Shown here one piece after another: positions 1 to 64,000 of a DNA stretch of 64,000 bases. The notes under the pieces were generated by a model. That model was not told the DNA's origin, did no database searches, and was given only the letters and a program-made list of their open reading frames with translations. How positions within the stretch are numbered: position 1 is the first letter of the stretch; the number at the start of each line of letters is the position of its first letter. The stretch is from Kiritimatiellia bacterium (GTDB taxonomy: Bacteria; Verrucomicrobiota; Kiritimatiellia; JAAZAB01): assembly GCA_028718125.1 (NCBI GenBank), contig JAQUMN010000009.1, forward strand, positions 51,554-115,553, in the 5' to 3' direction. Both the position numbers and the translations under genes were made by a program.

Positions 1-185
1 TGTCGAGTAGAATGGACGCAGGGACGGTGGCTGGCCCGAATCCCCTAAGGGGGCGGTCACGCTGGCGCTCTAATCGCCGCCAAGGCGGAGGACCGCGCGA
101 CCTGAGCAGGTATTCAGCCTATTAGGAAGCGGCCGTTTTCGTGCTGTAAGTTTGCCGCAGGTCTGCAGGCCGGACAAGTACAGCA

Positions 186-214
186 TTGACTACCTGAAGA
201 GTTGCAATTATACA
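186..214 (+). promoter_or_regulatory. Candidate sigma70-like promoter for the M14 peptidase gene
   Basis: TTGACT (5 of 6 to the -35 consensus) is followed after 17 bp by TATACA (-10-like). It lies about 55 bp before the ATG at 269. This is a consensus match by eye only. Confidence 0.4.
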
Positions 215-268
215 ATAATTCAAATGTGAAAGGCATCTTGGCTAATCTGGATAAGGGAACCTCGATAT

Positions 269-1369
269 ATGACGAACCATGGCAAAATACCGTTGCAGTT
301 GACGGACGCGATTGGAGGCACTGTGCGAATTGCGCGGCTCGGGTCGCTGGAATGGCGCGTGACCCAGCGTTTTCTCGGATCGGAGCACGATAACGCGCAG
401 AACGCAACCTGGCTCAGGCTTGATAACGCCGGAAGATGCGCAACGGTGCGCGTCCGAATCCGATGGGCCGATTCCCGGCACATGTTCGCGCGGAGGCTCG
501 CCTATGTCCGGCAGAACGGCGTATACCAGGTTGTCACCGGGCAAACCACGCCGACGGCAAGCATCTACGAGTTTGCCGCGCGGCGCGGCCGTTCCTTTTT
601 CGGACCCTGCCCCTGGTACACGAACGAAGATGCGAACCGGTTTCTTGAAGCAATCTGCCGCCAAAGCAGGTTGTGTACCCGCCGCTCCATCGGCTCCACC
701 GCCGAGGGGCGCGAGATCCCCTGCCTGACAATCGGGGCTGCGGGCGACCAGCCCAGGCGCAACGTGGTGATCATGGCGCGACTGCATGCGAACGAAACCG
801 CCGGCTCTTTCGCCGTCGAAGCTATCGCCAGGTACCTGATTGGAAGCAGGGCAGCACGGGCATGGTTCAAATGGTTCAGGTTTCACATTTTCCCGGTTGT
901 CAATCCCGATGGCGTAGCCAACGGACTGAAGTTGACCCGCATGGGCCCGGTTGAACAATTTGACATGGAACGCGGCGGGATGATATCGGATGACCCAACC
1001 ATACGGGGCCTGCGTACGGCTGTCCGTGCGTTGCGGCCGGCCGTCCTGCTTGATTATCACAGCTATCTCATTCGCCCGCCAATGTTGCTTGCCTTCGACA
1101 AGCGGCTGCTGCTCCGCGTCCTCGACATTCTGCTCGCGCAGAAAATGGATGCATTAAATCAATCGTCATACTGGTACACGTACCATTCGATGCGCTATCG
1201 TCCGGAATCCCTGCGGTGCTATTGTCACAGGCATTTCGGAACATCAGTCCTTGTGACGGAAATCCCCTGGGCGCACGACCGGCTGCCCGCGGATATCGGG
1301 CGCTTGGGAGTGCGGGTATTCAAGGCTTTGATGGCGGCGACACTGACCAGCGGAGATCGGATTATTTAG
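269..1369 (+). CDS. M14-family zinc carboxypeptidase-like protein
   Basis: Probable zinc metallo-carboxypeptidase of the M14 family, closest in layout to the M14B/cytosolic carboxypeptidase type. The N-terminal ~120 residues look like the beta-domain that precedes the catalytic domain in that group. The zinc-binding HxxE is seen in 'ARLHANETAGS', the substrate-binding NPDG in 'VVNPDGVANG', the third zinc ligand probably in 'LLDYHSYL', and a late 'VTEIPW' could hold the catalytic Glu. No signal peptide is visible, so it is probably cytoplasmic. The ATG at 269 has a weak AAGGGAA 11 bp upstream. It is convergent with the next gene (16 bp apart). The substrate is unknown; amidase or deglutamylase activity are alternatives. 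Confidence 0.8.
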   Translation: MTNHGKIPLQLTDAIGGTVRIARLGSLEWRVTQRFLGSEHDNAQNATWLRLDNAGRCATVRVRIRWADSRHMFARRLAYVRQNGVYQVVTGQTTPTASIYEFAARRGRSFFGPCPWYTNEDANRFLEAICRQSRLCTRRSIGSTAEGREIPCLTIGAAGDQPRRNVVIMARLHANETAGSFAVEAIARYLIGSRAARAWFKWFRFHIFPVVNPDGVANGLKLTRMGPVEQFDMERGGMISDDPTIRGLRTAVRALRPAVLLDYHSYLIRPPMLLAFDKRLLLRVLDILLAQKMDALNQSSYWYTYHSMRYRPESLRCYCHRHFGTSVLVTEIPWAHDRLPADIGRLGVRVFKALMAATLTSGDRII

Positions 1370-1385
1370 TCTCGCCATCCCCCTC

Positions 1386-2063
1386 TCACGGAGCGGCCAA
1401 GCTGGTGATCGGAATGAGGCGCACATTATCAAACCAATATACGCCCGGCGGCCAGTAGGCGTAAAGCATCACTTTCATTTCGGTGACCTCCGGCGTCCGA
1501 CGGGTCGGATTGAAATCCCGGGAAATCTCCGTCCATTGGTCCGGGCTGGCCGGGCAGTTGATGATTACCTCCCAACGTCGCCGTTTTTCACCTTCCCATA
1601 TCCCGTAACCGCGCACCCAGACCTTGGCGCCGCCGCTGCCCCGGGAGTCGAACACGAGGCGGTAAACCCGGCCGGATACGACCGGCAAAGCATCGGAATA
1701 AAATGAAAGCCCATAGGCGGCAGCCACGGGTCCATCGCCGGGCTTGGGAATATTCCACTCGCTGATTCCCGCGCCTTGCCATTGGGCCACCATGGCCTTC
1801 TCGGAAATGGCGGTGTTAATGCGGATGGCTTTGCCGCGGGCAATCCGGTTGGTGCCCTCCGGCGCTTTCACCCATTGAACACCCAGGCCATCGGGCTTGT
1901 TCCAGCCCTCCGGTCGGGTCGGGTCCTGAGCGTCTGCTTGTTCAAAGTCTCCGTTTTTAATGATGGAAAAATTCCGATTGTTTTCCGGCGGCTCCCCGGC
2001 CATCAGCATCCCGGCGCCGGGCAGGAAAAAAAAGAGGATCAGAACGAGTGATTTGTGAATCAT
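1386..2063 (-). CDS. Secreted carbohydrate-binding-module-like protein
   Basis: A 225-residue protein with a clear signal peptide (MIHKSLVLILFFFLPGAGMLMAG). The mature part begins with 'IIKNGDFEQ', typical of the start of a galactose-binding-like/CBM beta-sandwich, and is rich in aromatic residues ('GIWEGEKRRRWEVIIN', 'YWPPGVYWFDNVRL'). The closing 'FDNVRL' is also typical of such beta-sandwiches. No catalytic motif is visible. It is the last gene of the minus-strand envelope operon, so it may bind glycan at the cell surface; that role is inference. It ends in TGA; reading on gives only a few residues before another stop and no hairpin, so this is an ordinary stop. Confidence 0.65.
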   Translation of the reverse strand: MIHKSLVLILFFFLPGAGMLMAGEPPENNRNFSIIKNGDFEQADAQDPTRPEGWNKPDGLGVQWVKAPEGTNRIARGKAIRINTAISEKAMVAQWQGAGISEWNIPKPGDGPVAAAYGLSFYSDALPVVSGRVYRLVFDSRGSGGAKVWVRGYGIWEGEKRRRWEVIINCPASPDQWTEISRDFNPTRRTPEVTEMKVMLYAYWPPGVYWFDNVRLIPITSLAAP

Positions 2064-2084
2064 ATGCTTAGATGAATTGTGACA

Positions 2085-2205
2085 AAATGATTAGCCGCAG
2101 AAAGGCACAAGATTCACAAATATGATAAATCGAAACGCTTTTTTGCGTTTTTTGTGCATCTTTGTGGCAACTTTGAAATTCCTTAGCATCGAATTGGGCC
2201 AAAGA
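2085..2205. repeat. Degenerate low-complexity intergenic repeat remnant
   Basis: The spacer between two operon genes contains words such as 'aaaggcacaagattcac' and 'tttttgtgcatctttgtggc', which resemble tandemly decayed short words and recur in related form near 7.0-7.25 kb and 53.85 kb. The 78-residue ORF over this region shows no protein-like composition and is not reported as a gene. Confidence 0.3.
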
Positions 2206-2300
2206 CGGCAATTTTAACGAATGCCCTAACGGAGTGGCGGCTATATTCTGGAATGTTTCTGCTGTTGCTGCGTGGGTTAAAAAACTCCTGTGCATAAATT

Positions 2301-5300
2301 TCATTCTCCTTTGGGATTCTTCATTTCCGCCAAGGCGCGGAAATAAGCGCCAACCATTTCCTCGTATCCCCGCGGTATGCCGTCCTCAAGGCTGGTCATG
2401 ACTTCATTTCGCATCCATTCGGGAAGCCGTGTTTGTTCCCGCCGCAAGCCGGTCTCCGCCCGTATTGTTTTCCGGGCATCCCGGAGGGAATCCATGGCGC
2501 GGCTGAAAGACTGGCGGATGCCCAGACCATATCCCTGCCGGGCGGCGTCCTCGAGACGCTTCATTTCCAGGACGGAACTTTCCAGGTCTCCGGAGGGCAA
2601 ATGGTAACGTCGCAACTTGAACGCTGCCGCCTCGGCTTCCTGGCGGATCACGGACTGTTGCCCGGCGAGGCGCGCCATCGCTTGAAGCAGGGGCGGGGGT
2701 GTCGGACCACGCAGTCCTTCGGCGGTTGCGCCGCTCAGCTTGCCTCCGCCGGTGGCGCCGCCGGGTTCCTCGCGGGAGGTATCCTTGATGCTTCCCTGTT
2801 CAAATGGACTGGGCGTCAGGCGGCTGGGAGTATTTCGCCCGCCTTTGCCAGATGCAGTTTCCTCAACCATCTGGCCATGGCTCCGCCCGGTGCGGCCTTC
2901 GCCGGAACGGCCGCCGATTTCATGCTGGTTCGGCAGAAGATTGCCGGTAATGCCCTTGGCGCTCATGCTTGAAATCGGGCCATCTGCGGCGTCCCATCCG
3001 GCGCCCTTGTCTATGGAGTCGAGCCACGAGCTGGAGACATCTTCCACGTCCTCCGTCATGGCTTCTTCCTTGTCAATCAAATCGCCGACGATATCTTCCA
3101 GTTCCGACGGCAGTTCCGCAATGGCAATGTCGGCCTGGGCGAGAGGCTCTTCCATCATCCATTTAAGCTTGTCGGGTTTGTCCACGATCCAGCGTTCCAG
3201 GTTATTCATCAGTTCTTCGGCATTCTCCAGCCCCGATTGCTCGTGGGGCACGGCCATCTCCACGGCTTTATCATACAGCGATTGAGATGCCAGTTTGACC
3301 TCCTGGATTACCTCATTGAGTTCCCTGGCAATGGAGCCGTCGGCAAAATCCTGGAGCGGCAGTTTGCTGAAATCGGTCAGCTTTTCCTCAAAGAACGCCG
3401 CCCACTTGGCCTCTTCGCGCGCCAACTCGCCGAGAATCTTCTGCTCTTCCTCGGTTAGGTCCTTGGGACCCTGGTCCGCCAGGGTCCGGCTTTGTTCGAT
3501 GAGCCGCTTCTGATGGCGGGCGAATTCCTCCAGATCATCCTGGAGCTCCTGCCCGGCGCCCTCCGGCTGAACGGCCGGCAGCTGCTCTTGCGCCATGGCG
3601 TCCTTGGATGAGGATTGCCCCGTTTTGCGATCCGCCAGATTGCCCAGCAAATTGATCAGCTCCCTGAGGATCAGGGCCTGCCGCTGTTCGATGGCGTCAA
3701 CGGCCGTGGCAAGCGTATCCGGGGTTTTGTTGGTCAGCGCGCCAATGCCGTTCAGAACCAATTTCATTTCGCTGTTGACCAGCGGCTCCAGGCTTGTGGC
3801 GTAAAGGAGTCCTTCTTTTTGCTTTTTGAAGGCTTCGAGCGCGGAAACACCCTCGCGCCGGGCCGCATTCTGCCGCTCCGCCATGGATTGCTGGTGGGAG
3901 GGAATGGATTGACGACCGATAGCTTCGTCAAGGTGAATGGCAAGGTTTTCAGTAATCCCCCTGGCTTTATCCTGCACCGCGATTGTCCGTTTCAAGGCCG
4001 CAAACGCGGCTTCCAGACTATCGTCCGGGGGAACCGCGAGGTCTTCCAATGACTTGACGCGCAAGATCAGCTGTCTTGATTTGCCGGGTTTGCCGCCGGG
4101 AGAAAAATCGGCAGCCGCGGCCGTCAGGTAATATACGCTGCCGGGGAGGAAAACGGCAGGATCAAGATCCATCGTAAGCCGTTCCTTGATCGGGCCGCGC
4201 TGGCCGGGCGGCCCGAGGTAGTTCCAGGCCTTCATGATGCGACCGGGTTTCTCCGAATCTTCCGTGGTCACGGAAACGAACAGATTGCTGATGCCGTAAT
4301 CGTCGGCGGCCCGGATGTCAAGGCTCAGGGTCGTTCCCGGGCTGACGAATCGATTCAGGATATCGGTCATAAACTCCACCTCGGGCGATTGATCCGTGAT
4401 CAGCGCGATATCACCCCGGGCCAGCGCCACGTTCTGGCTTGTGGCCGGATTCAAGAATTCAATCTCGTAGGCGCTGTCGTTCCTGATGTTTGCTGTTGCC
4501 GCCAGGCGCCGGTTATTTGTCTGAAAAAAAGCGATTATGCCGCCGCTTTTCCAGGATGCTGATTGTACCGGGGGCGAAATGTCGAGATGGATCTGCACTA
4601 CCGTTCCGGACAGGCAGGCAATTGAGCAAGGCGGGCCCGGCATGTTGGTGGCTCCCAACCCGGTATAGGCGGGAGGCTGCATGATGAATTGGGATTCGCG
4701 GATTTTGGGCAGGGGCCTGACCGTTACTTTAATCTTCCGGGAATAGGTATCACCGGCGATGACCCGGAAGGCGAACGGCCGGCGCACATTTGAAAAGGCA
4801 AAGAGATAACAATCTTTGCCGACTGAAGCTTGCATCATGGGCGCGCGATCGCCGCCGATTTTCGCGGGGTCCACCGTCCGGGCATTGTCCTGCCAAATGA
4901 TTTCCGGCGGCTGAGAAACGTGCCGGCCCGCGATTTCGGCCTGAACCTGGAGATTGCCCCCTTCTGCGATCACCACGTCGGATGCCGGTGACAGGCGCAG
5001 GAGGGTAGCCCCGGCAGGCGGCACATCGCTGAAAGGAATTGCCAGGCGCGTCCAGGCGTTGATGACATAGCGAGGGAACAGGCTGGTGTAGACGATCCAG
5101 AGGGCCACCAGCAGCAATGCAATGCTTGCCCCGCGAACCAGGCGCCGGAGTTCCCACCAATCTGACAAGCGCGCTCGGCCGATGGCCTTTCTGGAAACAC
5201 CCATGGTATGGTCGGCAAACCATTGTTCTCCCGGATTCAGCGTCACGCGCTCAAATTGCAGGGCGTTGATGACCAGATTTTCCGGAATCGTATAACGCTT

Positions 5301-5579
5301 TTCCATCAAAACCGCCATGCGTTCCGAGGACAGCGGCCGCAGGGCCGGCGCCAGGATTTTTTTCCATAGCGCTAAGCCTGTGGCGAAAAGGCCGGCCAAG
5401 CCCAGGGGCAGGCGCAGGCCGGCCGGCAGGTGTAGCGCATTATCCAGCAGGCAAAGCGCAAGCCAGATCCCCAGGCCGATGGTCAGCCACCAGAAGAGGC
5501 CGAGGGCAAGTGCCGAAAACCAAGTTTGCCATCGGGCCTGGCTGATGACCGTATCCACCTTTGTTGGCAATGAATTCAT
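2301..5579 (-). CDS. DUF4175-like membrane protein with coiled-coil C-terminal half
   Basis: A 1092-residue membrane protein. Three hydrophobic helices lie near the N-terminus (about residues 18-45, 50-72 and 150-172), followed by a long beta-rich extracytoplasmic part ('PASDVVIAEGGNLQVQAEI'; 'YGISNLFVSVTTED') and then a charged, Glu/Gln/Lys-rich helical region (about 560-830) likely to form coiled coils. The tail is Gly/Ser-rich and ends in a helical segment. This layout fits the DUF4175 proteins that accompany MoxR/DUF58/Bat genes. It is the penultimate gene of the operon. A structural or chaperone role in envelope assembly is inferred from context. The ATG at 5579 has no strong ribosome-binding site. 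Confidence 0.7.
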   Translation of the reverse strand: MNSLPTKVDTVISQARWQTWFSALALGLFWWLTIGLGIWLALCLLDNALHLPAGLRLPLGLAGLFATGLALWKKILAPALRPLSSERMAVLMEKRYTIPENLVINALQFERVTLNPGEQWFADHTMGVSRKAIGRARLSDWWELRRLVRGASIALLLVALWIVYTSLFPRYVINAWTRLAIPFSDVPPAGATLLRLSPASDVVIAEGGNLQVQAEIAGRHVSQPPEIIWQDNARTVDPAKIGGDRAPMMQASVGKDCYLFAFSNVRRPFAFRVIAGDTYSRKIKVTVRPLPKIRESQFIMQPPAYTGLGATNMPGPPCSIACLSGTVVQIHLDISPPVQSASWKSGGIIAFFQTNNRRLAATANIRNDSAYEIEFLNPATSQNVALARGDIALITDQSPEVEFMTDILNRFVSPGTTLSLDIRAADDYGISNLFVSVTTEDSEKPGRIMKAWNYLGPPGQRGPIKERLTMDLDPAVFLPGSVYYLTAAAADFSPGGKPGKSRQLILRVKSLEDLAVPPDDSLEAAFAALKRTIAVQDKARGITENLAIHLDEAIGRQSIPSHQQSMAERQNAARREGVSALEAFKKQKEGLLYATSLEPLVNSEMKLVLNGIGALTNKTPDTLATAVDAIEQRQALILRELINLLGNLADRKTGQSSSKDAMAQEQLPAVQPEGAGQELQDDLEEFARHQKRLIEQSRTLADQGPKDLTEEEQKILGELAREEAKWAAFFEEKLTDFSKLPLQDFADGSIARELNEVIQEVKLASQSLYDKAVEMAVPHEQSGLENAEELMNNLERWIVDKPDKLKWMMEEPLAQADIAIAELPSELEDIVGDLIDKEEAMTEDVEDVSSSWLDSIDKGAGWDAADGPISSMSAKGITGNLLPNQHEIGGRSGEGRTGRSHGQMVEETASGKGGRNTPSRLTPSPFEQGSIKDTSREEPGGATGGGKLSGATAEGLRGPTPPPLLQAMARLAGQQSVIRQEAEAAAFKLRRYHLPSGDLESSVLEMKRLEDAARQGYGLGIRQSFSRAMDSLRDARKTIRAETGLRREQTRLPEWMRNEVMTSLEDGIPRGYEEMVGAYFRALAEMKNPKGE

Positions 5580-5897
5580 TATTGTGCAAGTTTACATCGA
5601 AGTACGAAATGATTTGTATTGAGCGAGTTATACGTTGGCTCGGTATCTCCCTTCTAACGAAGGTAACTGGGCGGCATGCAATCGTGTGGCGAATTCGGGT
5701 GTCCGGCAACTGCCGGACTTCGCAAAAATAAGGCAAGCTTGAGTCGAATGTGGGCGCGCCGCGTGCAGCGCTATACTCGTGTATGCGCAAACGTGGCAGG
5801 CCCGCAGGCGGCCCAAGATCGCCGCCGCTTTTTGCGAACCAAATTCACCACACTGCCCGGAATAAAACATAATTTGGTTGCGGGGCATAAGCCCGCC
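5580..5897. other. Intergenic spacer with no recognised gene
   Basis: About 318 bp between the DUF4175-like gene and the next upstream operon gene. The ORFs across it look random. A short palindrome-like word (gccggcaactgccgga) is present, but no convincing promoter, terminator or RNA was seen. Confidence 0.4.
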
Positions 5898-6998
5898 TTA
5901 AAATTGATTCCTGTCCTTGATAACACACATTTTGTCATCCTGGCTGATACTCCACAATGAATCCGATAGTATCACCTGCGGCAGTGATTCGCCTTGCAAT
6001 GCGATAATGCCCCGGAAGAAGTCACCCCGTCCGGCCAGCATCAGCCGCAAGTCCGTAAGGTCGCATTTCCAGCGCCAGACGCTCAGCCGCCAGGGCTGGG
6101 TCCGGTCTCCGTCAAATGTCGTTGTTCCCCGGCGCGAAAGCAGGATCAGCGCGTAAATATCATCGCGGGATGCATTGTCCCTGAAAACACCCAGCAGATC
6201 CCGTACGTCAAAAAAATCTTTAGCCTGTATCAGCGCATTGGTGACTTGAGCTGTCAATGCCACGTTGGTTGCCGATGGCCATCCAACGTGGATGACGGCG
6301 CCGGATTTAACGGCCAGGAATATGCGATTCCCGAGGGTGGGGGGCAACACGTAATCATTCGTCTTCGGGTTTCTTTGGCCTGCCAGCCGCACCAGGGCCG
6401 GTTGCGTCAGCGCCGACAATTCAGCCGGGGGGCCCCCGGTGCCGGCCCATGGAATCCTGGTGGACTCCCCGCGCTCCGGCGCATCCGCGGCGGGGTGCAA
6501 TAAGATGCTGGTCGGATAAGCAAGCTCAACCAGAGTTTCGCCCTCCTTGCCCCGCTGTTTGGCGTAAAGAATCACTTTCCGGGTTCGATCCGGCGCTTCC
6601 ACATACAGGACCGTGGTGAGCAGGTGACCGCGCAATATTTCCTGTCCGGTCAGGATCGTGGTTTGCAGATGCCGAATCGGGTAAGGGTCTCCGTAATATT
6701 CTTTCCGGGTCTGACCGGCTTCCGGGAAGCGCCAGGCCCTGACCAATTCTTCCTTTTCAGGCGTGCACCGGATTTCACGGATACGATTCAGCGCCACGGT
6801 CCAGACCTGGGTCCTGCCGTGCAGGATGAACGCGGTGTTGGGCGTTAACGAAATTTTGCCTTCCAGGCGATCGCCGTTGGAAAACTGGATCGTGCCGGGC
6901 AGTCCCGGTTCGGCCGCCGGGAGTGGCGAGCCCAGGAGGCAAACCAGGCACACGATTGCAAACCAGCCATAGGTTGGATTAACCATTGTCGTATTCAT
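5898..6998 (-). CDS. Secreted protein of unknown function in the MoxR/Bat operon
   Basis: A 366-residue exported protein. Residues 10-28 (GWFAIVCLVCLLGSPLPAAE) form a signal peptide. The mature N-terminus 'GTIQFSNGDRLEGKISL' is an SH3-like/LSm-like beta-strand pattern often found at the start of PVC exported proteins and repeated weakly about 100 residues later ('LTGQEILRGHLL'). The rest is mixed alpha/beta with no catalytic motif that I recognise. It sits between the VWA/GATase-like gene and the DUF4175-like gene on the same strand, so it probably works in the same envelope complex. The start could also be the second Met (residue 5). Confidence 0.6.
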   Translation of the reverse strand: MNTTMVNPTYGWFAIVCLVCLLGSPLPAAEPGLPGTIQFSNGDRLEGKISLTPNTAFILHGRTQVWTVALNRIREIRCTPEKEELVRAWRFPEAGQTRKEYYGDPYPIRHLQTTILTGQEILRGHLLTTVLYVEAPDRTRKVILYAKQRGKEGETLVELAYPTSILLHPAADAPERGESTRIPWAGTGGPPAELSALTQPALVRLAGQRNPKTNDYVLPPTLGNRIFLAVKSGAVIHVGWPSATNVALTAQVTNALIQAKDFFDVRDLLGVFRDNASRDDIYALILLSRRGTTTFDGDRTQPWRLSVWRWKCDLTDLRLMLAGRGDFFRGIIALQGESLPQVILSDSLWSISQDDKMCVIKDRNQF

Positions 6999-7009
6999 GG
7001 CAAACGCTC

Positions 7010-7255
7010 AAGAAAGAGACACTACGAAATACACAAAACTCGCGAAAGGTGACAGAGGTCAGGTTGTTTTCCGCCTGAGGCGGATCAGCCTCGGCTGAAG
7101 GATAAATTTAATCTTCGCTCCTGTTGTCGCGCCTTTCGCGTGTTTCGCAGTTAATATCCGTGGTTGATTTTCTTTGGGTTGCGGGCGAAAGCCCTCTTTA
7201 ATTATAAATCATTTCATCCTATCCGTGGTTATCAGTGTCCATCCTTGTTAAATAT
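7010..7255. repeat. Degenerate short-word repeat with a GGCGG hairpin
   Basis: The 275-bp gap between two operon genes holds decayed words ('actacgaaatacacaaaact', 'gcctttcgcgtgtttcgc', 'tatccgtggttatcagtgt') and a small hairpin 'ccgcctgaggcgg'. There is no coding potential. Words of the same style occur at 2.1 and 53.85 kb. Confidence 0.4.
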
Positions 7256-7273
7256 TTATTCCGGTTTTCCGCC

Positions 7274-9499
7274 CTAAATCAGGTTGTTTCGCCGCCTCAG
7301 CGTCCATTCTATAGCCAATAGCGAAACGAGCAATATGATAAACCACGGGCCGGATCGGAACAGGGATGTTTCCGTCACCCGGCTTTTATGGATTGCCTGG
7401 GCTTGCAGATAACGGAGGAGCAACTCGGGCGCATCTTCGCGCACATAGCAGCCGCCTCCCTGCTCAGCCAGGGCCTTGAGAAACGTCGCGTTCATTTCCA
7501 GTTGCGTTCCTTCCCCATGAAGCGGTGAAATGTTCAACGTCTTTTCATACGTGTCCAGAAGATGGGCGCCGTCGCTGGCGGTCAGACGAAACAGCGCTTC
7601 ACCCCGGCGTTTGAACCGCATGCTGACCGAATACGCATCAGGCTGTCCGGGCACGGAGTCCACCATCAAAGGCACTGTCTCTCCTCCGATGGCAAGCGTT
7701 GCGCAAAGACGCAGGACGCCGCCGGATTCGCGCCCGGCCACGCGGATTCCGGCCACGGCCTGTTCACCGGGGTTGTAGGTATCCCGGTCCCAATGAATTT
7801 CCAGGAGCCGGCCGCCCTCCATCTGACCGCTGAGATAGCGGATCGCCTGCCGCCAGAATATCCCATGCGCCTCTTTCAGGTGCTTTGAGCGCCGCGCCCA
7901 CTTCCAGAAGGTATTGGAAGCCAGGCCGAGAATCTTGCCCTTCCCGAACGACTGCACCGCGATGACCGGAATTACGCCCCGGCCATGCTGGGCATCCAGG
8001 AGGGCCATGGCGCCCGCCTTAAGCGCTCCGGGTTGATAGACGCTGTCGAATGACGGATGCGCCTCTTCTTTCAAGCGTTGATCAAGTCCGGCCATGACGG
8101 GGTGACTCAGCGCTGTCATGGGAATGCTGACCGGGAAAATGCCGGTCAGCACCTCCGGCAGACTTTGGGCAATCTGCCAGGGAAAGAGCGGCGCCAAAAG
8201 GGTGCCGGCATAAGCTCGCGGCCCAAACGTTTCAGGACCGGCCAGGATAATGACGGCCCCGCCTCCTTCCACATAGCGCACCAGGGCCTGGATCTGGTCG
8301 CGAGTCCAGGCGTCGGCGGGGAAGGATCCGAGCATCAGGCAGTCGAAACGCTTCAGAATTTTTTCGGAAGCGGGAAAGCCGGCTTGCAGATCGTTATCGA
8401 CGGCATTGCGGTCGCCCTGCACCGTAAAATGTTCGCTCAGCGTCCGGAACAAGGCGGTAAATGAAATTCCCGGATCGCGGTCCAATTCATTACGGATCAG
8501 CTTAAAGTCGGCGCCGAGCTCCCTGGAAAAATAGAGCACGTGGATCGATTTTTTTCGGACGGCCACCGTAAATGTCCGGACGTTGTTCAGCGCGGATACT
8601 TCCCCCGTTACCGGCGCCAGGGCAATCCGATAGCGGCGCAAACCGCTGGTTGGGCACGCCGTTCGAAAACTGACGCGTGAGAGCTGACCACCCAGGTCAA
8701 CCCGGCGTTCCGCCAGCTTGTTCCAGCGCCCGTCGGCCTCGGTTTCCAGGACCACGCTGATGCCGTAAAGTTTTGACGCGAATTGGGGCTGCGCGCCCGA
8801 GCGGAGGTCTCCGCCGCTGCGTGCCAGCAGGTCGGCGTGAATTTCAAATTCAACATTTTCTTCCGCCGTGGCCGGCGCCTGCACCTCGGCCACAGCCGTA
8901 TCGTTCCAGGTCGCGGGATCACTTCCCATGCCGATGATCGAAAGCGGCACTGGCGGAAGCCGGACATTTAAAGTCGGTGTATCGCCGCCGTCGGTGAGCA
9001 GGACGACCCCCAGGACTGAGGCAATATCGGCCTGCTCCGCGAGGGCCAGCAGGCAGGCGCCAAGGTCGGTAACGCGCGGTTCATCGGCGTCGACCGGGAG
9101 ATTAGTAACTGTGAGCGGGTACCTGAGCGTAGCATCGAATTCCGCGGTCTCCAGGGTGACGCCGCGCGGCAAACTGGCCCGGATACCATCGAGCAGGCGC
9201 CGCGCGCGCGCAAGCCGGGATTCGCAGCCGTCATCACGGACATCCATGGAAGAAGATGTATCCATCAGGGCAATAATCCTGCCGGTAACTGGTTCGCGCG
9301 CTTCGCGGCGCCAGGCGGGGTCGAACAAGGCCAGAACCAGCAACGCGGCAATCAGCAAGCGCGGCGCCAGCAGGACCAGGGTCTTGGCGGGCGACATTTT
9401 CAGCAACAATTGCCGGCGCCAGCCATGGAACGCCCAGGCCATGGCAAGGAGGATCAGGGCACAAATCAACGGATTAAGCTCTGAATGCCATTGAATCAT
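7274..9499 (-). CDS. BatA/BatB-type VWA protein with GATase1-like domain
   Basis: A 741-residue membrane protein. There are two N-terminal transmembrane helices (about 8-27 and 40-62), then a von Willebrand A domain whose MIDAS motif is 'ALMDTSSSMD'; a beta-sandwich section follows. A class I glutamine-amidotransferase-like region (about 320-500: 'HVLYFSRELGADFKLIRNEL', 'YVEGGGAVIILAGPETFG') lacks an obvious catalytic triad. The protein ends with one C-terminal helix (WFIILLVSLLAIEWTLRR). This architecture is typical of the large VWA proteins beside MoxR and DUF58. It belongs to the minus-strand operon but is separated from its upstream partner by the plus-strand VapBC insertion, so it may need its own promoter. 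Confidence 0.8.
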   Translation of the reverse strand: MIQWHSELNPLICALILLAMAWAFHGWRRQLLLKMSPAKTLVLLAPRLLIAALLVLALFDPAWRREAREPVTGRIIALMDTSSSMDVRDDGCESRLARARRLLDGIRASLPRGVTLETAEFDATLRYPLTVTNLPVDADEPRVTDLGACLLALAEQADIASVLGVVLLTDGGDTPTLNVRLPPVPLSIIGMGSDPATWNDTAVAEVQAPATAEENVEFEIHADLLARSGGDLRSGAQPQFASKLYGISVVLETEADGRWNKLAERRVDLGGQLSRVSFRTACPTSGLRRYRIALAPVTGEVSALNNVRTFTVAVRKKSIHVLYFSRELGADFKLIRNELDRDPGISFTALFRTLSEHFTVQGDRNAVDNDLQAGFPASEKILKRFDCLMLGSFPADAWTRDQIQALVRYVEGGGAVIILAGPETFGPRAYAGTLLAPLFPWQIAQSLPEVLTGIFPVSIPMTALSHPVMAGLDQRLKEEAHPSFDSVYQPGALKAGAMALLDAQHGRGVIPVIAVQSFGKGKILGLASNTFWKWARRSKHLKEAHGIFWRQAIRYLSGQMEGGRLLEIHWDRDTYNPGEQAVAGIRVAGRESGGVLRLCATLAIGGETVPLMVDSVPGQPDAYSVSMRFKRRGEALFRLTASDGAHLLDTYEKTLNISPLHGEGTQLEMNATFLKALAEQGGGCYVREDAPELLLRYLQAQAIHKSRVTETSLFRSGPWFIILLVSLLAIEWTLRRRNNLI

Positions 9500-9854
9500 T
9501 GCGAGAAAATATATCAGGAAAACGAAGATGAGTCCACCTTAAGCGGGATCAATCGGCAACCCGCCAGTTATTGGGAGGAGACGATTGCAGACTTCAATGT
9601 TGTCATTTCCATGAAAACGGGAAGGCCAGAAAAGCCGGACTGGATTCCTGCCTTCGCCCGTTAGGAGAGATAGGGGTCAGGGCTCTCAACAATCAACAAA
9701 GACTTGGCGATGAACAATGCACTAAAACGTTTTGCGGCAGAGATGCAATCCCAATTAACCCGGCAGTTGCATGTTGAGCCCGGCCCCCTGTTCTCGATTG
9801 GTTTGAAATAATAAGACTTGCAGGAGCATGCCCCAATCGTGCATACTCATATGC
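9500..9854. other. Intergenic region beside VapBC, no recognised gene
   Basis: About 355 bp between the operon gene and vapB. It holds no ORF with protein-like composition. Just before the vapB ATG there is an AT-rich palindromic word (tcatatgcatga), a possible VapBC operator. The region is probably part of, or scar tissue from, the insertion that brought vapBC into the operon. Confidence 0.35.
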
Positions 9855-10043
9855 ATGAGAACAACACTCAATATAGACGATCGGATACTCCGCAAAGCGA
9901 CGGAAATCACAGGCGTGAAAGAAAAGACATCGTTGGTACGCTTGGGTCTGGAAGCGCTTGTGTCGCTTGAAAGCGCAAAACGTCTGGCCAGTTTAGGCGG
10001 AACAGAAAAACACCTCCGTTTTATTCCGCGCCGCCGGTCATAG
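9855..10043 (+). CDS. vapB: VapB-type antitoxin
   Basis: A 62-residue antitoxin. The ATG at 9855 (MRTTLNIDDRILRKATEITG) is preferred over the ORF start at 9828 because it begins exactly at the ribbon-helix-helix DNA-binding strand typical of VapB (DUF2191-like). There is no clear ribosome-binding site, and the start lies in a palindromic stretch that may be the operator. The C-terminal half is basic and should wrap the toxin. It is followed after 10 bp by the PIN-domain toxin gene on the same strand. Autorepression by the VapBC complex is usual for the family. Confidence 0.85.
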   Translation: MRTTLNIDDRILRKATEITGVKEKTSLVRLGLEALVSLESAKRLASLGGTEKHLRFIPRRRS

Positions 10044-10053
10044 GAGAGCGGCC

Positions 10054-10416
10054 ATGCTATTGGTGGATACGTCCGTTTGGGTGGACCATTTCCGGCATGG
10101 GGTTGCACTTCTTGACAACCTGTTGACTTCAGGACAAGTGGCAACTCACCCGTTTGTCATTGGAGAGTTGGCGTGTGGCAATCTTGCGAACCGGGTGGAA
10201 ATCCTGGAGTTACTCTCAAGCCTGCCATCGCTGAAAATGGCGAGCCATGCTGAAGCGCTGCACCTCATTCAGACTCGTTCCCTTCATGGCACAGGCATCG
10301 GCTGGATTGACGTTCATCTCTTATCATCGTCCTTGTTGAATCACGCCTCCATCTGGACGAGGGATCGCAAATTGAATACGGCCGCCAGAACACTCGGAAT
10401 TGCCGTAAAGGAATGA
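10054..10416 (+). CDS. vapC: VapC-type PIN-domain ribonuclease toxin
   Basis: A 120-residue PIN-domain protein, the usual VapC length. The acidic metal-binding residues are visible: D5 in 'MLLVDTSVWVDHF', the Glu in 'VIGELACG', the Asp in 'IGWIDVHLL' and the Asp in 'WTRDRKL'. VapC toxins cleave tRNA or rRNA when VapB is lost; the target here cannot be told. The start has GGAGAGCGGCC upstream. The pair is encoded against the direction of the surrounding operon and converges with the BatA-like gene 30 bp away, consistent with later insertion. Confidence 0.9.
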   Translation: MLLVDTSVWVDHFRHGVALLDNLLTSGQVATHPFVIGELACGNLANRVEILELLSSLPSLKMASHAEALHLIQTRSLHGTGIGWIDVHLLSSSLLNHASIWTRDRKLNTAARTLGIAVKE

Positions 10417-10446
10417 TCCCTGTTCTCTCGTGTAAACTTCACCCCT

Positions 10447-12573
10447 TCAAGATGATTCCGGACTTCTGATTTCTGCTTGCGACTTCCTGCTTGCTCCTTT
10501 TGGATTGGCCAGCCAGCCTTCCGCTATCCAGGCTGCCATGGCCAAAAGCAGAAACGGAAGATAAAGATCCCGGCCGCGGCGTTCCATGACTGTGGCGTCG
10601 CCCAAAGCGGAGGCTCCGGACAAAGATTTAACCGTGTAGTTCAGCCCGTTCATGACCGGGATGCTGTCCGACGGAAGAAACTTAAGCCGACCTTCGCGAT
10701 CGGAAGACCGGATCGCGAGCGTAATTATGTTGGTACCCGTTTGAACGGTATAGACACCCGAATGGGCGAATGCCGGAAATTGTTCCGGGGCGCCTTTCCA
10801 ATCCAGCGGGGTTCCGGCAAGCGACAGCAGATGCAGTGGCGCCGGCCGGGCAGCCGCTGAATTTACCGGCACTGCGGCATAAAGGTCAGCCAGACGCTCG
10901 GTGGCCGAAAGCCGGTCGCCGGCCACCAGGGGCACCGGCGGCGCCGGCGTCGCCAGCGCGATTGCCTGGGCCAAGGCAACAAAACCGCCCTTGAGCGGCA
11001 GGATACTCCAGGAGGAATCAAAAGCCAGTCCGCAGGTAAACAGGGTGCCTTTACCCAGCTTCTGTTGAACCAGGACCGGCCTGCCATCGGGTAGGCCCAT
11101 AAGCGCTTGACCATCCTGGGTAAGGCGCAGCGGATGACCCTTGAATATTTTGATGTTGCGCAGCGATGCCAAATCGCCTTTTTCATCCGCCAGGTCCCTG
11201 AACAATACAGCGCTTTTCCGGAACACCAGAAGCGGAAGACCTTCGGCGAATTCTGTCCGCTGTTCCGGCACGGCGCCCGCCCAGTCCGGGATGGGACCCG
11301 TCGTGAGCGGCTCAATCGGCGAGGGTAAAACCAGCAAGTTGCCTCCGTATTCTACAAATGCTTTCACTTCCGGTTGCCGCTCCCCCGCCCGGGCAAAGGT
11401 GTTCCAGGTCATGATAAGCAAAACCGGTTTTTGATTCCCCATGAGATCTGGCCGGGAAATAGCGTTCGTAAAGACCGGGATCAATCCCGAGAGACGGCCG
11501 GAATCGGCAGGATCAATCGCGATTGGAAGCAGGGCAAAGTCTTCCCTGGCCCCGATAAAAACCACCCGTTCCATCTCGGTGCAGGTGTAAGCCGCGGCGG
11601 CGCGATTATCAAAAGAAAAGCTGTCGCCCTCAATCCAGGCGGTCAGCCAATGAACGCCCGGCAATGCCGGCGCCAGCGTAATTTCGACGTCTTTTTCACC
11701 GTTAGGCGGGACCGGCACGGATTGAAATGCCTTCTGATTCTGGTCATCGAGCGAGTTAAGGCGAATATCGGCGGAAAACGGGGTGGTATTGATCAGGCGC
11801 GCGTGAACGTAAACTCGCCTGCCGGCGATCAGGCGATAAGGCGGCGGGGTTATCCCGGCAAGCGATATATTGGCGGAAGTTTCGGGAACAGGAGGAATGC
11901 GGTGAACCTGAAGGCGCGTTCCCGCCGGCGGTTCGAACGGGGTCGCCGGCAAAATGTTCCATTCGGCGCTTTGAAGATCAGACAGGATGTGAAGTTCAAG
12001 GCCGGCGGCGGACGTGTTGTCCAGCATGGACAGGGCGCGACGAAGCGCCCCGGCGGCGGATCCGGTTGCCTCGGTTTCTTCTGTTTTTGACAGGGCGGAT
12101 TTCAAAGCGGTTTTATCGGAAACCAAACCATCCGGCAGAGACACCGCCGGATCTTCAACCGTCAGGACGATGCCGGCGAGGTCACGTCCGTTAAGTCCTG
12201 TAAGCAGCATGGCGGCGGCATCAAGGGCCGCCGCCAGTTTGTTCCGGCCGTCCCGGCCGGGCGCGCACATGGATCCCGAATTATCCACCACAATAACCAT
12301 GGCTACAGTTCCACCCGCCCCGGCGCCGCGCCAGACGGGACGCGCCAGGGCCAGGAGTATGAACGCAATAAAGAGCATGCGCAGAATCAGCACCAGCCAT
12401 TCCCGCATTTTCCGGCGCGCGCTGAGCTTGGGATCGATCAGGTTGAAAAACATCAGCGATGAAAACACGGCCTGACGTTTTTTCAGCTTCAGGAAAAGAT
12501 GGAAAAGTATGGGAAGACCGGCGAGGGGCAACATCCACATAAACAGCGGATTCGATATGATCATTCCGGTCAT
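10447..12573 (-). CDS. BatA-like VWA membrane protein
   Basis: A 708-residue protein with the BatA N-terminal layout: 'NPLFMWMLPLAGLPILFHLF' as first helix, a basic loop (LKLKKRQAVFSSL), a second helix near residues 58-78, then a VWA domain with MIDAS 'VVDNSGSMCAPG'. A beta-rich region, a GATase-like stretch ('VEYGGNLLVLPSPI') and a C-terminal helix (YLPFLLLAMAAWIAEGWL) follow. Its start overlaps the end of the DUF58 gene by 4 bp (ATGA), showing translational coupling. The family is linked to envelope stress and to MoxR-dependent assembly; its exact role here is unknown. Confidence 0.8.
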   Translation of the reverse strand: MTGMIISNPLFMWMLPLAGLPILFHLFLKLKKRQAVFSSLMFFNLIDPKLSARRKMREWLVLILRMLFIAFILLALARPVWRGAGAGGTVAMVIVVDNSGSMCAPGRDGRNKLAAALDAAAMLLTGLNGRDLAGIVLTVEDPAVSLPDGLVSDKTALKSALSKTEETEATGSAAGALRRALSMLDNTSAAGLELHILSDLQSAEWNILPATPFEPPAGTRLQVHRIPPVPETSANISLAGITPPPYRLIAGRRVYVHARLINTTPFSADIRLNSLDDQNQKAFQSVPVPPNGEKDVEITLAPALPGVHWLTAWIEGDSFSFDNRAAAAYTCTEMERVVFIGAREDFALLPIAIDPADSGRLSGLIPVFTNAISRPDLMGNQKPVLLIMTWNTFARAGERQPEVKAFVEYGGNLLVLPSPIEPLTTGPIPDWAGAVPEQRTEFAEGLPLLVFRKSAVLFRDLADEKGDLASLRNIKIFKGHPLRLTQDGQALMGLPDGRPVLVQQKLGKGTLFTCGLAFDSSWSILPLKGGFVALAQAIALATPAPPVPLVAGDRLSATERLADLYAAVPVNSAAARPAPLHLLSLAGTPLDWKGAPEQFPAFAHSGVYTVQTGTNIITLAIRSSDREGRLKFLPSDSIPVMNGLNYTVKSLSGASALGDATVMERRGRDLYLPFLLLAMAAWIAEGWLANPKGASRKSQAEIRSPESS

Positions 12574-13457
12574 CGGGCGGCGATCCTCATGAAAAGCAGT
12601 TCATCCATGGGCTGGCTGGTGTCGAGGAGATGGTAATCGGCCCGGCAATTCTGGCATCCGCGCCGCAAAGTATCCAGGTGGCGATCCATGGCCTGCCGGT
12701 ACGCTGTCCGGATGCCGTCGGCATCCACAACCAGCTTGTGGCCGGTCTCAAGTTCCCGGAGCTCGTTCAGGCCGCTCAACGTAAAATTAAGTTCAGCGGC
12801 GTCCAACACATGCAGGATCATGAGATCATGCCCGTTGTGATGCAGGTGGCGAATTCCGCGCAGGATCTCGGCGGGATCCTGGAGCAGATCGGAAATCAGG
12901 ATGATCAGGCTTCGCGCCCGGATGCGCTCTGCTGTCTGGTGCAGGGCATGTTCGATGTCGCCGGCGCCCTCGGACACAATATTTTCCAGGCCCAGCAGCA
13001 TCGGGCGCAGGCCTTCCAGAGTGCCGGTAGGCGCATACGTAGTCTTAAGTTCCCGGTCAAAAAGGATCATCCCCACGGAATCGCCCTGGTTGACCAGGAT
13101 ATACATCAGGCCGGCCGCCAGGAACGAGGCATACTCGGTTTTGGACATGCGGCCGGAACCCTGGAACCGGAGACTCCCCGAAATGTCCAGACAAAGGTAA
13201 GCCCGGAGGTTGGTTTCCTCCCGGAACCGGCGGATCATAACCCGGTCGCTGCGCGCGTAGACGGCCCAGTCAATCAGATTCGGCGGATCGCCCGGCGAGT
13301 ATTCACGATAGTCGGCAAATTCAACGGAAGCGCCCGTATGGGGCGAAGGATGAACTCCCTGAAGATTGCCCTCCACGGGTCGACGCACGGACAAGCTCAA
13401 GCAGCGCAGGCGCTCCGCAAGCTGGGCTGAAAGGTACTTATAGGTCGACGCGTTCAT
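12570..13457 (-). CDS. DUF58 domain protein
   Basis: A 295-residue cytoplasmic DUF58 protein, a member of the VWA-fold superfamily. The conserved region 'YREYSPGDPPNLIDWAVYAR' is the DUF58 signature, and 'LCLDISGSLRFQ' is the degenerate MIDAS motif. It lies directly downstream of moxR (137 bp, occupied by a palindromic repeat) and overlaps the BatA-like gene by 4 bp. DUF58 proteins are regular partners of MoxR ATPases. Confidence 0.9.
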   Translation of the reverse strand: MNASTYKYLSAQLAERLRCLSLSVRRPVEGNLQGVHPSPHTGASVEFADYREYSPGDPPNLIDWAVYARSDRVMIRRFREETNLRAYLCLDISGSLRFQGSGRMSKTEYASFLAAGLMYILVNQGDSVGMILFDRELKTTYAPTGTLEGLRPMLLGLENIVSEGAGDIEHALHQTAERIRARSLIILISDLLQDPAEILRGIRHLHHNGHDLMILHVLDAAELNFTLSGLNELRELETGHKLVVDADGIRTAYRQAMDRHLDTLRRGCQNCRADYHLLDTSQPMDELLFMRIAAR

Positions 13458-13500
13458 GGTAACTACTCAGGTAGTCGGCAAGCGGCTTATGTAAGCAAGT

Positions 13501-13578
13501 TTGTCATTTCGAGCGCAGCGAGAAATCCCGATGATCAGCCCGGAATTTGGAGATCCATCGCTCCGCTCTGGATGACAA
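13501..13578. repeat. REP-like imperfect palindrome between moxR and the DUF58 gene
   Basis: Left arm 'ttgtcatttcgagcgcagcg' pairs imperfectly with right arm 'cgctccgctctggatgacaa'; about 78 bp in all. It fills most of the intergenic space inside the operon. Such 'gtcatttcgagc' elements are widespread repeats in bacterial genomes. Confidence 0.6.
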
Positions 13579-13594
13579 CCTGAGTCGTTGCTGT

Positions 13595-14644
13595 TCATGA
13601 ATCGTACTGCGGTTCCGGTACCGCTTTGAGAACCTGGCACACGATCTCATCGGTGTTGACGCCTTCACTGGAGGCCGTGAAGTTGGTGAACAGGCGGTGG
13701 CGGAGAACGGGCAAGGCGTATTCCCGAACGTCGGCGCAGGACACGTTGGCCCGACCGCTCAACAACACATGGCCCTTGGCGGCCAGCAGGAGGCATTGGC
13801 CGGCGCGGGTGCCGGCGCCCCAGCGCACCCAGCGGGTGATGAAATCCGGAGCTTCCGGCGATCCCGGCCGGGTGGCCCGGATCAGGCTGGCCGCGTATTG
13901 CGCCACGTGCCGGCTGACCGGCATCTGGCGAACAAGGTGCTGGAACTCCAGGATCGCCTCGGCATGGAGAATGCGGTTGACTTCCAAAATACGGTCCCGC
14001 GTCGTTTCCGTGATGATGTTCTGTTCGTCCGAGGCGCCGGGATAATCGATGTGAATGCAGAGCATGAACCGGTCGAGTTGGGCCTCAGGTAGGGGATACG
14101 TGCCTTCCTGCTCGATCGGATTTTGCGTGGCCAGGACCATGAAGGGCTGGGGAAGGTCATATGTTGTCCGCGATGTTGTGACCCGGTATTCCTGCATGGC
14201 TTCCAGCAGGGCGGCCTGGGTCTTGGGCGGCGTCCGGTTTATTTCGTCCGCAAGCAGCAGATGGGTGAACAGGGGGCCCTTGTGAAAACGAAAATGGCGG
14301 GTTCCCGTGACGGCATCTTCTTCCAGGATGTTGGTCCCGGTAATGTCGGCGGGCATGAGGTCCGGCGTGAATTGAATCCGCTGGGTATCAAGATCCAGTG
14401 CGCCCGCCAGGGCCCGCACCATGAGAGTCTTGGCCAGACCCGGGACCCCGATGATCAGGCAGTGGCCCCGCGCGAACAGCGTGACCAGCATCTGGTTCAG
14501 GACCTGCTGCTGACCGAAGATGATCGCGCCGATTTCCTTAAGGATGGCATCGCGGGACTGGCTCAACCGGGCAGCCGCGGCGGCCGGATCTTTAATCGGC
14601 TTGTCGGCCAGCGGATGTGTCTCGATGACGGTCTTGTCGCTCAT
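13595..14644 (-). CDS. MoxR-family AAA+ ATPase
   Basis: A 349-residue MoxR AAA+ ATPase. Walker A is 'IIGVPGLAKTLMVRAL', Walker B is 'LLADEINRTPPKTQAALLEA', and sensor 1 lies in 'MVLATQNPIEQEGTYPLP'. The lid domain follows. Family length is about 320-350. MoxR proteins act as chaperone-like ATPases with DUF58/VWA partners, which follow it here on the same strand. The ATG at 14644 has AGGAAA upstream. Confidence 0.95.
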   Translation of the reverse strand: MSDKTVIETHPLADKPIKDPAAAAARLSQSRDAILKEIGAIIFGQQQVLNQMLVTLFARGHCLIIGVPGLAKTLMVRALAGALDLDTQRIQFTPDLMPADITGTNILEEDAVTGTRHFRFHKGPLFTHLLLADEINRTPPKTQAALLEAMQEYRVTTSRTTYDLPQPFMVLATQNPIEQEGTYPLPEAQLDRFMLCIHIDYPGASDEQNIITETTRDRILEVNRILHAEAILEFQHLVRQMPVSRHVAQYAASLIRATRPGSPEAPDFITRWVRWGAGTRAGQCLLLAAKGHVLLSGRANVSCADVREYALPVLRHRLFTNFTASSEGVNTDEIVCQVLKAVPEPQYDS

Positions 14645-14725
14645 GGTTTTCCTGTTTACGTTTTTACGCGTCCTACGTCGATTCTAATTATTCCGATGCG
14701 GTTAACCCGAGTCTGAACATGACTA

Positions 14726-14784
14726 TGGAGGGCGGCAGGCCCCTGCCGCCGTTAACTGCGGCGACGGAGGCCCGTCGCCCTCCA
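14726..14784. repeat. Palindromic GGAGGGCG...CGCCCTCC element
   Basis: A 59-bp imperfect palindrome: TGGAGGGCGGCAGGCCCC pairs with the inverted GGAGGCCCGTCGCCCTCCA around a gttaac centre. The outer word GCCCTCCAATA is shared with the interior of the 121-bp MITE described below, so the two may be related. It lies between the DUF4159 gene and moxR. Confidence 0.65.
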
Positions 14785-14844
14785 ATAATTTATACACGCA
14801 AACGTATTTTTCGGGAAAGCATCTAACACGCGCTACGCCCATTT

Positions 14845-16389
14845 TCAGTGGGTCATGGCATACATGGCAATATTGATGCCCAGTTGCATGGCGGATTCCG
14901 GTTCCAATCCGCGAATAACGGGATGCTCGCATCCCTGCCAGCCTGCTTCCATGTCAAAGGGACTATAGATCACCCGCAGATCGCCGTTGAGCGTGATGCC
15001 TTCCAGGAACGGTTCGGTGACGGCGCCCGCCTTGTTCACGACTGCCGGCGTGTAACTGACCTGGCTGATGGCAAAAACGCCGCGGTAGAGCGGATGACTC
15101 AGAGGCAGCGGTTCCAGGCCGGCTTCCGGCAAAATCTGTTTCAGCTCGCGGCGCACGGCGCGATCGAATCCCTTCAAACCCAGGCCGTTATTGATTAAGA
15201 GCGTGCCGGCGCCGTTCAGGAAAGTACGGATGGCCGCCGCGGCGGAAGGATCCAGATGAAAATCGTCCAGACCGGTAAGATACAGGAAGGTGTAGGAGGA
15301 AAGATCGTCTTTGCCCGGCAAAACCGGTATGCGCTTCAAGCTGACCCGGAGCGAGGTATTATGCTGGAGTCTCTGCAGGAGGGCGGCGGGACCGCCGGGA
15401 TGAACGTTCCATGTTTCGTCATGCTTGATCTGGGCAAAGACGAATTCGTCCGTCGCCTCGCCCTCATCCAGCGAGCCGAATAATTCCGGCTTGCTTTCCT
15501 CGCGGCCGACCCCGGCGTAGCCGACGGCATAGGCCGCCAGGTTCAAACCGAGCCGGCTGGCGGAATCCACGTCGTAATAGACCGCCTGCTTGATGATGGG
15601 GACTTCATGATCGTCCCAACCGCAACCCAGCCCGCAGGGGGATACCAGCACGGCAATCCGGCATCCAACATACAATCCTTCCATGAAGGGAACATCCTGG
15701 GACATCACCTGATCCAGGGGGGATGCTTCGGCCAGCGCATGATTAGGGATTCTGACCTTGGTCACGTCGAAGAGCATGTGATAAAAAGGGTGATCGAGTG
15801 GAATCGTGCGCACGGCATAGTCGGGAAAAGTGCGCGCCAGCATCTGCTTCACCGAGTTGTAAAAATAGGGGGAACCGGCCACGGAATCGAAGACGATCAT
15901 GCCGCCGGCGAGCACATAGGCCCTGAGCATATCCGTCTGCCTCGTACTGAGTTTCAGCGTGCGCGTGCCGCTGAAAAACAAGACGGGGGTTTTCGCCGGA
16001 TCGCCGTGGAAGCCGGCCAGGTCAATGGCCTCGCTCCTGTATGCCATTCCGGCAGTGCGATTGGCCTTTTGCAGGAGTTGTTGAAGGTCCGCCGGGCACA
16101 GGTTCCAGTCGGAAATGGAGCAGGCGCTGCCGCCGGGATATGTAAAGGACGCCGTTTCTCCCCATATGATCTTGCCAAAGAGCGTGGCCGGCGATGGCTG
16201 GCGCTTGCGTTCCGTTCGACGCAAGGGCGTTGCCGGCAGGGGTAGCGGCGGAACGGCTTCACCGGCAGAAATGCGGCGGGGCGACGCCTTGGGAGGAAGT
16301 CCCAGCGGAACAAACCAGTCGTTCTCATCCCCGGCAATGGATGACCCGACCGCGAGGATCAGCAGGAGGCCTACAATCTTGATTTTCAT
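14845..16389 (-). CDS. Exported protein with two tandem DUF4159 domains
   Basis: A 514-residue protein with a signal peptide (MKIKIVGLLLILAVGSSIAG). Two DUF4159-type, GATase-fold units are visible: one around residues 90-300 ('LRAYVLAGGMIVFDSVAG', then 'LDHPFYHMLFDV') and a second around 310-514 ('FLNGAGTLLINNGLGLKGF', then 'LSHPLYRGVFAI'). Each ends with an alanine-rich 'LGLNLAAYAVGYA' or 'LGINIAMYAMTH' helix. It is the second gene of the operon, upstream of moxR. DUF4159 proteins habitually sit in MoxR clusters of PVC and related bacteria; their function is not known. Confidence 0.75.
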   Translation of the reverse strand: MKIKIVGLLLILAVGSSIAGDENDWFVPLGLPPKASPRRISAGEAVPPLPLPATPLRRTERKRQPSPATLFGKIIWGETASFTYPGGSACSISDWNLCPADLQQLLQKANRTAGMAYRSEAIDLAGFHGDPAKTPVLFFSGTRTLKLSTRQTDMLRAYVLAGGMIVFDSVAGSPYFYNSVKQMLARTFPDYAVRTIPLDHPFYHMLFDVTKVRIPNHALAEASPLDQVMSQDVPFMEGLYVGCRIAVLVSPCGLGCGWDDHEVPIIKQAVYYDVDSASRLGLNLAAYAVGYAGVGREESKPELFGSLDEGEATDEFVFAQIKHDETWNVHPGGPAALLQRLQHNTSLRVSLKRIPVLPGKDDLSSYTFLYLTGLDDFHLDPSAAAAIRTFLNGAGTLLINNGLGLKGFDRAVRRELKQILPEAGLEPLPLSHPLYRGVFAISQVSYTPAVVNKAGAVTEPFLEGITLNGDLRVIYSPFDMEAGWQGCEHPVIRGLEPESAMQLGINIAMYAMTH

Positions 16390-16508
16390 GGTAATACACT
16401 CGTGAAAGCGCTCATCCTACCTGTTTTAGATGATAGCTTTCGGACGGCCTGAGTCAAGCTCGGATGCCTGGCAGGGCGCGGGCATTAATTGTGTTTTCTG
16501 CGTGAAAA

Positions 16509-18584
16509 TTATTTACGAAGCCGGTCGCGCGACCGGGCCGCCGCTTCGCTATAGGGATGATCCAAAACAAGCCGGGTATAGACTTCCCTGGCAAGCGCAG
16601 TGTTGCCCAGGGCCTGGTAAATCTCCATCAGCTTGAGCAAGACTTCCGCCCGATCCCTTGCCTGCAGGGCGGGGGCGTTCAGCAGTTCGAGGCAACGGCC
16701 CATGGCAAACGGATATTCTCCCCGCTTCTGATGAATGGCTATCATTGTCAAGGACGTTTCCGTCGACATTCTTTCGGCCGGATTTTCCCATTCAATGCGC
16801 TCAATCAGTTCTGCGGCGTCGGCAACGTCGTTGCGTTCCAGGAACTGGCGGGCGCTTTCAAGGCCGGCGCGCCGCCTCAATGTCTGTAAAGGTTTTTCGG
16901 CGAAATTGCCAAGGGCGGCATAGAGTAAAACGGCTTTGTCTGCTTGGCCCAGGAGCAATGCGGCGTCAGCTTCCAGGATTTTTTTAAATTTTTGCTCATC
17001 CGGGGTGAGTACGCGCGGATTCGTCTCTCCCAGCAGGCGCACGGCCTGATCCGGGTTCCGCCCCAGGTGGATCCAGAGTCCGGCGAGTCGGAGTTTTGAC
17101 TTGCCCTGAAGCGCGATTATGGGCGGCTGAAAATCAAGCACGGCTTTAAACATAGCTTCCGCCCGGCTGTATTCGCGGATATCAGGATGCTGATAATGAA
17201 GTCCCAGGTCGATCAGCACGTCGCTGTGTTCCGGCATCCATTCTTTCTGGCGCTTCAGGCAAGCGTTTCCCAGCGCCGTAACCCAGGGACGATCATCGAT
17301 AGCCAGCGCAAACCGGAACAGGTATAATAGATCATTAATGGGCATAGTGTTCCAGTAACGCGTGGTCAGTTCAGTTTTCTGCGAATCGAGGATCTGCGGA
17401 GGGCATGCTTCACGCTGAGTCCATCGAGGATGGACGGCCACACGTTGCCGGCTTGTCATGTTAGCGCTGTTGTCCGGATTGTTATCATCAGCCTTTTTGC
17501 TGACTTCCAGCGTCACCTCGCGGAGGCCCGTCCGGGGAAAAAGATGACCGACCGTTCGGCCGGTCGCCGTTGTGCCGTCATCAAATGTCCAGAGAAATGA
17601 CGCGCGGGCATCAGCCGGCCAGGCTTTGAATCGCATGCTCACCAGGGCCAAATCGTTGACCATTGCATGCGATACGGTTTTCCATTCGAAGTAAACGATC
17701 GGAGCGGCTGAAGGCGCCGACTCGGCGGCGGTTACATGAAACCTGGCCAGGGGCGCAAAACTCTCCGGTGGAATTACGGAAAACCTGTCGGCGCCCGGAG
17801 GCATCCAGGCCGCGAGCGCCACGGAGTGCTCGGGACCATGAACATGATAATACTTAATCGTATGCCAGCCGGGTTCAAGATTGATGGTCCCCTGGTGTTC
17901 CCCCTGGCGGCCGGGCCCTGCATCATGTTCACCCGGCCACTGGGCAACAAGGGTTTCGTCCACCAGGAGGAACGAGGCATCCGTGGACACCGTGGCAAAC
18001 CGGTATGCGCCGCCTTGAGCCATCATCAGGACGCCTTGAAATAAGGCGAGGAAATTCATCGAGGGCCCATGGGGATGGATGCCGAGATTGATGTTCGGAA
18101 CGGGGCTCCGACCCAACACGGGATAGGAATCCTCCCAAAGCCGTTGGACCTGGCTCCACGAATTTATGGGCCCCTTGGTGCGCTGTCGGGTTTCCAAAAT
18201 CACGCCGGCGCCTGATTGCCGGGCGGGAAACATGGATTTTGTCTTATCATGCCGATCCATGGCGCGATCAACGCCATAGACGAAATAGTTGGATGCCCCG
18301 CTCGATGTGTCAAACAGCAAGCCGGCCGGTTCGCCGGCGGCCCGCCACAGGTTGGATGAGGCGACGAATGCGCCGCTTTCAGACACAACGATGAAGGCCG
18401 TGTTGGATCCTGCCGAACTCGCCGGCCATACTTGGACATAGCCGGCCGCCGCCGGCCAGGGGCTGTTCGTGGCCAATGCCACACGAACCCGGGCTGAGGC
18501 CGAGGGCTCGTGCCAGGGCAAAGCCTCGGCCAATACGGCGGATAAAGATACCCAGCAAACAAGATGAACGGCGGTTAATTTCAT
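16509..18584 (-). CDS. Exported PA14-like, PKD and TPR-like protein
   Basis: A 691-residue protein with a signal peptide (MKLTAVHLVCWVSLSAVLAEA). Reading along: an N-terminal beta domain, a PA14-like glycan-binding region (about 175-285: 'FATVSTDASFLLVDETLVAQ', 'LEPGWHTIKYYHVHG'), a PKD-like domain (about 320-365: 'FLWTFDDGTTATGRTVGHLF') and a C-terminal helical-repeat region (about 395-690) with TPR spacing. It is the first gene of the envelope operon, with a candidate promoter 31 bp upstream. It may tether the system to wall or surface glycan; this is inference. Confidence 0.7.
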   Translation of the reverse strand: MKLTAVHLVCWVSLSAVLAEALPWHEPSASARVRVALATNSPWPAAAGYVQVWPASSAGSNTAFIVVSESGAFVASSNLWRAAGEPAGLLFDTSSGASNYFVYGVDRAMDRHDKTKSMFPARQSGAGVILETRQRTKGPINSWSQVQRLWEDSYPVLGRSPVPNINLGIHPHGPSMNFLALFQGVLMMAQGGAYRFATVSTDASFLLVDETLVAQWPGEHDAGPGRQGEHQGTINLEPGWHTIKYYHVHGPEHSVALAAWMPPGADRFSVIPPESFAPLARFHVTAAESAPSAAPIVYFEWKTVSHAMVNDLALVSMRFKAWPADARASFLWTFDDGTTATGRTVGHLFPRTGLREVTLEVSKKADDNNPDNSANMTSRQRVAVHPRWTQREACPPQILDSQKTELTTRYWNTMPINDLLYLFRFALAIDDRPWVTALGNACLKRQKEWMPEHSDVLIDLGLHYQHPDIREYSRAEAMFKAVLDFQPPIIALQGKSKLRLAGLWIHLGRNPDQAVRLLGETNPRVLTPDEQKFKKILEADAALLLGQADKAVLLYAALGNFAEKPLQTLRRRAGLESARQFLERNDVADAAELIERIEWENPAERMSTETSLTMIAIHQKRGEYPFAMGRCLELLNAPALQARDRAEVLLKLMEIYQALGNTALAREVYTRLVLDHPYSEAAARSRDRLRK

Positions 18585-18615
18585 AAAAAAACCATGTCAC
18601 AAATTTCAACCGGGG

Positions 18616-18645
18616 ATTATCACCTTTTTGCATGCCGATAATCAA
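18616..18645 (-). promoter_or_regulatory. Candidate promoter of the MoxR/Bat operon
   Basis: On the minus strand TTGATT is followed after 18 bp by GATAAT (5 of 6 to the -10 consensus), 31 bp upstream of the first operon gene's ATG. Confidence 0.4.
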
Positions 18646-18736
18646 GGCGTGAATGCCATAAATAATAATGCCAATCCGGCAAATTGCCCGTTGCGATTAT
18701 ATCAACCGGCCGCCGCGCGTCCGATTCCCCCCTCCC

Positions 18737-18856
18737 CAGGGCTGCGTCATCCATGCCAAAACCAGCGTCGTCGCGGAGCTCCGCCCTCCAATATCGCGAA
18801 AAAATTGGCATTTATGGAGGGCCGAGCCCCGCGAGACCGTTCTTGACGCAGCGACA
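18737..18856 (+). mobile_element. MITE copy 1 (121-bp family), degraded right end
   Basis: Starts with the 13-bp terminal repeat CAGGGCTGCGTCA and carries the same interior palindrome as the other three copies. The right end is decayed (TGACGCAGCGACAG instead of TGACGCAGCCCTG). Both flanks contain ATTCCCCC but not at an exact target-duplication position, so the junctions have diverged. Confidence 0.8.
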
Positions 18857-18986
18857 GCAATTCCCCCGGCGTAATGATTTTTCATGTTGACTTTTGACGG
18901 AGCGCATATTAGCTTGGGCTAAATTCAGGAATTATGCATCCTGCACGGATATCACGGGTTATTTCGCCGGCGCGGGGTTCAGTTTC

Positions 18987-21900
18987 ATGACCAAAAAAAA
19001 TAAACTCTGCGCACACGTTAAAAGTCTCGCCAACACTCGCTTCAAGTTTCAACAACGCCGGCGTTATCATCACAGGATAATCTGGTCCTCCCTTTTGTGT
19101 GCCGTCTGCGTTACGGCGCAGGCGGCAACCGCCAAGGTGCGCCTGCAGCTCAAGTGGCATCACCAGTTCCAGTTCGCCGGGTATTACGCGGCCCAGGCGC
19201 AGGGTCATTACCAGGCAGCCGGATTGGAGGTGGAGATTATTCCCTGCCAGCCCGGGGAAGACGCAGTGCAGCAGGTTTTGCAGGGCAAGGCGGAGTTCGG
19301 GGTCGGCGCCACCGACCTGCTTCCGTTGCGGGAGCAGGGTGCGCCGGTGGTAGCCTTGGCGGTGATCTTCCAGCACTCCCCTCTGGCGCTCATGACCCTG
19401 ACACAAGGCGGACTGCAATGCATCCATGACTTGTCCGGCCGCAGAATCATGATCGAGAGCGGTTCATCCGAACTGTATGCCTACTTGAACAAAGAAGGGG
19501 TTCCCTTCAACAAGTTCATTGTACTTCCCCATGCTTTCCAGACAACAGAACTGCTTGCCGGGAATGTGGATGCCATGTCAGCCTATGTCACCGATGAACC
19601 ATATGAAGTCAGCAAGGCCGGGAAGGAGTATTTGCTCTATTCGCCCCGCTCGGTGGGCATTGATTTTTACGGCGACAATCTTTTTACCACCGAGCGCCAG
19701 ATCAAGCTCAGGCCGGCAATGGTAAAGGCGTTTCGGGACGCGAGCCTTAAAGGTTGGGAATACGCCATGCAGCATCCGGAAGAACTGGTGCAGCTGATTT
19801 ATTCCCGGTATAGCCAGCGGCACAGCATAGAACACCTGCGTTTCGAAGCCCGCCAGATGGTGCCGCTGATGCAAACGGCGCTGATAGAGATCGGGCACAT
19901 GAATCCGGATCGCTGGCGGCACATTGCCGAAACCTATGCCGAACTCGGCATGATGAAGCCGGATTTCAATCTGGAAGGCTTTCTCTATGATCCCAATCCG
20001 CCGCCGCCGGATATGAACTGGCTGTATATATACACGGGCGCGGCAACCCTGCTGATCGCCGTTTTTCTGGTCTTGGCCGCTTACATATACCGCATCAACG
20101 TCCGGATGCGCCAGCGTGCCGCTGACCGCAGGCGGGCGGAGGAGGCCCTGCGGGAGAGCGAAGAACGGTTCCGTTCTTTCGTGGAAAATGCGAATGATAT
20201 TATCTATACGCTGGATCAAAACGGCATTCTCACATATGTCTCCCCGAACTGGAAAGATATACTCGGACATGACGCCCGTGAAGTCATCGGCCAACCATTT
20301 GTGCGTTATGTGCATCCGGATGACGTTCCGGCATGTAATGCTTATCTGGAGCGGGTCATTACGACGGGCAAACGAATAAGCGGGGTCGAATATCGAGTCC
20401 AACACCATGACGGCACCTGGCGGTGGCATTCTACGAACGGTTCGCTGATGCGCGATGCCGCCGGTAAAATGATCGGCGCTGTAGGGATCGGCAGAGACAT
20501 CACCGGGAGCAAGAAGGCGGCGAAGGAACTGTTTCAGGCCAAATCAGATCTTGAAAAAGCGTACAAGCAATTACGGTCCGAGTTTGAAGTGGAAAGCAAG
20601 CTCGCGATCCAGGCCCAGGCCGCCAACACCGCCAAGAGCCAGTTCCTGGCCAACATGAGCCACGAAATCCGAACGCCAATGAACGGTATTGTCGGTATCT
20701 GCGAGCTTTTGCTTGAAACCAAATTGACCAACGAACAGCTGGAATATGCGCAAGCCATTAACTCCAGCGCACAAGCGCTTCTTAATATCATCAGTGCCAC
20801 GCTTGATTTTTCAAAAATCGAGGCCGGCAAAATTAATTTGGAACAGATTGATTTCAATCTCAGGACCGTCATGGAGGATGTAATCAGAATACTAGGGATT
20901 AACGCCGCCATGAAGAACCTGGAATTTATTTATACCATCGATCCGGATGTGCCCCTCGACCTGAATGGCGATGACGGACGTTTGCAGCAGATTCTTTTCA
21001 ATCTCATCGGCAATGCCATTAAATTCACGCCGAAGGGTAAAATCACCGTCAGCGTGGCATTGGTTGAGAAAAACGAGGGCAAGGCCATTTTGCGTTTTTC
21101 CGTCCGCGATACCGGCATCGGCATTCCGGCCGATAAAACCAGCCTGCTGTTCAATGCTTTTACCCAGGTGGACTCGTCCACGGCGCGCAAATTCGGCGGA
21201 ACAGGACTGGGACTGTCAATATCCAAAGGATTGGTGGAACAAATGGGCGGATCAATCGGTTTTGAAAGTGTCGAGCACAAAGGCTCAACATTCTGGTTCA
21301 TTATTCCATTCTTAAAACAGCCAGCCAACGCCCGGCCCGCCAAACCCGCCGAACCCGCGGCCGTTGCCGAGGAAGCAGAGAATGTAAAGCCTTTGCGCAT
21401 TCTTGTAGCTGAGGACAATATGGCCAACCAAATGGTCGTTTTGGGCATCCTCAACAAAATGGGGCATATTACTCATGCCGTTGCCGATGGCAAAGCCGCG
21501 GTTAAAGCGCTGGAAACGCTTCCCTACGACCTTGTACTGATGGATATTCAAATGCCCGAGATGGATGGTTTTGAAGCCACCGCCATAATCCGCGATCCCA
21601 AATCGCGGGTGCGCAACCATGCGGTTCCAATCCTGGCGCTCACGGCACATACCATGCCGGAGCACAGGGAAGCATGCATATCCGCCGGTATGAACGGCTA
21701 TATTGCCAAGCCGGTCAACAAAAAACTGGTTGCCGATGCCATTGCCAACCTGGCTTCTCCAGATAAGGCCGCCGCACCCGGGAACGACGGCATGCCGACC
21801 CCGGCCGATGGTCCAGCCGCCGTGTTTAATTCCAAGGCTTTCTCCGACCTGCTTTCCGGCGACAACGCGTTGATTCGCAAGGTTATAAATATTTATCTTC

Positions 21901-22160
21901 AGGAAACACCGGCAAAGATGCGCGAGCTTGAACAAGCCGTAAAAAATCAACAGGGGCATGCTGCCGCGCAGTTGGCCCATAACATCAAGGGCAGTGCGGC
22001 CAATGTCGGCGCCAATCAATTTCGCGCCATTGTGGTCAAGGTTGAAGCCGCCTGCAAAGCGGAGAATTGGCCCGAGGCGGAAACGCTTGTTTTGCGACTA
22101 AACAGGCAGTTTGCAATACTGGAACGGGCCTTGCGGGAGTATTTACAAACCGTCGTGTAA
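18987..22160 (+). CDS. Hybrid sensor histidine kinase with THI5/NMT1-like periplasmic sensor
   Basis: From the ATG at 18987 the protein has 1057 residues; the ORF-track start at 18894 is a TTG and less likely. Order: an N-terminal export helix; a substrate-binding-protein-like THI5/NMT1 domain ('LKWHHQFQFAGYYAAQAQGH', about 50-280); one membrane helix (WLYIYTGAATLLIAVFLVLAAY); a PAS domain; a coiled coil; HisKA with 'SHEIRTPMNG' (His 559); HATPase_c with 'DTGIGIP' and 'GGTGLGLSI'; a receiver with 'LVLMDIQMPEMDG' (Asp 853); and an HPt domain with 'LAHNIKGSAANVG' (His 998). It is a full internal phosphorelay. The ligand is unknown, though THI5-like folds often bind pyrimidines or similar small molecules. 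A second hybrid kinase follows. Confidence 0.93.
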   Translation: MTKKNKLCAHVKSLANTRFKFQQRRRYHHRIIWSSLLCAVCVTAQAATAKVRLQLKWHHQFQFAGYYAAQAQGHYQAAGLEVEIIPCQPGEDAVQQVLQGKAEFGVGATDLLPLREQGAPVVALAVIFQHSPLALMTLTQGGLQCIHDLSGRRIMIESGSSELYAYLNKEGVPFNKFIVLPHAFQTTELLAGNVDAMSAYVTDEPYEVSKAGKEYLLYSPRSVGIDFYGDNLFTTERQIKLRPAMVKAFRDASLKGWEYAMQHPEELVQLIYSRYSQRHSIEHLRFEARQMVPLMQTALIEIGHMNPDRWRHIAETYAELGMMKPDFNLEGFLYDPNPPPPDMNWLYIYTGAATLLIAVFLVLAAYIYRINVRMRQRAADRRRAEEALRESEERFRSFVENANDIIYTLDQNGILTYVSPNWKDILGHDAREVIGQPFVRYVHPDDVPACNAYLERVITTGKRISGVEYRVQHHDGTWRWHSTNGSLMRDAAGKMIGAVGIGRDITGSKKAAKELFQAKSDLEKAYKQLRSEFEVESKLAIQAQAANTAKSQFLANMSHEIRTPMNGIVGICELLLETKLTNEQLEYAQAINSSAQALLNIISATLDFSKIEAGKINLEQIDFNLRTVMEDVIRILGINAAMKNLEFIYTIDPDVPLDLNGDDGRLQQILFNLIGNAIKFTPKGKITVSVALVEKNEGKAILRFSVRDTGIGIPADKTSLLFNAFTQVDSSTARKFGGTGLGLSISKGLVEQMGGSIGFESVEHKGSTFWFIIPFLKQPANARPAKPAEPAAVAEEAENVKPLRILVAEDNMANQMVVLGILNKMGHITHAVADGKAAVKALETLPYDLVLMDIQMPEMDGFEATAIIRDPKSRVRNHAVPILALTAHTMPEHREACISAGMNGYIAKPVNKKLVADAIANLASPDKAAAPGNDGMPTPADGPAAVFNSKAFSDLLSGDNALIRKVINIYLQETPAKMRELEQAVKNQQGHAAAQLAHNIKGSAANVGANQFRAIVVKVEAACKAENWPEAETLVLRLNRQFAILERALREYLQTVV

Positions 22161-22219
22161 AAGGCCGCGTGCGGGACCCCGTCGTATCGCTCGGCAATGA
22201 TGATGCGGCGGAAAATAAA

Positions 22220-22340
22220 CAGGGCTGTGTCAAGAACGGTCTCGCGGGAGCTCGGCCCTCCATAAATGCCAATTTTTTCGCGATATTGGAGGGCGGAGCT
22301 CCGCGACGCCGCTGGTTTCGGTATGGATAACACAGTCGTG
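22220..22340 (-). mobile_element. MITE copy 2 (121-bp family), inverted
   Basis: A 121-bp copy in the opposite orientation to the others, between two histidine kinase genes. Ends are CAGGGCTGTGTCA and TAACACAGTCGTG, partly decayed. Flanking 10-mers are ggaaaataaa and ggggaataaa (8 of 10 identical), fitting an old 10-bp target-site duplication. Confidence 0.85.
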
Positions 22341-22470
22341 GGGGAATAAATATCAGGGATAGTTTGTGATTGACCGAAAACGAGCGTAATGCAAAAATTT
22401 ATTTTTTTTTGAGGGTAATGTTTTGGAACGATATTTTTTAAGCGGCGGTCAGGCCGGGCAAAGCAATGCC

Positions 22471-24759
22471 ATGAATAATCAGGAACAGAAAATTATTTTG
22501 CTTGTTGAAGATGATACCGTGTCCGCGATGGTCGAGGCGCATATACTGGATAATTGCGGTTACGATGTTGTCACCGCTAAATCCGGCGAAGAGGCGGTCC
22601 AAGTCGTCACGCATAACCAAAAAATCGACCTTGTTCTCATGGACATCAACCTGGGCTCCGGCATGGATGGCACGGAAGCGGCCAGGCAGATTCTCGGAAA
22701 GCGCAATCTGCCGATTGTATTTCTTACCGCGCACACGGAAAAGGAATATGTGGAACGAGTCAAGGCGATCACCCGCTACGGCTACGTTGTCAAGGCTTCC
22801 GACAAGTTCGTGCTCCAATCCTCGATCGAAATGGCTTTAAAGCTTTTTGATACGGCAAATAAGTTGCGAGAGAGCGAGGAGCGTCACCGTCACATTTCAT
22901 CAGTCATTTCCGATATCACCTATTCGTGCTGCGTCACGGGCAACGGCGGTTACGCAATCGACTGGATAGAGGGCGCAGCGGAAGCGGCCACGGGTTATTC
23001 GATCGATGAGATCAAAAATAAACGGTTTTTTAAATTTATGGTAGTCGAAGAGGACCTTGCACTCTTCGAGAAACATGTCAGCGGACTTGCCCCGGGCCAG
23101 TCAAGTTCATGCGAACTGCGCCTTCGCCATAAGAACGGCAATGTTGTCTGGGTCACCTCTTTTGCCAAATGCTTACAGGAACCGGACGGTCAAGCACTTC
23201 GTCTATACGGCGGATTAATCGATATCACCGCGCACAAGCGGGCGGAGGAAAAGCGCGAGCGGCTCAGCGTAGCCATCGAGCAGGCGGCGGAAATCGTTGT
23301 CATCACGGATACGCACGGGGTTATTCAATACGTCAATCCGGTTTTCGAGACCGTAACGGGCTACACCCGCGAGGAAGCCGTCGGCCGGAAGCCGAGCATC
23401 CTCAAGAGCGGCCAGCACGACGGGGCGTTCTATCGCGAACTATGGGAAACCATCCGCAACGGTAAAACCTGGCATGGCCGCCTGGTCAATCGGAAAAAGA
23501 GCGGCGCGCTTTACACGGAAGAGGCGACGATCTCGTGTGTGCGCGGGACGGGCGGAACGATCATTAACTATGTGGCCGTCAAGCGCGACATCACGGCGGA
23601 GTTGAACATCCATGCGCAATTGGTCCAGGCGCAGAAAATGGAATCCGTGGGCCACTTGGCCGGCGGCGTGGCGCACGATTTCAACAACATCTTGCAGATC
23701 ATCCTGGGCAATGTGGAATTAGCACTGGCCCGGACGGAGGAAAACAACCCGCTACGCCCTGATCTCGAGGAAATTCGAGACGCGAGCCGGCGCGCCGCTG
23801 AACTCATCCGCCAGTTGCTGGGTTTCGCCCGCAAGCAGGCAATCGTTCCCCGGACGTTGGACTTGAACGAAACTGTGGAAGGCATGCTCAAGATGTTGCG
23901 CCGCCTCATCGGCGAGGATGTCGAGCTGGTCTGGACGCCGTGCGTTAAGCTGTGGCCAATCAATATGGACCCCAGCCAGATTAACCAGATTCTGGTCAAC
24001 CTGTGCGTCAATGCGCGCGATGGCATTGGCGGCGTCGGCGCGGTGCAAATAGCCACCGAAAATGTCAGCGTCGACGAACTCCATGCAGCTCGGCATGACG
24101 GGATTTCCCCCGGCAAGTATGTATTGCTGACGGTCAGCGACACCGGTCGCGGCATCGACAAGGATACGCAGGGCAAGATTTTCGAGCCTTTTTTCACAAC
24201 CAAGATGGTAGGGAAAGGCACGGGTCTGGGCCTGGCCACGGTATACGGCATCGTCCAGCAGAACCATGGCCACATCAGCGTTTACAGCGAGCCGGGAATG
24301 GGCGCTACCTTGAAAATCTATTTACCCCGGCACACAGGCAACGAAACGACGCCTGCCGCGAACCTGCCGGCGATGCCTTTTACCCTGGGAAGCGGGAAGT
24401 TGTTGTTGGTTGAGGACGATTCGCGCCTGCTGGACATGTGCAAGCAGATGCTGCAACAATTGGGCTATAGTGTGCTGGCGGCCGGCACGCCGAAAATGGC
24501 CCTTCGCGTGGCGAAAGAACATGTCGATGATATCCAACTGCTTCTGACCGATGTCATCATGCCCGGCATGAACGGCCGTGAACTGGCCGGGCGGCTGAAG
24601 GCGCGCCAGCCAAATCTCAAGTGCATATTCATGTCCGGATATACGGCGGATATCATCGCCTACCAGGGCGTACTGGACAAAAGCGACTATTTCATTCAAA
24701 AGCCATTTTCGATGGAATACCTGGCTGCTAAAGTGAGGGAAGCGCTGGCGGGACCCTGA
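22471..24759 (+). CDS. Cytoplasmic hybrid histidine kinase (REC-PAS-PAS-HisKA-HATPase-REC)
   Basis: 762 residues from the ATG at 22471; the track start at 22423 is a TTG with poor context. Order: receiver 1 with '[14 protein letters not shown]' (Asp 58), two PAS domains (about 135-255 and 265-385: '[20 protein letters not shown]'), HisKA with '[14 protein letters not shown]' (His 402), HATPase_c with '[20 protein letters not shown]' and '[11 protein letters not shown]', and receiver 2 with '[13 protein letters not shown]' (Asp 694). No membrane helix is seen, so it is soluble. The leading receiver suggests it is phosphorylated by another kinase, perhaps the THI5-like kinase just upstream. No DNA-binding output is present. 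Confidence 0.92.
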
Positions 24760-24849
24760 TGAGCGCTGGTGACTGGCAACCCCGTTTTGTGGCTAACCGC
24801 CGCCTGACCATTATGTACGCCCTGATAAGATCCAGGATATGTATGTAAT

Positions 24850-24877
24850 GCCCGATCCGGTGCACACCGAATCGGGC
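24850..24877. terminator. Hairpin between convergent genes, possible terminator
   Basis: GCCCGATccgg and ccgaATCGGGC form an imperfect stem-loop in the gap between the plus-strand kinase and the minus-strand methyltransferase. No strong T-run follows on either strand, so termination is uncertain. Confidence 0.4.
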
Positions 24878-24908
24878 GTCGCCGCTTGTTAATTTTGCCT
24901 TTGCTGTG

Positions 24909-26345
24909 TTATTTGCATTTGAGCGAGGCGGGCACAGCGGTCTTCCTGCCCATAAGCATGTTGCAGCACGACAGCTCGGTCTGCTGTTTTTTAGATAGCA
25001 TGGTTACGAAAGGAGCCCCGAAATATGCGTCGCCCGACTTGAGCAGATCGGCGACTTTCAAGTCGGCAAATCCCGCTCTCAGATCGGCGGGCAATCCGCT
25101 AATATAGGAATTGAGGAACCATGACAGACAAAAAACGGGCTGCCCGAAGTTCAGCACTTCCAGTTTTTGAATCGACACCAATTCGCCGAAGAGCCTCTCT
25201 ATACCTTGTTGCGTCATGTTGAAATAATGGCGCGGGTATCCATGCAGCGGCGAGAGGAAGGCAACCTGGCAGTATATCTGGCCGCCGGGTTTAAGCACGC
25301 GGATCATTTCTTTGACGACCGAAAGCGGATCAAAAACGTGTTCCAGCACGGAGAACGAGAACACTGCGTCGAACGTGTCGGATTGAAAGGGTATTTTTTC
25401 AGCCACGCCCACGATATCGGTGCTGTCATAATCCACGATATCGTAGTTAACGACGTTTTCGTGGACCACGCCGCGTTTCCCCGCGCCGCAATCCAGGATT
25501 AAGCCCTCTTTGAATACGTTGATCAGGTTGTTGGCCACGCAGTCGTATTCATTTGCCGAAATATTGTCGGTTGCGCCAATATGAAACTGCCGGATCATGG
25601 CCTCATCGAGGAAATTAATATGTCCGGAGCTGTGATGGAATGCGGACCGACAGTCAGGACATGCAAATCGCCGGTCGTCGCAAGTGTTTAACGCGTTGGC
25701 GAAGATGGCGCCCGACAGCGCGGAAGCGATAGCCGTCGATTGACAATTTGGGCATTGTAGGCGGGGGATCAAGGCGCGGCGTTTCTGCAGCCGTTTTTCA
25801 TCGACGCTCATCGTGTTAAACCGGGTCGGGATAACAATACGATATTCTTGCCCCCGGTTGCTGAACACCACGAACTGCGTGGAGGAATGCGACGTATTCA
25901 TATCAAGCGTTCCCGAAAAGCCTATGGCATTTAATCCAAACATGGCTTCAACGTCGGGCCGTGCGGCAAACTGGAGTTCCGTATGTTCGGCGCTGTCCTG
26001 CCTAGCGAGCCGGATATTGTCTATCGTGCCGACCGCCGAGATCCAGCCCTTTATATCGATGGTGTTGCGCCTGCTGTTCACGTCAGCCGCGGTAGGTTTA
26101 TCCAAGTGCCACAGGGGGTGGCAATCGATAGTCGAGAGGTTATAGTCGAACGACTTGTTTACCAGGACGAATCGCAACGGATCGTTCTTTTCCAATTTGG
26201 ATTTAATGCGCGCGATCCAGCGATCAAATAGACGCTGTCGCGTATCCCGGCGCGACAGCAGGAACAGAAGCGCATCATATATACCTGAAGACCAGCATGT
26301 TCCGGCGAACTGGCGGAGGGTCTTGTATGCGGACCGCAAAGTCAT
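24909..26345 (-). CDS. SAM-dependent methyltransferase (type 11) with zinc-ribbon segment
   Basis: A 478-residue protein. The N-terminal ~195 residues are unlike any domain I recognise. A zinc-ribbon-like segment follows, with CPNC ('LQCPNCQSTAI') and CPDC ('RFACPDCRSAF'), then a class I methyltransferase: motif I 'LILDCGAGKRG', 'GVAEKIPFQSDTFDAVFSFS' (motif II/III region) and 'VLEHVFDPLSVVKEMIRVLK'. The substrate is unknown; similar proteins act on lipids, glycans or small molecules. It is followed by the tRNA-Tyr gene upstream on the same strand. Confidence 0.85.
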   Translation of the reverse strand: MTLRSAYKTLRQFAGTCWSSGIYDALLFLLSRRDTRQRLFDRWIARIKSKLEKNDPLRFVLVNKSFDYNLSTIDCHPLWHLDKPTAADVNSRRNTIDIKGWISAVGTIDNIRLARQDSAEHTELQFAARPDVEAMFGLNAIGFSGTLDMNTSHSSTQFVVFSNRGQEYRIVIPTRFNTMSVDEKRLQKRRALIPRLQCPNCQSTAIASALSGAIFANALNTCDDRRFACPDCRSAFHHSSGHINFLDEAMIRQFHIGATDNISANEYDCVANNLINVFKEGLILDCGAGKRGVVHENVVNYDIVDYDSTDIVGVAEKIPFQSDTFDAVFSFSVLEHVFDPLSVVKEMIRVLKPGGQIYCQVAFLSPLHGYPRHYFNMTQQGIERLFGELVSIQKLEVLNFGQPVFCLSWFLNSYISGLPADLRAGFADLKVADLLKSGDAYFGAPFVTMLSKKQQTELSCCNMLMGRKTAVPASLKCK

Positions 26346-26409
26346 TGCTTGTTTTCCATCGTTTTTTTCAAATCCCGCAATGAACGATTAACGGCTTTTG
26401 CTTTCAGGC

Positions 26410-26495
26410 TGGTGGTGGGGGATGGATTCGAACCATCGAAGGCGTTAGCCAACAGATTTACAGTCTGCCCCGGTTGGCCACTTCGGTACCCCACC
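26410..26495 (-). tRNA. tRNA-Tyr (anticodon GTA)
   Basis: An 86-nt class II tRNA on the minus strand. The acceptor GGTGGGG pairs with CCCCACC, the anticodon loop is CTGTAAA (GTA), the long variable arm is present, and the T-arm is GATGGTTCGAATCCATC. The 3' CCA is encoded. Confidence 0.95.
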
Positions 26496-26540
26496 GACAA
26501 GCGGAATCTTTCAGCCAACAAACCTGTGCATTCTGTAGGT

Positions 26541-27878
26541 TTATTTTCGAAATGCAAGCATAAACTGAGTGTGCGCGTCGTTCCGGCAGGGCTGCGTCAT
26601 CCATGCCAAAACCAGCGGCGTCGCGGAGCTCCGCCCTCCAATATCGTGAAAATATTGGCATTCATGGAGGGTCGAGCTCCCGCGAGACCGTTCTTGACGC
26701 AGCCCTGGTCGTTCCGGACAAACATTGCCCGGGGCGGAAGGTGGTGTGAGGATAGATAACACGGAAAGCAAACTTGTGGCAGGCGTAAGCCCGGGCATTT
26801 TGTCGGGGTCAATGTTTTCCCGCAGGGAAACTAAAGCCATGACCTTGGGCACATACATCTGGGTCTCCAGCGGCAGGTCATTGGCAATGCCCTCAAAGGA
26901 GGACTGCCTTTTCAGTTTCATCAGTCTGCTCACGCGGCCTTCACCCGCATTATAGGCCGCCAGAGCCAGCGGCCAGGATCCCAGCGCGCGGTAAAGAAAC
27001 TTCAGATACCGGGCGGCAGCGTGCGCGCTTTTTTCGGGATTTTTGCGCTCATCAAAAAAACCGGTGCGCAAACCAAACCGCCGGGCCGTGGCCGGCATGA
27101 GTTGAAACAGCCCCAACGCGCCGACCGGACTGCGAGCCGCGGGATTCAGTGACGATTCCACTTCCGCCACCCAGACCAGTTCCGGAGGCAATCCTTCGCT
27201 CTGAAATACTTTTTTTAGTCGTGGAATCAGCGCGGCCGCATTCGGCGGCACCGGTCGTTTCGCCAGTTTTTTTTGCCACCGGCTTGAACTGCGAATCAGA
27301 CTGTGCCGCTTGCTCTCCACTTGGAGCGATACCGGCTCTCTGGCCGGCTGTGGCCCGGGGAGAACGAGTGGGGGCACCTTGCGCACTGCCTGTGTAACCA
27401 CCGGCGAAGTGATCGCGGCTGGCGCGGTTTCCTGTATCGCCGGCGTTTGGATCGGCGGGGTGGGGATCAAGGACGTGAGCGGAACGGCCGGTTTGGACGG
27501 CACTTCCCGGACGGCAACGCTCGCCATTTCAAAATAATCCAGCCTTTGCCTGAGCCAGTCGGCCCACGGCTGAGTGGCGGGATCGGCATCCAGGTATGCA
27601 CAGGCCTGCTGGACGGTGGGACGAAACCAGGTCATGTCGCCCAACGATTGAGATTGCAGGATGGTTTCGACCTGGTTCCAAAATGATTGCCAGTCTTCGG
27701 CATCGGGCAATTCCAGTTCCGGCGGCAGGTTGTCCGCAATGGCTTGTTCCAGTGCGGATGTATCCACTTCGTTCAGCAGATCTTCCGGCGTCAGCGCACG
27801 CTCGGCCCGGACACCCGCCGCGAGGAGCATGACAATGCCCGAAACGAATACTATGCGATAATATTTCGAATGTATCAT
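26541..27878 (-). CDS. Lytic murein transglycosylase (SLT domain), C-terminus rewritten by a MITE
   Basis: A 445-residue exported protein; the ATG at 27878 is preferred to a TTG at 27884. A signal peptide (IVFVSGIVMLLAAGVRA) is followed by a proline-rich linker (about 130-180) and an SLT domain with the catalytic Glu in 'LVWVAEVESSLNPAARSPVG', 'GLFQLMPATARRFG' and 'WPLALAAYNAGEGRV'. It cleaves peptidoglycan glycan strands to 1,6-anhydro products. After about residue 390 the frame runs through a 121-bp MITE and picks up a new tail ('HECQYFHDIGGRSSATPLV') with a stop shortly after it. The SLT domain itself is intact. Without the insertion the frame would continue towards the tRNA-Tyr gene. Confidence 0.88.
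   Translation of the reverse strand: MIHSKYYRIVFVSGIVMLLAAGVRAERALTPEDLLNEVDTSALEQAIADNLPPELELPDAEDWQSFWNQVETILQSQSLGDMTWFRPTVQQACAYLDADPATQPWADWLRQRLDYFEMASVAVREVPSKPAVPLTSLIPTPPIQTPAIQETAPAAITSPVVTQAVRKVPPLVLPGPQPAREPVSLQVESKRHSLIRSSSRWQKKLAKRPVPPNAAALIPRLKKVFQSEGLPPELVWVAEVESSLNPAARSPVGALGLFQLMPATARRFGLRTGFFDERKNPEKSAHAAARYLKFLYRALGSWPLALAAYNAGEGRVSRLMKLKRQSSFEGIANDLPLETQMYVPKVMALVSLRENIDPDKMPGLTPATSLLSVLSILTPPSAPGNVCPERPGLRQERSRGSSTLHECQYFHDIGGRSSATPLVLAWMTQPCRNDAHTQFMLAFRK
26587..26707 (+). mobile_element. MITE copy 3 (121-bp family) with perfect 10-bp target duplication
   Basis: Perfect 13-bp terminal inverted repeats (CAGGGCTGCGTCA / TGACGCAGCCCTG), exactly 121 bp, flanked on both sides by GTCGTTCCGG, a perfect 10-bp target-site duplication. 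The interior holds a long imperfect palindrome (GGAGCTCCGCCCTCCA ... TGGAGGGTCGAGCTCC). It encodes no transposase and lies in the 3' end of the transglycosylase gene. Confidence 0.93.
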
Positions 27879-27904
27879 TGGCAATTTAGTGCTTTAAAAC
27901 AAAG

Positions 27905-28100
27905 GATTTTTCCGCCATTGGCGGATCCGCCTTCGATGGACAATCCGGGTGGCCGCTCCCGTGAGGTTTACCCGCCGGAGTTCATCCGCCTAAGGCGGGG
28001 CGGCGCCTCAGGCAACCAAGGGCGCGGATCCTCCCGGCGGCCACGGCGTCATCGCCACGGCTACATGAAACAGTTGCCGCCTTTGGCGGCCTAATTCAGG
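27905..28100. repeat. GC-rich hairpin repeat block
   Basis: The intergenic block between transglycosylase and EEP genes has several small hairpins of the CCGCC-NNN-GGCGG type (ccgccattggcgg, ccgcctaaggcgg, ccgcctttggcgg). Its last 34 bases (gaaacagttgccgcctttgg...) match a second site at 53266-53300. No gene is apparent. Confidence 0.5.
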
Positions 28101-28111
28101 TGCTCCGAACG

Positions 28112-28891
28112 TCACTTCCTTTGGGATTTCCCGATAGTCGGGCTTTTTTCATCCGCTTCCGGCTCTTGAATCTCAAAATCGCAAACCAGCGGCAAGTGGT
28201 CGGAAAATGTCACCTGCGGCATGAAAAAATCCGTGATTTTAATGGCGGGACTGTGCAGGATGAAATCCAATTGACGCCGGGGTTTCCAGCTGGGAAAAGA
28301 CGCCCAGGGCTTGGCGCAGGCACTGGTCAGGCCGGTTGCCGCCAGAAACAGCTTGATTTCGCGATCCCCGCAGAAGGAATTAAAATCTCCGGCCACGATA
28401 CACGGCTTTTTAGTTGTTTGCACCATTGTGTAGAGATCGTTCAGCTGATCATGGCGGGTCCGATATCCCAGCGAAAGATGCACGAGAAATATTACGAGAT
28501 TATGAAGCTCCAGCTCGATCACCAGGCGCTTGACGCCTTTTTTGAAAAAATGGAACCGCCGGCCATGCACGGCATCGCGACACAGGAAGGCGTTGACCTG
28601 TTTGCCCATCACCGGCAAACGGCGCGCGAGGGAACGCTCCGGATACTTGGAATGATAAACATGATAATGGCCCAGGGCCTCCGCGATCAGGGCCGCCTGG
28701 TTGTGCCGCCTCGAGCGATAGGAACCGGCATCCACTTCCAGCAGGCCGACAATGTCCGGCGCCATTGTCCGGATGAACACAGTGATCTGGTCAAGATTAC
28801 GCGCCGTCCGGTGCAGATAGCCGCTCCACGGAAGATGGAACTGTCCGCCATGGCCCGAGCAATAACGCACATTATAGAGAAGAAGCCTCAT
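28112..28891 (-). CDS. Endonuclease/exonuclease/phosphatase (EEP) family protein
   Basis: A 259-residue EEP-fold metal-dependent phosphodiesterase. Motifs: 'RLLLYNVRYCSG' with the metal-binding Asn, 'DIVGLLEVDAGSY' with the metal-binding Glu, 'CIVAGDFNSFCGD' with the catalytic Asp and Asn, and 'TFSDHLPLVCDFEI' with the Asp-His pair. No signal peptide is seen. Its substrate could be DNA, a phospholipid or a nucleotide; the family is too broad to decide. It is divergent from the EF-hand gene. Confidence 0.88.
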   Translation of the reverse strand: MRLLLYNVRYCSGHGGQFHLPWSGYLHRTARNLDQITVFIRTMAPDIVGLLEVDAGSYRSRRHNQAALIAEALGHYHVYHSKYPERSLARRLPVMGKQVNAFLCRDAVHGRRFHFFKKGVKRLVIELELHNLVIFLVHLSLGYRTRHDQLNDLYTMVQTTKKPCIVAGDFNSFCGDREIKLFLAATGLTSACAKPWASFPSWKPRRQLDFILHSPAIKITDFFMPQVTFSDHLPLVCDFEIQEPEADEKSPTIGKSQRK

Positions 28892-29011
28892 GGTTTTTTA
28901 GTATATATCCATCCCGACCGGCGAGTCCAAATAAAAATTACCTTCCCCCTTTGGCTCGTCCAGTGGGAGTCACGATGTCCCCGACCTTTCCCAAAATTAT
29001 AAACAATTGAT

Positions 29012-29041
29012 TTGACACGTTTTCCGGCGTCATGATAAACT
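29012..29041 (+). promoter_or_regulatory. Candidate promoter of the EF-hand gene
   Basis: A perfect TTGACA -35 box is followed after 16-18 bp by an AT-rich -10 region (gataaact). It would give a leader of about 95 nt before the ATG at 29145. Confidence 0.5.
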
Positions 29042-29067
29042 TTTTTTACTGGTCGCCATGTTTATCT

Positions 29068-29109
29068 GGTGTTGAATGCGAGCCGGGTAGCTCCAGAACC
29101 TTCAACACC
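29068..29109 (+). promoter_or_regulatory. Stem-loop in the leader of the EF-hand mRNA
   Basis: GGTGTTGAA and TTCAACACC form a perfect 9-bp stem closing a 24-nt loop in the 5' leader, ending 26 bp before the AGGAGG ribosome-binding site. Possible mRNA stabiliser or regulator; no known riboswitch recognised. Confidence 0.45.
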
Positions 29110-29144
29110 CATGCGGCCGTAAACAGCAGTGCAGGAGGTTCGCG

Positions 29145-29822
29145 ATGAGTCAAATGTTAAAGTGGGCAGTTGCCGGAGTAGCAGCGGTTGCAATGATGTC
29201 GGCGGTTTGCGCACAGGAGCAGGCGGCTACGGCAACCAAGGTTACGGAAGTTAAAACGGCCGCACCCGGGAAGACGGCCGTTCAGATCGTCACCTCGATC
29301 TTCCAGAAAATGGATGCCAACAAAGACGGCAAGTTGACCGCGGCAGAACAGCAGGCCGATCTTAAGGAATGGTTCAAGACACTGGACGCCAACGGCGACG
29401 GCAAGGTCACTCCTGATGAATTTGTCGGCCAGCGGTTTGTAAATATCGACATTGACAAAGATGGCGCCATAACGTTGGAAGAATACCTCGTGTTCTTCGC
29501 GGGCGTAGATGCTGCGACTGACAAGGCAGCGGCCTGTGACAAACAGGACGCCAACGGCGATAACGAAGTAAGCGCGGTTGAGGTCATCGCCTATCGCAAA
29601 AGCGTATTTGCGGCCATGGATGCCAACGGCGACGGCAAGGTTACGCCGGATGAAATGAAGGACGCCACCGGCAAGCAATTCAAGAGCTGTGATGCCAATA
29701 ATGACGGCTTTGTTACCGTGGAAGAAATGATTGCCGTTATCGCCATTCCGGCGGCACCAGTGGCGGCGCCGGCGGCGGAACCTGCGGTTAAAGAGAAAAC
29801 AGCCGATCAGCCTGCAAAATAG
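29145..29822 (+). CDS. Exported EF-hand calcium-binding protein
   Basis: A 225-residue protein with a signal peptide ending near AQAVCAQEQ-type sequence ('VAAVAMMSAVCAQEQ') and a strong ribosome-binding site (GCAGGAGG, 8 bp before ATG). Six EF-hand loops are visible: DANKDGKLTAAE, DANGDGKVTPDE, DIDKDGAITLEE, DANGDNEVSAVE, DANGDGKVTPDE and DANNDGFVTVEE. Most have the acidic residues needed for calcium binding. The tail is Ala/Pro-rich. It is monocistronic, with a promoter and a strong terminator. Calcium buffering or sensing outside the cytoplasm is the likely role. Confidence 0.9.
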   Translation: MSQMLKWAVAGVAAVAMMSAVCAQEQAATATKVTEVKTAAPGKTAVQIVTSIFQKMDANKDGKLTAAEQQADLKEWFKTLDANGDGKVTPDEFVGQRFVNIDIDKDGAITLEEYLVFFAGVDAATDKAAACDKQDANGDNEVSAVEVIAYRKSVFAAMDANGDGKVTPDEMKDATGKQFKSCDANNDGFVTVEEMIAVIAIPAAPVAAPAAEPAVKEKTADQPAK

Positions 29823-29852
29823 GCACGCCTGACGGATGTATCGTGATATTTG

Positions 29853-29896
29853 GCTAACCCGGATGTTTCGCAGGAAACGTCCGGGTTAGTTTTTTT
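29853..29896 (+). terminator. Rho-independent terminator after the EF-hand gene
   Basis: GCTAACCCGGA...TCCGGGTTAG forms a strong stem with further pairing inside (GTTTC/GGAAAC), followed directly by a run of seven T. Confidence 0.92.
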
Positions 29897-29959
29897 ATGA
29901 CAAAAGCTGTTACGGAAACAACAGGCAACAAACCTGTGCACGGGCGTTTTCTTCCGATA

Positions 29960-29989
29960 TTGTCAAGGCCGTCCTCCCTGTGGTATGGT
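29960..29989 (+). promoter_or_regulatory. Candidate promoter of tRNA-Arg
   Basis: TTGTCA, 18 bp, TATGGT; the -10 box ends 28 bp before the tRNA 5' end. Confidence 0.4.
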
Positions 29990-30017
29990 GAATCCCAGGC
30001 AGAGATTGCTTTAGCAT

Positions 30018-30091
30018 ACTCCGGTAGCTCAGTTGGACAGAGCAGCTGATTCCTAATCAGCAGGTCGCGCGTTCAAGTCGCGCCCGGGGTA
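30018..30091 (+). tRNA. tRNA-Arg (anticodon CCT)
   Basis: A 74-nt class I tRNA: acceptor ACTCCGG/CCGGGGT, D-arm with AGCTCAGTTGGACAGAGC, anticodon stem CTGATTCCTAATCAG (CCT, reads AGG), T-arm GCGCGTTCAAGTCGCGC. The 3' CCA is not exactly encoded (ACCC). Confidence 0.93.
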
Positions 30092-30127
30092 CCCCGCTTG
30101 TATTGACGCAACCCGGCATTTCGCCCT

Positions 30128-31414
30128 TTATGAGGCAAGTAAACCTTTAATTGCCACAGGGTGGCCGGACTGAAGGGATTCACGCGCGGCCACACCAAGC
30201 AGGACGGAATGAACGCCGTCATCCAAGCCGGCGGCGCGGCCGGTCGGATCATTGATGGTTTCCGGCATAAAGATATCATTGAGCATGAGCGGATCGCCGC
30301 CGCCATGTCCGCCGCCCTTGTTGACCACCCCGATGATCTGGCGACCCTCAAACAAAGGATAATAGTGAATATCCTGGGACGGCGGCGGCGGGAACGGCAG
30401 GCGTGTTGCGCCGCCTTGAAAAACCTCGGTTTCCAGGCGTCCGCGGGTACCATTAATCGCCACGCGATAGCCTTCATAAGGAGCGGAGGCATTTAACGAA
30501 TAGGTCAAGAACGCTCCCTGGTCGTAGCGCGCCGTTACGCTGAAAGTATCCCAAGTATCGATATCACTGTCGAAAAGACAACGATCGCCGTAATAACCAT
30601 CAACCGCGCCGAACAATTCGTTTTTGCCCGGATTGTTAAAATTGATCAAGTGCTCATCGGCCGATGTGCCGCCTTCAGCCGAACTATGCCGCAGAAAATA
30701 GCGGCATTTGCGACCGCAGGTTGAACAGCGGCGGCCGTCCTTTTGCTCCGGATTATACTCACCCTTGGGGCCATAATGATTCAAGGCGCCATAGGCGAAG
30801 ACTTCCTCCGGCCTCTTACCCAGCCACCAATTGACCAGGTCGAAGTGATGGCAGGCCTTGGTCACCAGCAGCGACCCGGACATTTTTACATAGCGGTTCC
30901 AGCGCTTGAAAAATGAAGCGCCGTGATACGTATCCAGATAATCATTAAAATCAACGCTTACCGGCCGGCCAATGGCGCCTTCCATGATCATGGCCTTGAT
31001 TTTGGAATGCACCGGCGCATACCGGCAATTAAAAGTTACCCGCACCTTGTGCTCCTGACCCAGCGCCGCCTGGCGGATGGCCCGGACTTTTTCGGTATCG
31101 GTCGTCATGGGCTTTTCGCAAATTACATCTAAATGATGCTTCAGGGCGGCGATTATATAACGATGATGCGTGTTATCGGTGGTAGAAATGATAACCGCGT
31201 CCGGCCGCGCCTCCCGCACCAAGCGATCGAAATCGTCCGAACCAAACATCGGCAGTGCTAAATTTTGTTCCTGGTTAAAAACCTCCATTTTTTTGGGATT
31301 GTTGTCGAGCAATGCGGCCAGCTCGGCGCGGTCGGCAAAATTTTTCAGGATCGGGCCGGTAAACACGCGTGAGCGCCCGCTCATTCCGATGATGGCATAA
31401 CGTTTTTTTTTCAT
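30128..31414 (-). CDS. Gfo/Idh/MocA-family oxidoreductase
   Basis: A 428-residue NAD(P)-dependent oxidoreductase. The ATG at 31414 (MKKKRYAIIGMSGRS) is chosen because it begins the Rossmann strand and has AGAAG upstream; the track start adds 37 unlikely residues. The dinucleotide-binding motif is 'AIIGMSGRSRVF', and the conserved 'VICEKPMTTD' carries the family EKP lysine. A Cys-rich 'RRCSTCGRKCRYF' insertion in the C-terminal domain could bind a metal. Such enzymes act on sugars or inositols and are abundant in Kiritimatiellota and Lentisphaerota; the substrate is unknown. Confidence 0.9.
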   Translation of the reverse strand: MKKKRYAIIGMSGRSRVFTGPILKNFADRAELAALLDNNPKKMEVFNQEQNLALPMFGSDDFDRLVREARPDAVIISTTDNTHHRYIIAALKHHLDVICEKPMTTDTEKVRAIRQAALGQEHKVRVTFNCRYAPVHSKIKAMIMEGAIGRPVSVDFNDYLDTYHGASFFKRWNRYVKMSGSLLVTKACHHFDLVNWWLGKRPEEVFAYGALNHYGPKGEYNPEQKDGRRCSTCGRKCRYFLRHSSAEGGTSADEHLINFNNPGKNELFGAVDGYYGDRCLFDSDIDTWDTFSVTARYDQGAFLTYSLNASAPYEGYRVAINGTRGRLETEVFQGGATRLPFPPPPSQDIHYYPLFEGRQIIGVVNKGGGHGGGDPLMLNDIFMPETINDPTGRAAGLDDGVHSVLLGVAARESLQSGHPVAIKGLLAS

Positions 31415-31575
31415 AATCTTCTCGCTTTTATTTAAGGTTAAATATGACGGTAAATCGCTTGTCGAGCAGCATGATTTTCTTGCAAAACCAGCCGCCAGAA
31501 ACTTGACGTAATGAATATGTATCATAATTGAGCCGAGAAATCAAGTTGCTGGATTCAGTCGCAACATTTTCATAA

Positions 31576-32379
31576 CGTCGCGCATGGATTCATTGGCCCA
31601 GGGCAACCCCCACGGCTGCGTCATACCTTGCCGATGGTTCCTTCGGTGTTGTCGAATATTGCACGATCGCAGGCAACAGTGCTCGTTATAACGACTCAAA
31701 TTTCGATCGCGATGGCGGCGTCAAAGGATATCAATGGGGAACCGATGTGGTTGTCCGCTGGTGCACGATTGCCAACAACTTCGCCTACCAGAGCGGCGGC
31801 GGGGTAAATATCACCTATTCCGGCATTATTGAAAATTGCGTAATTGTTTCCAACTGGCAGACCCGCGCCAGCGCAGGTCGCGGCGGCAGCGGCGTATTTT
31901 TTTACGACGGCACCAACGCTTTTTTGCGTAATTGTCTGGTTGCCTATAACAGTAATGCTTTATACAAGGGAGCGGTTCACTGCGCAAAAGCAGGCAACAT
32001 TGAAAATTGCACGATCGTCAGCAACAGCTACTATGGTTTGCTTGTCGAGTCCGGCGGCAGGGGGGCGGCGGTCGCGAACACCATCATTTACTCCAATACG
32101 GCACTCGACGTGGCAGGCACAAATTATATCGTAGCATCCAATTGCCTGTCATCGGTGGCATTGACCGGCACGGACAACCGCATCGGCGACCCGGCCTTCG
32201 CGAACCCGGCGGGCGATTTCCGCCTGACTGCGGTTTCGCCCTGCGTCAACAAGGGGCTGAACCTGGAATGGATGGATGGCACCCGTGACGTGCTGGGCAA
32301 CCGGCGCATTCTTGAACGCGTAGTGGATATCGGCGCCTATGAATTCGTGCGCCGTGGTGCGATCATCTCCGGCCGCTGA
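31576..32379 (+). pseudogene. 5'-truncated secreted parallel beta-helix protein
   Basis: The reading frame opens after a stop at 31573 and runs to 32379 with protein-like sequence from about 31618 on ('DGSFGVVEYCTIAGNSARYN', 'NCVIVSNW', 'NCTIVSNSYYG'). There is no start codon before the GTG at 31747, and no signal peptide. The C-terminus ('GDFRLTAVSPCVNKG', 'VVDIGAYEF') is the usual end of the right-handed beta-helix/choice-of-anchor proteins. It is therefore a C-terminal remnant whose N-terminal half is lost. It resembles the intact protein at 60-61.8 kb in type. Confidence 0.75.
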
Positions 32380-32471
32380 TTGTGGACAACTTGAGGCCGG
32401 CAACCATGCATCGGCATCAAATCATGCCCGCCGGGCGATTCAATCCCGAACGAACAACTGTTTCGAGGCTA

Positions 32472-33722
32472 CTAGAGAATTAACAGCAAGGCGGCAAGCG
32501 CCAGGAAGAGCATGCCCAGCAAATATTTTTCTACCACCACATGGCGGCGGCTCCAGGCGAGCAGCCGGGCGGTCCGCAGGCCCTGCCATGTCAGTCCCAG
32601 TATAATCACCAGCGGGAGTATGAACAGCAGGTTATACAGCACCAAGTAGCCGGTCGCCGTGCCGGCGCCCGCCCCACTGCGCAGCACCAGCACCAGCGTG
32701 GGCACATAGACCTGCCCCGTGCATACGCTTTCAAGCACCGTGACCGCCACCCCGATCAGGAACCCGCCCAATGCCAGGTGCCGGGCCTTCAATCCACGCC
32801 GCATGATCGCATGTGTTGCCAGCATCAGCGGGCGGGGTAGGCGTAATACCATGCCGTGCGCATCGCCTTGCGTTCTAAACAGCCAGGCATCCCGGAAAGA
32901 CAGCGTCGCAAAACACAACAGCAGCACGAGCATGATGGCGTTGATCGCCTCCCGCGCATGGGCCAGAGACGTCAGCGGACGCAAAACATGGAGCAGCCCC
33001 AAACCAATGGCCAGATAGGTCAGAAAGCCGGCGATACAAAAAGTTCCCCCGGCCAGCAACAGCCGCGGGCCGCCGATCCGCGCCAAGGCCAGCGAACTCA
33101 TAAAAAACACAAGCGTCGCCATGGCGCAAGGGTTGATCCCGTCTACCAGGCCGGCGGCCATGACGCTCATCGGTGTAAAACACCTGACCCGGGCCCGCAA
33201 TTCATCCATCGTGGCAGGCGGTGGCGCGGCGGTGGAATCCACCGCGACGGGCGTGGCAAGCAACGCGTCCATGGTGTCGAAGATTTTGGTCTGGATTTCC
33301 CGGAACCCGTTCAGGAAAAACCGGCCATCGAGCATCATGCTCACATCCTCGTTCTCCCGGCTTTGCAGGCGTTCCTGGTACCCGGCCAGACGCAGGTAGT
33401 TGGTCAACTGCCAGACATCCAGTCGTTCCAGACGGTAGTCCCCGGGATACCGGTCATCGAGTTCAGGTAGGATCTCATTTTCGACCCGGTCGCAGTTGCC
33501 GCAGCCGGCCTCAAAAAAAAATTCGATGCGCACCGGCGGTGGGTTCGTAACTGCATCCGTTTCGGCATTACTGGTGCTTAGTACCCCCGCCCACACCAGG
33601 CCGGTCAGCAGCCATAAACACGCGCTGAAGGCGCCCCGGGAGCGCCGCCGCCGCAGACAAGTATACCCCCGCAAGGATGAAACGCATGCCACTGATGAAG
33701 GCGCCATACATGAGCAGACCAT
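32472..33722 (-). CDS. Thioredoxin-like plus DsbD/CcdA-like membrane protein
   Basis: About 416 residues from the ATG at 33722; other Met codons nearby are possible, and the start is uncertain because no ribosome-binding site is visible. After a basic N-terminus and export helix there is a thioredoxin-like segment with 'EAGCGNCDRVE' (CGNC redox motif). A polytopic CcdA/DsbD-like domain follows, with about six helices and the paired cysteines 'VDGINPCAMATLVFF' and 'VLESVCTGQVYVPTL'. It should move reducing power across the membrane. It is the last gene of the selA-selB-selD run, 11 bp after selD. A role in reducing exported selenoproteins is inferred from position only. Confidence 0.8.
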   Translation of the reverse strand: MVCSCMAPSSVACVSSLRGYTCLRRRRSRGAFSACLWLLTGLVWAGVLSTSNAETDAVTNPPPVRIEFFFEAGCGNCDRVENEILPELDDRYPGDYRLERLDVWQLTNYLRLAGYQERLQSRENEDVSMMLDGRFFLNGFREIQTKIFDTMDALLATPVAVDSTAAPPPATMDELRARVRCFTPMSVMAAGLVDGINPCAMATLVFFMSSLALARIGGPRLLLAGGTFCIAGFLTYLAIGLGLLHVLRPLTSLAHAREAINAIMLVLLLCFATLSFRDAWLFRTQGDAHGMVLRLPRPLMLATHAIMRRGLKARHLALGGFLIGVAVTVLESVCTGQVYVPTLVLVLRSGAGAGTATGYLVLYNLLFILPLVIILGLTWQGLRTARLLAWSRRHVVVEKYLLGMLFLALAALLLIL

Positions 33723-33733
33723 AGGTTGATTCT

Positions 33734-35035
33734 CTATCCGTGATGTCCGCGTGATCCGAGCGAACAGCAACATTTCTTAACTTCCTTTATTTTTCGTTTT
33801 GCGTCATTCCTGGCTCTATGGTTATTCTTGCCGGCACCCTCAGGCAATACCCGGATAACGCCATCTGATTTTTCTCTGATTTCACCGACGATCACTGCAT
33901 CCCTGACCCCGGCATTGTGCAAGTCCCTGAGAGCAGCATCCGCCTTCCCGGCCGGAATTGCCATAAGCAGGCCGCCGGACGTTTGCGCGTCAAACAAGAC
34001 TGCTTTCATCATGTCCGTTACCCCGATGCCAAATTGAGTTCGGGCTGCGCTGTATTCAGAGTTGCGCTCATTGGCGCCTGAAAACATGCCCTGGCCGACA
34101 TAATCCATAACGCCGGGCAAGATCGGCAGCCGGTCGCACCACACCTCGACCGTAACGCCACTTTCGATAACAAGCTGGCAGAGATGGCCGATAAAGCCGA
34201 AGCCGGTCACGTCCGTGCAAGCGGTGGCATGATAGGTAACCATGATTTCCGCGGCTGCCTTGTTGAGCGAGCCCATCGCCGCGGCCGCGGCGCTGACGGA
34301 TTCCGGTGACGCCTTCCCGAGGCGGTCAGCCAGCGCCACGATCCCGGTTCCCAGCGGCTTGGTCAGAATCAACACATTGCCCGGCCTGGCCCCGGCATTC
34401 GTTACAAGCGAGGACTCGGCTATAATCCCAGTGACCGCGAAGCCGAATTTTACCTCCTCATCATTGATGCTGTGACCGCCGAGGAGGATGGTGTTGGCCT
34501 CCTTGAGCACCTTCATGCCCCCGCGCAGGATCTCGGCCATGACCTCGTGCGGGAGCGACTCGATCGGAAAACCAATGATGGATAACGCGGTGACCGGTGT
34601 GCCACCCATGGCATAGACATCGCTTAACGAGTTGCAGGCCGCGATCCTTCCGAACAGGAATGGATCATCCACGCTGGGCGTGAACACATCCACGGTTTGA
34701 ACCACGGTTACACCGGAAGCAAGCCGGAATACGCCGGCATCATCCGCCGTCGCCATCCCCACCAGGATCCGCGGGTCCTTTACAACCGGCAGACACGCCA
34801 GCACCGCATGCAGATCCGCCTGCCCGATTTTGCTGGCGCAGCCGGCGTTCCGGACGTGTTCGGTCAACCGCACCGGCGCTCCGGAATTCGTTGCCGGCAC
34901 ATGCTCCCCGGCACAGGTGCAAACGTTTTTCGCCTTGAAGAGGGGGCAGGGGCATGGTTTGCGCGGGTCACAGACGCAGTGACCAAGCTGTATCGAGCGT
35001 GCCATCACGCGCAGGCGCTTTTCCTTGGAATTCAT
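33734..35035 (-). CDS. selD: Selenide, water dikinase SelD (selenophosphate synthetase)
   Basis: 433 residues from the ATG at 35035, chosen for its GGAAGGA ribosome-binding site; the track start at 35107 lies inside selB. SelD makes selenophosphate from selenide and ATP. The active-site loop 'NAGCASKIGQADL' keeps the catalytic Cys and Lys (Cys, not Sec). Other family blocks: 'MATADDAGVFRL', 'VDVFTPSVDDPFLFGRIAA', 'LLGGHSINDEEVKFG'. An unusual ~45-residue Cys-rich N-terminal extension is present ('HCVCDPRKPCPCPLF', 'NVCTCAGEH'), and the C-terminus ends in a basic, triple-Cys tail. selB ends 14 bp upstream. Confidence 0.95.
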   Translation of the reverse strand: MNSKEKRLRVMARSIQLGHCVCDPRKPCPCPLFKAKNVCTCAGEHVPATNSGAPVRLTEHVRNAGCASKIGQADLHAVLACLPVVKDPRILVGMATADDAGVFRLASGVTVVQTVDVFTPSVDDPFLFGRIAACNSLSDVYAMGGTPVTALSIIGFPIESLPHEVMAEILRGGMKVLKEANTILLGGHSINDEEVKFGFAVTGIIAESSLVTNAGARPGNVLILTKPLGTGIVALADRLGKASPESVSAAAAAMGSLNKAAAEIMVTYHATACTDVTGFGFIGHLCQLVIESGVTVEVWCDRLPILPGVMDYVGQGMFSGANERNSEYSAARTQFGIGVTDMMKAVLFDAQTSGGLLMAIPAGKADAALRDLHNAGVRDAVIVGEIREKSDGVIRVLPEGAGKNNHRARNDAKRKIKEVKKCCCSLGSRGHHG

Positions 35036-35049
35036 GCCTGTGTTCCTTC

Positions 35050-37002
35050 CTAATCTTTCAGATACCGGTTGTTGCCCACCCGCTTGGTGAGTCCTTTGGC
35101 ATCCCAATATTCCATTATGGGAATCGAGTACTTCCTTGTCGTCCCCAGGACGTCCTTGAACACGCCGGCTTCAATAACCCCGTGCTTGGCAAGGTGCTCA
35201 ACCAGTTTTTGTTTCGATTTCTCCACATGTTCCTTGTGAAGGATGACCTTGTCCGAAATCACCACAATCTCGCCGCTCTGCGCCAGAAAATCGAACACCG
35301 GATCGAGAACCGCCGCGGGCGCTCCCAGCATTTCAGGTAATTCATCCCGGCGTGGAGACGCAAAACCGGTCTTGCGGTAGACACCGCCGATCCGGTTTGC
35401 CAACCCGGACTGCTGGGGCGATAGGTTTGGCATTCGTGCCGGAATCTGGAATCCGGCCGTGTTGGATGTGATCTTGCCTGACTCCAGCAACTGCTCGACG
35501 GCCTTCTCGATGAGCAGGCGATCCGGCTTGAGGTCGCGGAACAGTTCCTTCTTGGTGAATCCCAGGCTCAGGGGCGAAGCGTCATGCATATGGCCCAGCA
35601 GGGCCAGGATCTCATCGCGAATGGCGGCTAATGGTCCGGCATATACATAGCGCTCGCCCGGCAGGGCCGTTGCCAGCCCTTGTTGTACCAACGATTGGAT
35701 TTGTTCGCGGGCGGCCTCCGGACTCAGGAAAGACGCCTTGGCAAGGTCCGCAACAGGATAAGTAAGGGCGCCGCCCTTCTTCAGGATGTAGGTCAGCGCC
35801 GAAAGCGGGTCGCGATAGGCCTTTTCACGTTCCTCCATCGTTTCGGTCCAGTTGCCTCGCGATCGGCGCATCCTGACGTGATCCTGCGAAATCACATTCC
35901 CGCCTCCTATGGTTCGTACGGGGCTCAGTGTGCGCACCACGAAGAAATCGCCGGGCGCGGCCACCACCGGCTCGTCGAGTTGGAACTGCACGCACACCTC
36001 GCTGCCCGGCGCCGGCGGTGTCAGATCCGGCAGGACCATATAGCCGGTTACTTCGGCCGTGCCGACGTGAAAACGAATTCCGGACCTGGGTTTGAGCGGC
36101 CGAACCAGGTCGGGCATAAGGTGAAGCCGCGCATTTACAAGCTGGGTCGTGGTAAAGTAGCCGGGTGTGGCCAGCACCATGCCCCGCTTGGCATCATCGC
36201 GCGAAAGGTCGCTGAGCCGCAGGGCAACGCATTCACCGGCTTTGCCTTCGGCTGCATCCGCTCCATAGACCTGCAGGCCGCGCACCTTTTTCTTGCCAGC
36301 GCGCGGAAGAAGGTCCAGCGTGTCTCCCACCCGGACGGTCCCGCACCTGGGAATGCCGGAGACAATCGTCCCGATCCCCTGAATGACAAACGAACTTTCC
36401 ACATGCATGCGGAATGCGCCGCTACTGTTCTTCCGGGCGGTCTTGTCCACGGTGGCCACAAGCGCTCCATAGAACGCGTCGAATCCCTGGCCGGTCTTTG
36501 ACGACACCGGTATGATCGGACACGCTTCAAGGAAACTTCCGGCCACGAGTTCACGGATCTGTTGCGACATTTCGGTAATGCGTTCGGGTCCAACCAGGTC
36601 CACCTTCGTGAGGGCCACCATGCCCGACGTAACCCCCAGCAGGCGGACAATATGAAAATGCTCCAGTGTTTGAGGCATGATTCCATCGTCAGCCGCTATG
36701 ACCAGCAAGACGACATCAATTCCGGTGGCGCCGGCAACCATGTTGTGGACGAAACGTTCGTGGCCGGGCACATCCACGATGCCGACCCGGCGATTGTCCG
36801 GTAGTTTGCAGGTGGCAAACCCGAGGTCAATCGTCATGCCACGGGCCTTCTCTTCCGGTATGGTGTCGCAGTCACAGCCCGTCAGCAATGTCACCAGCGC
36901 GGTTTTGCCGTGGTCAATATGACCGGCGGTGCCGATGGTAAGTGTGATCGTCTGAGCTGATGCGGCTTCGTTCCGGCCGCAGTTCTTAGCAGAGGTCTTC
37001 AT
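35050..37002 (-). CDS. selB: Selenocysteine-specific elongation factor SelB
   Basis: A 650-residue translational GTPase that brings Sec-tRNA-Sec to UGA codons marked by a SECIS hairpin. G1 '[14 protein letters not shown]', G3 'DVPGHERFV', G4 'ALTKVDLVG' are present, followed by EF-Tu-like domains 2 and 3 and a C-terminal winged-helix region ('[20 protein letters not shown]', '[18 protein letters not shown]', '[17 protein letters not shown]') that binds SECIS RNA. Length is close to the usual 610-650. The start overlaps the selA stop by 4 bp (ATGA), so the two are translationally coupled. Confidence 0.97.
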
Positions 37003-38429
37003 CCTGGGCTTCTCGATTGTCTTTTCCCGCCGGCCTCGATTTGTTCCACGGCCTGCAGGATGTCCGGTATATCTTCGGGGAAAACCGTGCGCATATCCAG
37101 AATAACACAGTGATCGGCGACGCGCGGGATAATCGGCGTGGCCGACATCCGGAATTGCCTGGCCATCTCGTCAGCCCGCAGGCCCGGGGCCTTGATCCTG
37201 ACCGCGAACGACGGCAGCTCCGCTCCCGGCAGGGAGCCGCCCCCGAGATAGGACACTTCACTGGATACAGCGAGTTCCCAATCCGGTCTTTTCTGCCCGA
37301 TCTCGGTCTTCAGTTGCACCGCCTGAGATTTAATCGCGGCCGGTGGCTTGGCGATCATCGTGTATAAGGGATGGCGCTTTGCCAGGAGGTCAGGCGCCTT
37401 GAACAGGCGCAACGTGGCTTCAAGCGCGCCCAGCGTCAGCTTGCAAACGCGCAGAATTCTGTAGAGCGGATGCGAGCGAATCCGCTCAATCAGGCCGGCG
37501 CGTCCCACGATCATGCCGCCCTGCGGGCCGCCAATCAGTTTATCGGTGCTGAAAAGCACGAGATCGGCGCCGGAGCGCAGGCTTTCGCGGACCGTATATT
37601 CATGGGGCAAGCCGAACGGTTCGAGGCCGACCAGCGCGCCGCAGCCAAGGTCATCTACGACCGGCACGCGATGCTTTTTGCCGACCTGTGAAATTTCACC
37701 GATGGAAACTTCCTTGGTAAACCCGACAATTTTGTAATTGCTCTTGTGCGCCTTGAGAATCATGGCGGTCCGCGGCCCCACGGCGTTGGCGTAATCCTTT
37801 ACGTGCGTTTTATTGGTTGTCCCGACCTCGCGGAGGATGGCGCCGCTGGCTTTCATGATGTCCGGAAGGCGAAAGGAGCCTCCGATCTCGATAAGCTCGC
37901 TGCGGGAGATGACGACCTCTTTGCCGAACGCCAGGGCCGTGAGCAGGAGAAACGTTGCCCCGGCATTGTTGTTGACGACCAGCACGTCTCCGGCGCCGGT
38001 GAGTTCCCTGACGATCGCGCGCACGCATTCCTCGCGCCGGTCGCGCTGTCCGGTCTGCAAGTCCTGCTGGAGATTGCAATAGCCCGTAACGCGGGAAAGT
38101 TCCTCCTTGGCCGCCCCGGGCAGGGCAGCGCGGCCAAGACCGGTATGCAGGATGATTCCCGTGGCATTCACAACGCGCCTAAGACACGATTGGCTGTCAC
38201 GCTCGATTTCCTTGGCCGCTTGCTCCAGAATCGTTGAAGCTTCGCATGTAGGCGGCTCCATGCTGCCGCTCTTAAGGATCGAAGCGCGCCATGCGTTCAG
38301 GACATGCCGCACGGATTCAACCACCGTAATCCTGCCGTAAACCGTGGTCAGCCTTGTTGCTTCCGGCCCCTTCAGCACCTTATCTACGGACGGCAGAACC
38401 CGTGCCACTTTTTTAAAGTCTTTCTTCAT
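36999..38429 (-). CDS. selA: L-seryl-tRNA(Sec) selenium transferase SelA
   Basis: A 476-residue PLP enzyme that converts Ser-tRNA-Sec to Sec-tRNA-Sec with selenophosphate. Family blocks: 'RRVVNATGIILHTGLGRAAL', 'VVNNNAGATFLLLTALA', 'ISRSELIEIGGSFRLPDIM', and the PLP-lysine region 'LVLFSTDKLIGGPQGGMIVG'. Length fits the family (about 460-470). First gene of the selA-selB-selD run and divergent from the tRNA-Sec gene, 122 bp away. Confidence 0.97.
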   Translation of the reverse strand: MKKDFKKVARVLPSVDKVLKGPEATRLTTVYGRITVVESVRHVLNAWRASILKSGSMEPPTCEASTILEQAAKEIERDSQSCLRRVVNATGIILHTGLGRAALPGAAKEELSRVTGYCNLQQDLQTGQRDRREECVRAIVRELTGAGDVLVVNNNAGATFLLLTALAFGKEVVISRSELIEIGGSFRLPDIMKASGAILREVGTTNKTHVKDYANAVGPRTAMILKAHKSNYKIVGFTKEVSIGEISQVGKKHRVPVVDDLGCGALVGLEPFGLPHEYTVRESLRSGADLVLFSTDKLIGGPQGGMIVGRAGLIERIRSHPLYRILRVCKLTLGALEATLRLFKAPDLLAKRHPLYTMIAKPPAAIKSQAVQLKTEIGQKRPDWELAVSSEVSYLGGGSLPGAELPSFAVRIKAPGLRADEMARQFRMSATPIIPRVADHCVILDMRTVFPEDIPDILQAVEQIEAGGKRQSRSPG

Positions 38430-38551
38430 TGATACGGTTCCCTTTCAGCCGTGGGCGTAGTCTTCTCTCGCCAATCCATGTCGTCAAGAGTAAAAAAGGG
38501 ATTGAAGCAGAAAGACTTGCCCGCCAACAGTATTTTCGATACCTTCTTGGC

Positions 38552-38648
38552 GGGAGTGAATGGTGCCTGGTGGTGCCTCTGGTCTTCAAAACCAGTGTGG
38601 GGCTGTAAAAGGTCCCGGGTCGGGTTCGATTCCCACTCGCTCCCGCCA
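38552..38648 (+). tRNA. selC: tRNA-Sec (anticodon TCA)
   Basis: A 97-nt tRNA with an 8-bp acceptor stem (GGGAGTGA/TCGCTCCC), an anticodon arm CTGGTCTTCAAAACCAG (TCA), a long variable arm, a T-arm with GGGTTCGATTCCC, discriminator G and encoded CCA. These match bacterial tRNA-Sec. It is divergent from selA. Confidence 0.96.
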
Positions 38649-38695
38649 ATTATTCAATTCCACGCTCGATCTCCCTGAGCAAAGGCTGATTATCC

Positions 38696-39544
38696 TCACG
38701 GTTTGGGCCGATCAGACAAAAACGGTACAGGGCCGTTGTTACGGATGGCATCAACCGGGCAGACGTGCTGGCATTTCAGGCATTCAATGCACTCGGTGTG
38801 ACGGTTGACGGCGCGGCCGGTGCGGCTGCAGGCCTCCACCGGAACGCCCATGGGGCAGGCCTTGTCGCACTGGCTACAATGGATGCACTTGGCCGGATCC
38901 AGCCGGATGGCAAAGAGCGAATACTTGTTGGCAAACGCCACGAGCGCACCCACCGGGCACATGACCCTGCAAAACCAGCGAATGTCGAAAATGACGAGTA
39001 CCAGGACAAAGACAAGGACGGACAGACGAAGGATTCGCCATGCGTCAAAAGTCCAGTCCTGGTTGATCACCATGGGGGGGAGAATAACTTCCAGCGTGGC
39101 AATGGGGCAATAGGCGCAGAAGAAGTATAGGACATCTTTCCCCGCCCAATAGGCGACCGCTCCGACGGCGATAATGAGAAAAGCATATTTTGTCCAGCGC
39201 ACGAAAAAGGGCAGTCGCAATTTGGGCACGGGGATTAGATATAACAGGTCCTGGAGCAGTCCCATGGGGCAGATCCAGCCGCAGAAAAAACGCCCAACCA
39301 GTACGCCGACCCCTGCGATCAGGCCCAATGCCAGCCAGGGAACGGAATGAAACTGGATGAACTCCGATATCGTATAGATAGGACAGGCCAACCAGGTAAG
39401 GGGGCAGGCATTGCAATGAAGGATCGGGAGGCAGACCCCCCCAAAAAAAACGGTAGTGGAAGTGAATACCGTAATGTTGCAGGTTAACAGGATGAAGGCC
39501 AGGAACTGAATGAATCGCCGTTTGGTTGTCAGGGGAAAAGGCAT
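38696..39544 (-). CDS. NapH/CcoG-like 4Fe-4S polyferredoxin membrane protein
   Basis: 282 residues from the ATG at 39544; a GTG at 39568, only 4 bp after the stop of the preceding selenoprotein frame, is the alternative. About five membrane helices are seen (for example 'FIQFLAFILLTCNITVF', 'ALGLIAGVGVLVGRFFCGW'), with the membrane-face motif 'FFCGWICPMGLLQDLLY'. Two ferredoxin-like [4Fe-4S] motifs occur near the C-terminus: 'CIHCSQCDKACPMGV' and 'CIECLKCQHVCPVDAI'. Such proteins carry electrons between membrane quinones and exported partners. It follows the candidate selenoprotein gene so closely that the two are almost surely co-transcribed. Which partner it serves is inference. Confidence 0.85.
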   Translation of the reverse strand: MPFPLTTKRRFIQFLAFILLTCNITVFTSTTVFFGGVCLPILHCNACPLTWLACPIYTISEFIQFHSVPWLALGLIAGVGVLVGRFFCGWICPMGLLQDLLYLIPVPKLRLPFFVRWTKYAFLIIAVGAVAYWAGKDVLYFFCAYCPIATLEVILPPMVINQDWTFDAWRILRLSVLVFVLVLVIFDIRWFCRVMCPVGALVAFANKYSLFAIRLDPAKCIHCSQCDKACPMGVPVEACSRTGRAVNRHTECIECLKCQHVCPVDAIRNNGPVPFLSDRPKP

Positions 39545-39572
39545 TGACAATCCGACCGAACAAGGCACATTG

Positions 39573-40166
39573 CTATTGCAAAGGAATCAGGCTTGCGGTC
39601 ATTTTCTTTCCGAAAACCCCCTTCTTTCCTCCATCAATCCACGCCACAACCGTATATTCACCCTCTTTGGCTACTTCACCGAAGTAGCCGCCGGCGCCCC
39701 CTCAAGACGGGCACATTTTATCAAGGGACACGGACTTCTTCTCGATGACTTTCCCGTCAGAATCCATGATATAAAAACGCGCGCTGCCGCTGGTCATTCG
39801 CTTGGCGAGCTTTTTGCCGTTGGACTCCTTGATTTCAAACAGTTCGCAGGTAATGCGTATGGGGATTTTGCCGGATTTAACATACTTGCGCTTTTCCTGG
39901 GGCGTAACCGTGCGCAAGCCGAACGAGGACTGGAACATTAGCTTTGCCCCCGTCTTTTCGTTAGTCCATTCAGTCAATAGGTCGGCAATCTGGTCCTCGG
40001 TTAGAACCTGATCCCCTGCGGACCGCGCTGTCGATAGAACCGGTTTGACCGGTGCGGTGGTAGCAGACGGCTGCACATCGGTGTTATTCTGGGAAAGAGC
40101 AGGGGTGGCCGCCAAAAGAAAGAAGGCCAGGCAAAACCAGGAAAATATTTTTCTCGCAGTTACCAT
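39573..40166 (-). CDS. Candidate selenoprotein 1: exported CxxU protein (in-frame UGA)
   Basis: The ORF track stops at a TGA (39702-39704), but the same frame continues for 42 well-formed residues to a TAG at 39573. Full reading: 197 residues with Sec155. Signal peptide MVTARKIFSWFCLAFFLLAATPALSQ; a helical section ('LTEDQIADLLTEWTNEKTG'); a beta-rich section ('ITCELFEIKESNGKKLAKR'); then MCPSU, a CxxU redox-type motif; then 'GGAGGYFGEVAKEGEYTVVA', a natural beta-strand pattern. A perfect hairpin sits 21 nt after the UGA. The downstream napH-like gene begins just after the TAG, as expected if the whole frame is translated. The post-Sec segment resembles that of selenoprotein 3 (U-GG-x-x-GY-x-G). 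Family unknown to me. Confidence 0.85.
39669..39704 (-). promoter_or_regulatory. UGA codon and bacterial SECIS-like hairpin 1
   Basis: The UGA codon is followed by GGGGGC and then a perfect 9-bp stem GGCTACTTC/GAAGTAGCC with loop GGU (39669-39689). The loop begins 21 nt after the UGA, inside the 16-37 nt window known for bacterial SECIS elements, and has G at its first positions as those do. Confidence 0.8.
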
Positions 40167-40270
40167 TGATTCTTATCCTTAATTCCTGATCGCAAGCATT
40201 CCGTGTCTTCTGAAAGAAGTTTTACATCTTTTATGTTTTTTATCAATGGTTTTCTATCATCGGGCCTTCA

Positions 40271-43200
40271 TCAGAGGTCCAAGGCAACTTCGGCCGTGTC
40301 CAGCGGGTTCACATCCACAGGCGCGGAAGGCTTTTCGCCGTCGAGCTTGACGGTGTATTTTCCGGGCTTCAGGGCACGGATCAGGGTTTGCCCCTTTTCA
40401 TCCGTTGCCGCGATAGTCAAGCCGAAGTTCCCGTAAAAGCTGCCATACTGGGGGTTGTTGTCGGATAGCCGGATGACCACGGTTCCATCCGCCGCATGGA
40501 TCCGCACCGTTTTGCCACTGACCGGCTCCCCTTGCTTCCGGACCGTCACCCGGACATCGCCGCCCGGCTCAAGTGTGGCGTTGTACTGGGTGTTAGTCGT
40601 CAAGCTTAGCGTGGCGGCTGAGATCGCATATCCTTTCAGGGCGATAAATATTCTATAGGTTCCCCTCATAACCGGCTGTTTCATCTGGTAGGTACCGTTT
40701 GCCTCCGCCATGCCGAAGCCGCCGTTCGATTCGTCATCGGCCGCCAGCATGATCCAGGCGCCCTCGGCCGAGCCGCCGGCGGTTGTCGACACCGTACCGG
40801 TCAACGTTATTCCGCTTGCCAGCGCAATATCCACTGAATTTGACTTTTCGCTGACCATCACGTTCTTTCGGGACATCACGCCATGTTCCTTGTGCTGAAC
40901 CGTGATATCGTAGGCGCCGGGAGGCAGGCATTCCACCCGGTATTGTCCCTGCGTATCGGTCTGCGCGTGATGGCCCAGCATCTGTTTAAGTCCTTTACCG
41001 GCGTCGGCAGGCGTTGCCGTGATATAAGCCTTATCAACAGGCTTAGCGTCCTGCCCAGTAACCTTTCCGATCAGTGTAATGCCGGTAAATCGGATATTAA
41101 GATTGGTCTGGCCCGTCGTCAGTTTTACAAGGGTTTGATAGGTTTTTGGATAGGCAAATCGATCACTCCGTGATTCCTTGCCCGGCTCGCGCGGCATGAC
41201 GATGCAAAGATACTCGCCCGCCTCCAGACTTTTTACGGAGAACACACCATTACTGCCAATATTGCCCTGTGCCATTTTGCCGTATAACGCCATCAAATCT
41301 TCCTGGGAGGCAGTGTTTTTTGGTGTCGGCATAAAGGAAATCTCGCCGGCTTGGAATGGGGCATTGTCCTTGCTCACCGTGCCTGCGAGAGTCACGGCAC
41401 CGGCGATAGGAGTCTTTGGTCCGAGTGTAATGTCAACGGTTTTATCGGCAATGACCTCAATAAATTCCGGCACGCGGGATATCGTGCGGCCTGTTCCCCG
41501 CCCGAATGCCATGGCCATGTATTTACCGGCCGGAATGTTGGTAAAACTGAAGCCGCCTTGGGAATCGGATTGCATATTGTAATTAAGCCGTCCCTCGCCG
41601 CTTGTCGAAGTCAGCGACACATGGCAGATACCCGCCTTCTTGCCTTCCTCGGGCATCACGCGGCCTTTGATCGATCCCAACTTGGGCAGAACAATCCGAA
41701 CCACCGTTGCTTTGTTAGTATCGACCAGTACTTCCTTTGAGGTCAGAATTTTTGGGCTGCGGATGCTGGCCTCATCGCCGGTTTTGTCGTATACGCTCAG
41801 GATGATGATGCCCGGAGGCACACCGTCCAGCGCAAATTGGCCCTGTGCATCCGTTTCCGCGGACACGGATTTGCCGGCATTCGGCATGACCATCATCATG
41901 GACATTCCGCCGCTCTGCGACACGCTGACGTTCAACCCTTTCCCGGCCGGTTTTCCGTCGGCCGCGACCAGCGTTCCGGAGATTTTATATCCGAGCGCCA
42001 TGACAATCTTTAACGGTACGGCGGAGAGCGGGGTGCCTGAACTCAGGTCAATGGCGGTTTTCTGGGGCAAGAGAGGCGGCGCGTTGGCGACGATGTCGTA
42101 GGCGGCGCCCTCGCGCACCGATATCTCGAAATGGCCGTTTGTGTCCGTGATTGTGGCATTCCGTGATGGCGATGAATAATAGAAGCCCGAATCTCGCTTC
42201 TGAGATTTAACGGCCTGGATGCTTATGCCCGGAATGGGTTTTCCGCCGGTATCCACGACTGTTCCCATGATCATCCGCGTTTTGGCAAGGGTCACCACAA
42301 TATCGTCGGAGCCGGCTTCGACATTCTCCAAGGTCGTAATTTCGTTGTGATCGGGGTCGCTCACCGACAGCCGATACTTGCCGGGTGGAAGGCCTTTGAA
42401 TTCGAAAGTGCCATTCGTTCCCACCTCGCTATATTTATAGATTGACTGCTGACCTGAAAGCATCGCGTCCCGACTGGGTGCGCTATTAAGGTTAACCGTA
42501 TGGCGGAGCGCCGGCTTGCCCCCGGCATCCGTGACGATGCCTGAGACCTTAAGGCCTTTCAGCAGGACCAGCGGCGTCGGCGTGGCATCCATTTCACCGA
42601 CAATCTCGACCACGAAATTTGTCGACATGAAGTCATTGTGGGTGGTCGAAATGCGATTAGGTCCCGCCGTCAGACCTTTAAGCGTGAATGCTCCTTGGGT
42701 ATCGCTACGGGTTTCTTTGGAGCGACCATCGTGCCGCATTAAATACATGTCGCTTTCGTCACGGTCTGCTTGTTTTTTATCCGGGCTCGCTGTGATCGTC
42801 ACCTTGCTGACCGGCTTGCCGGCCTCATCCACAACCAATCCCTTATACAGGTAGGATTTAGGAATCCGGATCGTTGGCCGGATCTCCTGGCCGCTCGCAA
42901 TCGTGATGTTGGTGGAAACGGAGGGTAGGGCTTCGTCAGCAAGTGTCAGGGTGTAATCACCGGGGGCCATGTTGCTGAAGACCGCGACGTGATCTTTGAG
43001 CGGCGCGCTCGTTTCGTCGCTGCTGGAATATCCGTATTCCGTCTCGGTCTTCAGGTTTATTTTAAGTTCATTCGAAAGACGCAGGTCCGCGACCTCGGTC
43101 TCCAACGTCAATCGCAGGACCCCTGCCTGGACGACCGCGAAATCCCTGGTAATCTCCTCGCCGGGAACACAGATTACCTGGGTGGATTCGTGTGCCCGTT

Positions 43201-43984
43201 TTTTGTCCTGCACATAACCGGTCCCGGAAACCGAGACATAATTGGTGCCGCCGGTCAGCCCGCCCAGGCGATAGCTGCCTTGAGCGTCACTGACAGTGGA
43301 TTGATCTTGGACGCGGACGCGAATACCCCGAATCGGCTTGCCCTGCGGATCGGTGATCTTTCCCTTAAGCCAGGCGGCTTTGTCAAGAATCAGATTCAGG
43401 AAGGCGGGGTCTTCCGTAATGGTAAGGGTGCCATCCTGGACGGCATAGGTATCCGAGGCGGGACGATACCGGTATTCGCCGATGGGCAGGTTCTCAAAGA
43501 CAAGGGCGCCTTTGGCGTCGGTCCGGCTTCGTGCGGCTTCTATGTAGTGGGAGCAGGTGAAAGGCCGCAGGCGGATGTCCAGGATAACTTCCATGTTGGC
43601 CAGCGGTTTGTGGTCACGGCTTTGAACGTTTCCGGTCAATGTACCGCCGCCCTGCACGGCAATGGCGCCGAGGTTGGTGGTCTCGTTGAGATGCGCGAAG
43701 CCCTTGTACATGCGGTTGGACGTGTCGGTGATAAATACCATGTATCCCTTCTTGTCATAGGGCAGTTCAATGGCAAAACGGCCGTCTTTCCCTGGCCGTT
43801 GGCGGACGGCGAACGCGTCGGGATTATCCGCACGCCGGTTTTCATGGTGCTCCACCAGTACGGTGAGTTCCTCAATCGGCGGCGCGCCATTTGAGGAAGA
43901 AATTGTGCCGCTGAATTCGAGAGCAGGGGAGATACGGGCGAGGGTTAGAGCCAGAACCAGGGCAGGGAGCAAACGGAATATCAT
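40271..43984 (-). CDS. Giant exported protein of carboxypeptidase-regulatory-like repeats
   Basis: 1237 residues from the ATG at 43984 (AAGGAAAA upstream; the track start at 44047 adds 21 unlikely residues). Signal peptide MIFRLLPALVLALTLARISPA. The rest is a string of about a dozen CarboxypepD_reg-like/CnaB-like beta-sandwich repeats, each with a G-x-V-x-D-x-x-G-K-P core, for example 'GLVVDEAGKPVSKVTITAS', 'GIVTDAGGKPALRHTVNL', 'GTVVDTGGKPIPGISIQA' and 'GKVTGQDAKPVDKAYITATP'. No enzyme domain is seen. It lies between two candidate selenoprotein genes on the same strand (87 bp after one, 104 bp before the next), so it may be their surface scaffold; this is inference. It ends in two consecutive TGA codons with no hairpin, so it is an ordinary stop. 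Confidence 0.75.
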   Translation of the reverse strand: MIFRLLPALVLALTLARISPALEFSGTISSSNGAPPIEELTVLVEHHENRRADNPDAFAVRQRPGKDGRFAIELPYDKKGYMVFITDTSNRMYKGFAHLNETTNLGAIAVQGGGTLTGNVQSRDHKPLANMEVILDIRLRPFTCSHYIEAARSRTDAKGALVFENLPIGEYRYRPASDTYAVQDGTLTITEDPAFLNLILDKAAWLKGKITDPQGKPIRGIRVRVQDQSTVSDAQGSYRLGGLTGGTNYVSVSGTGYVQDKKRAHESTQVICVPGEEITRDFAVVQAGVLRLTLETEVADLRLSNELKINLKTETEYGYSSSDETSAPLKDHVAVFSNMAPGDYTLTLADEALPSVSTNITIASGQEIRPTIRIPKSYLYKGLVVDEAGKPVSKVTITASPDKKQADRDESDMYLMRHDGRSKETRSDTQGAFTLKGLTAGPNRISTTHNDFMSTNFVVEIVGEMDATPTPLVLLKGLKVSGIVTDAGGKPALRHTVNLNSAPSRDAMLSGQQSIYKYSEVGTNGTFEFKGLPPGKYRLSVSDPDHNEITTLENVEAGSDDIVVTLAKTRMIMGTVVDTGGKPIPGISIQAVKSQKRDSGFYYSSPSRNATITDTNGHFEISVREGAAYDIVANAPPLLPQKTAIDLSSGTPLSAVPLKIVMALGYKISGTLVAADGKPAGKGLNVSVSQSGGMSMMMVMPNAGKSVSAETDAQGQFALDGVPPGIIILSVYDKTGDEASIRSPKILTSKEVLVDTNKATVVRIVLPKLGSIKGRVMPEEGKKAGICHVSLTSTSGEGRLNYNMQSDSQGGFSFTNIPAGKYMAMAFGRGTGRTISRVPEFIEVIADKTVDITLGPKTPIAGAVTLAGTVSKDNAPFQAGEISFMPTPKNTASQEDLMALYGKMAQGNIGSNGVFSVKSLEAGEYLCIVMPREPGKESRSDRFAYPKTYQTLVKLTTGQTNLNIRFTGITLIGKVTGQDAKPVDKAYITATPADAGKGLKQMLGHHAQTDTQGQYRVECLPPGAYDITVQHKEHGVMSRKNVMVSEKSNSVDIALASGITLTGTVSTTAGGSAEGAWIMLAADDESNGGFGMAEANGTYQMKQPVMRGTYRIFIALKGYAISAATLSLTTNTQYNATLEPGGDVRVTVRKQGEPVSGKTVRIHAADGTVVIRLSDNNPQYGSFYGNFGLTIAATDEKGQTLIRALKPGKYTVKLDGEKPSAPVDVNPLDTAEVALDL

Positions 43985-44071
43985 AGGGTTTTCCTTTCTA
44001 TGCAGCGTTAGATTAGGTCGCAAAACCGGGTCGAGACGCTTCGCCATGGCGTCTGAAAAAAGCCGGAGGTC

Positions 44072-44662
44072 TTATTTGAACCGCATGACCGCGATGGTGG
44101 CGCTCCATCCTCCGGCGGCGGGATCATACAAACGCTTCTCAAGCGAACCAGCCTTCAGGTTCTTTTCGAGCGGCAGGGGCATTAGCTTTAGCGGCCCAAA
44201 GGGAATTACCAGAGGGGTCGAGCCCAGGGTTTTAGTCCATTCCGGCAATTCTTCGTCTTTCATCGGGACCATGATTAGTTGATAGGTGGTCTTTCCCTCG
44301 CCATGCTTCAGAAGGTAGGGCCGTTCCCCGCTGGCCACCAGCAGTTTGGCCAGGAGTTCCGCTCGAGCCTGCTGATCTCCGCTGGCCTCGCCCAACGCAC
44401 GGTTGGGCGAAATAACGTCTCGGCCCCCTCAGCCATATTGTGTTTCAACCTGGCGGATGGAATCCCGTACAAAAACGTGAATGGCCGCGATTTTTTCCGA
44501 GCGCAACGATTTGCCCGTGACAAGTTCCGTGGCCTTGGCGCCAAAGATGGCATCGACATTGTCGGGGTCGCTGACGCCCATGCCGGGTGTTGCCAGGGAA
44601 TACGCCATCAGCAGAACCACAATCAGGCGGGGACCGATCCATGGTAACTTGGATTTTGCCAT
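44072..44662 (-). CDS. Candidate selenoprotein 2: transglutaminase-like protein with in-frame UGA
   Basis: The track splits this gene into 44429-44662 and 44072-44395, which are in one frame separated only by a TGA at 44429-44431. Read through, it is 196 residues with Sec78 and an N-terminal export helix (WIGPRLIVVLLMAYSLATPG); GGGAG lies 7 bp before the ATG. The run 'IHVFVRDSIRQVETQYG', U, GG, then 'SGDQQARAELLAKLLVASGE' follows the pattern of DUF3857/transglutaminase-like domains (IRYV..EYGxGGY..P....GDCKDKA..L..LL...G), but the catalytic Cys of GDC is Gln here. The Sec falls in the loop before it. A perfect SECIS-like hairpin follows the UGA. The TAA at 44072 ends it, 87 bp before the giant repeat protein. 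Confidence 0.85.
44389..44431 (-). promoter_or_regulatory. UGA codon and bacterial SECIS-like hairpin 2
   Basis: The UGA codon is followed by GGGGGC, then by a perfect 8-bp stem CGCCCAAC/GTTGGGCG with loop CGUGC (44389-44409). The loop starts 27 nt after the UGA and has G as second base. Confidence 0.8.
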
Positions 44663-44781
44663 ACCGAAACTCCCAAACGCGTAACCAGAAATAACAATAA
44701 TACTGCTCTTTATGTTATATAATATATCACCATGCTTGCCGACATGTCACGCCTTTTTTTTGTCATCCCGAACGTGACGCA

Positions 44782-45651
44782 TCAATCTTCAGCAGCAGGA
44801 GCTTGGCCCGCTGGCTGGCGCAAGAAAGGCGTATCCACGATGGTATGACTAAACGGCAAACCTGGCCACACCATCCGAATAACGCAGGAACCTTTCACCT
44901 GATCGGGTATTCGCCCGGAATACCCCAAAGATCCCCCTCAGCCAGCCTCAAATTTGCCGCTCCAGAGTGCCCGCTGGTTGGCATCCAGGACCTGGAAGGA
45001 GGGATCGGTTGCATTCTTGGGACCGGCGATCATATAGATATTGCCGGCGCGGTCGGCACAGGCCGGATCCAGCCTGATTTTCGATGATACCGGCGCCCAT
45101 TCCATGTTAACGGCCACAAGAAATGGCGACCCGAATTCGACGTCCTGTACGGCATCCGCGCCCACGCTGATATTGGTTTCATTCCAAAAGCGGCACGAGG
45201 CGGTCCACGACCGACCCTCTGAATCCGACGCCGTCAGCTTGCATTCACGGAGCGCCATTGTGCCGGCCGGAACCACCAAGCGGCCGTTCGATGTTACACA
45301 CCGGAAAGTTTTTCCCGCCTGATCCCGAATGACGCATTCAACCGCGCCCGTATAGGCCAGACGCAGGATGGCCGTCTTACCCCCATAGTCCGCTGCTTTA
45401 AATAGTTTGGCATTATCCTCATAGCTGCGGCTCATCTGTGAATAGGTAAAAAAGAGACCGCCTGCTCCCAGGGCCAGCAAAATCGCCGTTCCTCCCCAAA
45501 CGGCGGCAATAATCATTAACCCCTTGGCACTGGGCCACTGACGCCGGCGACCGATGAGGCTGAGGATCAGCGGCACAATCCATCCAGACGCGATTATCAG
45601 GACGGCCAATCCAATCAAAATCCCCATCAAGCCCATGACAACCTGCTGCAT
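44782..45651 (-). CDS. Candidate selenoprotein 3: two-helix membrane protein with in-frame UGA
   Basis: From the ATG at 45651 (GGAGG 9 bp upstream; the track start at 45714 is less likely) the frame reaches a TGA at 44938 and continues 51 residues to a second TGA at 44782; 289 residues with Sec238. Two membrane helices near the N-terminus (about 3-28 and 43-66: 'GLMIIAAVWGGTAILLALGA') precede a long exported region. Before the Sec is 'RALWSGKFEAG', after it 'GGSLGYSGRIPDQVKGSCVI' and 'VWPGLPF', a beta-sandwich pattern resembling the tail of selenoprotein 1. The hairpin has extra GATC/GATC pairing below the main stem. First gene of the minus-strand selenoprotein run; divergent from the HgdB-like gene. 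Confidence 0.8.
44901..44940 (-). promoter_or_regulatory. UGA codon and bacterial SECIS-like hairpin 3
   Basis: The UGA codon is followed by GGGGGA, then a lower GATC/GATC stem, a UUUG bulge and a perfect 8-bp stem GGGTATTC/GAATACCC with loop CGGGC. The loop starts 20 nt after the UGA. Confidence 0.8.
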
Positions 45652-45754
45652 AATCTCACTCCTCCGGCCTGCTTCTGGCAATAGGTTGAAGCCGTACCTG
45701 TCAGGTTTATACATATAAGGCTACGTTGTCGTATCCGAAAGTCAATTAATAAAT

Positions 45755-45785
45755 TTGACTTCTATCGCGCTTTTACATCTATATA
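45755..45785 (+). promoter_or_regulatory. Candidate promoter of the HgdB-like operon
   Basis: TTGACT, 19 bp, TATATA, ending 40 bp before the ATG at 45826. Spacing is slightly long, so this is tentative. Confidence 0.35.
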
Positions 45786-45825
45786 GTGAGCCATACGGAC
45801 ATTGAAGGGTCGGAGGTGGAATGGA

Positions 45826-47148
45826 ATGAGCGAACAAAGCAAGAAGAAGTCTGTCCACAAGCAGGCCCGTGGTCCCTGCCGGCCTTCCACGTCTCCCGGA
45901 AAGGGGAAAGGCCGGCCGGCGCCCGGCGCGGCTGACGGCCCCTTGGCATGGTTCGACGACATGGTGACTCATTGCCTTGGCTATGCCGAGGCCCGGATGA
46001 AACAAGGGGGGCACATTGTCGGTATTACGTGCGAATATACGCCGCGCGAGCTCATCATGGCGGCCGGGGGAATCCCGGTCTGCCTGTGCGGGGGCAATGA
46101 GGACACGATCACGGCAGCTGAGGAATTCCTTCCCTCCAACCTATGTCCGCTGATCAAGTCCACTTTTGGCTACAGCGTCCTGAAAGAGAATCCGTTCCTC
46201 GAGATGGCGGATATCGTCATCGCGGAGACAACCTGTGACGGCAAAAAGAAAATGTATGAACTGCTGGCCGAGAGCCGGTCAATGCACGTGCTGGAACTCA
46301 CCCAGAAACCGGCTGACCCCCATGCCTTGGAACACTGGGTGCTTGAATTGAGGGAACTGAAGCGCGTGCTGGAGAAACGGTTCCAGACCTCGATCACCCG
46401 CGACAAGCTGAAGGGCGCCATCGCGCTCATGAATCGCGAGCGACAATTGCGCCGCAAGCTGGCCGGGCTCATGAAATCAGATATGCCCCCGCTTACCGGT
46501 CGCGAGCTGCTCAATATGAAAAGCATCATTGCCTGCATGCCCGCTGACTTGGAGCAATATGAAAAAGCGCTGCAAGTCCTGCCGGGCCGGAAGCTGGATC
46601 CGCCGGCGTCAGAACGGATCAGAGTCCTGCTCACGGGCGTACCGATGCCACACGGGGCCGAGCGTGTCGTCGACCTCATTGAGGAAAACGGAGGATTGGT
46701 GGTTTGCCAGGAGAACTGCACAGGACTCAAGCCCATTATGGATGATGTGGATGCCGGAGCCGAGGATCTCATGTGTGCCCTGGCGGAGAAATATTTCCAT
46801 CTACCGTGTTCTGTCATGACCCCGAATGTCAGACGGTTCGACTTGCTTCGGAGACTGGCTGCCGAGTATCGGCCCGAATGCATCGTAGAAGTGATCTGGC
46901 AGGCCTGTCTGACCTACGATGTCGAATCGTTCTCCGTGAAAAGACTGGCCGAAAAAGAGCTCGATCTTCCCTATTTACGGATCGATACCGATTATTCCCC
47001 GTCCGATTCCGCGCGGATCAGCATGCGCACCCAAGCGCTGTTCGAGACTATTCGGGCACGGATCGAGACCCGGAAGCGAGGCGTCCCGCCAGGCGAGCCG
47101 CAAGGCCTTGAAAGGAGCACAGGACAAAATGATCTATGCCGGGATTGA
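45826..47148 (+). CDS. HgdB/BcrC-type (double-cubane-like) reductase component
   Basis: 440 residues from the ATG at 45826, which has GGAGGTGGA upstream; the track start at 45802 is a TTG inside that site. It belongs to the 2-hydroxyacyl-CoA dehydratase D-component family (HgdB/BcrC/BadD, COG1775), which includes the double-cubane cluster proteins. Conserved cysteines are visible in 'GITCEYTPRELIMAAGGIPV', 'PSNLCPLIKSTFGY', 'IAETTCDGKKKMYELL', 'CQENCTGLKP' and 'VIWQACLTYDVESFSV'. These proteins receive electrons at very low potential from an ATPase activator, encoded next with a 20-bp overlap. As no partner alpha subunit is present, a stand-alone reductase of the DCCP type is more likely than a true dehydratase. 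Substrate unknown. Confidence 0.88.
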   Translation: MSEQSKKKSVHKQARGPCRPSTSPGKGKGRPAPGAADGPLAWFDDMVTHCLGYAEARMKQGGHIVGITCEYTPRELIMAAGGIPVCLCGGNEDTITAAEEFLPSNLCPLIKSTFGYSVLKENPFLEMADIVIAETTCDGKKKMYELLAESRSMHVLELTQKPADPHALEHWVLELRELKRVLEKRFQTSITRDKLKGAIALMNRERQLRRKLAGLMKSDMPPLTGRELLNMKSIIACMPADLEQYEKALQVLPGRKLDPPASERIRVLLTGVPMPHGAERVVDLIEENGGLVVCQENCTGLKPIMDDVDAGAEDLMCALAEKYFHLPCSVMTPNVRRFDLLRRLAAEYRPECIVEVIWQACLTYDVESFSVKRLAEKELDLPYLRIDTDYSPSDSARISMRTQALFETIRARIETRKRGVPPGEPQGLERSTGQNDLCRD

Positions 47149-47896
47149 CGCAGGATCGAGGACGATCAAGGTGGTACTCGTTAACGGCAACGACCTAAGC
47201 GTGATGGCTTCAGGCGTTGCCGATCAGGGACTCACACAAACGGCCCTGGCTTCAAAACTCTTTGACCGGGTCCTAAAGAAGGTCGGGGTCAATCGACGCA
47301 GAGTCAGAAAGGTTCTGGCCACCGGCTGGGGACGCGACACCGTTGCATTTGCCGACACAACCATTACGGAGATTACCTGCCAAGCTTGCGGGGTCTATCA
47401 CGAGAGAGGCGATGCCAAAACCGTCATTGATATCGGCGGACAGGACAGCAAACTGCTTAGATTGGATACCGACGGTAAAGTGCGCGACTTCGTGATGAGC
47501 GACCGATGCGCCGCCGGAACCGGCCGTTTTCTCGAGGTAGTCGCCGCAAGGCTCAATGTAAAACTTGCCGATCTCGGCAGACTGGCGGGCAGGGCTGGAA
47601 AGCCATCCGCCATTAGCAGCATGTGCGTCGTATTCGCCGAGACGGAAATCATTGGCCTGTTGGCGTCCAACGAGAAAGCCGAAAATATTGTCGCCGGAAT
47701 CCAGAAATCAATTGCATCGCGGATTGCCTCCATGGCCGGTCGTACCATCGCCGAACCGGTCGTTTTTACCGGCGGCGTAGCCCTGGTTCCTGGAATGGCC
47801 AAAGCCCTCGAAGCCGCGTTGGGGCATCCGGTGCATGTGGCCCGCCATGCGCAACTGACCGGCGCCCTCGGGGCAGCGATCCTATCCTCCCGGTAG
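47129..47896 (+). CDS. Acyl-CoA dehydratase activase (BadF/HgdC-type ATPase)
   Basis: 255 residues from the ATG at 47129 (AAAGGAG upstream). It is an ASKHA-fold ATPase that carries a [4Fe-4S] cluster between two subunits and drives electrons into the HgdB-type partner. Visible: phosphate-1 loop 'IDAGSRTIKVVLVN', 'VIDIGGQDSKLLRL' and the cluster cysteines in 'VMSDRCAAGTGRFLEVVA' and 'ISSMCVVFAETEI', with 'VFTGGVALVPGM' as adenosine motif. Length fits the family (about 250-260). It overlaps the upstream gene by 20 bp, so the two are coupled. Confidence 0.92.
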   Translation: MIYAGIDAGSRTIKVVLVNGNDLSVMASGVADQGLTQTALASKLFDRVLKKVGVNRRRVRKVLATGWGRDTVAFADTTITEITCQACGVYHERGDAKTVIDIGGQDSKLLRLDTDGKVRDFVMSDRCAAGTGRFLEVVAARLNVKLADLGRLAGRAGKPSAISSMCVVFAETEIIGLLASNEKAENIVAGIQKSIASRIASMAGRTIAEPVVFTGGVALVPGMAKALEAALGHPVHVARHAQLTGALGAAILSSR

Positions 47897-47936
47897 AGGC
47901 GCATTCGCGCAATGCAGGATGTTGCATATAACCGAA

Positions 47937-49901
47937 TCATCGATCCGACGAAGATTCTCCATGGTAGTGCAGGGCCAGGACGGTGATGTCGTCGGACTGC
48001 GGGGCGCCGGCGGCATAGGCATTGACGGATTGGAAGATGGCGTCCACGACGGTTTTTGGTTCCTGATCGCTGACCCCAGCCGCCGTTTCCCGCAGGCGTT
48101 CCATGGAATACAAGTCCTGGCTCGGATTGCAGGCCTCGGTGACGCCGTCGGTATAGAGCACCAGCGTGTCGCCGGCGTGCAGGATCAGCGAAGCGGTCGA
48201 ATATCGAACTGCTTCAATCGTGCCCAGGACAATGCCCTTGGGCACGGGTAATTCCTCCGGCTGGCTGCCGGCACGCCGGATCAGCGGAGGATTATGTCCG
48301 GCATTGGAATATACCAGCTTGCCCGTGCAAAAATTGAGCACGCCGCAAAAGACGGTCACAAACATATTCGTATCGTTTTCTTTGCATAATTCCTGGTTAA
48401 CGTGTTCCATTATGCCGGCCGGATCAAGTCCGCCTTGCAAGGCAATCCCTTTCATCAGCGTTTTAGTCACGGCCATGAAAAGCGCTGCCGGCACGCCCTT
48501 GTCGGCAACATCACCGATGCTGAAGAACAGATGCTGGTCGTCGAGCAGGAAAAAGTCATAGAGATCGCCGCCGACTTGCTTGGCTGGTTCCAGTCGGGCA
48601 TAGAGATCGAATTCGGCCTGTTCGGGGAAAGGCGGGAAATGCTTCGGCAGAAAACTCATCTGAATTGTCCGCGCAATCTTGAGTTCGCTTTCCAGGCGCT
48701 CCCGCGCGACGGTGGCTTCCGTAAGGCCGGCAATATACTCCTTGAGGGCCACGCGCATATTGTCGAAAGCATACGAGAGTTCGCCCACTTCGTCGCGGCT
48801 TTTTACCAGCGGCAATTTGATATCCAGATTGCCGAGCGCAATTTCCGCCGTGGTCCGGGCCAGGGCCCGGATTGGCCGGGTCACGGCGGCCGAAATCAGA
48901 ACGATGATCAGGAAGAGGATGACAAAGCCCACCAGACCGATCAGCAGAATGTTGCGCCCCATGCGCTGGGCATCGGCAAACAGTTCGTCCTCCGGGAAGA
49001 GCACGCCCAACGACCAGCCCGGCGATTTCAACGGCGCGTAATACAACCATGAAGGCTTGCCCAGTGTCGGGCTTTGCAGCCGTACAAAGCCCGTATCGCC
49101 GCGAACCATCGCCTGACCGACCTGCCGCAAATGCGCGTCGGCAGCGCCCTCGGCCAGATCGAATATGCTTTGACGCATGATTAAGCGCTTATCGGGATGC
49201 GTAACGAACATACCGTTCTGCGAAATCAGGCAGGCATAACCGGTTTTCAAAAACGATACCGCGGAAACTATCTTGACCAGCCAGTCCAGAGCGATATCGG
49301 CCGTAACGATTCCCTGGAATTGCCGCCGTCCATTTACCATACGGTAAAAAGGCACAGAATACGTGGTCATGATAACCTTGCCCCCGCCCTCATCGAAATA
49401 GGGTTCGCTCCACATGGGACGATTGAGTTCTTTGGGAAGGATATACCAGTCCAAATTAAAATACTGGTACTGGTCGCTACCCAGCCAGGTCTGCCGGATA
49501 TCCGCGCCCTGGCGACAGCAGTAAGGCGCAAAATACAGGGATTGGGGATTGAAGGCGTACGGTTCAAACGCCACGGCCGATCCGAAAATATCCGGATCGG
49601 CCACTAACGCATTACGAATGAAGGCAATCAGGTCCGCGCGCTCCCAGTCGCGCTGTTCCAGGCAAAGCGCCATGTAGCAGGGGATATTTTCAACGCCGTT
49701 CAATACGGCCTCAATCCGGCTGACCGTGGCGCCGGCCAGATGGCGGGCATTCGTTTCCGCATTGCTTAGAATGCTGCGGCGCGAAAGGGCATGATTGTAA
49801 AGAAAGGCGGCGGCAAATACAACCGAAGTGCCTGCCAGGACCATTAAGCCGAGTTTAACGGCCAGGCTGGTTCGTCGGAATTGAGATGGCGCAGTTTTCA
49901 T
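47937..49901 (-). CDS. Membrane SpoIIE/RsbU-type PP2C phosphatase with periplasmic sensor
   Basis: A 654-residue protein. One N-terminal helix (LAVKLGLMVLAGTSVVFAAAF), a dCache-like extracellular sensor (about 45-300, 'GYACLISQNGMFVTHPDKRL'), a second helix (NILLIGLVGFVILFLIIVLI), a HAMP domain ('TRPIRALARTTAEIALGNLD'), a linker helix, and a SpoIIE-type PP2C domain ('KQVGGDLYDFFLLDDQHLFF', 'IGDVADKGVPAALFMAVTKT', 'LVLYTDGVTEA', 'QSDDITVLALHYHG') carrying the metal-binding Asp residues. It should dephosphorylate the STAS antagonists encoded upstream. It overlaps the end of the THI5-like gene by 47 bp. Confidence 0.92.
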   Translation of the reverse strand: MKTAPSQFRRTSLAVKLGLMVLAGTSVVFAAAFLYNHALSRRSILSNAETNARHLAGATVSRIEAVLNGVENIPCYMALCLEQRDWERADLIAFIRNALVADPDIFGSAVAFEPYAFNPQSLYFAPYCCRQGADIRQTWLGSDQYQYFNLDWYILPKELNRPMWSEPYFDEGGGKVIMTTYSVPFYRMVNGRRQFQGIVTADIALDWLVKIVSAVSFLKTGYACLISQNGMFVTHPDKRLIMRQSIFDLAEGAADAHLRQVGQAMVRGDTGFVRLQSPTLGKPSWLYYAPLKSPGWSLGVLFPEDELFADAQRMGRNILLIGLVGFVILFLIIVLISAAVTRPIRALARTTAEIALGNLDIKLPLVKSRDEVGELSYAFDNMRVALKEYIAGLTEATVARERLESELKIARTIQMSFLPKHFPPFPEQAEFDLYARLEPAKQVGGDLYDFFLLDDQHLFFSIGDVADKGVPAALFMAVTKTLMKGIALQGGLDPAGIMEHVNQELCKENDTNMFVTVFCGVLNFCTGKLVYSNAGHNPPLIRRAGSQPEELPVPKGIVLGTIEAVRYSTASLILHAGDTLVLYTDGVTEACNPSQDLYSMERLRETAAGVSDQEPKTVVDAIFQSVNAYAAGAPQSDDITVLALHYHGESSSDR

Positions 49902-50871
49902 AAAAATCGTTCCAGGCCGGTATGGCGTTGATTTGGCCGGCGTCTTTCAATTCCTGGGCCACGCGCGAGTAATCGGATTCCGCAAGCGTGCCGAACGCCG
50001 GGGCGCCGGGCGGTTGCATGATGTCTTTCATGCGGCTCAGCATCCAGCGCTGGTGAACTCGATTGGTCGGACGATTGGCCGCCGTTACCTGCCGCATGAC
50101 AATATCCAGCGCTTCCTCAGGATGCTGAAACGCGTATTGCCAGCCGGCAATCGAGGCCTGCACAAAGCGGCGGCAACGGTCCGGATTCTGTTTCAGCGTC
50201 GGCGCCAGGCAATAGATGCCGTCTTCCGGAAAATTAAGGCCGAACTGATCGTAAAAGAAAAAAGTCAGGTCCTGCGCTTCAAGGCCGCCGTTGATCAGCA
50301 TGTGATATTCATTATACCACATGCCGGAAGCGGCATCCACCGCCCCGCGCAAAAAAAGATTGATCGTTGCGCCCTGGGTCAGCACTCGCGGTTCCACGCC
50401 GAATTTGCGGAACAGGGCCTTGGGCTGAACCGCAAAATCAGGCCAGAGGCTGACCGTTTTGCCCTGTAAATCGGCGGGCGAATGGATGCCGGACGATTTG
50501 CGGGCCACAAGCAGGAGGGAGGAGCGTTGCACCATTTGCGCGATATTGACGAGCGGCAACCCGTCGCGGGAGCGCTTTTCCAGTGCGGAGGCCAGGAACG
50601 TCGTGGCAAAGTCCGCCTGGCCTTCCTGAAGCAGTCGGCCAACCGGCTGGTTCGGGCCGCCGCGAAGTATGGTGACGGTCAAGCCGGAGCGGGTATAAAA
50701 GCCTTTTTCGACAGCGACATAATACCCGGCAAATTGGGCCTGCGGTTCCCATTGCGGTACGAAGACGATTGGTTGGGTATCAGCCGGCGCGGCCTTCAAA
50801 GCAAGTGTGCCGGACAATAGAAGCAAGCCGACCAACGGCAGCAGCCGGCGGGCATAAGGTACCTGCTTCAT
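49855..50871 (-). CDS. THI5/NMT1-like periplasmic substrate-binding protein
   Basis: 338 residues from the ATG at 50871, whose ATGA overlaps the stop of the upstream STAS gene; the track start at 51045 lies inside that gene. Signal peptide ARRLLPLVGLLLLSGTLALKAA. The THI5/NMT1 fold is clear: 'WEPQAQFAGYYVAVEKGFYT', 'ILRGGPNQPVGRLLQEGQAD', 'LQGKTVSLWPDF'. Related proteins bind thiamine precursors, pyrimidines, sulfonates or nitrate. No ABC permease or ATPase lies nearby; instead it sits in a partner-switching operon, so it probably presents a ligand to the PP2C phosphatase. The fold is shared with the sensor of the kinase at 19 kb. Confidence 0.88.
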   Translation of the reverse strand: MKQVPYARRLLPLVGLLLLSGTLALKAAPADTQPIVFVPQWEPQAQFAGYYVAVEKGFYTRSGLTVTILRGGPNQPVGRLLQEGQADFATTFLASALEKRSRDGLPLVNIAQMVQRSSLLLVARKSSGIHSPADLQGKTVSLWPDFAVQPKALFRKFGVEPRVLTQGATINLFLRGAVDAASGMWYNEYHMLINGGLEAQDLTFFFYDQFGLNFPEDGIYCLAPTLKQNPDRCRRFVQASIAGWQYAFQHPEEALDIVMRQVTAANRPTNRVHQRWMLSRMKDIMQPPGAPAFGTLAESDYSRVAQELKDAGQINAIPAWNDFYENCAISIPTNQPGR

Positions 50872-51218
50872 GGCAGACAAACCGCATCTAACTGCTTGAG
50901 CGCCGCCGCCTCCGTGGGGCAAATTGAAAACAAGGCGGCAAACCCGGATATCTCGAACACTTTTTGCGCTTCGCCCTGCAGGGCGCAAATCACAATGCTC
51001 CCGTCCCGCTCGCTGATTTTTTTGGCAGAGGCAAGGATACTGCACAGGCCCGCACTGCTGATGAAGGTCAGATCGGCCATGTTCAGGATGAAGTGACGAC
51101 CGCCGGCATCCAGGCGCTGGTTTAAAATCCGCTCAAATTCCGGGGTGGCGGCGGCATTAAAGTGCCCATGGATGCTCAGGACAACGGCGCCAGATTTATT
51201 TTCAATGATAATTTGCAT
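50868..51218 (-). CDS. STAS-domain anti-sigma factor antagonist (2)
   Basis: 116 residues from the ATG at 51218 (4 bp after the previous stop). STAS domain with the phosphorylatable serine in 'ADLTFISSAGLCSILASAKK'. In such systems the unphosphorylated form binds the RsbW-type kinase and frees its partner sigma factor or target. It overlaps the THI5-like gene by 4 bp. The track ORF start (51317) is inside the neighbouring STAS gene and is rejected. Confidence 0.88.
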   Translation of the reverse strand: MQIIIENKSGAVVLSIHGHFNAAATPEFERILNQRLDAGGRHFILNMADLTFISSAGLCSILASAKKISERDGSIVICALQGEAQKVFEISGFAALFSICPTEAAALKQLDAVCLP

Positions 51219-51222
51219 AGGT

Positions 51223-51552
51223 TTAACTTGGCAAAGCGTCTTTAACCGACTTAAAGATCGGCAGGATGGTATCGAAACCGGACATGGCAAAGACTTCCTT
51301 GACGACGCCTTTGACATTACAGAAGTTCACCATGCCCTTGGATTCCTTGACTTTTTTGGCAGTGGTCAACAGGCTGCGCAAACCCGCGCTGCTGACATAA
51401 TCCAAGGCGTTAAGGTCCACGACAAACTTCAGGTCGCCGCGCTGGAGACACGCCATAATCGCTTTTTCATACTCCATGGCGGCAATGACATCCATGCGGC
51501 CGGCAAGCTCCATGACGACCGCCTGATCAATTTTACTGGTCGAGATGTTCAT
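51223..51552 (-). CDS. STAS-domain anti-sigma factor antagonist (1)
   Basis: 109 residues from the ATG at 51552, which has an excellent AAGGAG 8 bp upstream; the track start at 51588 is 12 residues longer and lacks a site. STAS fold with 'ALDYVSSAGLRSLLTTAKKV' holding the regulatory serine. First gene of the STAS-STAS-THI5-PP2C operon, divergent from the permease gene. A TTGATT-17-TAATAA promoter-like pair lies upstream. Confidence 0.9.
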   Translation of the reverse strand: MNISTSKIDQAVVMELAGRMDVIAAMEYEKAIMACLQRGDLKFVVDLNALDYVSSAGLRSLLTTAKKVKESKGMVNFCNVKGVVKEVFAMSGFDTILPIFKSVKDALPS

Positions 51553-51712
51553 ATCGTCTGCTCCTTCCATGCAGCGTTGATTCGGCAAACGGGCGTTGTG
51601 TGATCTAACATGTCTTTATTATCATCCCTCCCGATCAAAATCAATGTATTCCGTCATTTTTTTTATTGACGCATCGAGGGACGTTTCAGTACACACTACG
51701 CAAGGGATAATT

Positions 51713-53128
51713 ATGATGGCGACCTTAGACCGGCTGTTTCATTTGACCGCAAACGGGACCACTGTGCAGACCGAAATGCTTGCCGGCCTGACAACGTTTT
51801 TAACCATGGCCTATATCATTTTTGTCCAGCCGGCAATTTTATCCGGGACATTATTCGGCATACAAACCGGCATGGATTTCGGCGCAGTAATGACGGCCAC
51901 CTGTGTGTCGGCCGCGATCGCAACGGTGATCATGGCGCTCTATGCCCGTTATCCGATCGCGCAGGCGCCCGGGATGGGGGAAAATTTTTTCTTTGTTTTT
52001 TCCGTTCTGCCGGCCGCCGCGGCAGCCGGTTTTGCCCAGCCCTGGAGAGTGGGTCTTGGCGTGGTACTGGTGGCGGGGCTGTTGTTCATGTTGATTTCGG
52101 TTGTCGGCATACGCGAGATGATCATTGACGCCGTCAGCCCCAGCCTGAAAAACGGGATTGCCGTGGGCATCGGTTTCTTCATCGCGTTTATCGGGTTTCA
52201 GAATTCCCGCCTGATCCTGCCCAGCGCCGGCACCTGCGTACGCCTGAACCCTCAATTTGCCTCGCCGGATATGGTCGTTTTTTTCTTCGGGCTGATCCTG
52301 ACGGCAGCCCTGCATGTGCGCCGCGTGCGCGGATCCATCCTGTGGGGCATCCTGGCATCCTGCCTGCTGGCCATCCTGCTCAAACTGACGATTCCCCATC
52401 TGCCGCCGGCCATTACGGAAACCAGGCTCGTAAGCGAATCCATGCTCATGACCCGGTTTCAGATCGCCAAGCACCTGACAGCGCTGCCGCCGTCCATGGC
52501 CGGCACGTTCCTGCAGATTGACCTTGCTCAAGCGTGTTCGCTGACTATGTTGCCGTTCATCGTCATTTTCCTGTTCATGGATGTATTCGACACCATGGGC
52601 ACGTTGATCGGGGTGGGGGAACAGGGCGGCTTTATTGTGAACAACAAGCTGCCGCGCGCCCGGCAGGCCTTGCTGTCGGACGCGACCGGGACGGTGATCG
52701 GCGCCTGTTGTGGAACCAGCACGGTGACCAGTTTCATTGAAAGCGCCGCAGGCGTGGAGCATGGCGGGCGAACGGGACTGGTGGGGCTGGTCGTGGCCGC
52801 ATTTTTTTTACTTGCGCTCTTCTTCAGTCCCATCGTGGCGATGATCGGCAGTTACGCGCCCATTACCGCGCCGGCCCTTGTAGTCGTGGGATTCATGATG
52901 ATGCAAAACCTGCGTAAAATCGATTGGGACGACTACAGCGAAGCCGTCCCCGCGTTTCTGATTGCGCTGGGTATTCCGCTGGCCTATTCGATTGCCGACG
53001 GACTCGCCTTCGGGTTCATCACGTATCCGGTAATCAAGGTGCTGAGCGGACGGACGCGCGACATTCGCTGGCCGATGACCATGGCATGTATCATCCTGCT
53101 GATGTATTTTGTGTTGATCCGGAGTTAA
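51713..53128 (+). CDS. AzgA-type NCS2 purine (hypoxanthine/guanine/adenine) permease
   Basis: About 471 residues from the ATG at 51713 (or 51716); AAGGGATAA lies just upstream. The track start at 51596 runs into the neighbouring gene's leader. Some 12-13 membrane helices are visible. Family motifs: 'TMAYIIFVQPAILS' near the N-terminus, 'APGMGENFFFVF' (AzgA has PGMGxNA), 'FMDVFDTMGTLIGVGEQGG' and 'GTSTVTSFIESAAGVEHGGR'. It imports purine bases with protons. It stands on the opposite strand in the middle of the partner-switch genes. A link between purine supply and the THI5-like sensor is possible but unproven. Confidence 0.9.
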   Translation: MMATLDRLFHLTANGTTVQTEMLAGLTTFLTMAYIIFVQPAILSGTLFGIQTGMDFGAVMTATCVSAAIATVIMALYARYPIAQAPGMGENFFFVFSVLPAAAAAGFAQPWRVGLGVVLVAGLLFMLISVVGIREMIIDAVSPSLKNGIAVGIGFFIAFIGFQNSRLILPSAGTCVRLNPQFASPDMVVFFFGLILTAALHVRRVRGSILWGILASCLLAILLKLTIPHLPPAITETRLVSESMLMTRFQIAKHLTALPPSMAGTFLQIDLAQACSLTMLPFIVIFLFMDVFDTMGTLIGVGEQGGFIVNNKLPRARQALLSDATGTVIGACCGTSTVTSFIESAAGVEHGGRTGLVGLVVAAFFLLALFFSPIVAMIGSYAPITAPALVVVGFMMMQNLRKIDWDDYSEAVPAFLIALGIPLAYSIADGLAFGFITYPVIKVLSGRTRDIRWPMTMACIILLMYFVLIRS

Positions 53129-53156
53129 TGCCACGTATAAGAATTTCAAGGTTCAT

Positions 53157-53266
53157 TCCCTCTCCCTTGAGAGAGGGTGGGGTGAGGGACATTTTCCAAG
53201 TTACAGGCCCCTCACCCGATCCCGATGCGCTTCACGATCAGGATCGACCTCTCCCTAAGGAAAGGT
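53157..53266. repeat. CCCTCTCCC/GGTGAGGG palindromic repeat
   Basis: A 110-bp element: ccctctcccttgagagaggg hairpin, then gtggggtgaggg pairing with the later cccctcaccc, and a degenerate ctctccctaaggaaagg at the other end. This style of nested palindrome is a common dispersed repeat in bacterial genomes. Located after the permease stop. Confidence 0.65.
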
Positions 53267-53300
53267 GAAACAGCTGACGCCTTCGGCGTCTAACTCCGCT
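53266..53300. repeat. Short hairpin repeat, second copy at 28067-28100
   Basis: gaaacagctgacgccttcgg... matches gaaacagttgccgcctttgg... at 28067 with compensating changes in the hairpin arms (gacgcc/ggcgtc versus gccgcc/ggcggc), followed by taaytc in both. Confidence 0.5.
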
Positions 53301-53717
53301 TCACTTCCGCGCGATATTTATCTCAAGAATGTTCGCGTCGTTTTCCCGCCGATAGACGATGCGGTCGACTATTTCGCGCACAAGATGCAAGCCCAGGCCA
53401 CCCACTTTGCGCTGGTCCAGCGGAACATAGATGTCCGGTTCGGGCGTATGCAACGGATTGAAGGGATGCCCGTCATCTTTCAAACGCAAGCGAATAGTGT
53501 CCGGGAACAGATCAAGCGCAACCGTAATCGCGTGAGGGGCCGTATCGTCGTAGCCGTATTTGATGATGTTGGTGACAATTTCTTCTATGGCCAGGTTGAC
53601 CCGGAAGATCGCCTCGTGCGACAGGGCGTGCTGTTCCATGAAACGGTTGACCTCGGTCGTCAGCGGCGACAGGGATTCCAGCGTATTCCCGATGGTTTGA
53701 CTGAGAGAGTCGCTCAT
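53301..53717 (-). CDS. RsbW-type anti-sigma factor serine kinase (HATPase_c)
   Basis: A 138-residue GHKL-fold protein. N-box 'LAIEEIVTNIIKYGY', G1 region 'LRLKDDGHPFNPLH', G2 region 'VGGLGLHLVREIVDR'. Small stand-alone HATPase proteins of this type phosphorylate STAS antagonists and bind a sigma factor or other partner. It is the third gene of a run STAS(3)-GPP34-RsbW. No sigma factor gene is in the window, so its final target is unknown. Confidence 0.9.
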   Translation of the reverse strand: MSDSLSQTIGNTLESLSPLTTEVNRFMEQHALSHEAIFRVNLAIEEIVTNIIKYGYDDTAPHAITVALDLFPDTIRLRLKDDGHPFNPLHTPEPDIYVPLDQRKVGGLGLHLVREIVDRIVYRRENDANILEINIARK

Positions 53718-53901
53718 GGCGCAACACTATCATACTTCGGGATGAAATTTCCGCGTTATCCGCTGTTCAGAAAACATAAAACGGCGATCCCGGAATCTGT
53801 CGCACACAAAGCCTCGAAAGAAATCGCGCCGGTCGGGAATTAACCCTGTGACCTTTGTGGCTCCGTGTGAGAATGTTACGGGAAAAATCACCCCGCCCCG
53901 T

Positions 53902-54558
53902 TCAGGCCATCATTGTCATGGACATGGCAATGGCCATCGTGCGTTCGATTTCGCGGATCGATTTGGCCATTTCCTGGCCAATCAGGTCCAGGCGGGCAAG
54001 CGCGACAATCCGCGCACGCACCTTCTCGTACTCCGCCGGCGTAAACAAGTCGTCCAACAACCGGCAGGCATTGCCCAGATTGATCAGTACGACCTCGCGC
54101 GAATCGGGAATATCGTCGCTGAGAATCAACTCCCGCAGGCGGGTTTTGACTTCCTTAACCTCATGGTTATCCATGACCGGATACCGGCGCACTTCAAAGA
54201 CCCACAAAATCCGCCGGTTTTCCTGCTTGAGAATACCTTTTTGAATCAGCCGCGCAAGGACCCGTTCCTGAATGCGCTTGGACTGGTCCGCAAAGTGTTT
54301 CAGCCAAAAGCTGGTCGGCTGGGGCACGGGGTTCTGCTGGAGGTCGCGCAACACATCGTCCAGGATCGGATCGCCGGTTGGCTTGGTGTCAGTGACGCTC
54401 AAGCTGGTCAAATCCGTATCAATCCGGTCCTGAAGCGCCAGGTCCATGAGCATCGCGCCGGCCAGGGCGTAATCCAGCGCCGAGACGGGCAATGGCTTGA
54501 TAACGCCCTGCTTGTCGTCGAGGGCTAGCAGAAAAATTTCTTCAGCAAAGCTGAGCAT
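53902..54558 (-). CDS. GPP34 (GOLPH3/Vps74-like) family protein
   Basis: 218 residues from the ATG at 54558, which has a perfect AGGAGG 6 bp upstream; the track start at 54609 is rejected. The N-terminus 'MLSFAEEIFLLALDDKQGV' and 'LPVSALDYALAGAMLMDLAL' are the signature of the GPP34/GOLPH3 fold. Eukaryotic members bind phosphatidylinositol-4-phosphate; bacterial members are mostly uncharacterised, and are best known from actinobacteria. Here it sits between a STAS gene (58 bp upstream) and the RsbW-type kinase gene. A role in tying the partner switch to the membrane is possible but inferred. Confidence 0.85.
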   Translation of the reverse strand: MLSFAEEIFLLALDDKQGVIKPLPVSALDYALAGAMLMDLALQDRIDTDLTSLSVTDTKPTGDPILDDVLRDLQQNPVPQPTSFWLKHFADQSKRIQERVLARLIQKGILKQENRRILWVFEVRRYPVMDNHEVKEVKTRLRELILSDDIPDSREVVLINLGNACRLLDDLFTPAEYEKVRARIVALARLDLIGQEMAKSIREIERTMAIAMSMTMMA

Positions 54559-54616
54559 ACCTGGTCCTCCTATATAGCAATCAACTATGGCGCGGACGAA
54601 TCCAACCATCCTGGAA

Positions 54617-54955
54617 TTACATCGCGCAGGCGCCGACGGCTTCGTTTAAAGTTTTATAAATCGGCATTATACTGGCAAAGCCCGCAATATCAAAAATCTG
54701 CTGGACCTGAGCTGACGGGCTGGCCAGCGCCAGTTTGCCCTGCGCCTGCTTTAAATGCTTGGCCGCGGAAAGAAATACCCGCAGACCGGCGCTGCTGACG
54801 TATTCCAGGCCATCGAGGTTAACCACAACCTGCCTGGCCCCGCTCCCGACCAGGCCGGTCAGACGCTTGTCCAGCTCTGGTGAACTTGCCGAGTCCAGTT
54901 TGCCTTGGACCTGCAGTATGGTGACGTTGCCCTGTTTCGATTCGCTGGTATTCAT
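54617..54955 (-). CDS. STAS-domain anti-sigma factor antagonist (3)
   Basis: A 112-residue STAS protein: 'VTILQVQGKLDSASSPELDK' and the regulatory serine in 'GLEYVSSAGLRVFLSAAKHL'. The ATG at 54955 has AGGGAG 6 bp upstream. First gene of the STAS-GPP34-RsbW run. Together with the two STAS genes at 51 kb this gives three antagonists and one kinase in 7 kb. Confidence 0.9.
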   Translation of the reverse strand: MNTSESKQGNVTILQVQGKLDSASSPELDKRLTGLVGSGARQVVVNLDGLEYVSSAGLRVFLSAAKHLKQAQGKLALASPSAQVQQIFDIAGFASIMPIYKTLNEAVGACAM

Positions 54956-55089
54956 AATAAACTCCCTGAATCAAAATTAATCCACTGATTCTGCCGACGA
55001 GCTATGCTTTTAAAAATAATGCACTATTGAACACGACAATGCAAATAAAAGATAAAAATAAATTCTGGGTTTTAACAAGCGTCCGGGGA

Positions 55090-55644
55090 TTACCCCGCCG
55101 CGGTCAAGGCTGTAATTAACTTGCGCTGCCGGGGAAATTGCGCCAGCAGGTCTGACCTTCGCCCCGCCGTGAAATCCCGGAAATCGAAGCCCGGCGCCAC
55201 GGTACAGCCGATGAGCGCATAACCACGGCGGGAGGCCTTGGCCAGATGCGCCCCCATCCATGTTCCTGCGGGAATAAGGGCCTGAACCTGTTCACCGCGG
55301 GCATGGTCGCGGCCCAGGCGAACATTCCTGGCCGTCCCATTGGGTGCGATCATGGCCAGGAGCAGGGCGCCGCCATCGTAAAAATGCCATTGCTCATCCG
55401 ATGTCAGCCGGTGCAGGGTTGATATTTGCGTGCCGGTCAGCAGGTAGTAAATCGAGGTTGAGAAAAACCGCGCTCCACGGTAACGTGCCGGCAGAGCCTC
55501 AGCCGGGATCTGCTCCACCGAGCGGTATATCTCGCGGTAATACCCGCCTTCGGGATGCGGCTGGAGCGCGAGCTTCTTGATCAAATATGCCGCTTTGAGG
55601 GATACACGCTCAGATGTTGTTGGCTTCGACATTGTTGCATTCAT
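55090..55644 (-). CDS. DUF985 cupin protein
   Basis: 184 residues from the ATG at 55644; the track extends upstream to 55785 into the MITE, which is a false N-terminus. A second ATG (55632) is also possible. DUF985 cupins have 'LQPHPEGGYYREIYRS', 'STSIYYLLTGTQISTLHRL', 'DEQWHFYDGGALLLAMI' and 'VAPGFDFRDFTAG', all present. The barrel is intact. Function unknown; a small-molecule isomerase or metal-binding enzyme is possible. Confidence 0.9.
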   Translation of the reverse strand: MNATMSKPTTSERVSLKAAYLIKKLALQPHPEGGYYREIYRSVEQIPAEALPARYRGARFFSTSIYYLLTGTQISTLHRLTSDEQWHFYDGGALLLAMIAPNGTARNVRLGRDHARGEQVQALIPAGTWMGAHLAKASRRGYALIGCTVAPGFDFRDFTAGRRSDLLAQFPRQRKLITALTAAG

Positions 55645-55710
55645 ATGGAATTTATTATATAGATTTTGACGGCCAATGCAAGGCGGCAACGGCCCGTTGG
55701 CGGCAATAGT

Positions 55711-55831
55711 CAGGGCTGCGTCATCCATGCTAAAACCAGCGTCGTCGCGGAGCTCCGCCCTCCAATATCGTGAAAATATTGGCATTCATGGAGGGTCGAG
55801 CTCCCGCGAAACCGTTCTTGACGCAGCCCTG
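55711..55831 (+). mobile_element. MITE copy 4 (121-bp family)
   Basis: Exactly 121 bp with perfect 13-bp ends CAGGGCTGCGTCA / TGACGCAGCCCTG. Flanking 10-mers are cggcaatagt and tggcaatagt (9 of 10 identical), an almost perfect target-site duplication. It lies between the DUF985 and acetolactate decarboxylase genes and is nearly identical to copy 3, so both are recent. Confidence 0.93.
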
Positions 55832-55905
55832 TGGCAATAGTAAAGAACATTATTGTGCCTGCGCTTGTTTACGCTGCGGTCAAGCCCTCAAGGAAAGAAT
55901 GTATC

Positions 55906-56682
55906 ATGAATATACCCTCAATGGCAATTATCGGAATGACCATGCTGGCGTCTGCGGCGTGGGCCGGAGACCGTGACACGATTTATCAGACGGCCCCAAT
56001 CGATGCCCTGATGGCCGGCGTCTATGACGGGAATTATGCCGTCGGCGACTTGAAACAATACGGTGACACAGGTATCGGCACGCTCAACGCGCTCGACGGC
56101 GAATTGGTGTACGTGGATGGCCGGATGTTCCAGGTTTGCGTGGACGGCAAGGTCTATCCCGTTCCGGATTCCGCCCGCACACCATTCGCTATAACAACCT
56201 GGCTCGATCAGGATATTTTACTCAAGTCCATTTCCGCCACAAATCTCAATGAGTTCTGCAGCCTATTGGATCAGTCACTGCCATCCGCGAACCTGTTTTT
56301 TACCATCCGTGCGGACGGCGCATTCGACTACGTCAAGGCCCGCAGCGTGCCAAAACAACAAAAACCTTACCGGGCGCTGGTGGAAGCCGCGAAGGACCAG
56401 GCGGTATTTGAATTCCAGCGCGTCAAGGGCACGCTGGTTGGTTTTCGCTGCCCCGCGTTCGTTAAAGGCATCAACGTGCCGGGCTATCATTTTCACTTCC
56501 TGACGGAAGACCGGAAGGTCGGGGGACATGTGCTGGATCTGCGCGTAGCCGGTCTTAATGTGACCCTAGATACATCCGATTCGATACACCTGGAGCTGCC
56601 CCGTCAGGGCGATTTTACTCACGCTGATTTGGGCATTGACCGCCAGCAGGAATTGCATCGCGTGGAAAGCTCATCCAAATGA
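55906..56682 (+). CDS. budA: Exported alpha-acetolactate decarboxylase
   Basis: 258 residues from the ATG at 55906 (AAGGAAAGA upstream; the track start at 55831 is a false extension at the MITE edge). It converts 2-acetolactate to acetoin. The zinc ligands are visible in 'VPGYHFHFLTEDRKVGGHVL' (His-x-His ... His), and the family core 'YQTAPIDALMAGVYDGNYAV' and 'GIGTLNALDGELVYVDGR' is present. A signal peptide (MTMLASAAWAG region) suggests export, which is known for some members. Its 3' end overlaps queC by 4 bp (ATGA). No acetolactate synthase is nearby. Confidence 0.92.
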   Translation: MNIPSMAIIGMTMLASAAWAGDRDTIYQTAPIDALMAGVYDGNYAVGDLKQYGDTGIGTLNALDGELVYVDGRMFQVCVDGKVYPVPDSARTPFAITTWLDQDILLKSISATNLNEFCSLLDQSLPSANLFFTIRADGAFDYVKARSVPKQQKPYRALVEAAKDQAVFEFQRVKGTLVGFRCPAFVKGINVPGYHFHFLTEDRKVGGHVLDLRVAGLNVTLDTSDSIHLELPRQGDFTHADLGIDRQQELHRVESSSK

Positions 56683-57365
56683 AAAGCGCGGTCATTTTAT
56701 TGAGCGGCGGGCTGGATTCCTCCACGTTGCTCCACTACGTGAAAAGCAAGTTTGCTTTCCAGCCTCTGCATGCACTGACAATCCGCTACGGCCAGAAACA
56801 TGCGCGCGAAACCACCTGCGCTGCGGCCCAGGCGCGCGCCGCCGGTGTGGAGGCGCACCAGCAGATCGATCTCGCCTTTTTCGGCAAAATGATGGCCGCG
56901 GCTTCGACCTTGACCGATCCGGACAGGCCCGTGCCGGCTCTGGCCGAATTGCCGCCGGGCCAACTCGACCAGCCGCCGACTTACGTGCCCAACCGCAACA
57001 TGCTGTTTCTGGCGCTCGCCGCCGCATACGCCGAGGCCAGGGGTATCGCCGATGTTTTCTATGGCGCCCAGTTACAGGACCGCTATGGTTACTGGGACTG
57101 CACGGTGGAATTCCTGGACCGGATGAACGCCGTGCTGGGCCTCAACCGCCGCCAGCCAATCGTCCTGCATGCGCCCTTTATGACAATGCACAAAAGCGAG
57201 ATTCTTAAGATCGGCATGGACCTGGGTGTGGATTACGCCGCAACATGGAGCTGTTACCGCGGCCAAGATAAACCATGCGGCGTATGCCCGTCTTGCGTGG
57301 AACGTCGCACCGCATTTGAGGCGTTGCAGGTTGCCGATCCGCTTACAGGTGGGATATCGCGCTAA
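56679..57365 (+). CDS. queC: 7-cyano-7-deazaguanine synthase QueC
   Basis: A 228-residue PP-loop ATPase of the queuosine pathway: 7-carboxy-7-deazaguanine to preQ0. PP-loop 'LLSGGLDSSTLLH' at residues 6-18, and the C-terminal zinc motif 'CGVCPSCVERRTAF' with its earlier partner Cys in 'TWSCYRGQDKPC'. Usual length. It is coupled by overlap to the decarboxylase gene, an unusual partner; no other que gene is in the window. Confidence 0.95.
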   Translation: MKSAVILLSGGLDSSTLLHYVKSKFAFQPLHALTIRYGQKHARETTCAAAQARAAGVEAHQQIDLAFFGKMMAAASTLTDPDRPVPALAELPPGQLDQPPTYVPNRNMLFLALAAAYAEARGIADVFYGAQLQDRYGYWDCTVEFLDRMNAVLGLNRRQPIVLHAPFMTMHKSEILKIGMDLGVDYAATWSCYRGQDKPCGVCPSCVERRTAFEALQVADPLTGGISR

Positions 57366-57413
57366 ATCCTGAGCGACATCTCTTTGCCGGCGGCGGACGA
57401 GGCCTGGCCGCCA

Positions 57414-58712
57414 TTATCCATGAGTTTTGCTCGCGGCTCTGATATTTGCCTTCTCCGCAAGGGACAGGGCCCGCTCGCTGGCCTCACGCACCAGGCTTTC
57501 AATCCCGGGATGGTAGGGGAAGCCATGATACGCTTTAGGCGCCAGATAACAGGAATAATCTCCGGCGGTTTCATATGCATGCGCCGTCGGCCAATATCCC
57601 GCATTGCCGTTGGCATAGCCGACCGCCATCATGTTTGGCCATCGCTTGCGCAGTTCAAGTCCATACCGGCAAAACACTTCGGCGGGGAGGGCAAGCAGGG
57701 GCACATCGCCCAGAAAGATTCCCGCGATCGGCACATCGTCAATAAACGGGTGGTCGCGCCTTGCTTCATATTCCGCGTCCGCTTGCCGCAACCAATCCTC
57801 CGCGAAACGGTTCAATCCTTGATCCGTCTTGCCTTTGGTCAAGGACTGCCGCTCGCGACGCAGTTCTTCCCGGCTTGCCGGCACGGCCAGCGGCAACGCG
57901 ATCCTGACTTCCTTTGCGCGAATGGATACGGACGCCAATTTGCGTCCATATCGGCTGATATTCAGGGCATGATGGGTCAACAACTCGCCGTAATGGGTTA
58001 AATCATCAGCCGTCCCTTTGCCCCAGCGGTTAAGATTGCATACCGGATCGATGTCCCCGCAAAATCCCTGCAGGAAAAGACCACGGTGCCCGCGGCGCTC
58101 AAGCGCCGCGATCAAGGCGCCCGGCCAGTCCGCCGAGACTGCGGGATCGGGCCCGAGCACCACGCCATGGCAGGCATAATTGAGCAGGAAAAGCAACTCG
58201 TCCGAACGGCGGAACACGATGCCCTGCAAGACCGGATCAATCTCATCAAACCGGCGGTTACGCCGGTTAACGCCGATAGGCTCGACAGTTTCCGAACCGT
58301 CGAGCATCTGCGCCGGACGAACATCCGCAACGGCGCGCCGGACCGCCTCGGCGATCAGATTCGGCAAGCCTTGCGCATATTGGTCCGCAAATTCACCGCA
58401 GCCCCGCAAAGGCATGACCGCCGGGCCGGAATGCGTGTGCGTGCAGGCCAGCAACACATGGGTCATCCTCCAGCCATGCTCCGCGGCGATAGCCGCACGC
58501 ACGCGGTCGGAAAATTCGATGGAAAACCCCACCAGATCGCAAGCGACCACTGTCAGCGCAGAAGTTTCATCCAGCACAACAATGGCTCTCACTTTTAAAT
58601 GATCCAACACGGTTTCCGCTCTCCGGCCGCGGTAAAACCCGTAGCCGCTGAGTTCCACACCCATGGGCGGAGTGATATCAGTTTCGCCGTACCCCACGAC
58701 AAGTTCAGACAT
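57414..58712 (-). CDS. Neutral/alkaline ceramidase-like hydrolase
   Basis: 432 residues from the ATG at 58712 (8-bp overlap with the aminotransferase gene; the track start at 58760 is longer). The N-terminal region of the neutral ceramidase family is seen: 'YGETDITPPMGVELSGYGFY', 'LLACTHTHSGPAVMPLRGCG' with the metal-binding His pair, and 'FLQGFCGDIDPVCNLNRWG'. No signal peptide is visible, unlike true ceramidases. Kiritimatiellota and Lentisphaerota carry many such genes beside sugar enzymes, so the substrate may be a glycan or amide rather than ceramide. Confidence 0.82.
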   Translation of the reverse strand: MSELVVGYGETDITPPMGVELSGYGFYRGRRAETVLDHLKVRAIVVLDETSALTVVACDLVGFSIEFSDRVRAAIAAEHGWRMTHVLLACTHTHSGPAVMPLRGCGEFADQYAQGLPNLIAEAVRRAVADVRPAQMLDGSETVEPIGVNRRNRRFDEIDPVLQGIVFRRSDELLFLLNYACHGVVLGPDPAVSADWPGALIAALERRGHRGLFLQGFCGDIDPVCNLNRWGKGTADDLTHYGELLTHHALNISRYGRKLASVSIRAKEVRIALPLAVPASREELRRERQSLTKGKTDQGLNRFAEDWLRQADAEYEARRDHPFIDDVPIAGIFLGDVPLLALPAEVFCRYGLELRKRWPNMMAVGYANGNAGYWPTAHAYETAGDYSCYLAPKAYHGFPYHPGIESLVREASERALSLAEKANIRAASKTHG

Positions 58713-59967
58713 GGCGCAACGACTCCCGCTGTTCCCACAGCTTTGTAATTGCCTCGACAATATCGCGCATATCGCCGCTTTCGTTTAAAAGCACCGAATG
58801 TCTTATCCAGCAAGCCTCCCGGCACACCTGCTCGGTGTTCGGGCAGGAGACGCGCGTATAATCCATCGTCTTGCCGTAATACGGGCAGGAGAGCGGGCAA
58901 TGGCGCGGGCCATTGCCTTTCCGCTGAAACAGGGGATTCATATAAAGCGGAATCGGGTATCCGGCCGATGCGGGAATACCTTCAGCGTTTAAGGCTTTAA
59001 GGAATGTTTCGCGGGAAACACCCGGCCAGGCTTCCGTTACGAACCTGAACATATACATGTGATAGCTGCGCCGCGTTACGCGCCGGTCCCTTTGCATCAG
59101 GGCCACGCCGGGAATGCCTTTCAGGCCGCGAGTTATGATCGCGGCATTGCGCTCGCGCCGCAGGGTTTGTGCCTTTAGCCGGGTCAATTGGCCCAGCAGG
59201 ATCGCCGACTGCAGCTCGGTCATGCGCAAATTGCTGCCCAGCAGGTAATGTTCGTACCAGGCTTTGCCTTTGCCGCGGCCGCAGTTGGTGTAGCTGCGGG
59301 CCGCGTCGGCGATTTCCTCGTTGTCAGTCAACAGGATGCCGCCTTCTCCGGCAGTAATGTTTTTGCTCATCTGGAAACTGAACACCCCGCAGTCGCCAAT
59401 GGCGCCGGTGCCTTTGCCTTTCCATTGACTGCCCCAGCTATGGCAGGCGTCTTCAATGAGACGCAATTTATGTTTGCGGGCCAATGCCTTGAAAGCGTCC
59501 ATATCCACCGGCAATCCGGCCATGTGGACCGGCATGATGGCCCTGGTTTTAGAGGTAATGGCTTTTTCCGCAGCCTTTTGATCCAGATTACCCGTATTCA
59601 AGTCAATATCCGCGAACACGGGAACGGCGTTCACCTTCAATACGGCGCTGGCCGTGGCCATGAAAGTATAAGGCGGCACGATTACTTCATCGCCCGCGCC
59701 GATCCCGCAGGCCAACAGGGCGATTTCCAACGCAGCCGTGCCGTTCGTGCAGGAGACGCCGTACCCGGCGTTTTGGAACGCGGCGTATTTCTTTTCAAAC
59801 TCCGCCACTTTTTCGCCGTACCACCATTTGCCGCTGCCAAACACCTTTAACAAATTCCGGCGTTCTTCTAGTCCGATCACCGGCCATGTCACAGAGAACG
59901 GCTTTTTCCTGATCGGTTTGCCGCCAAGTATGGCCGGCGTCATTTTTTCACTAACTATCTTTGACAT
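58705..59967 (-). CDS. DegT/DnrJ/EryC1/StrS-family PLP aminotransferase
   Basis: A 420-residue sugar aminotransferase-type PLP enzyme. Family blocks: 'VSCTNGTAALEIALLACG', 'VIVPPYTFMATASAVLKV', 'DACHSWGSQWKGKG' and the PLP lysine in 'FSFQMSKNITAGEGGILLTD'. A Cys-rich C-terminal insertion ('GPRHCPLSCPYYG') may bind metal. GGAGG lies upstream of the ATG. It probably transfers an amino group to a keto sugar. It is downstream of the beta-helix gene and overlaps the ceramidase-like gene by 8 bp. Confidence 0.93.
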   Translation of the reverse strand: MSKIVSEKMTPAILGGKPIRKKPFSVTWPVIGLEERRNLLKVFGSGKWWYGEKVAEFEKKYAAFQNAGYGVSCTNGTAALEIALLACGIGAGDEVIVPPYTFMATASAVLKVNAVPVFADIDLNTGNLDQKAAEKAITSKTRAIMPVHMAGLPVDMDAFKALARKHKLRLIEDACHSWGSQWKGKGTGAIGDCGVFSFQMSKNITAGEGGILLTDNEEIADAARSYTNCGRGKGKAWYEHYLLGSNLRMTELQSAILLGQLTRLKAQTLRRERNAAIITRGLKGIPGVALMQRDRRVTRRSYHMYMFRFVTEAWPGVSRETFLKALNAEGIPASAGYPIPLYMNPLFQRKGNGPRHCPLSCPYYGKTMDYTRVSCPNTEQVCREACWIRHSVLLNESGDMRDIVEAITKLWEQRESLRHV

Positions 59968-59998
59968 GAATTCAATCCTCCTTATGAGATATTACCGA

Positions 59999-61774
59999 TC
60001 AGTGAAGACTAAACACAACGCCTTTCCTTTCGCACTCATACGCGCCCATATCAACGCGCCCGAAGCCCCGCCAAATGCGCGGCCGACCGTCCAGATCCGT
60101 GTTGCCTTGCATCCAGTCCTCAATTGTCCCGGCGCTGCGGCCCGGCGAATCTTTAGCCAGGCGCCAGTTGTTCGTGCTGGCGCCGGCAAAGACCGGAGCG
60201 TTTGTTATGTTCCCCTGTGTGGCGGGCAACGTGCTCGCGCAGGAATACCAGAATGAATTGCTCCGTTCCGATGTCGGCAGATACAGGTCGCTGTCCGCTA
60301 TGGCCGTATTGGACGCAATTACGCAGTTAGTGAACGTGTCGCTGCCGTTATTCGTCATATAGATACCGCCCCCGTTGGCCGTAGCATAATTGCCGGCAAT
60401 CGTGCATGACGACACGCAGGAGGTAGCGTTGGGCTCAATATAAATTCCAGCGCCATACTTCGCCGTATTGTTACCAATCAGGCAATTGCGAATGGCACCC
60501 TGGCCGTCTGAGCGGATATATACGGCTGCGCCGTAAGAATTCGCGCCGCTATTTTCCTGAATGACACAGTGATCAAACATGTAATTGTTGCGGACATAGA
60601 TGCCTGCGCCTTTATCGAGATTATTCTTAGCGATATTATTCACTATCCGGCACCAGACGGCCGTTATGCTGTTGGGGGAATAACTGCCTGCATCAATTCC
60701 GCCGCCGGTGCCTGAATTCCAAAATCTGTAATTATTACTGATAACGCAGTTGGTCAGCAACATGCTGCTGTTCTGGGCCAGGCATATTCCGCCTCCAATT
60801 TGTGCCCAATTCGTGACAATCGTGCAGTTATAAAAGGCCGAAATGGCCCCAGCGGACAAAACGCCTCCGCCAAGCAAAGCGTGGCTGACACCATAGTTAT
60901 TGCTTATGACCGTATCGGTGAATGTTGCCGTGCATTGATTCAGATAAATACCGCCACCATATCTTATCACCCCGCAAGCATTGCCTGCTATAAGACAGTT
61001 CGATATTGCGTTCCTTGTGCCTTTAAAAATATAAATGCCTCCACCATCATGACAGCTGTAATTATTGCTCACTGTGCAGTTCGCCAATATGCCGCCCGAA
61101 TAAAATACAGCCCCGCCGCCCTGACCATAACCAACGGAAACCACCGAGGTGGCAAGATTGCCGAAAATGAAACAATTATGCGCTTCGCTTTCACATAGAG
61201 CCAGACCGCCGCCGCCAGAGGATACAGCAACGCCAAAAGTTGTATTATAACAGATCACACAATTGGTGACCATCCCGTTTGTATTACACAAAACACCTCC
61301 GCCGGAAGTGGCGACATTGCTCACGACAATACAGTCGCTCAAAGTTCCATAATTAATAAAGGCTCCGCCGCCTTGCCCGAGGTTGGGGAATGTGTTGCTC
61401 GGCATATTGCCGTCGGTAAGCGTAAACCTTTCCACCACCGCGTTGGAATGGCTGATGAACACACACCGGTTGCTTACGCTCCGGTTGGCATTAATAACAG
61501 TCACATCCCGGCCGTTGAATCCGCGCAGGGTAATTCCGTTGGTAATATAAATATTGGTTGAAAGCATATAAGTACCGTTGGAGACCAGCACCGTGTCGCC
61601 CGGAGTGACGGCCTTGTCTACGCCGTTGCTGATCGTGGCCAGCGCCAGCGCCCAACTGGTCCCGGAATTGAAATCCAACCCGTTCGTGGTCACGTAATAT
61701 GTTGCCGCCCGACAGACCTGTCCACCGAGGTGAATCGAAGCGGCCAACATCGTAGAAACAATTAGTTTTTTAAT
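59999..61774 (-). CDS. Secreted right-handed parallel beta-helix protein, possible ATT start
   Basis: About 591 residues. The frame opens at a GTG (61816), but the best start context is an ATT at 61774: GGAGGG lies 5 bp before it and it begins a perfect signal peptide (KKLIVSTMLAASIHLGGQVCRA). An ATG eight codons later is the other option. The mature part carries many beta-helix rungs of the type 'SNCLIAGNACG', 'NCTIVTNWAQIGGGICLAQ' and 'DCIVVSNVATSGGGVLCN', and ends with 'LDGRPRIWRGFGRVDMGAYE', the common end of these proteins. Likely a surface glycan-binding or polysaccharide-degrading protein. Transcribed with the aminotransferase downstream. Confidence 0.8.
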   Translation of the reverse strand: MKKLIVSTMLAASIHLGGQVCRAATYYVTTNGLDFNSGTSWALALATISNGVDKAVTPGDTVLVSNGTYMLSTNIYITNGITLRGFNGRDVTVINANRSVSNRCVFISHSNAVVERFTLTDGNMPSNTFPNLGQGGGAFINYGTLSDCIVVSNVATSGGGVLCNTNGMVTNCVICYNTTFGVAVSSGGGGLALCESEAHNCFIFGNLATSVVSVGYGQGGGAVFYSGGILANCTVSNNYSCHDGGGIYIFKGTRNAISNCLIAGNACGVIRYGGGIYLNQCTATFTDTVISNNYGVSHALLGGGVLSAGAISAFYNCTIVTNWAQIGGGICLAQNSSMLLTNCVISNNYRFWNSGTGGGIDAGSYSPNSITAVWCRIVNNIAKNNLDKGAGIYVRNNYMFDHCVIQENSGANSYGAAVYIRSDGQGAIRNCLIGNNTAKYGAGIYIEPNATSCVSSCTIAGNYATANGGGIYMTNNGSDTFTNCVIASNTAIADSDLYLPTSERSNSFWYSCASTLPATQGNITNAPVFAGASTNNWRLAKDSPGRSAGTIEDWMQGNTDLDGRPRIWRGFGRVDMGAYECERKGVVFSLH

Positions 61775-61960
61775 GGCGTCCCTCCGCGTAATAAACTTGA
61801 ATACAAGCCAAGACACGATGCTTTCTTCTTATCCACATTCTATATGCATGTTTTTAATATGCCAGTTCCCAAGGAACAAGAAAGAGGGATTATTTGCCGA
61901 TTATGTGGACTCATATCTTCATCACTCTTTCAATTCCGCCACATTCTCAATTCGAAATGC

Positions 61961-64000
61961 TTAATTTCCTTCCGGCTCCGCAACTATGGTTTCATACGCG
62001 TCCAAATCGCGCAAGACAAAGCGTAGCAGCCCGTTGGTCGTCGCGGCGGCAATGATTTTGCCGTCTGCCGGATAAAACACCTTCATGGGCTTTGAGGGCA
62101 AACGCCATGTCGCTTTAATCCCTTTAATCGGCGCGGATTCGTCATAGTTCAAGAAATGCAGCACCTGCCGCCCGGTAGCCGGCTGAATGCGCAATGTGAC
62201 TTCCGTGGCCTCCGGACAATTCTTTACTTCAACCGGTATACTTTCACCTTGGGTACAAAGCGCCCAGGTGACGAGTTCCGCCCAGAATTCCTTGACGCCC
62301 GCATCATAATTCTTCACGTATGGATAACGGTTGCGATTGCCCATGACACCTTGGTAGCAGGAACCCAGTAAATTGGCGGAAATAAAACAACAGCGCCCCC
62401 GGCCGAATTGATTGAGTGTCATGGCCGGTTTACCGTTGCTCAATTCGGCCAACACCCTGGCCGTGACAGGCGCCACCTCATCCACCCCAAAATTTTTCCG
62501 GTAACTGATGGTCTTGCCATTCATAAAGCCCGCATCCGCTTTGACAGTCCAGTTCGTCAAGCCGGGAGCGCTCCTGATCCACTTGACCCCCATGACGTCG
62601 GCCAGTTTGTAATCACCCACACTTCGCCCCCATCGGTCCGCCAGCGTACTTCCGCCCGTCACGATCAAGAATCCGCCCGCCGCGGTCCAGTCACGGATAA
62701 CCTGGATTTCCTCGTCCGTGAGACTCTGCGCCGCCGCCACAATCAACACGCGATAATTCTGCAAGCGTGAAGGCGTGAGTGTCTCAGCATAAATGGGCAC
62801 CACTGGCAGATGCGCCTGCGCCAGGGCGCTGTAAATTCCGACCTGCTCGCGAATGTAGCTTCCTCCAGGGCCGTGAAACGAATCATGTTGGTAACCCGTG
62901 ACGGTCACGGTCCGTTCGGAATGCAGCATGGCCGTTTTAGCCGCGGAAACCGTATGCAGCAAATAGGGCTCCAGTTTTTTTGCCTTTTCAAACGCCTCCA
63001 AGGTTGCTTTCCACCCGCCCGCTTTCCACATCGGCCGCCAGTCTTCAATCAGGGGCAGTGTCTGACAGATAAACGGCCAATCGAAAACATACAAGCCATC
63101 GGCATGCGCAAGGGCGATTGCATAGTCCCGCCGCAGCGTCTCGGTATTGCCGCCGTAATGCGTTCCGACCGTCAGCCAAAGCGGTTTGGCTGACGAATTC
63201 CTAACCAGATCGCACATATAGGCCTCATCAATCACGCCGTTCAAGTAAGGATCGATCTGGATACTGTCCCCCATTTGCGATATGCGCGACAGCGACGCGC
63301 TAAACGGCGCATTGTAAAACGAAGGACCGGGGGAGAGCAGCGGCAACATCAAACAGTCCGGTTTCAGGCTCTTCGTGTAATCACACAGCGTCTTGAACGC
63401 CGACTCGAACACATGCGCCACCCATTCCTGGTGCTCCATAAAAAGCGCTTTTTCTTTCTGTCTATCCTCGGGTTTGGGCGGCAAGACGGTTTCAACATTC
63501 GTTATGCCCAATTCGGCCAACTTTTCCGGAGTATATTTATTCTTCAGGTAAAGACGAAATTGGCTGATGTTCTCCTCGCTCCAGCCGCCGGAATAATTGA
63601 TTTCATCAAGATGGATGCCGGCAAACGCGGGATAGTCCCTGGATTTTTCAATGACATACTTGAGATACTCCTTCATTGCACTGATCGCTTGTTCAGAGGC
63701 CCAATCGCACCAACCGGAAGGATAGCCCGTTATCCCCTCGCTACTCTTGTAATGAAGTCCATCAGCCTTGATCCTGGTATCCCCCAGTGAATAATAAAAA
63801 CACGGCGTGACGCGGAGGCCGTAGGCGGCGGCCGTGTCATAATGGTGTTTGATATCGTCATCTGCACAAGGGATGCGAAACATGCCCGCCTCTTCCAGCA
63901 TTCCACATCCCATCTCAGCCATATATCTCAACGCCTCGTCATAACCAGGCGGCGCCAGTCCATAATGATTAAGCTGTTTCAGCACGAAATGATTCGTAAT
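61961..64000 (-). CDS. GH42-like glycoside hydrolase, 5' end beyond the window
   Basis: At least 679 residues; the frame is open to the window edge, so the true start is not seen (the track's GTG at 63985 is arbitrary). The N-terminal part looks like a TIM barrel of the beta-galactosidase A type ('YAEMGCGMLEE'-like start and 'AGIHLDEINYSGGWSEENIS', where a Glu may be catalytic). A trimerisation/GATase-like domain follows ('IRDWTAAGGFLIVTGGSTLA'), and a small beta domain ends it. Together these match GH42-type or GH42-like proteins common in Lentisphaerota and Kiritimatiellota. The substrate is unknown. Confidence 0.8.
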   Translation of the reverse strand: MTNHFVLKQLNHYGLAPPGYDEALRYMAEMGCGMLEEAGMFRIPCADDDIKHHYDTAAAYGLRVTPCFYYSLGDTRIKADGLHYKSSEGITGYPSGWCDWASEQAISAMKEYLKYVIEKSRDYPAFAGIHLDEINYSGGWSEENISQFRLYLKNKYTPEKLAELGITNVETVLPPKPEDRQKEKALFMEHQEWVAHVFESAFKTLCDYTKSLKPDCLMLPLLSPGPSFYNAPFSASLSRISQMGDSIQIDPYLNGVIDEAYMCDLVRNSSAKPLWLTVGTHYGGNTETLRRDYAIALAHADGLYVFDWPFICQTLPLIEDWRPMWKAGGWKATLEAFEKAKKLEPYLLHTVSAAKTAMLHSERTVTVTGYQHDSFHGPGGSYIREQVGIYSALAQAHLPVVPIYAETLTPSRLQNYRVLIVAAAQSLTDEEIQVIRDWTAAGGFLIVTGGSTLADRWGRSVGDYKLADVMGVKWIRSAPGLTNWTVKADAGFMNGKTISYRKNFGVDEVAPVTARVLAELSNGKPAMTLNQFGRGRCCFISANLLGSCYQGVMGNRNRYPYVKNYDAGVKEFWAELVTWALCTQGESIPVEVKNCPEATEVTLRIQPATGRQVLHFLNYDESAPIKGIKATWRLPSKPMKVFYPADGKIIAAATTNGLLRFVLRDLDAYETIVAEPEGN

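Follow-up and report, generated by a model that had tools for sequence, protein, structure and literature searches.

Gene organization of the locus

We analyzed a window of 64,000 nt from a Kiritimatiellia bacterium (JAQUMN010000009.1, positions 51,554-115,553; coordinates below count from the window's first letter), in which profile search scored all genes of the module described here above Pfam cut-offs. On the minus strand, an operon begins with two RsbV-like STAS genes, STAS a (51223..51552; 109 aa; PF01740, 64 bits) and STAS b (50868..51218; 116 aa; PF01740, 60 bits), followed by genes for a predicted exported NMT1/THI5-like binding protein (49855..50871; 338 aa; PF09084, 147 bits; hereafter NMT1) and for a membrane phosphatase with TM-dCache-TM-HAMP-SpoIIE/PP2C architecture (47937..49901; 654 aa). 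A sequence-only reading of this DNA had described all of these genes as overlapping, which holds for the STAS b stop and the NMT1 ATG (4 nt, ATGA) and for the NMT1 gene and the phosphatase start (47 nt), but not for the two STAS genes, which are separated by a 4-nt gap.

The NMT1 protein carries an N-terminal signal peptide, with no lipobox seen on sequence inspection, and its AF2 model (mean pLDDT 92.8) most closely resembles the solved folds 4nmy and 3ix1. The same reading had also called the next gene a membrane PP2C with its own sensor, and the domain matches bear this out (SpoIIE, 177.7 bits; MCP-like_PDC_1, 99; dCache_1, 63; HAMP, 44). The periplasmic sensor, an MCP-like_PDC_1/dCache_1 region at approximately aa 36-305 (48987..49796, minus strand), is the proposed docking partner of NMT1, and its AF2 model folds like mmHK1S-Z3, while the modeled catalytic domain folds like SiaA-PP2C, RssB and Rv1364c. 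Across 58 phosphatases, the catalytic metal-binding residues D446, D464 and D585 are invariant and D637/D638 are at least 90% conserved.

As that reading had stated, a second minus-strand gene set lies 2 kb from the operon, beyond a nucleobase permease, and consists of STAS c (54617..54955; 112 aa, RsbV-like; PF01740, 86 bits), a GPP34 (GOLPH3-like) gene (53902..54609; PF05719, 161 bits), for which a start at 54558 is more likely, and an RsbW-like serine kinase (53301..53717; 138 aa; HATPase_c_2, 86.6 bits; N-box EEIVTN), the candidate kinase for the STAS proteins. All three STAS proteins contain the SSAGL motif of an antagonist with a phosphorylatable Ser. Between the two sets, and divergent from the operon, lies a plus-strand NCS2 xanthine/uracil-family permease gene (51596..53128; PF00860 (Xan_ur_permease), 139.5 bits), whose true start is probably downstream of the TTG.

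NMT1 and dCache genes are paired across phyla

Conservation of gene order had been set beforehand as a check, and the order NMT1 then dCache-HAMP-PP2C recurs in approximately 14 phyla. A dCache transducer directly follows NMT1 in all 28 strong free-standing homologues from a 388-genome sample of the phylum, and in 59 of 80 matches from a genome collection, the latter drawn from these approximately 14 phyla. The two genes overlap in 79 of the 88 NMT1-to-dCache junctions, 21 of them by exactly 4 nt. A tree of 114 NMT1 proteins places the dCache-linked members on one side of a single branch (support 95), such that dCache linkage requires 1 change on the tree compared with 22.9 in shuffles, and the ABC-linked cousins found in nucleobase operons form a separate sister clade. 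The pairing of NMT1 with dCache exceeds chance.

Members of the same dCache family often occur without an NMT1 neighbor (the 11 loci that we checked are dispersed over the dCache tree), indicating that dCache is able to work without NMT1 and ruling out mutual dependence of the two. We saw no single ORF joining NMT1 and dCache as a natural fusion, and in one genome (G007) the NMT1 gene has shrunk to a signal peptide plus the C-terminal third.

We additionally compared pairwise distances, which correlate at r = 0.80 for NMT1-dCache, 0.47 for NMT1-PP2C and 0.36 for dCache-PP2C, or about 0.90, 0.63 and 0.49, respectively, after correction. The strong claim that dCache tracks NMT1 over its own PP2C is weakened because PP2C distances are noisy, with a split-half correlation of only 0.45. 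The output domain is also swapped while NMT1-dCache is kept, with outputs that include PP2C, PP2C-RsbW (RsbW is fused to the PP2C partner in 7 relatives), MCP (L039, together with CheW and CheR, as well as L167 and L168), kinase (L083) and cyclase (L106).

Partner-switching genes were the leading recurrent neighbors across 74 loci, with STAS at 25 (counted with STAS b and STAS c as references) and RsbW at 21. STAS/RsbW genes are also present at 24 of the 46 NMT1-dCache loci with full flanks, and about half of such loci have none nearby. Sequence identity between the window's RsbW-like kinase and the RsbW domain that relatives carry fused to their PP2C partner reaches 44%. These neighbors and fusions support the earlier proposal that the phosphatase would reset STAS phosphorylation.

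A proposed two-gene sensor and its alternatives

From these sequence comparisons, we consider it likely that the operon encodes a two-gene sensor, composed of NMT1 and the dCache phosphatase, for a partner-switching circuit. NMT1 would be exported, as its signal peptide suggests, would bind a small periplasmic ligand, as its fold suggests, and may dock on the neighboring phosphatase at its dCache domain, an event that would be relayed to PP2C via TM2 and HAMP. By analogy with the RsbU/RsbV family, PP2C would then dephosphorylate the STAS proteins at the Ser of SSAGL, and the RsbW-like kinase (53301-53717) would rephosphorylate them and, when free, bind a client. The central step, in which the THI5-like protein signals to the phosphatase, had been put forward from the sequence alone and is now supported by gene order, co-divergence, output swapping and the lack of an ABC partner.

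The foremost alternative is that dCache binds a small molecule of its own and drives PP2C alone, with NMT1 merely co-transcribed, either to buffer the ligand or in some other role. Direct ligand binding is usual for dCache domains and, as noted, this family exists without NMT1; yet members of the NMT1 clade nearly always adjoin dCache with overlapping genes, NMT1 divergence tracks dCache as well as the dCache halves track each other, and the pair moves jointly onto MCP and other outputs, which makes this alternative unlikely.

NMT1 might instead be an ordinary transport binding protein that works with an ABC permease from another locus, its adjacency to the phosphatase reflecting co-regulation of uptake. 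The ABC-linked sister clade speaks for such a role, as does a different ABC-type binding protein (PF04392) encoded downstream in five relatives and accompanied in 2 of these by a BPD_transp_2 permease; such genes also occur in this genome (at C1). That transporter, however, comes with its own binding protein, and we found no cognate permease and ATPase for NMT1 in the operon, nor any free in the genome. None of the 7 BPD_transp_1 domains in the genome lies near the operon, in agreement with the original description of a binding protein without an ABC transporter, and each one examined is partnered or of a type other than TauC/SsuC: that at C24 is accompanied by an NMT1_2 binding protein of its own, those at C1 by a PBP_like_2 binding protein, that at C46 is peptide-type, and that at C62 adjoins a TOBE_2 ABC ATPase. 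A co-evolving ABC permease partner elsewhere had been named beforehand as a finding that would count against the sensor; none was found for this NMT1, and we regard the transport role as improbable.

Cytosolic THI5 enzymes (HMP-P synthase) carry a CCCFC motif. That NMT1 is such an enzyme, producing thiamin pyrimidine, can practically be dismissed: THI5/THI13 structures are related to it in fold and sequence, but thiamin and FAMP binding proteins are closer relatives, the protein is predicted to be exported, inspection of its sequence found no CCCFC, and no thiamin gene was seen adjoining its gene.

Permease, ligand and candidate client

The sequence-only reading had placed a purine permease in the middle of the module. 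The NCS2 gene, the genome's sole PF00860 match, is present between the two sets, but this neighborhood is not conserved in the genus: in a same-genus genome (G004, locus L038), neither the permease nor STAS-GPP34-RsbW adjoins the operon, and we thus regard both as looser associates. Used as a query, the window's permease was not recurrent across the 74 loci, and we rejected it as a core part; NCS2 relatives do occur beside the module at two loci (L076 and L261).

Our best guess for the NMT1 ligand is a nucleobase or related N-heterocycle, for which the hints are few. They include the NCS2 permease genes beside the module in the window and at L076 and L261. ABC-linked NMT1 cousins sit in pyrimidine/amidohydrolase operons, and genes of the xanthine dehydrogenase family occur at L065, L071, L079, L080 and L261, where the Mo-hydroxylases score below xanthine dehydrogenase cut-offs. 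An Rfam search of the window for riboswitches returned only tRNAs. The dCache_1PU purine-sensor motif, Y-R-W-F-D/N, corresponds to Y121, R129, W140, F167 and D169 in McpH (PMC11245519); by eye, the phosphatase dCache has W152-Y153 and no clear F-x-D/N at matching spacing.

STAS-GPP34-RsbW recurs as an association of its own, with STAS and GPP34 fused at four loci (L188, L236, L237 and L239). GPP34, whose gene separates those of STAS and RsbW, is a candidate client of the switch, and no sigma factor was seen beside the module. Our search of the open-access literature found no paper on GPP34 with STAS.

Relation to known systems

In the Vibrio AI-2 receptor LuxP-LuxQ, the gene for an exported binding protein, which carries the ligand, neighbors that of a membrane receptor whose periplasmic domain has two modules of the PDC/dCache type. 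Here too, a dedicated binding protein gene lies beside that of a receptor with a periplasmic domain, and NMT1 would likewise serve as a co-receptor, of an RsbU-type phosphatase; here, however, the binding protein belongs to the NMT1/THI5 family, and the receptor usually ends in a Ser/Thr phosphatase that acts in partner switching. A 2022 survey of receptors activated by binding proteins names chemoreceptors, c-di-GMP enzymes, sensor kinases and Ser/Thr kinases, with no phosphatases (PMC9602780), and the open-access papers that we searched included none on a pair of a binding protein and a PP2C. NMT1 shares its fold and family (3ix1, 4nmy) with ThiY and similar binding proteins of pyrimidine/thiamin ABC systems, but lacks a transporter and has a dCache transducer as partner.

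SiaABCD of Pseudomonas aeruginosa similarly has a membrane HAMP-SpoIIE/PP2C phosphatase acting on a STAS-like switch protein (PMC7647112), and SiaA-PP2C (6k4e) is a fold match for the catalytic domain here; the Sia system, however, has no binding protein, its kinase and client (the diguanylate cyclase SiaD) differ, and the likeness to SiaA is limited to the C-terminal half (75 bits; cut-off, 700). The RsbU-RsbV-RsbW system shares the PP2C phosphatase, STAS antagonist and HATPase_c_2 kinase, and Rv1364c (3ke6) resembles the PP2C-RsbW fusions of relatives, whereas this locus has no sigma factor seen alongside, an external binding protein as input and GPP34 in the client's place.

More speculatively, NMT1 and dCache may form a portable receptor that senses nucleobase-like ligands, occurs in many phyla and feeds several outputs, chiefly a first class of Ser/Thr phosphatases whose activity a periplasmic binding protein gates, with the switch in this lineage also controlling a bacterial GPP34 membrane-associated protein rather than a sigma factor. 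Many bacterial switch circuits are entered through RsbU-type phosphatases, and for most membrane-bound ones no signal is known; if the binding protein brings the signal, a screen of a single small soluble protein could identify the ligand. In public annotation, we saw such NMT1 proteins named 'ABC transporter substrate-binding protein', and a widespread sensor class would therefore be hidden among supposed transporters. In favor of the proposed two-gene sensor, the same window also encodes, at a distance of 28 kb, a histidine kinase with an NMT1 sensor fused to it.

Conserved pairing of NMT1 with a dCache transducer

Profile searches recovered all eight genes named in the sequence-only reading, each above its Pfam cut-off. 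Four are consecutive on the reverse strand, in transcription order STAS a (51552-51223, −), STAS b (51218-50868, −), the substrate-binding protein (SBP) gene NMT1 (50871-49855, −) and the phosphatase gene PP2C (49901-47937, −), whose product has the architecture TM–dCache–TM–HAMP–SpoIIE. That reading had described these genes as overlapping, which holds for STAS b and NMT1 (an ATGA overlap) and for NMT1 and PP2C (47 nt) but not for STAS a and STAS b, which lie 4 nt apart. Beyond the NCS2 permease gene (51596-53128, +) lie STAS c, GPP34 and RsbW, listed in transcription order (54955-53301, −).

Conservation of this gene order, proposed as a check, was borne out: a dCache transducer follows NMT1 in 28/28 strong free-standing homologues among 388 genomes of the phylum, and 59 of 80 loci in a collection of named genomes are dCache-linked, with 12 ABC-linked and 9 other. 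Within the class, NMT1 precedes PP2C in G003, G004 and G007 and a PP2C-RsbW fusion in G101, G010 and G137; in G025 the next gene encodes a dCache-MCP, with CheW and CheR after it. Dispersal is wide, with dCache-linked records carrying the names of approximately 14 phyla (including Thermodesulfobacteriota, Myxococcota, Planctomycetota, Verrucomicrobiota, Lentisphaerota, Omnitrophota, Elusimicrobiota, Nitrospirota, Acidobacteriota, Chlorobiota, Bacteroidota and Pseudomonadota), although single assignments may be wrong because many records are MAGs. The NMT1 and transducer genes overlap in 79 of 88 cases. In G007, NMT1 is truncated: two divergent copies (L051, L052) consist of a signal peptide and the C-terminal third and keep the PP2C overlap, which points to the C-terminal helices as the possible site of contact with dCache.

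The output joined to NMT1-dCache varies, being PP2C in 73/89 cases, PP2C-RsbW in 7, MCP in 3 and others in the rest, among them those of L083 (histidine kinase) and L106 (guanylate cyclase). Outside the genus, the NMT1 proteins of highest similarity (60%) are the MCP-linked ones of L167 and L168. Such swapping would be expected of a separable sensor unit.

Phylogeny and co-divergence

A tree built from 114 NMT1 proteins places the 89 dCache-linked rows together on one side of one branch (support 95) and the ABC-linked rows in a separate, fully supported clade; shuffled labels required a mean of 22.9 changes, with 0/500 as low as the NMT1 tree. Judged from this tree, a quick search containing a few long branches, the dCache link of NMT1 is of one origin. 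The dCache family itself frequently occurs without NMT1, and the 11 such loci checked were scattered through the dCache tree; by this distribution, NMT1 of the dCache-linked clade is predicted to depend on dCache, while the reverse dependence does not hold.

Distance correlations over 67 pairs, all of which include a share from common descent, were 0.80 for NMT1-dCache, 0.47 for NMT1-PP2C and 0.36 for dCache-PP2C. Split-half values were 0.82 for NMT1, 0.79 for dCache and only 0.45 for PP2C, and Spearman-Brown correction gave approximately 0.90, 0.63 and 0.49 for the respective correlations; NMT1 and dCache therefore agree with each other as closely as the data allow, and the PP2C contrast is real, yet smaller than the raw correlations imply.

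Permease candidates and switch partners

The window's genome holds four NMT1 domains: the operon protein, a C24 protein with its own ABC permease, a weak match, and a fusion to a PAS-histidine-kinase-REC-HPT protein of 1088 aa (18894-22160, +), which is a covalent version of an NMT1 sensor within the same window, at a distance of 28 kb from the operon. Among the genome's seven BPD_transp_1 permease domains none is free to partner the operon's NMT1, in agreement with the earlier claim that it has no ABC transporter: that at C24 accompanies an NMT1_2 SBP, those at C1 adjoin a PBP_like_2 SBP, that at C46 is peptide-type and that at C62 neighbours a TOBE_2 ABC ATPase.

Besides the pair itself, the most recurrent neighbours across 74 loci were STAS (25) and RsbW (21), followed by ABC ATPases (8) and a 340-aa protein without known family (7). 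Where flanks were complete, STAS or RsbW was present in 24/46 loci, and both in 22. The RsbW domain that G101 carries joined to PP2C shares 44% identity with the window's RsbW, a tie between this kinase and the window's phosphatase 2 kb away; with matches in the genome to SpoIIE (three), RsbW-like (two strong ones) and STAS (eleven), cross-talk is possible.

At the level of comparative genomics, these data support the proposal that the THI5-like protein serves as signal input to the PP2C of a STAS switch, and the module as a putative partner-switching system with an SBP co-receptor. By function it would resemble LuxP-LuxQ, here joined to an RsbU-type phosphatase; the combination was not found in the literature searched, including the survey PMC9602780.

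Ligand clues and associated genes

The solved structures nearest to NMT1 are 4nmy (a thiamin-bound SBP) and 3ix1 (ThiY, a pyrimidine binder). As read from sequence, ABC-linked cousins are encoded in operons together with a gene resembling dihydropyrimidinase in L122, and with amidohydrolase and deaminase-like genes in L116. The window's permease is the sole PF00860 match in its genome, and none lies beside the operon in G004, of the same genus; an NCS2 permease sits divergently beside the pair in L076, and a Thiodictyon plasmid carries two near STAS-NMT1-PP2C-RsbW, plus xanthine-dehydrogenase-family genes. Genes of that family, scoring below equivalog cut-offs, also neighbour the module in L065, L071, L079 and L080. 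A nucleobase is our best guess for the NMT1 ligand, and a tentative one. A conserved protein of ~340 aa that matches no Pfam family was repeatedly encountered close to the module, in many cases alongside genes of the xanthine dehydrogenase family (L065 4128-5144; L071 4077-5111; L079 9598-10659; L080 2838-3956; L094 857-1906; L261 9437-10480).

GPP34 (53902-54609, −) is a possible client of the switch. The STAS-GPP34-RsbW set recurs on other contigs in G003 and G004, G030 and G132 have GPP34 together with RsbW and several STAS genes, and STAS-GPP34 fusions occur in L188, L236, L237, L239 and, ~3 kb upstream of NMT1-PP2C-RsbW, L170 (G313). GPP34 and the NMT1 module co-occur in 13 genomes against ~2.5 expected (Fisher p = 4e-8, phylogeny ignored). 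Our literature search found no paper on the GPP34 subgroup with STAS/RsbW neighbours or fusion.

Downstream of the module, L062, L068, L103, L104 and L170 encode a membrane-anchored protein carrying between one and four PF04392 domains. In most of them a STAS protein with a long C-terminal part (300 aa, no known family) comes next, and L068 and L170 then have a BPD_transp_2 permease. This transporter has its own SBP and does not speak for an NMT1 permease, but in some species it connects the switch with uptake. Tandem PF04392 proteins sometimes share one operon with NMT1-PP2C-RsbW, and the window's genome has the genes of this extended set at C1, with the PF04392 and STAS proteins at G000 C1:66195-70426.

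Next to the phosphatase lies a compact two-gene operon (45802-47896, +) for a double-cubane-cluster anaerobic reductase and a BadF/HgdC-type activase, and a selenocysteine tRNA is found at 38552-38644 (+; RF01852, 70.8 bits).
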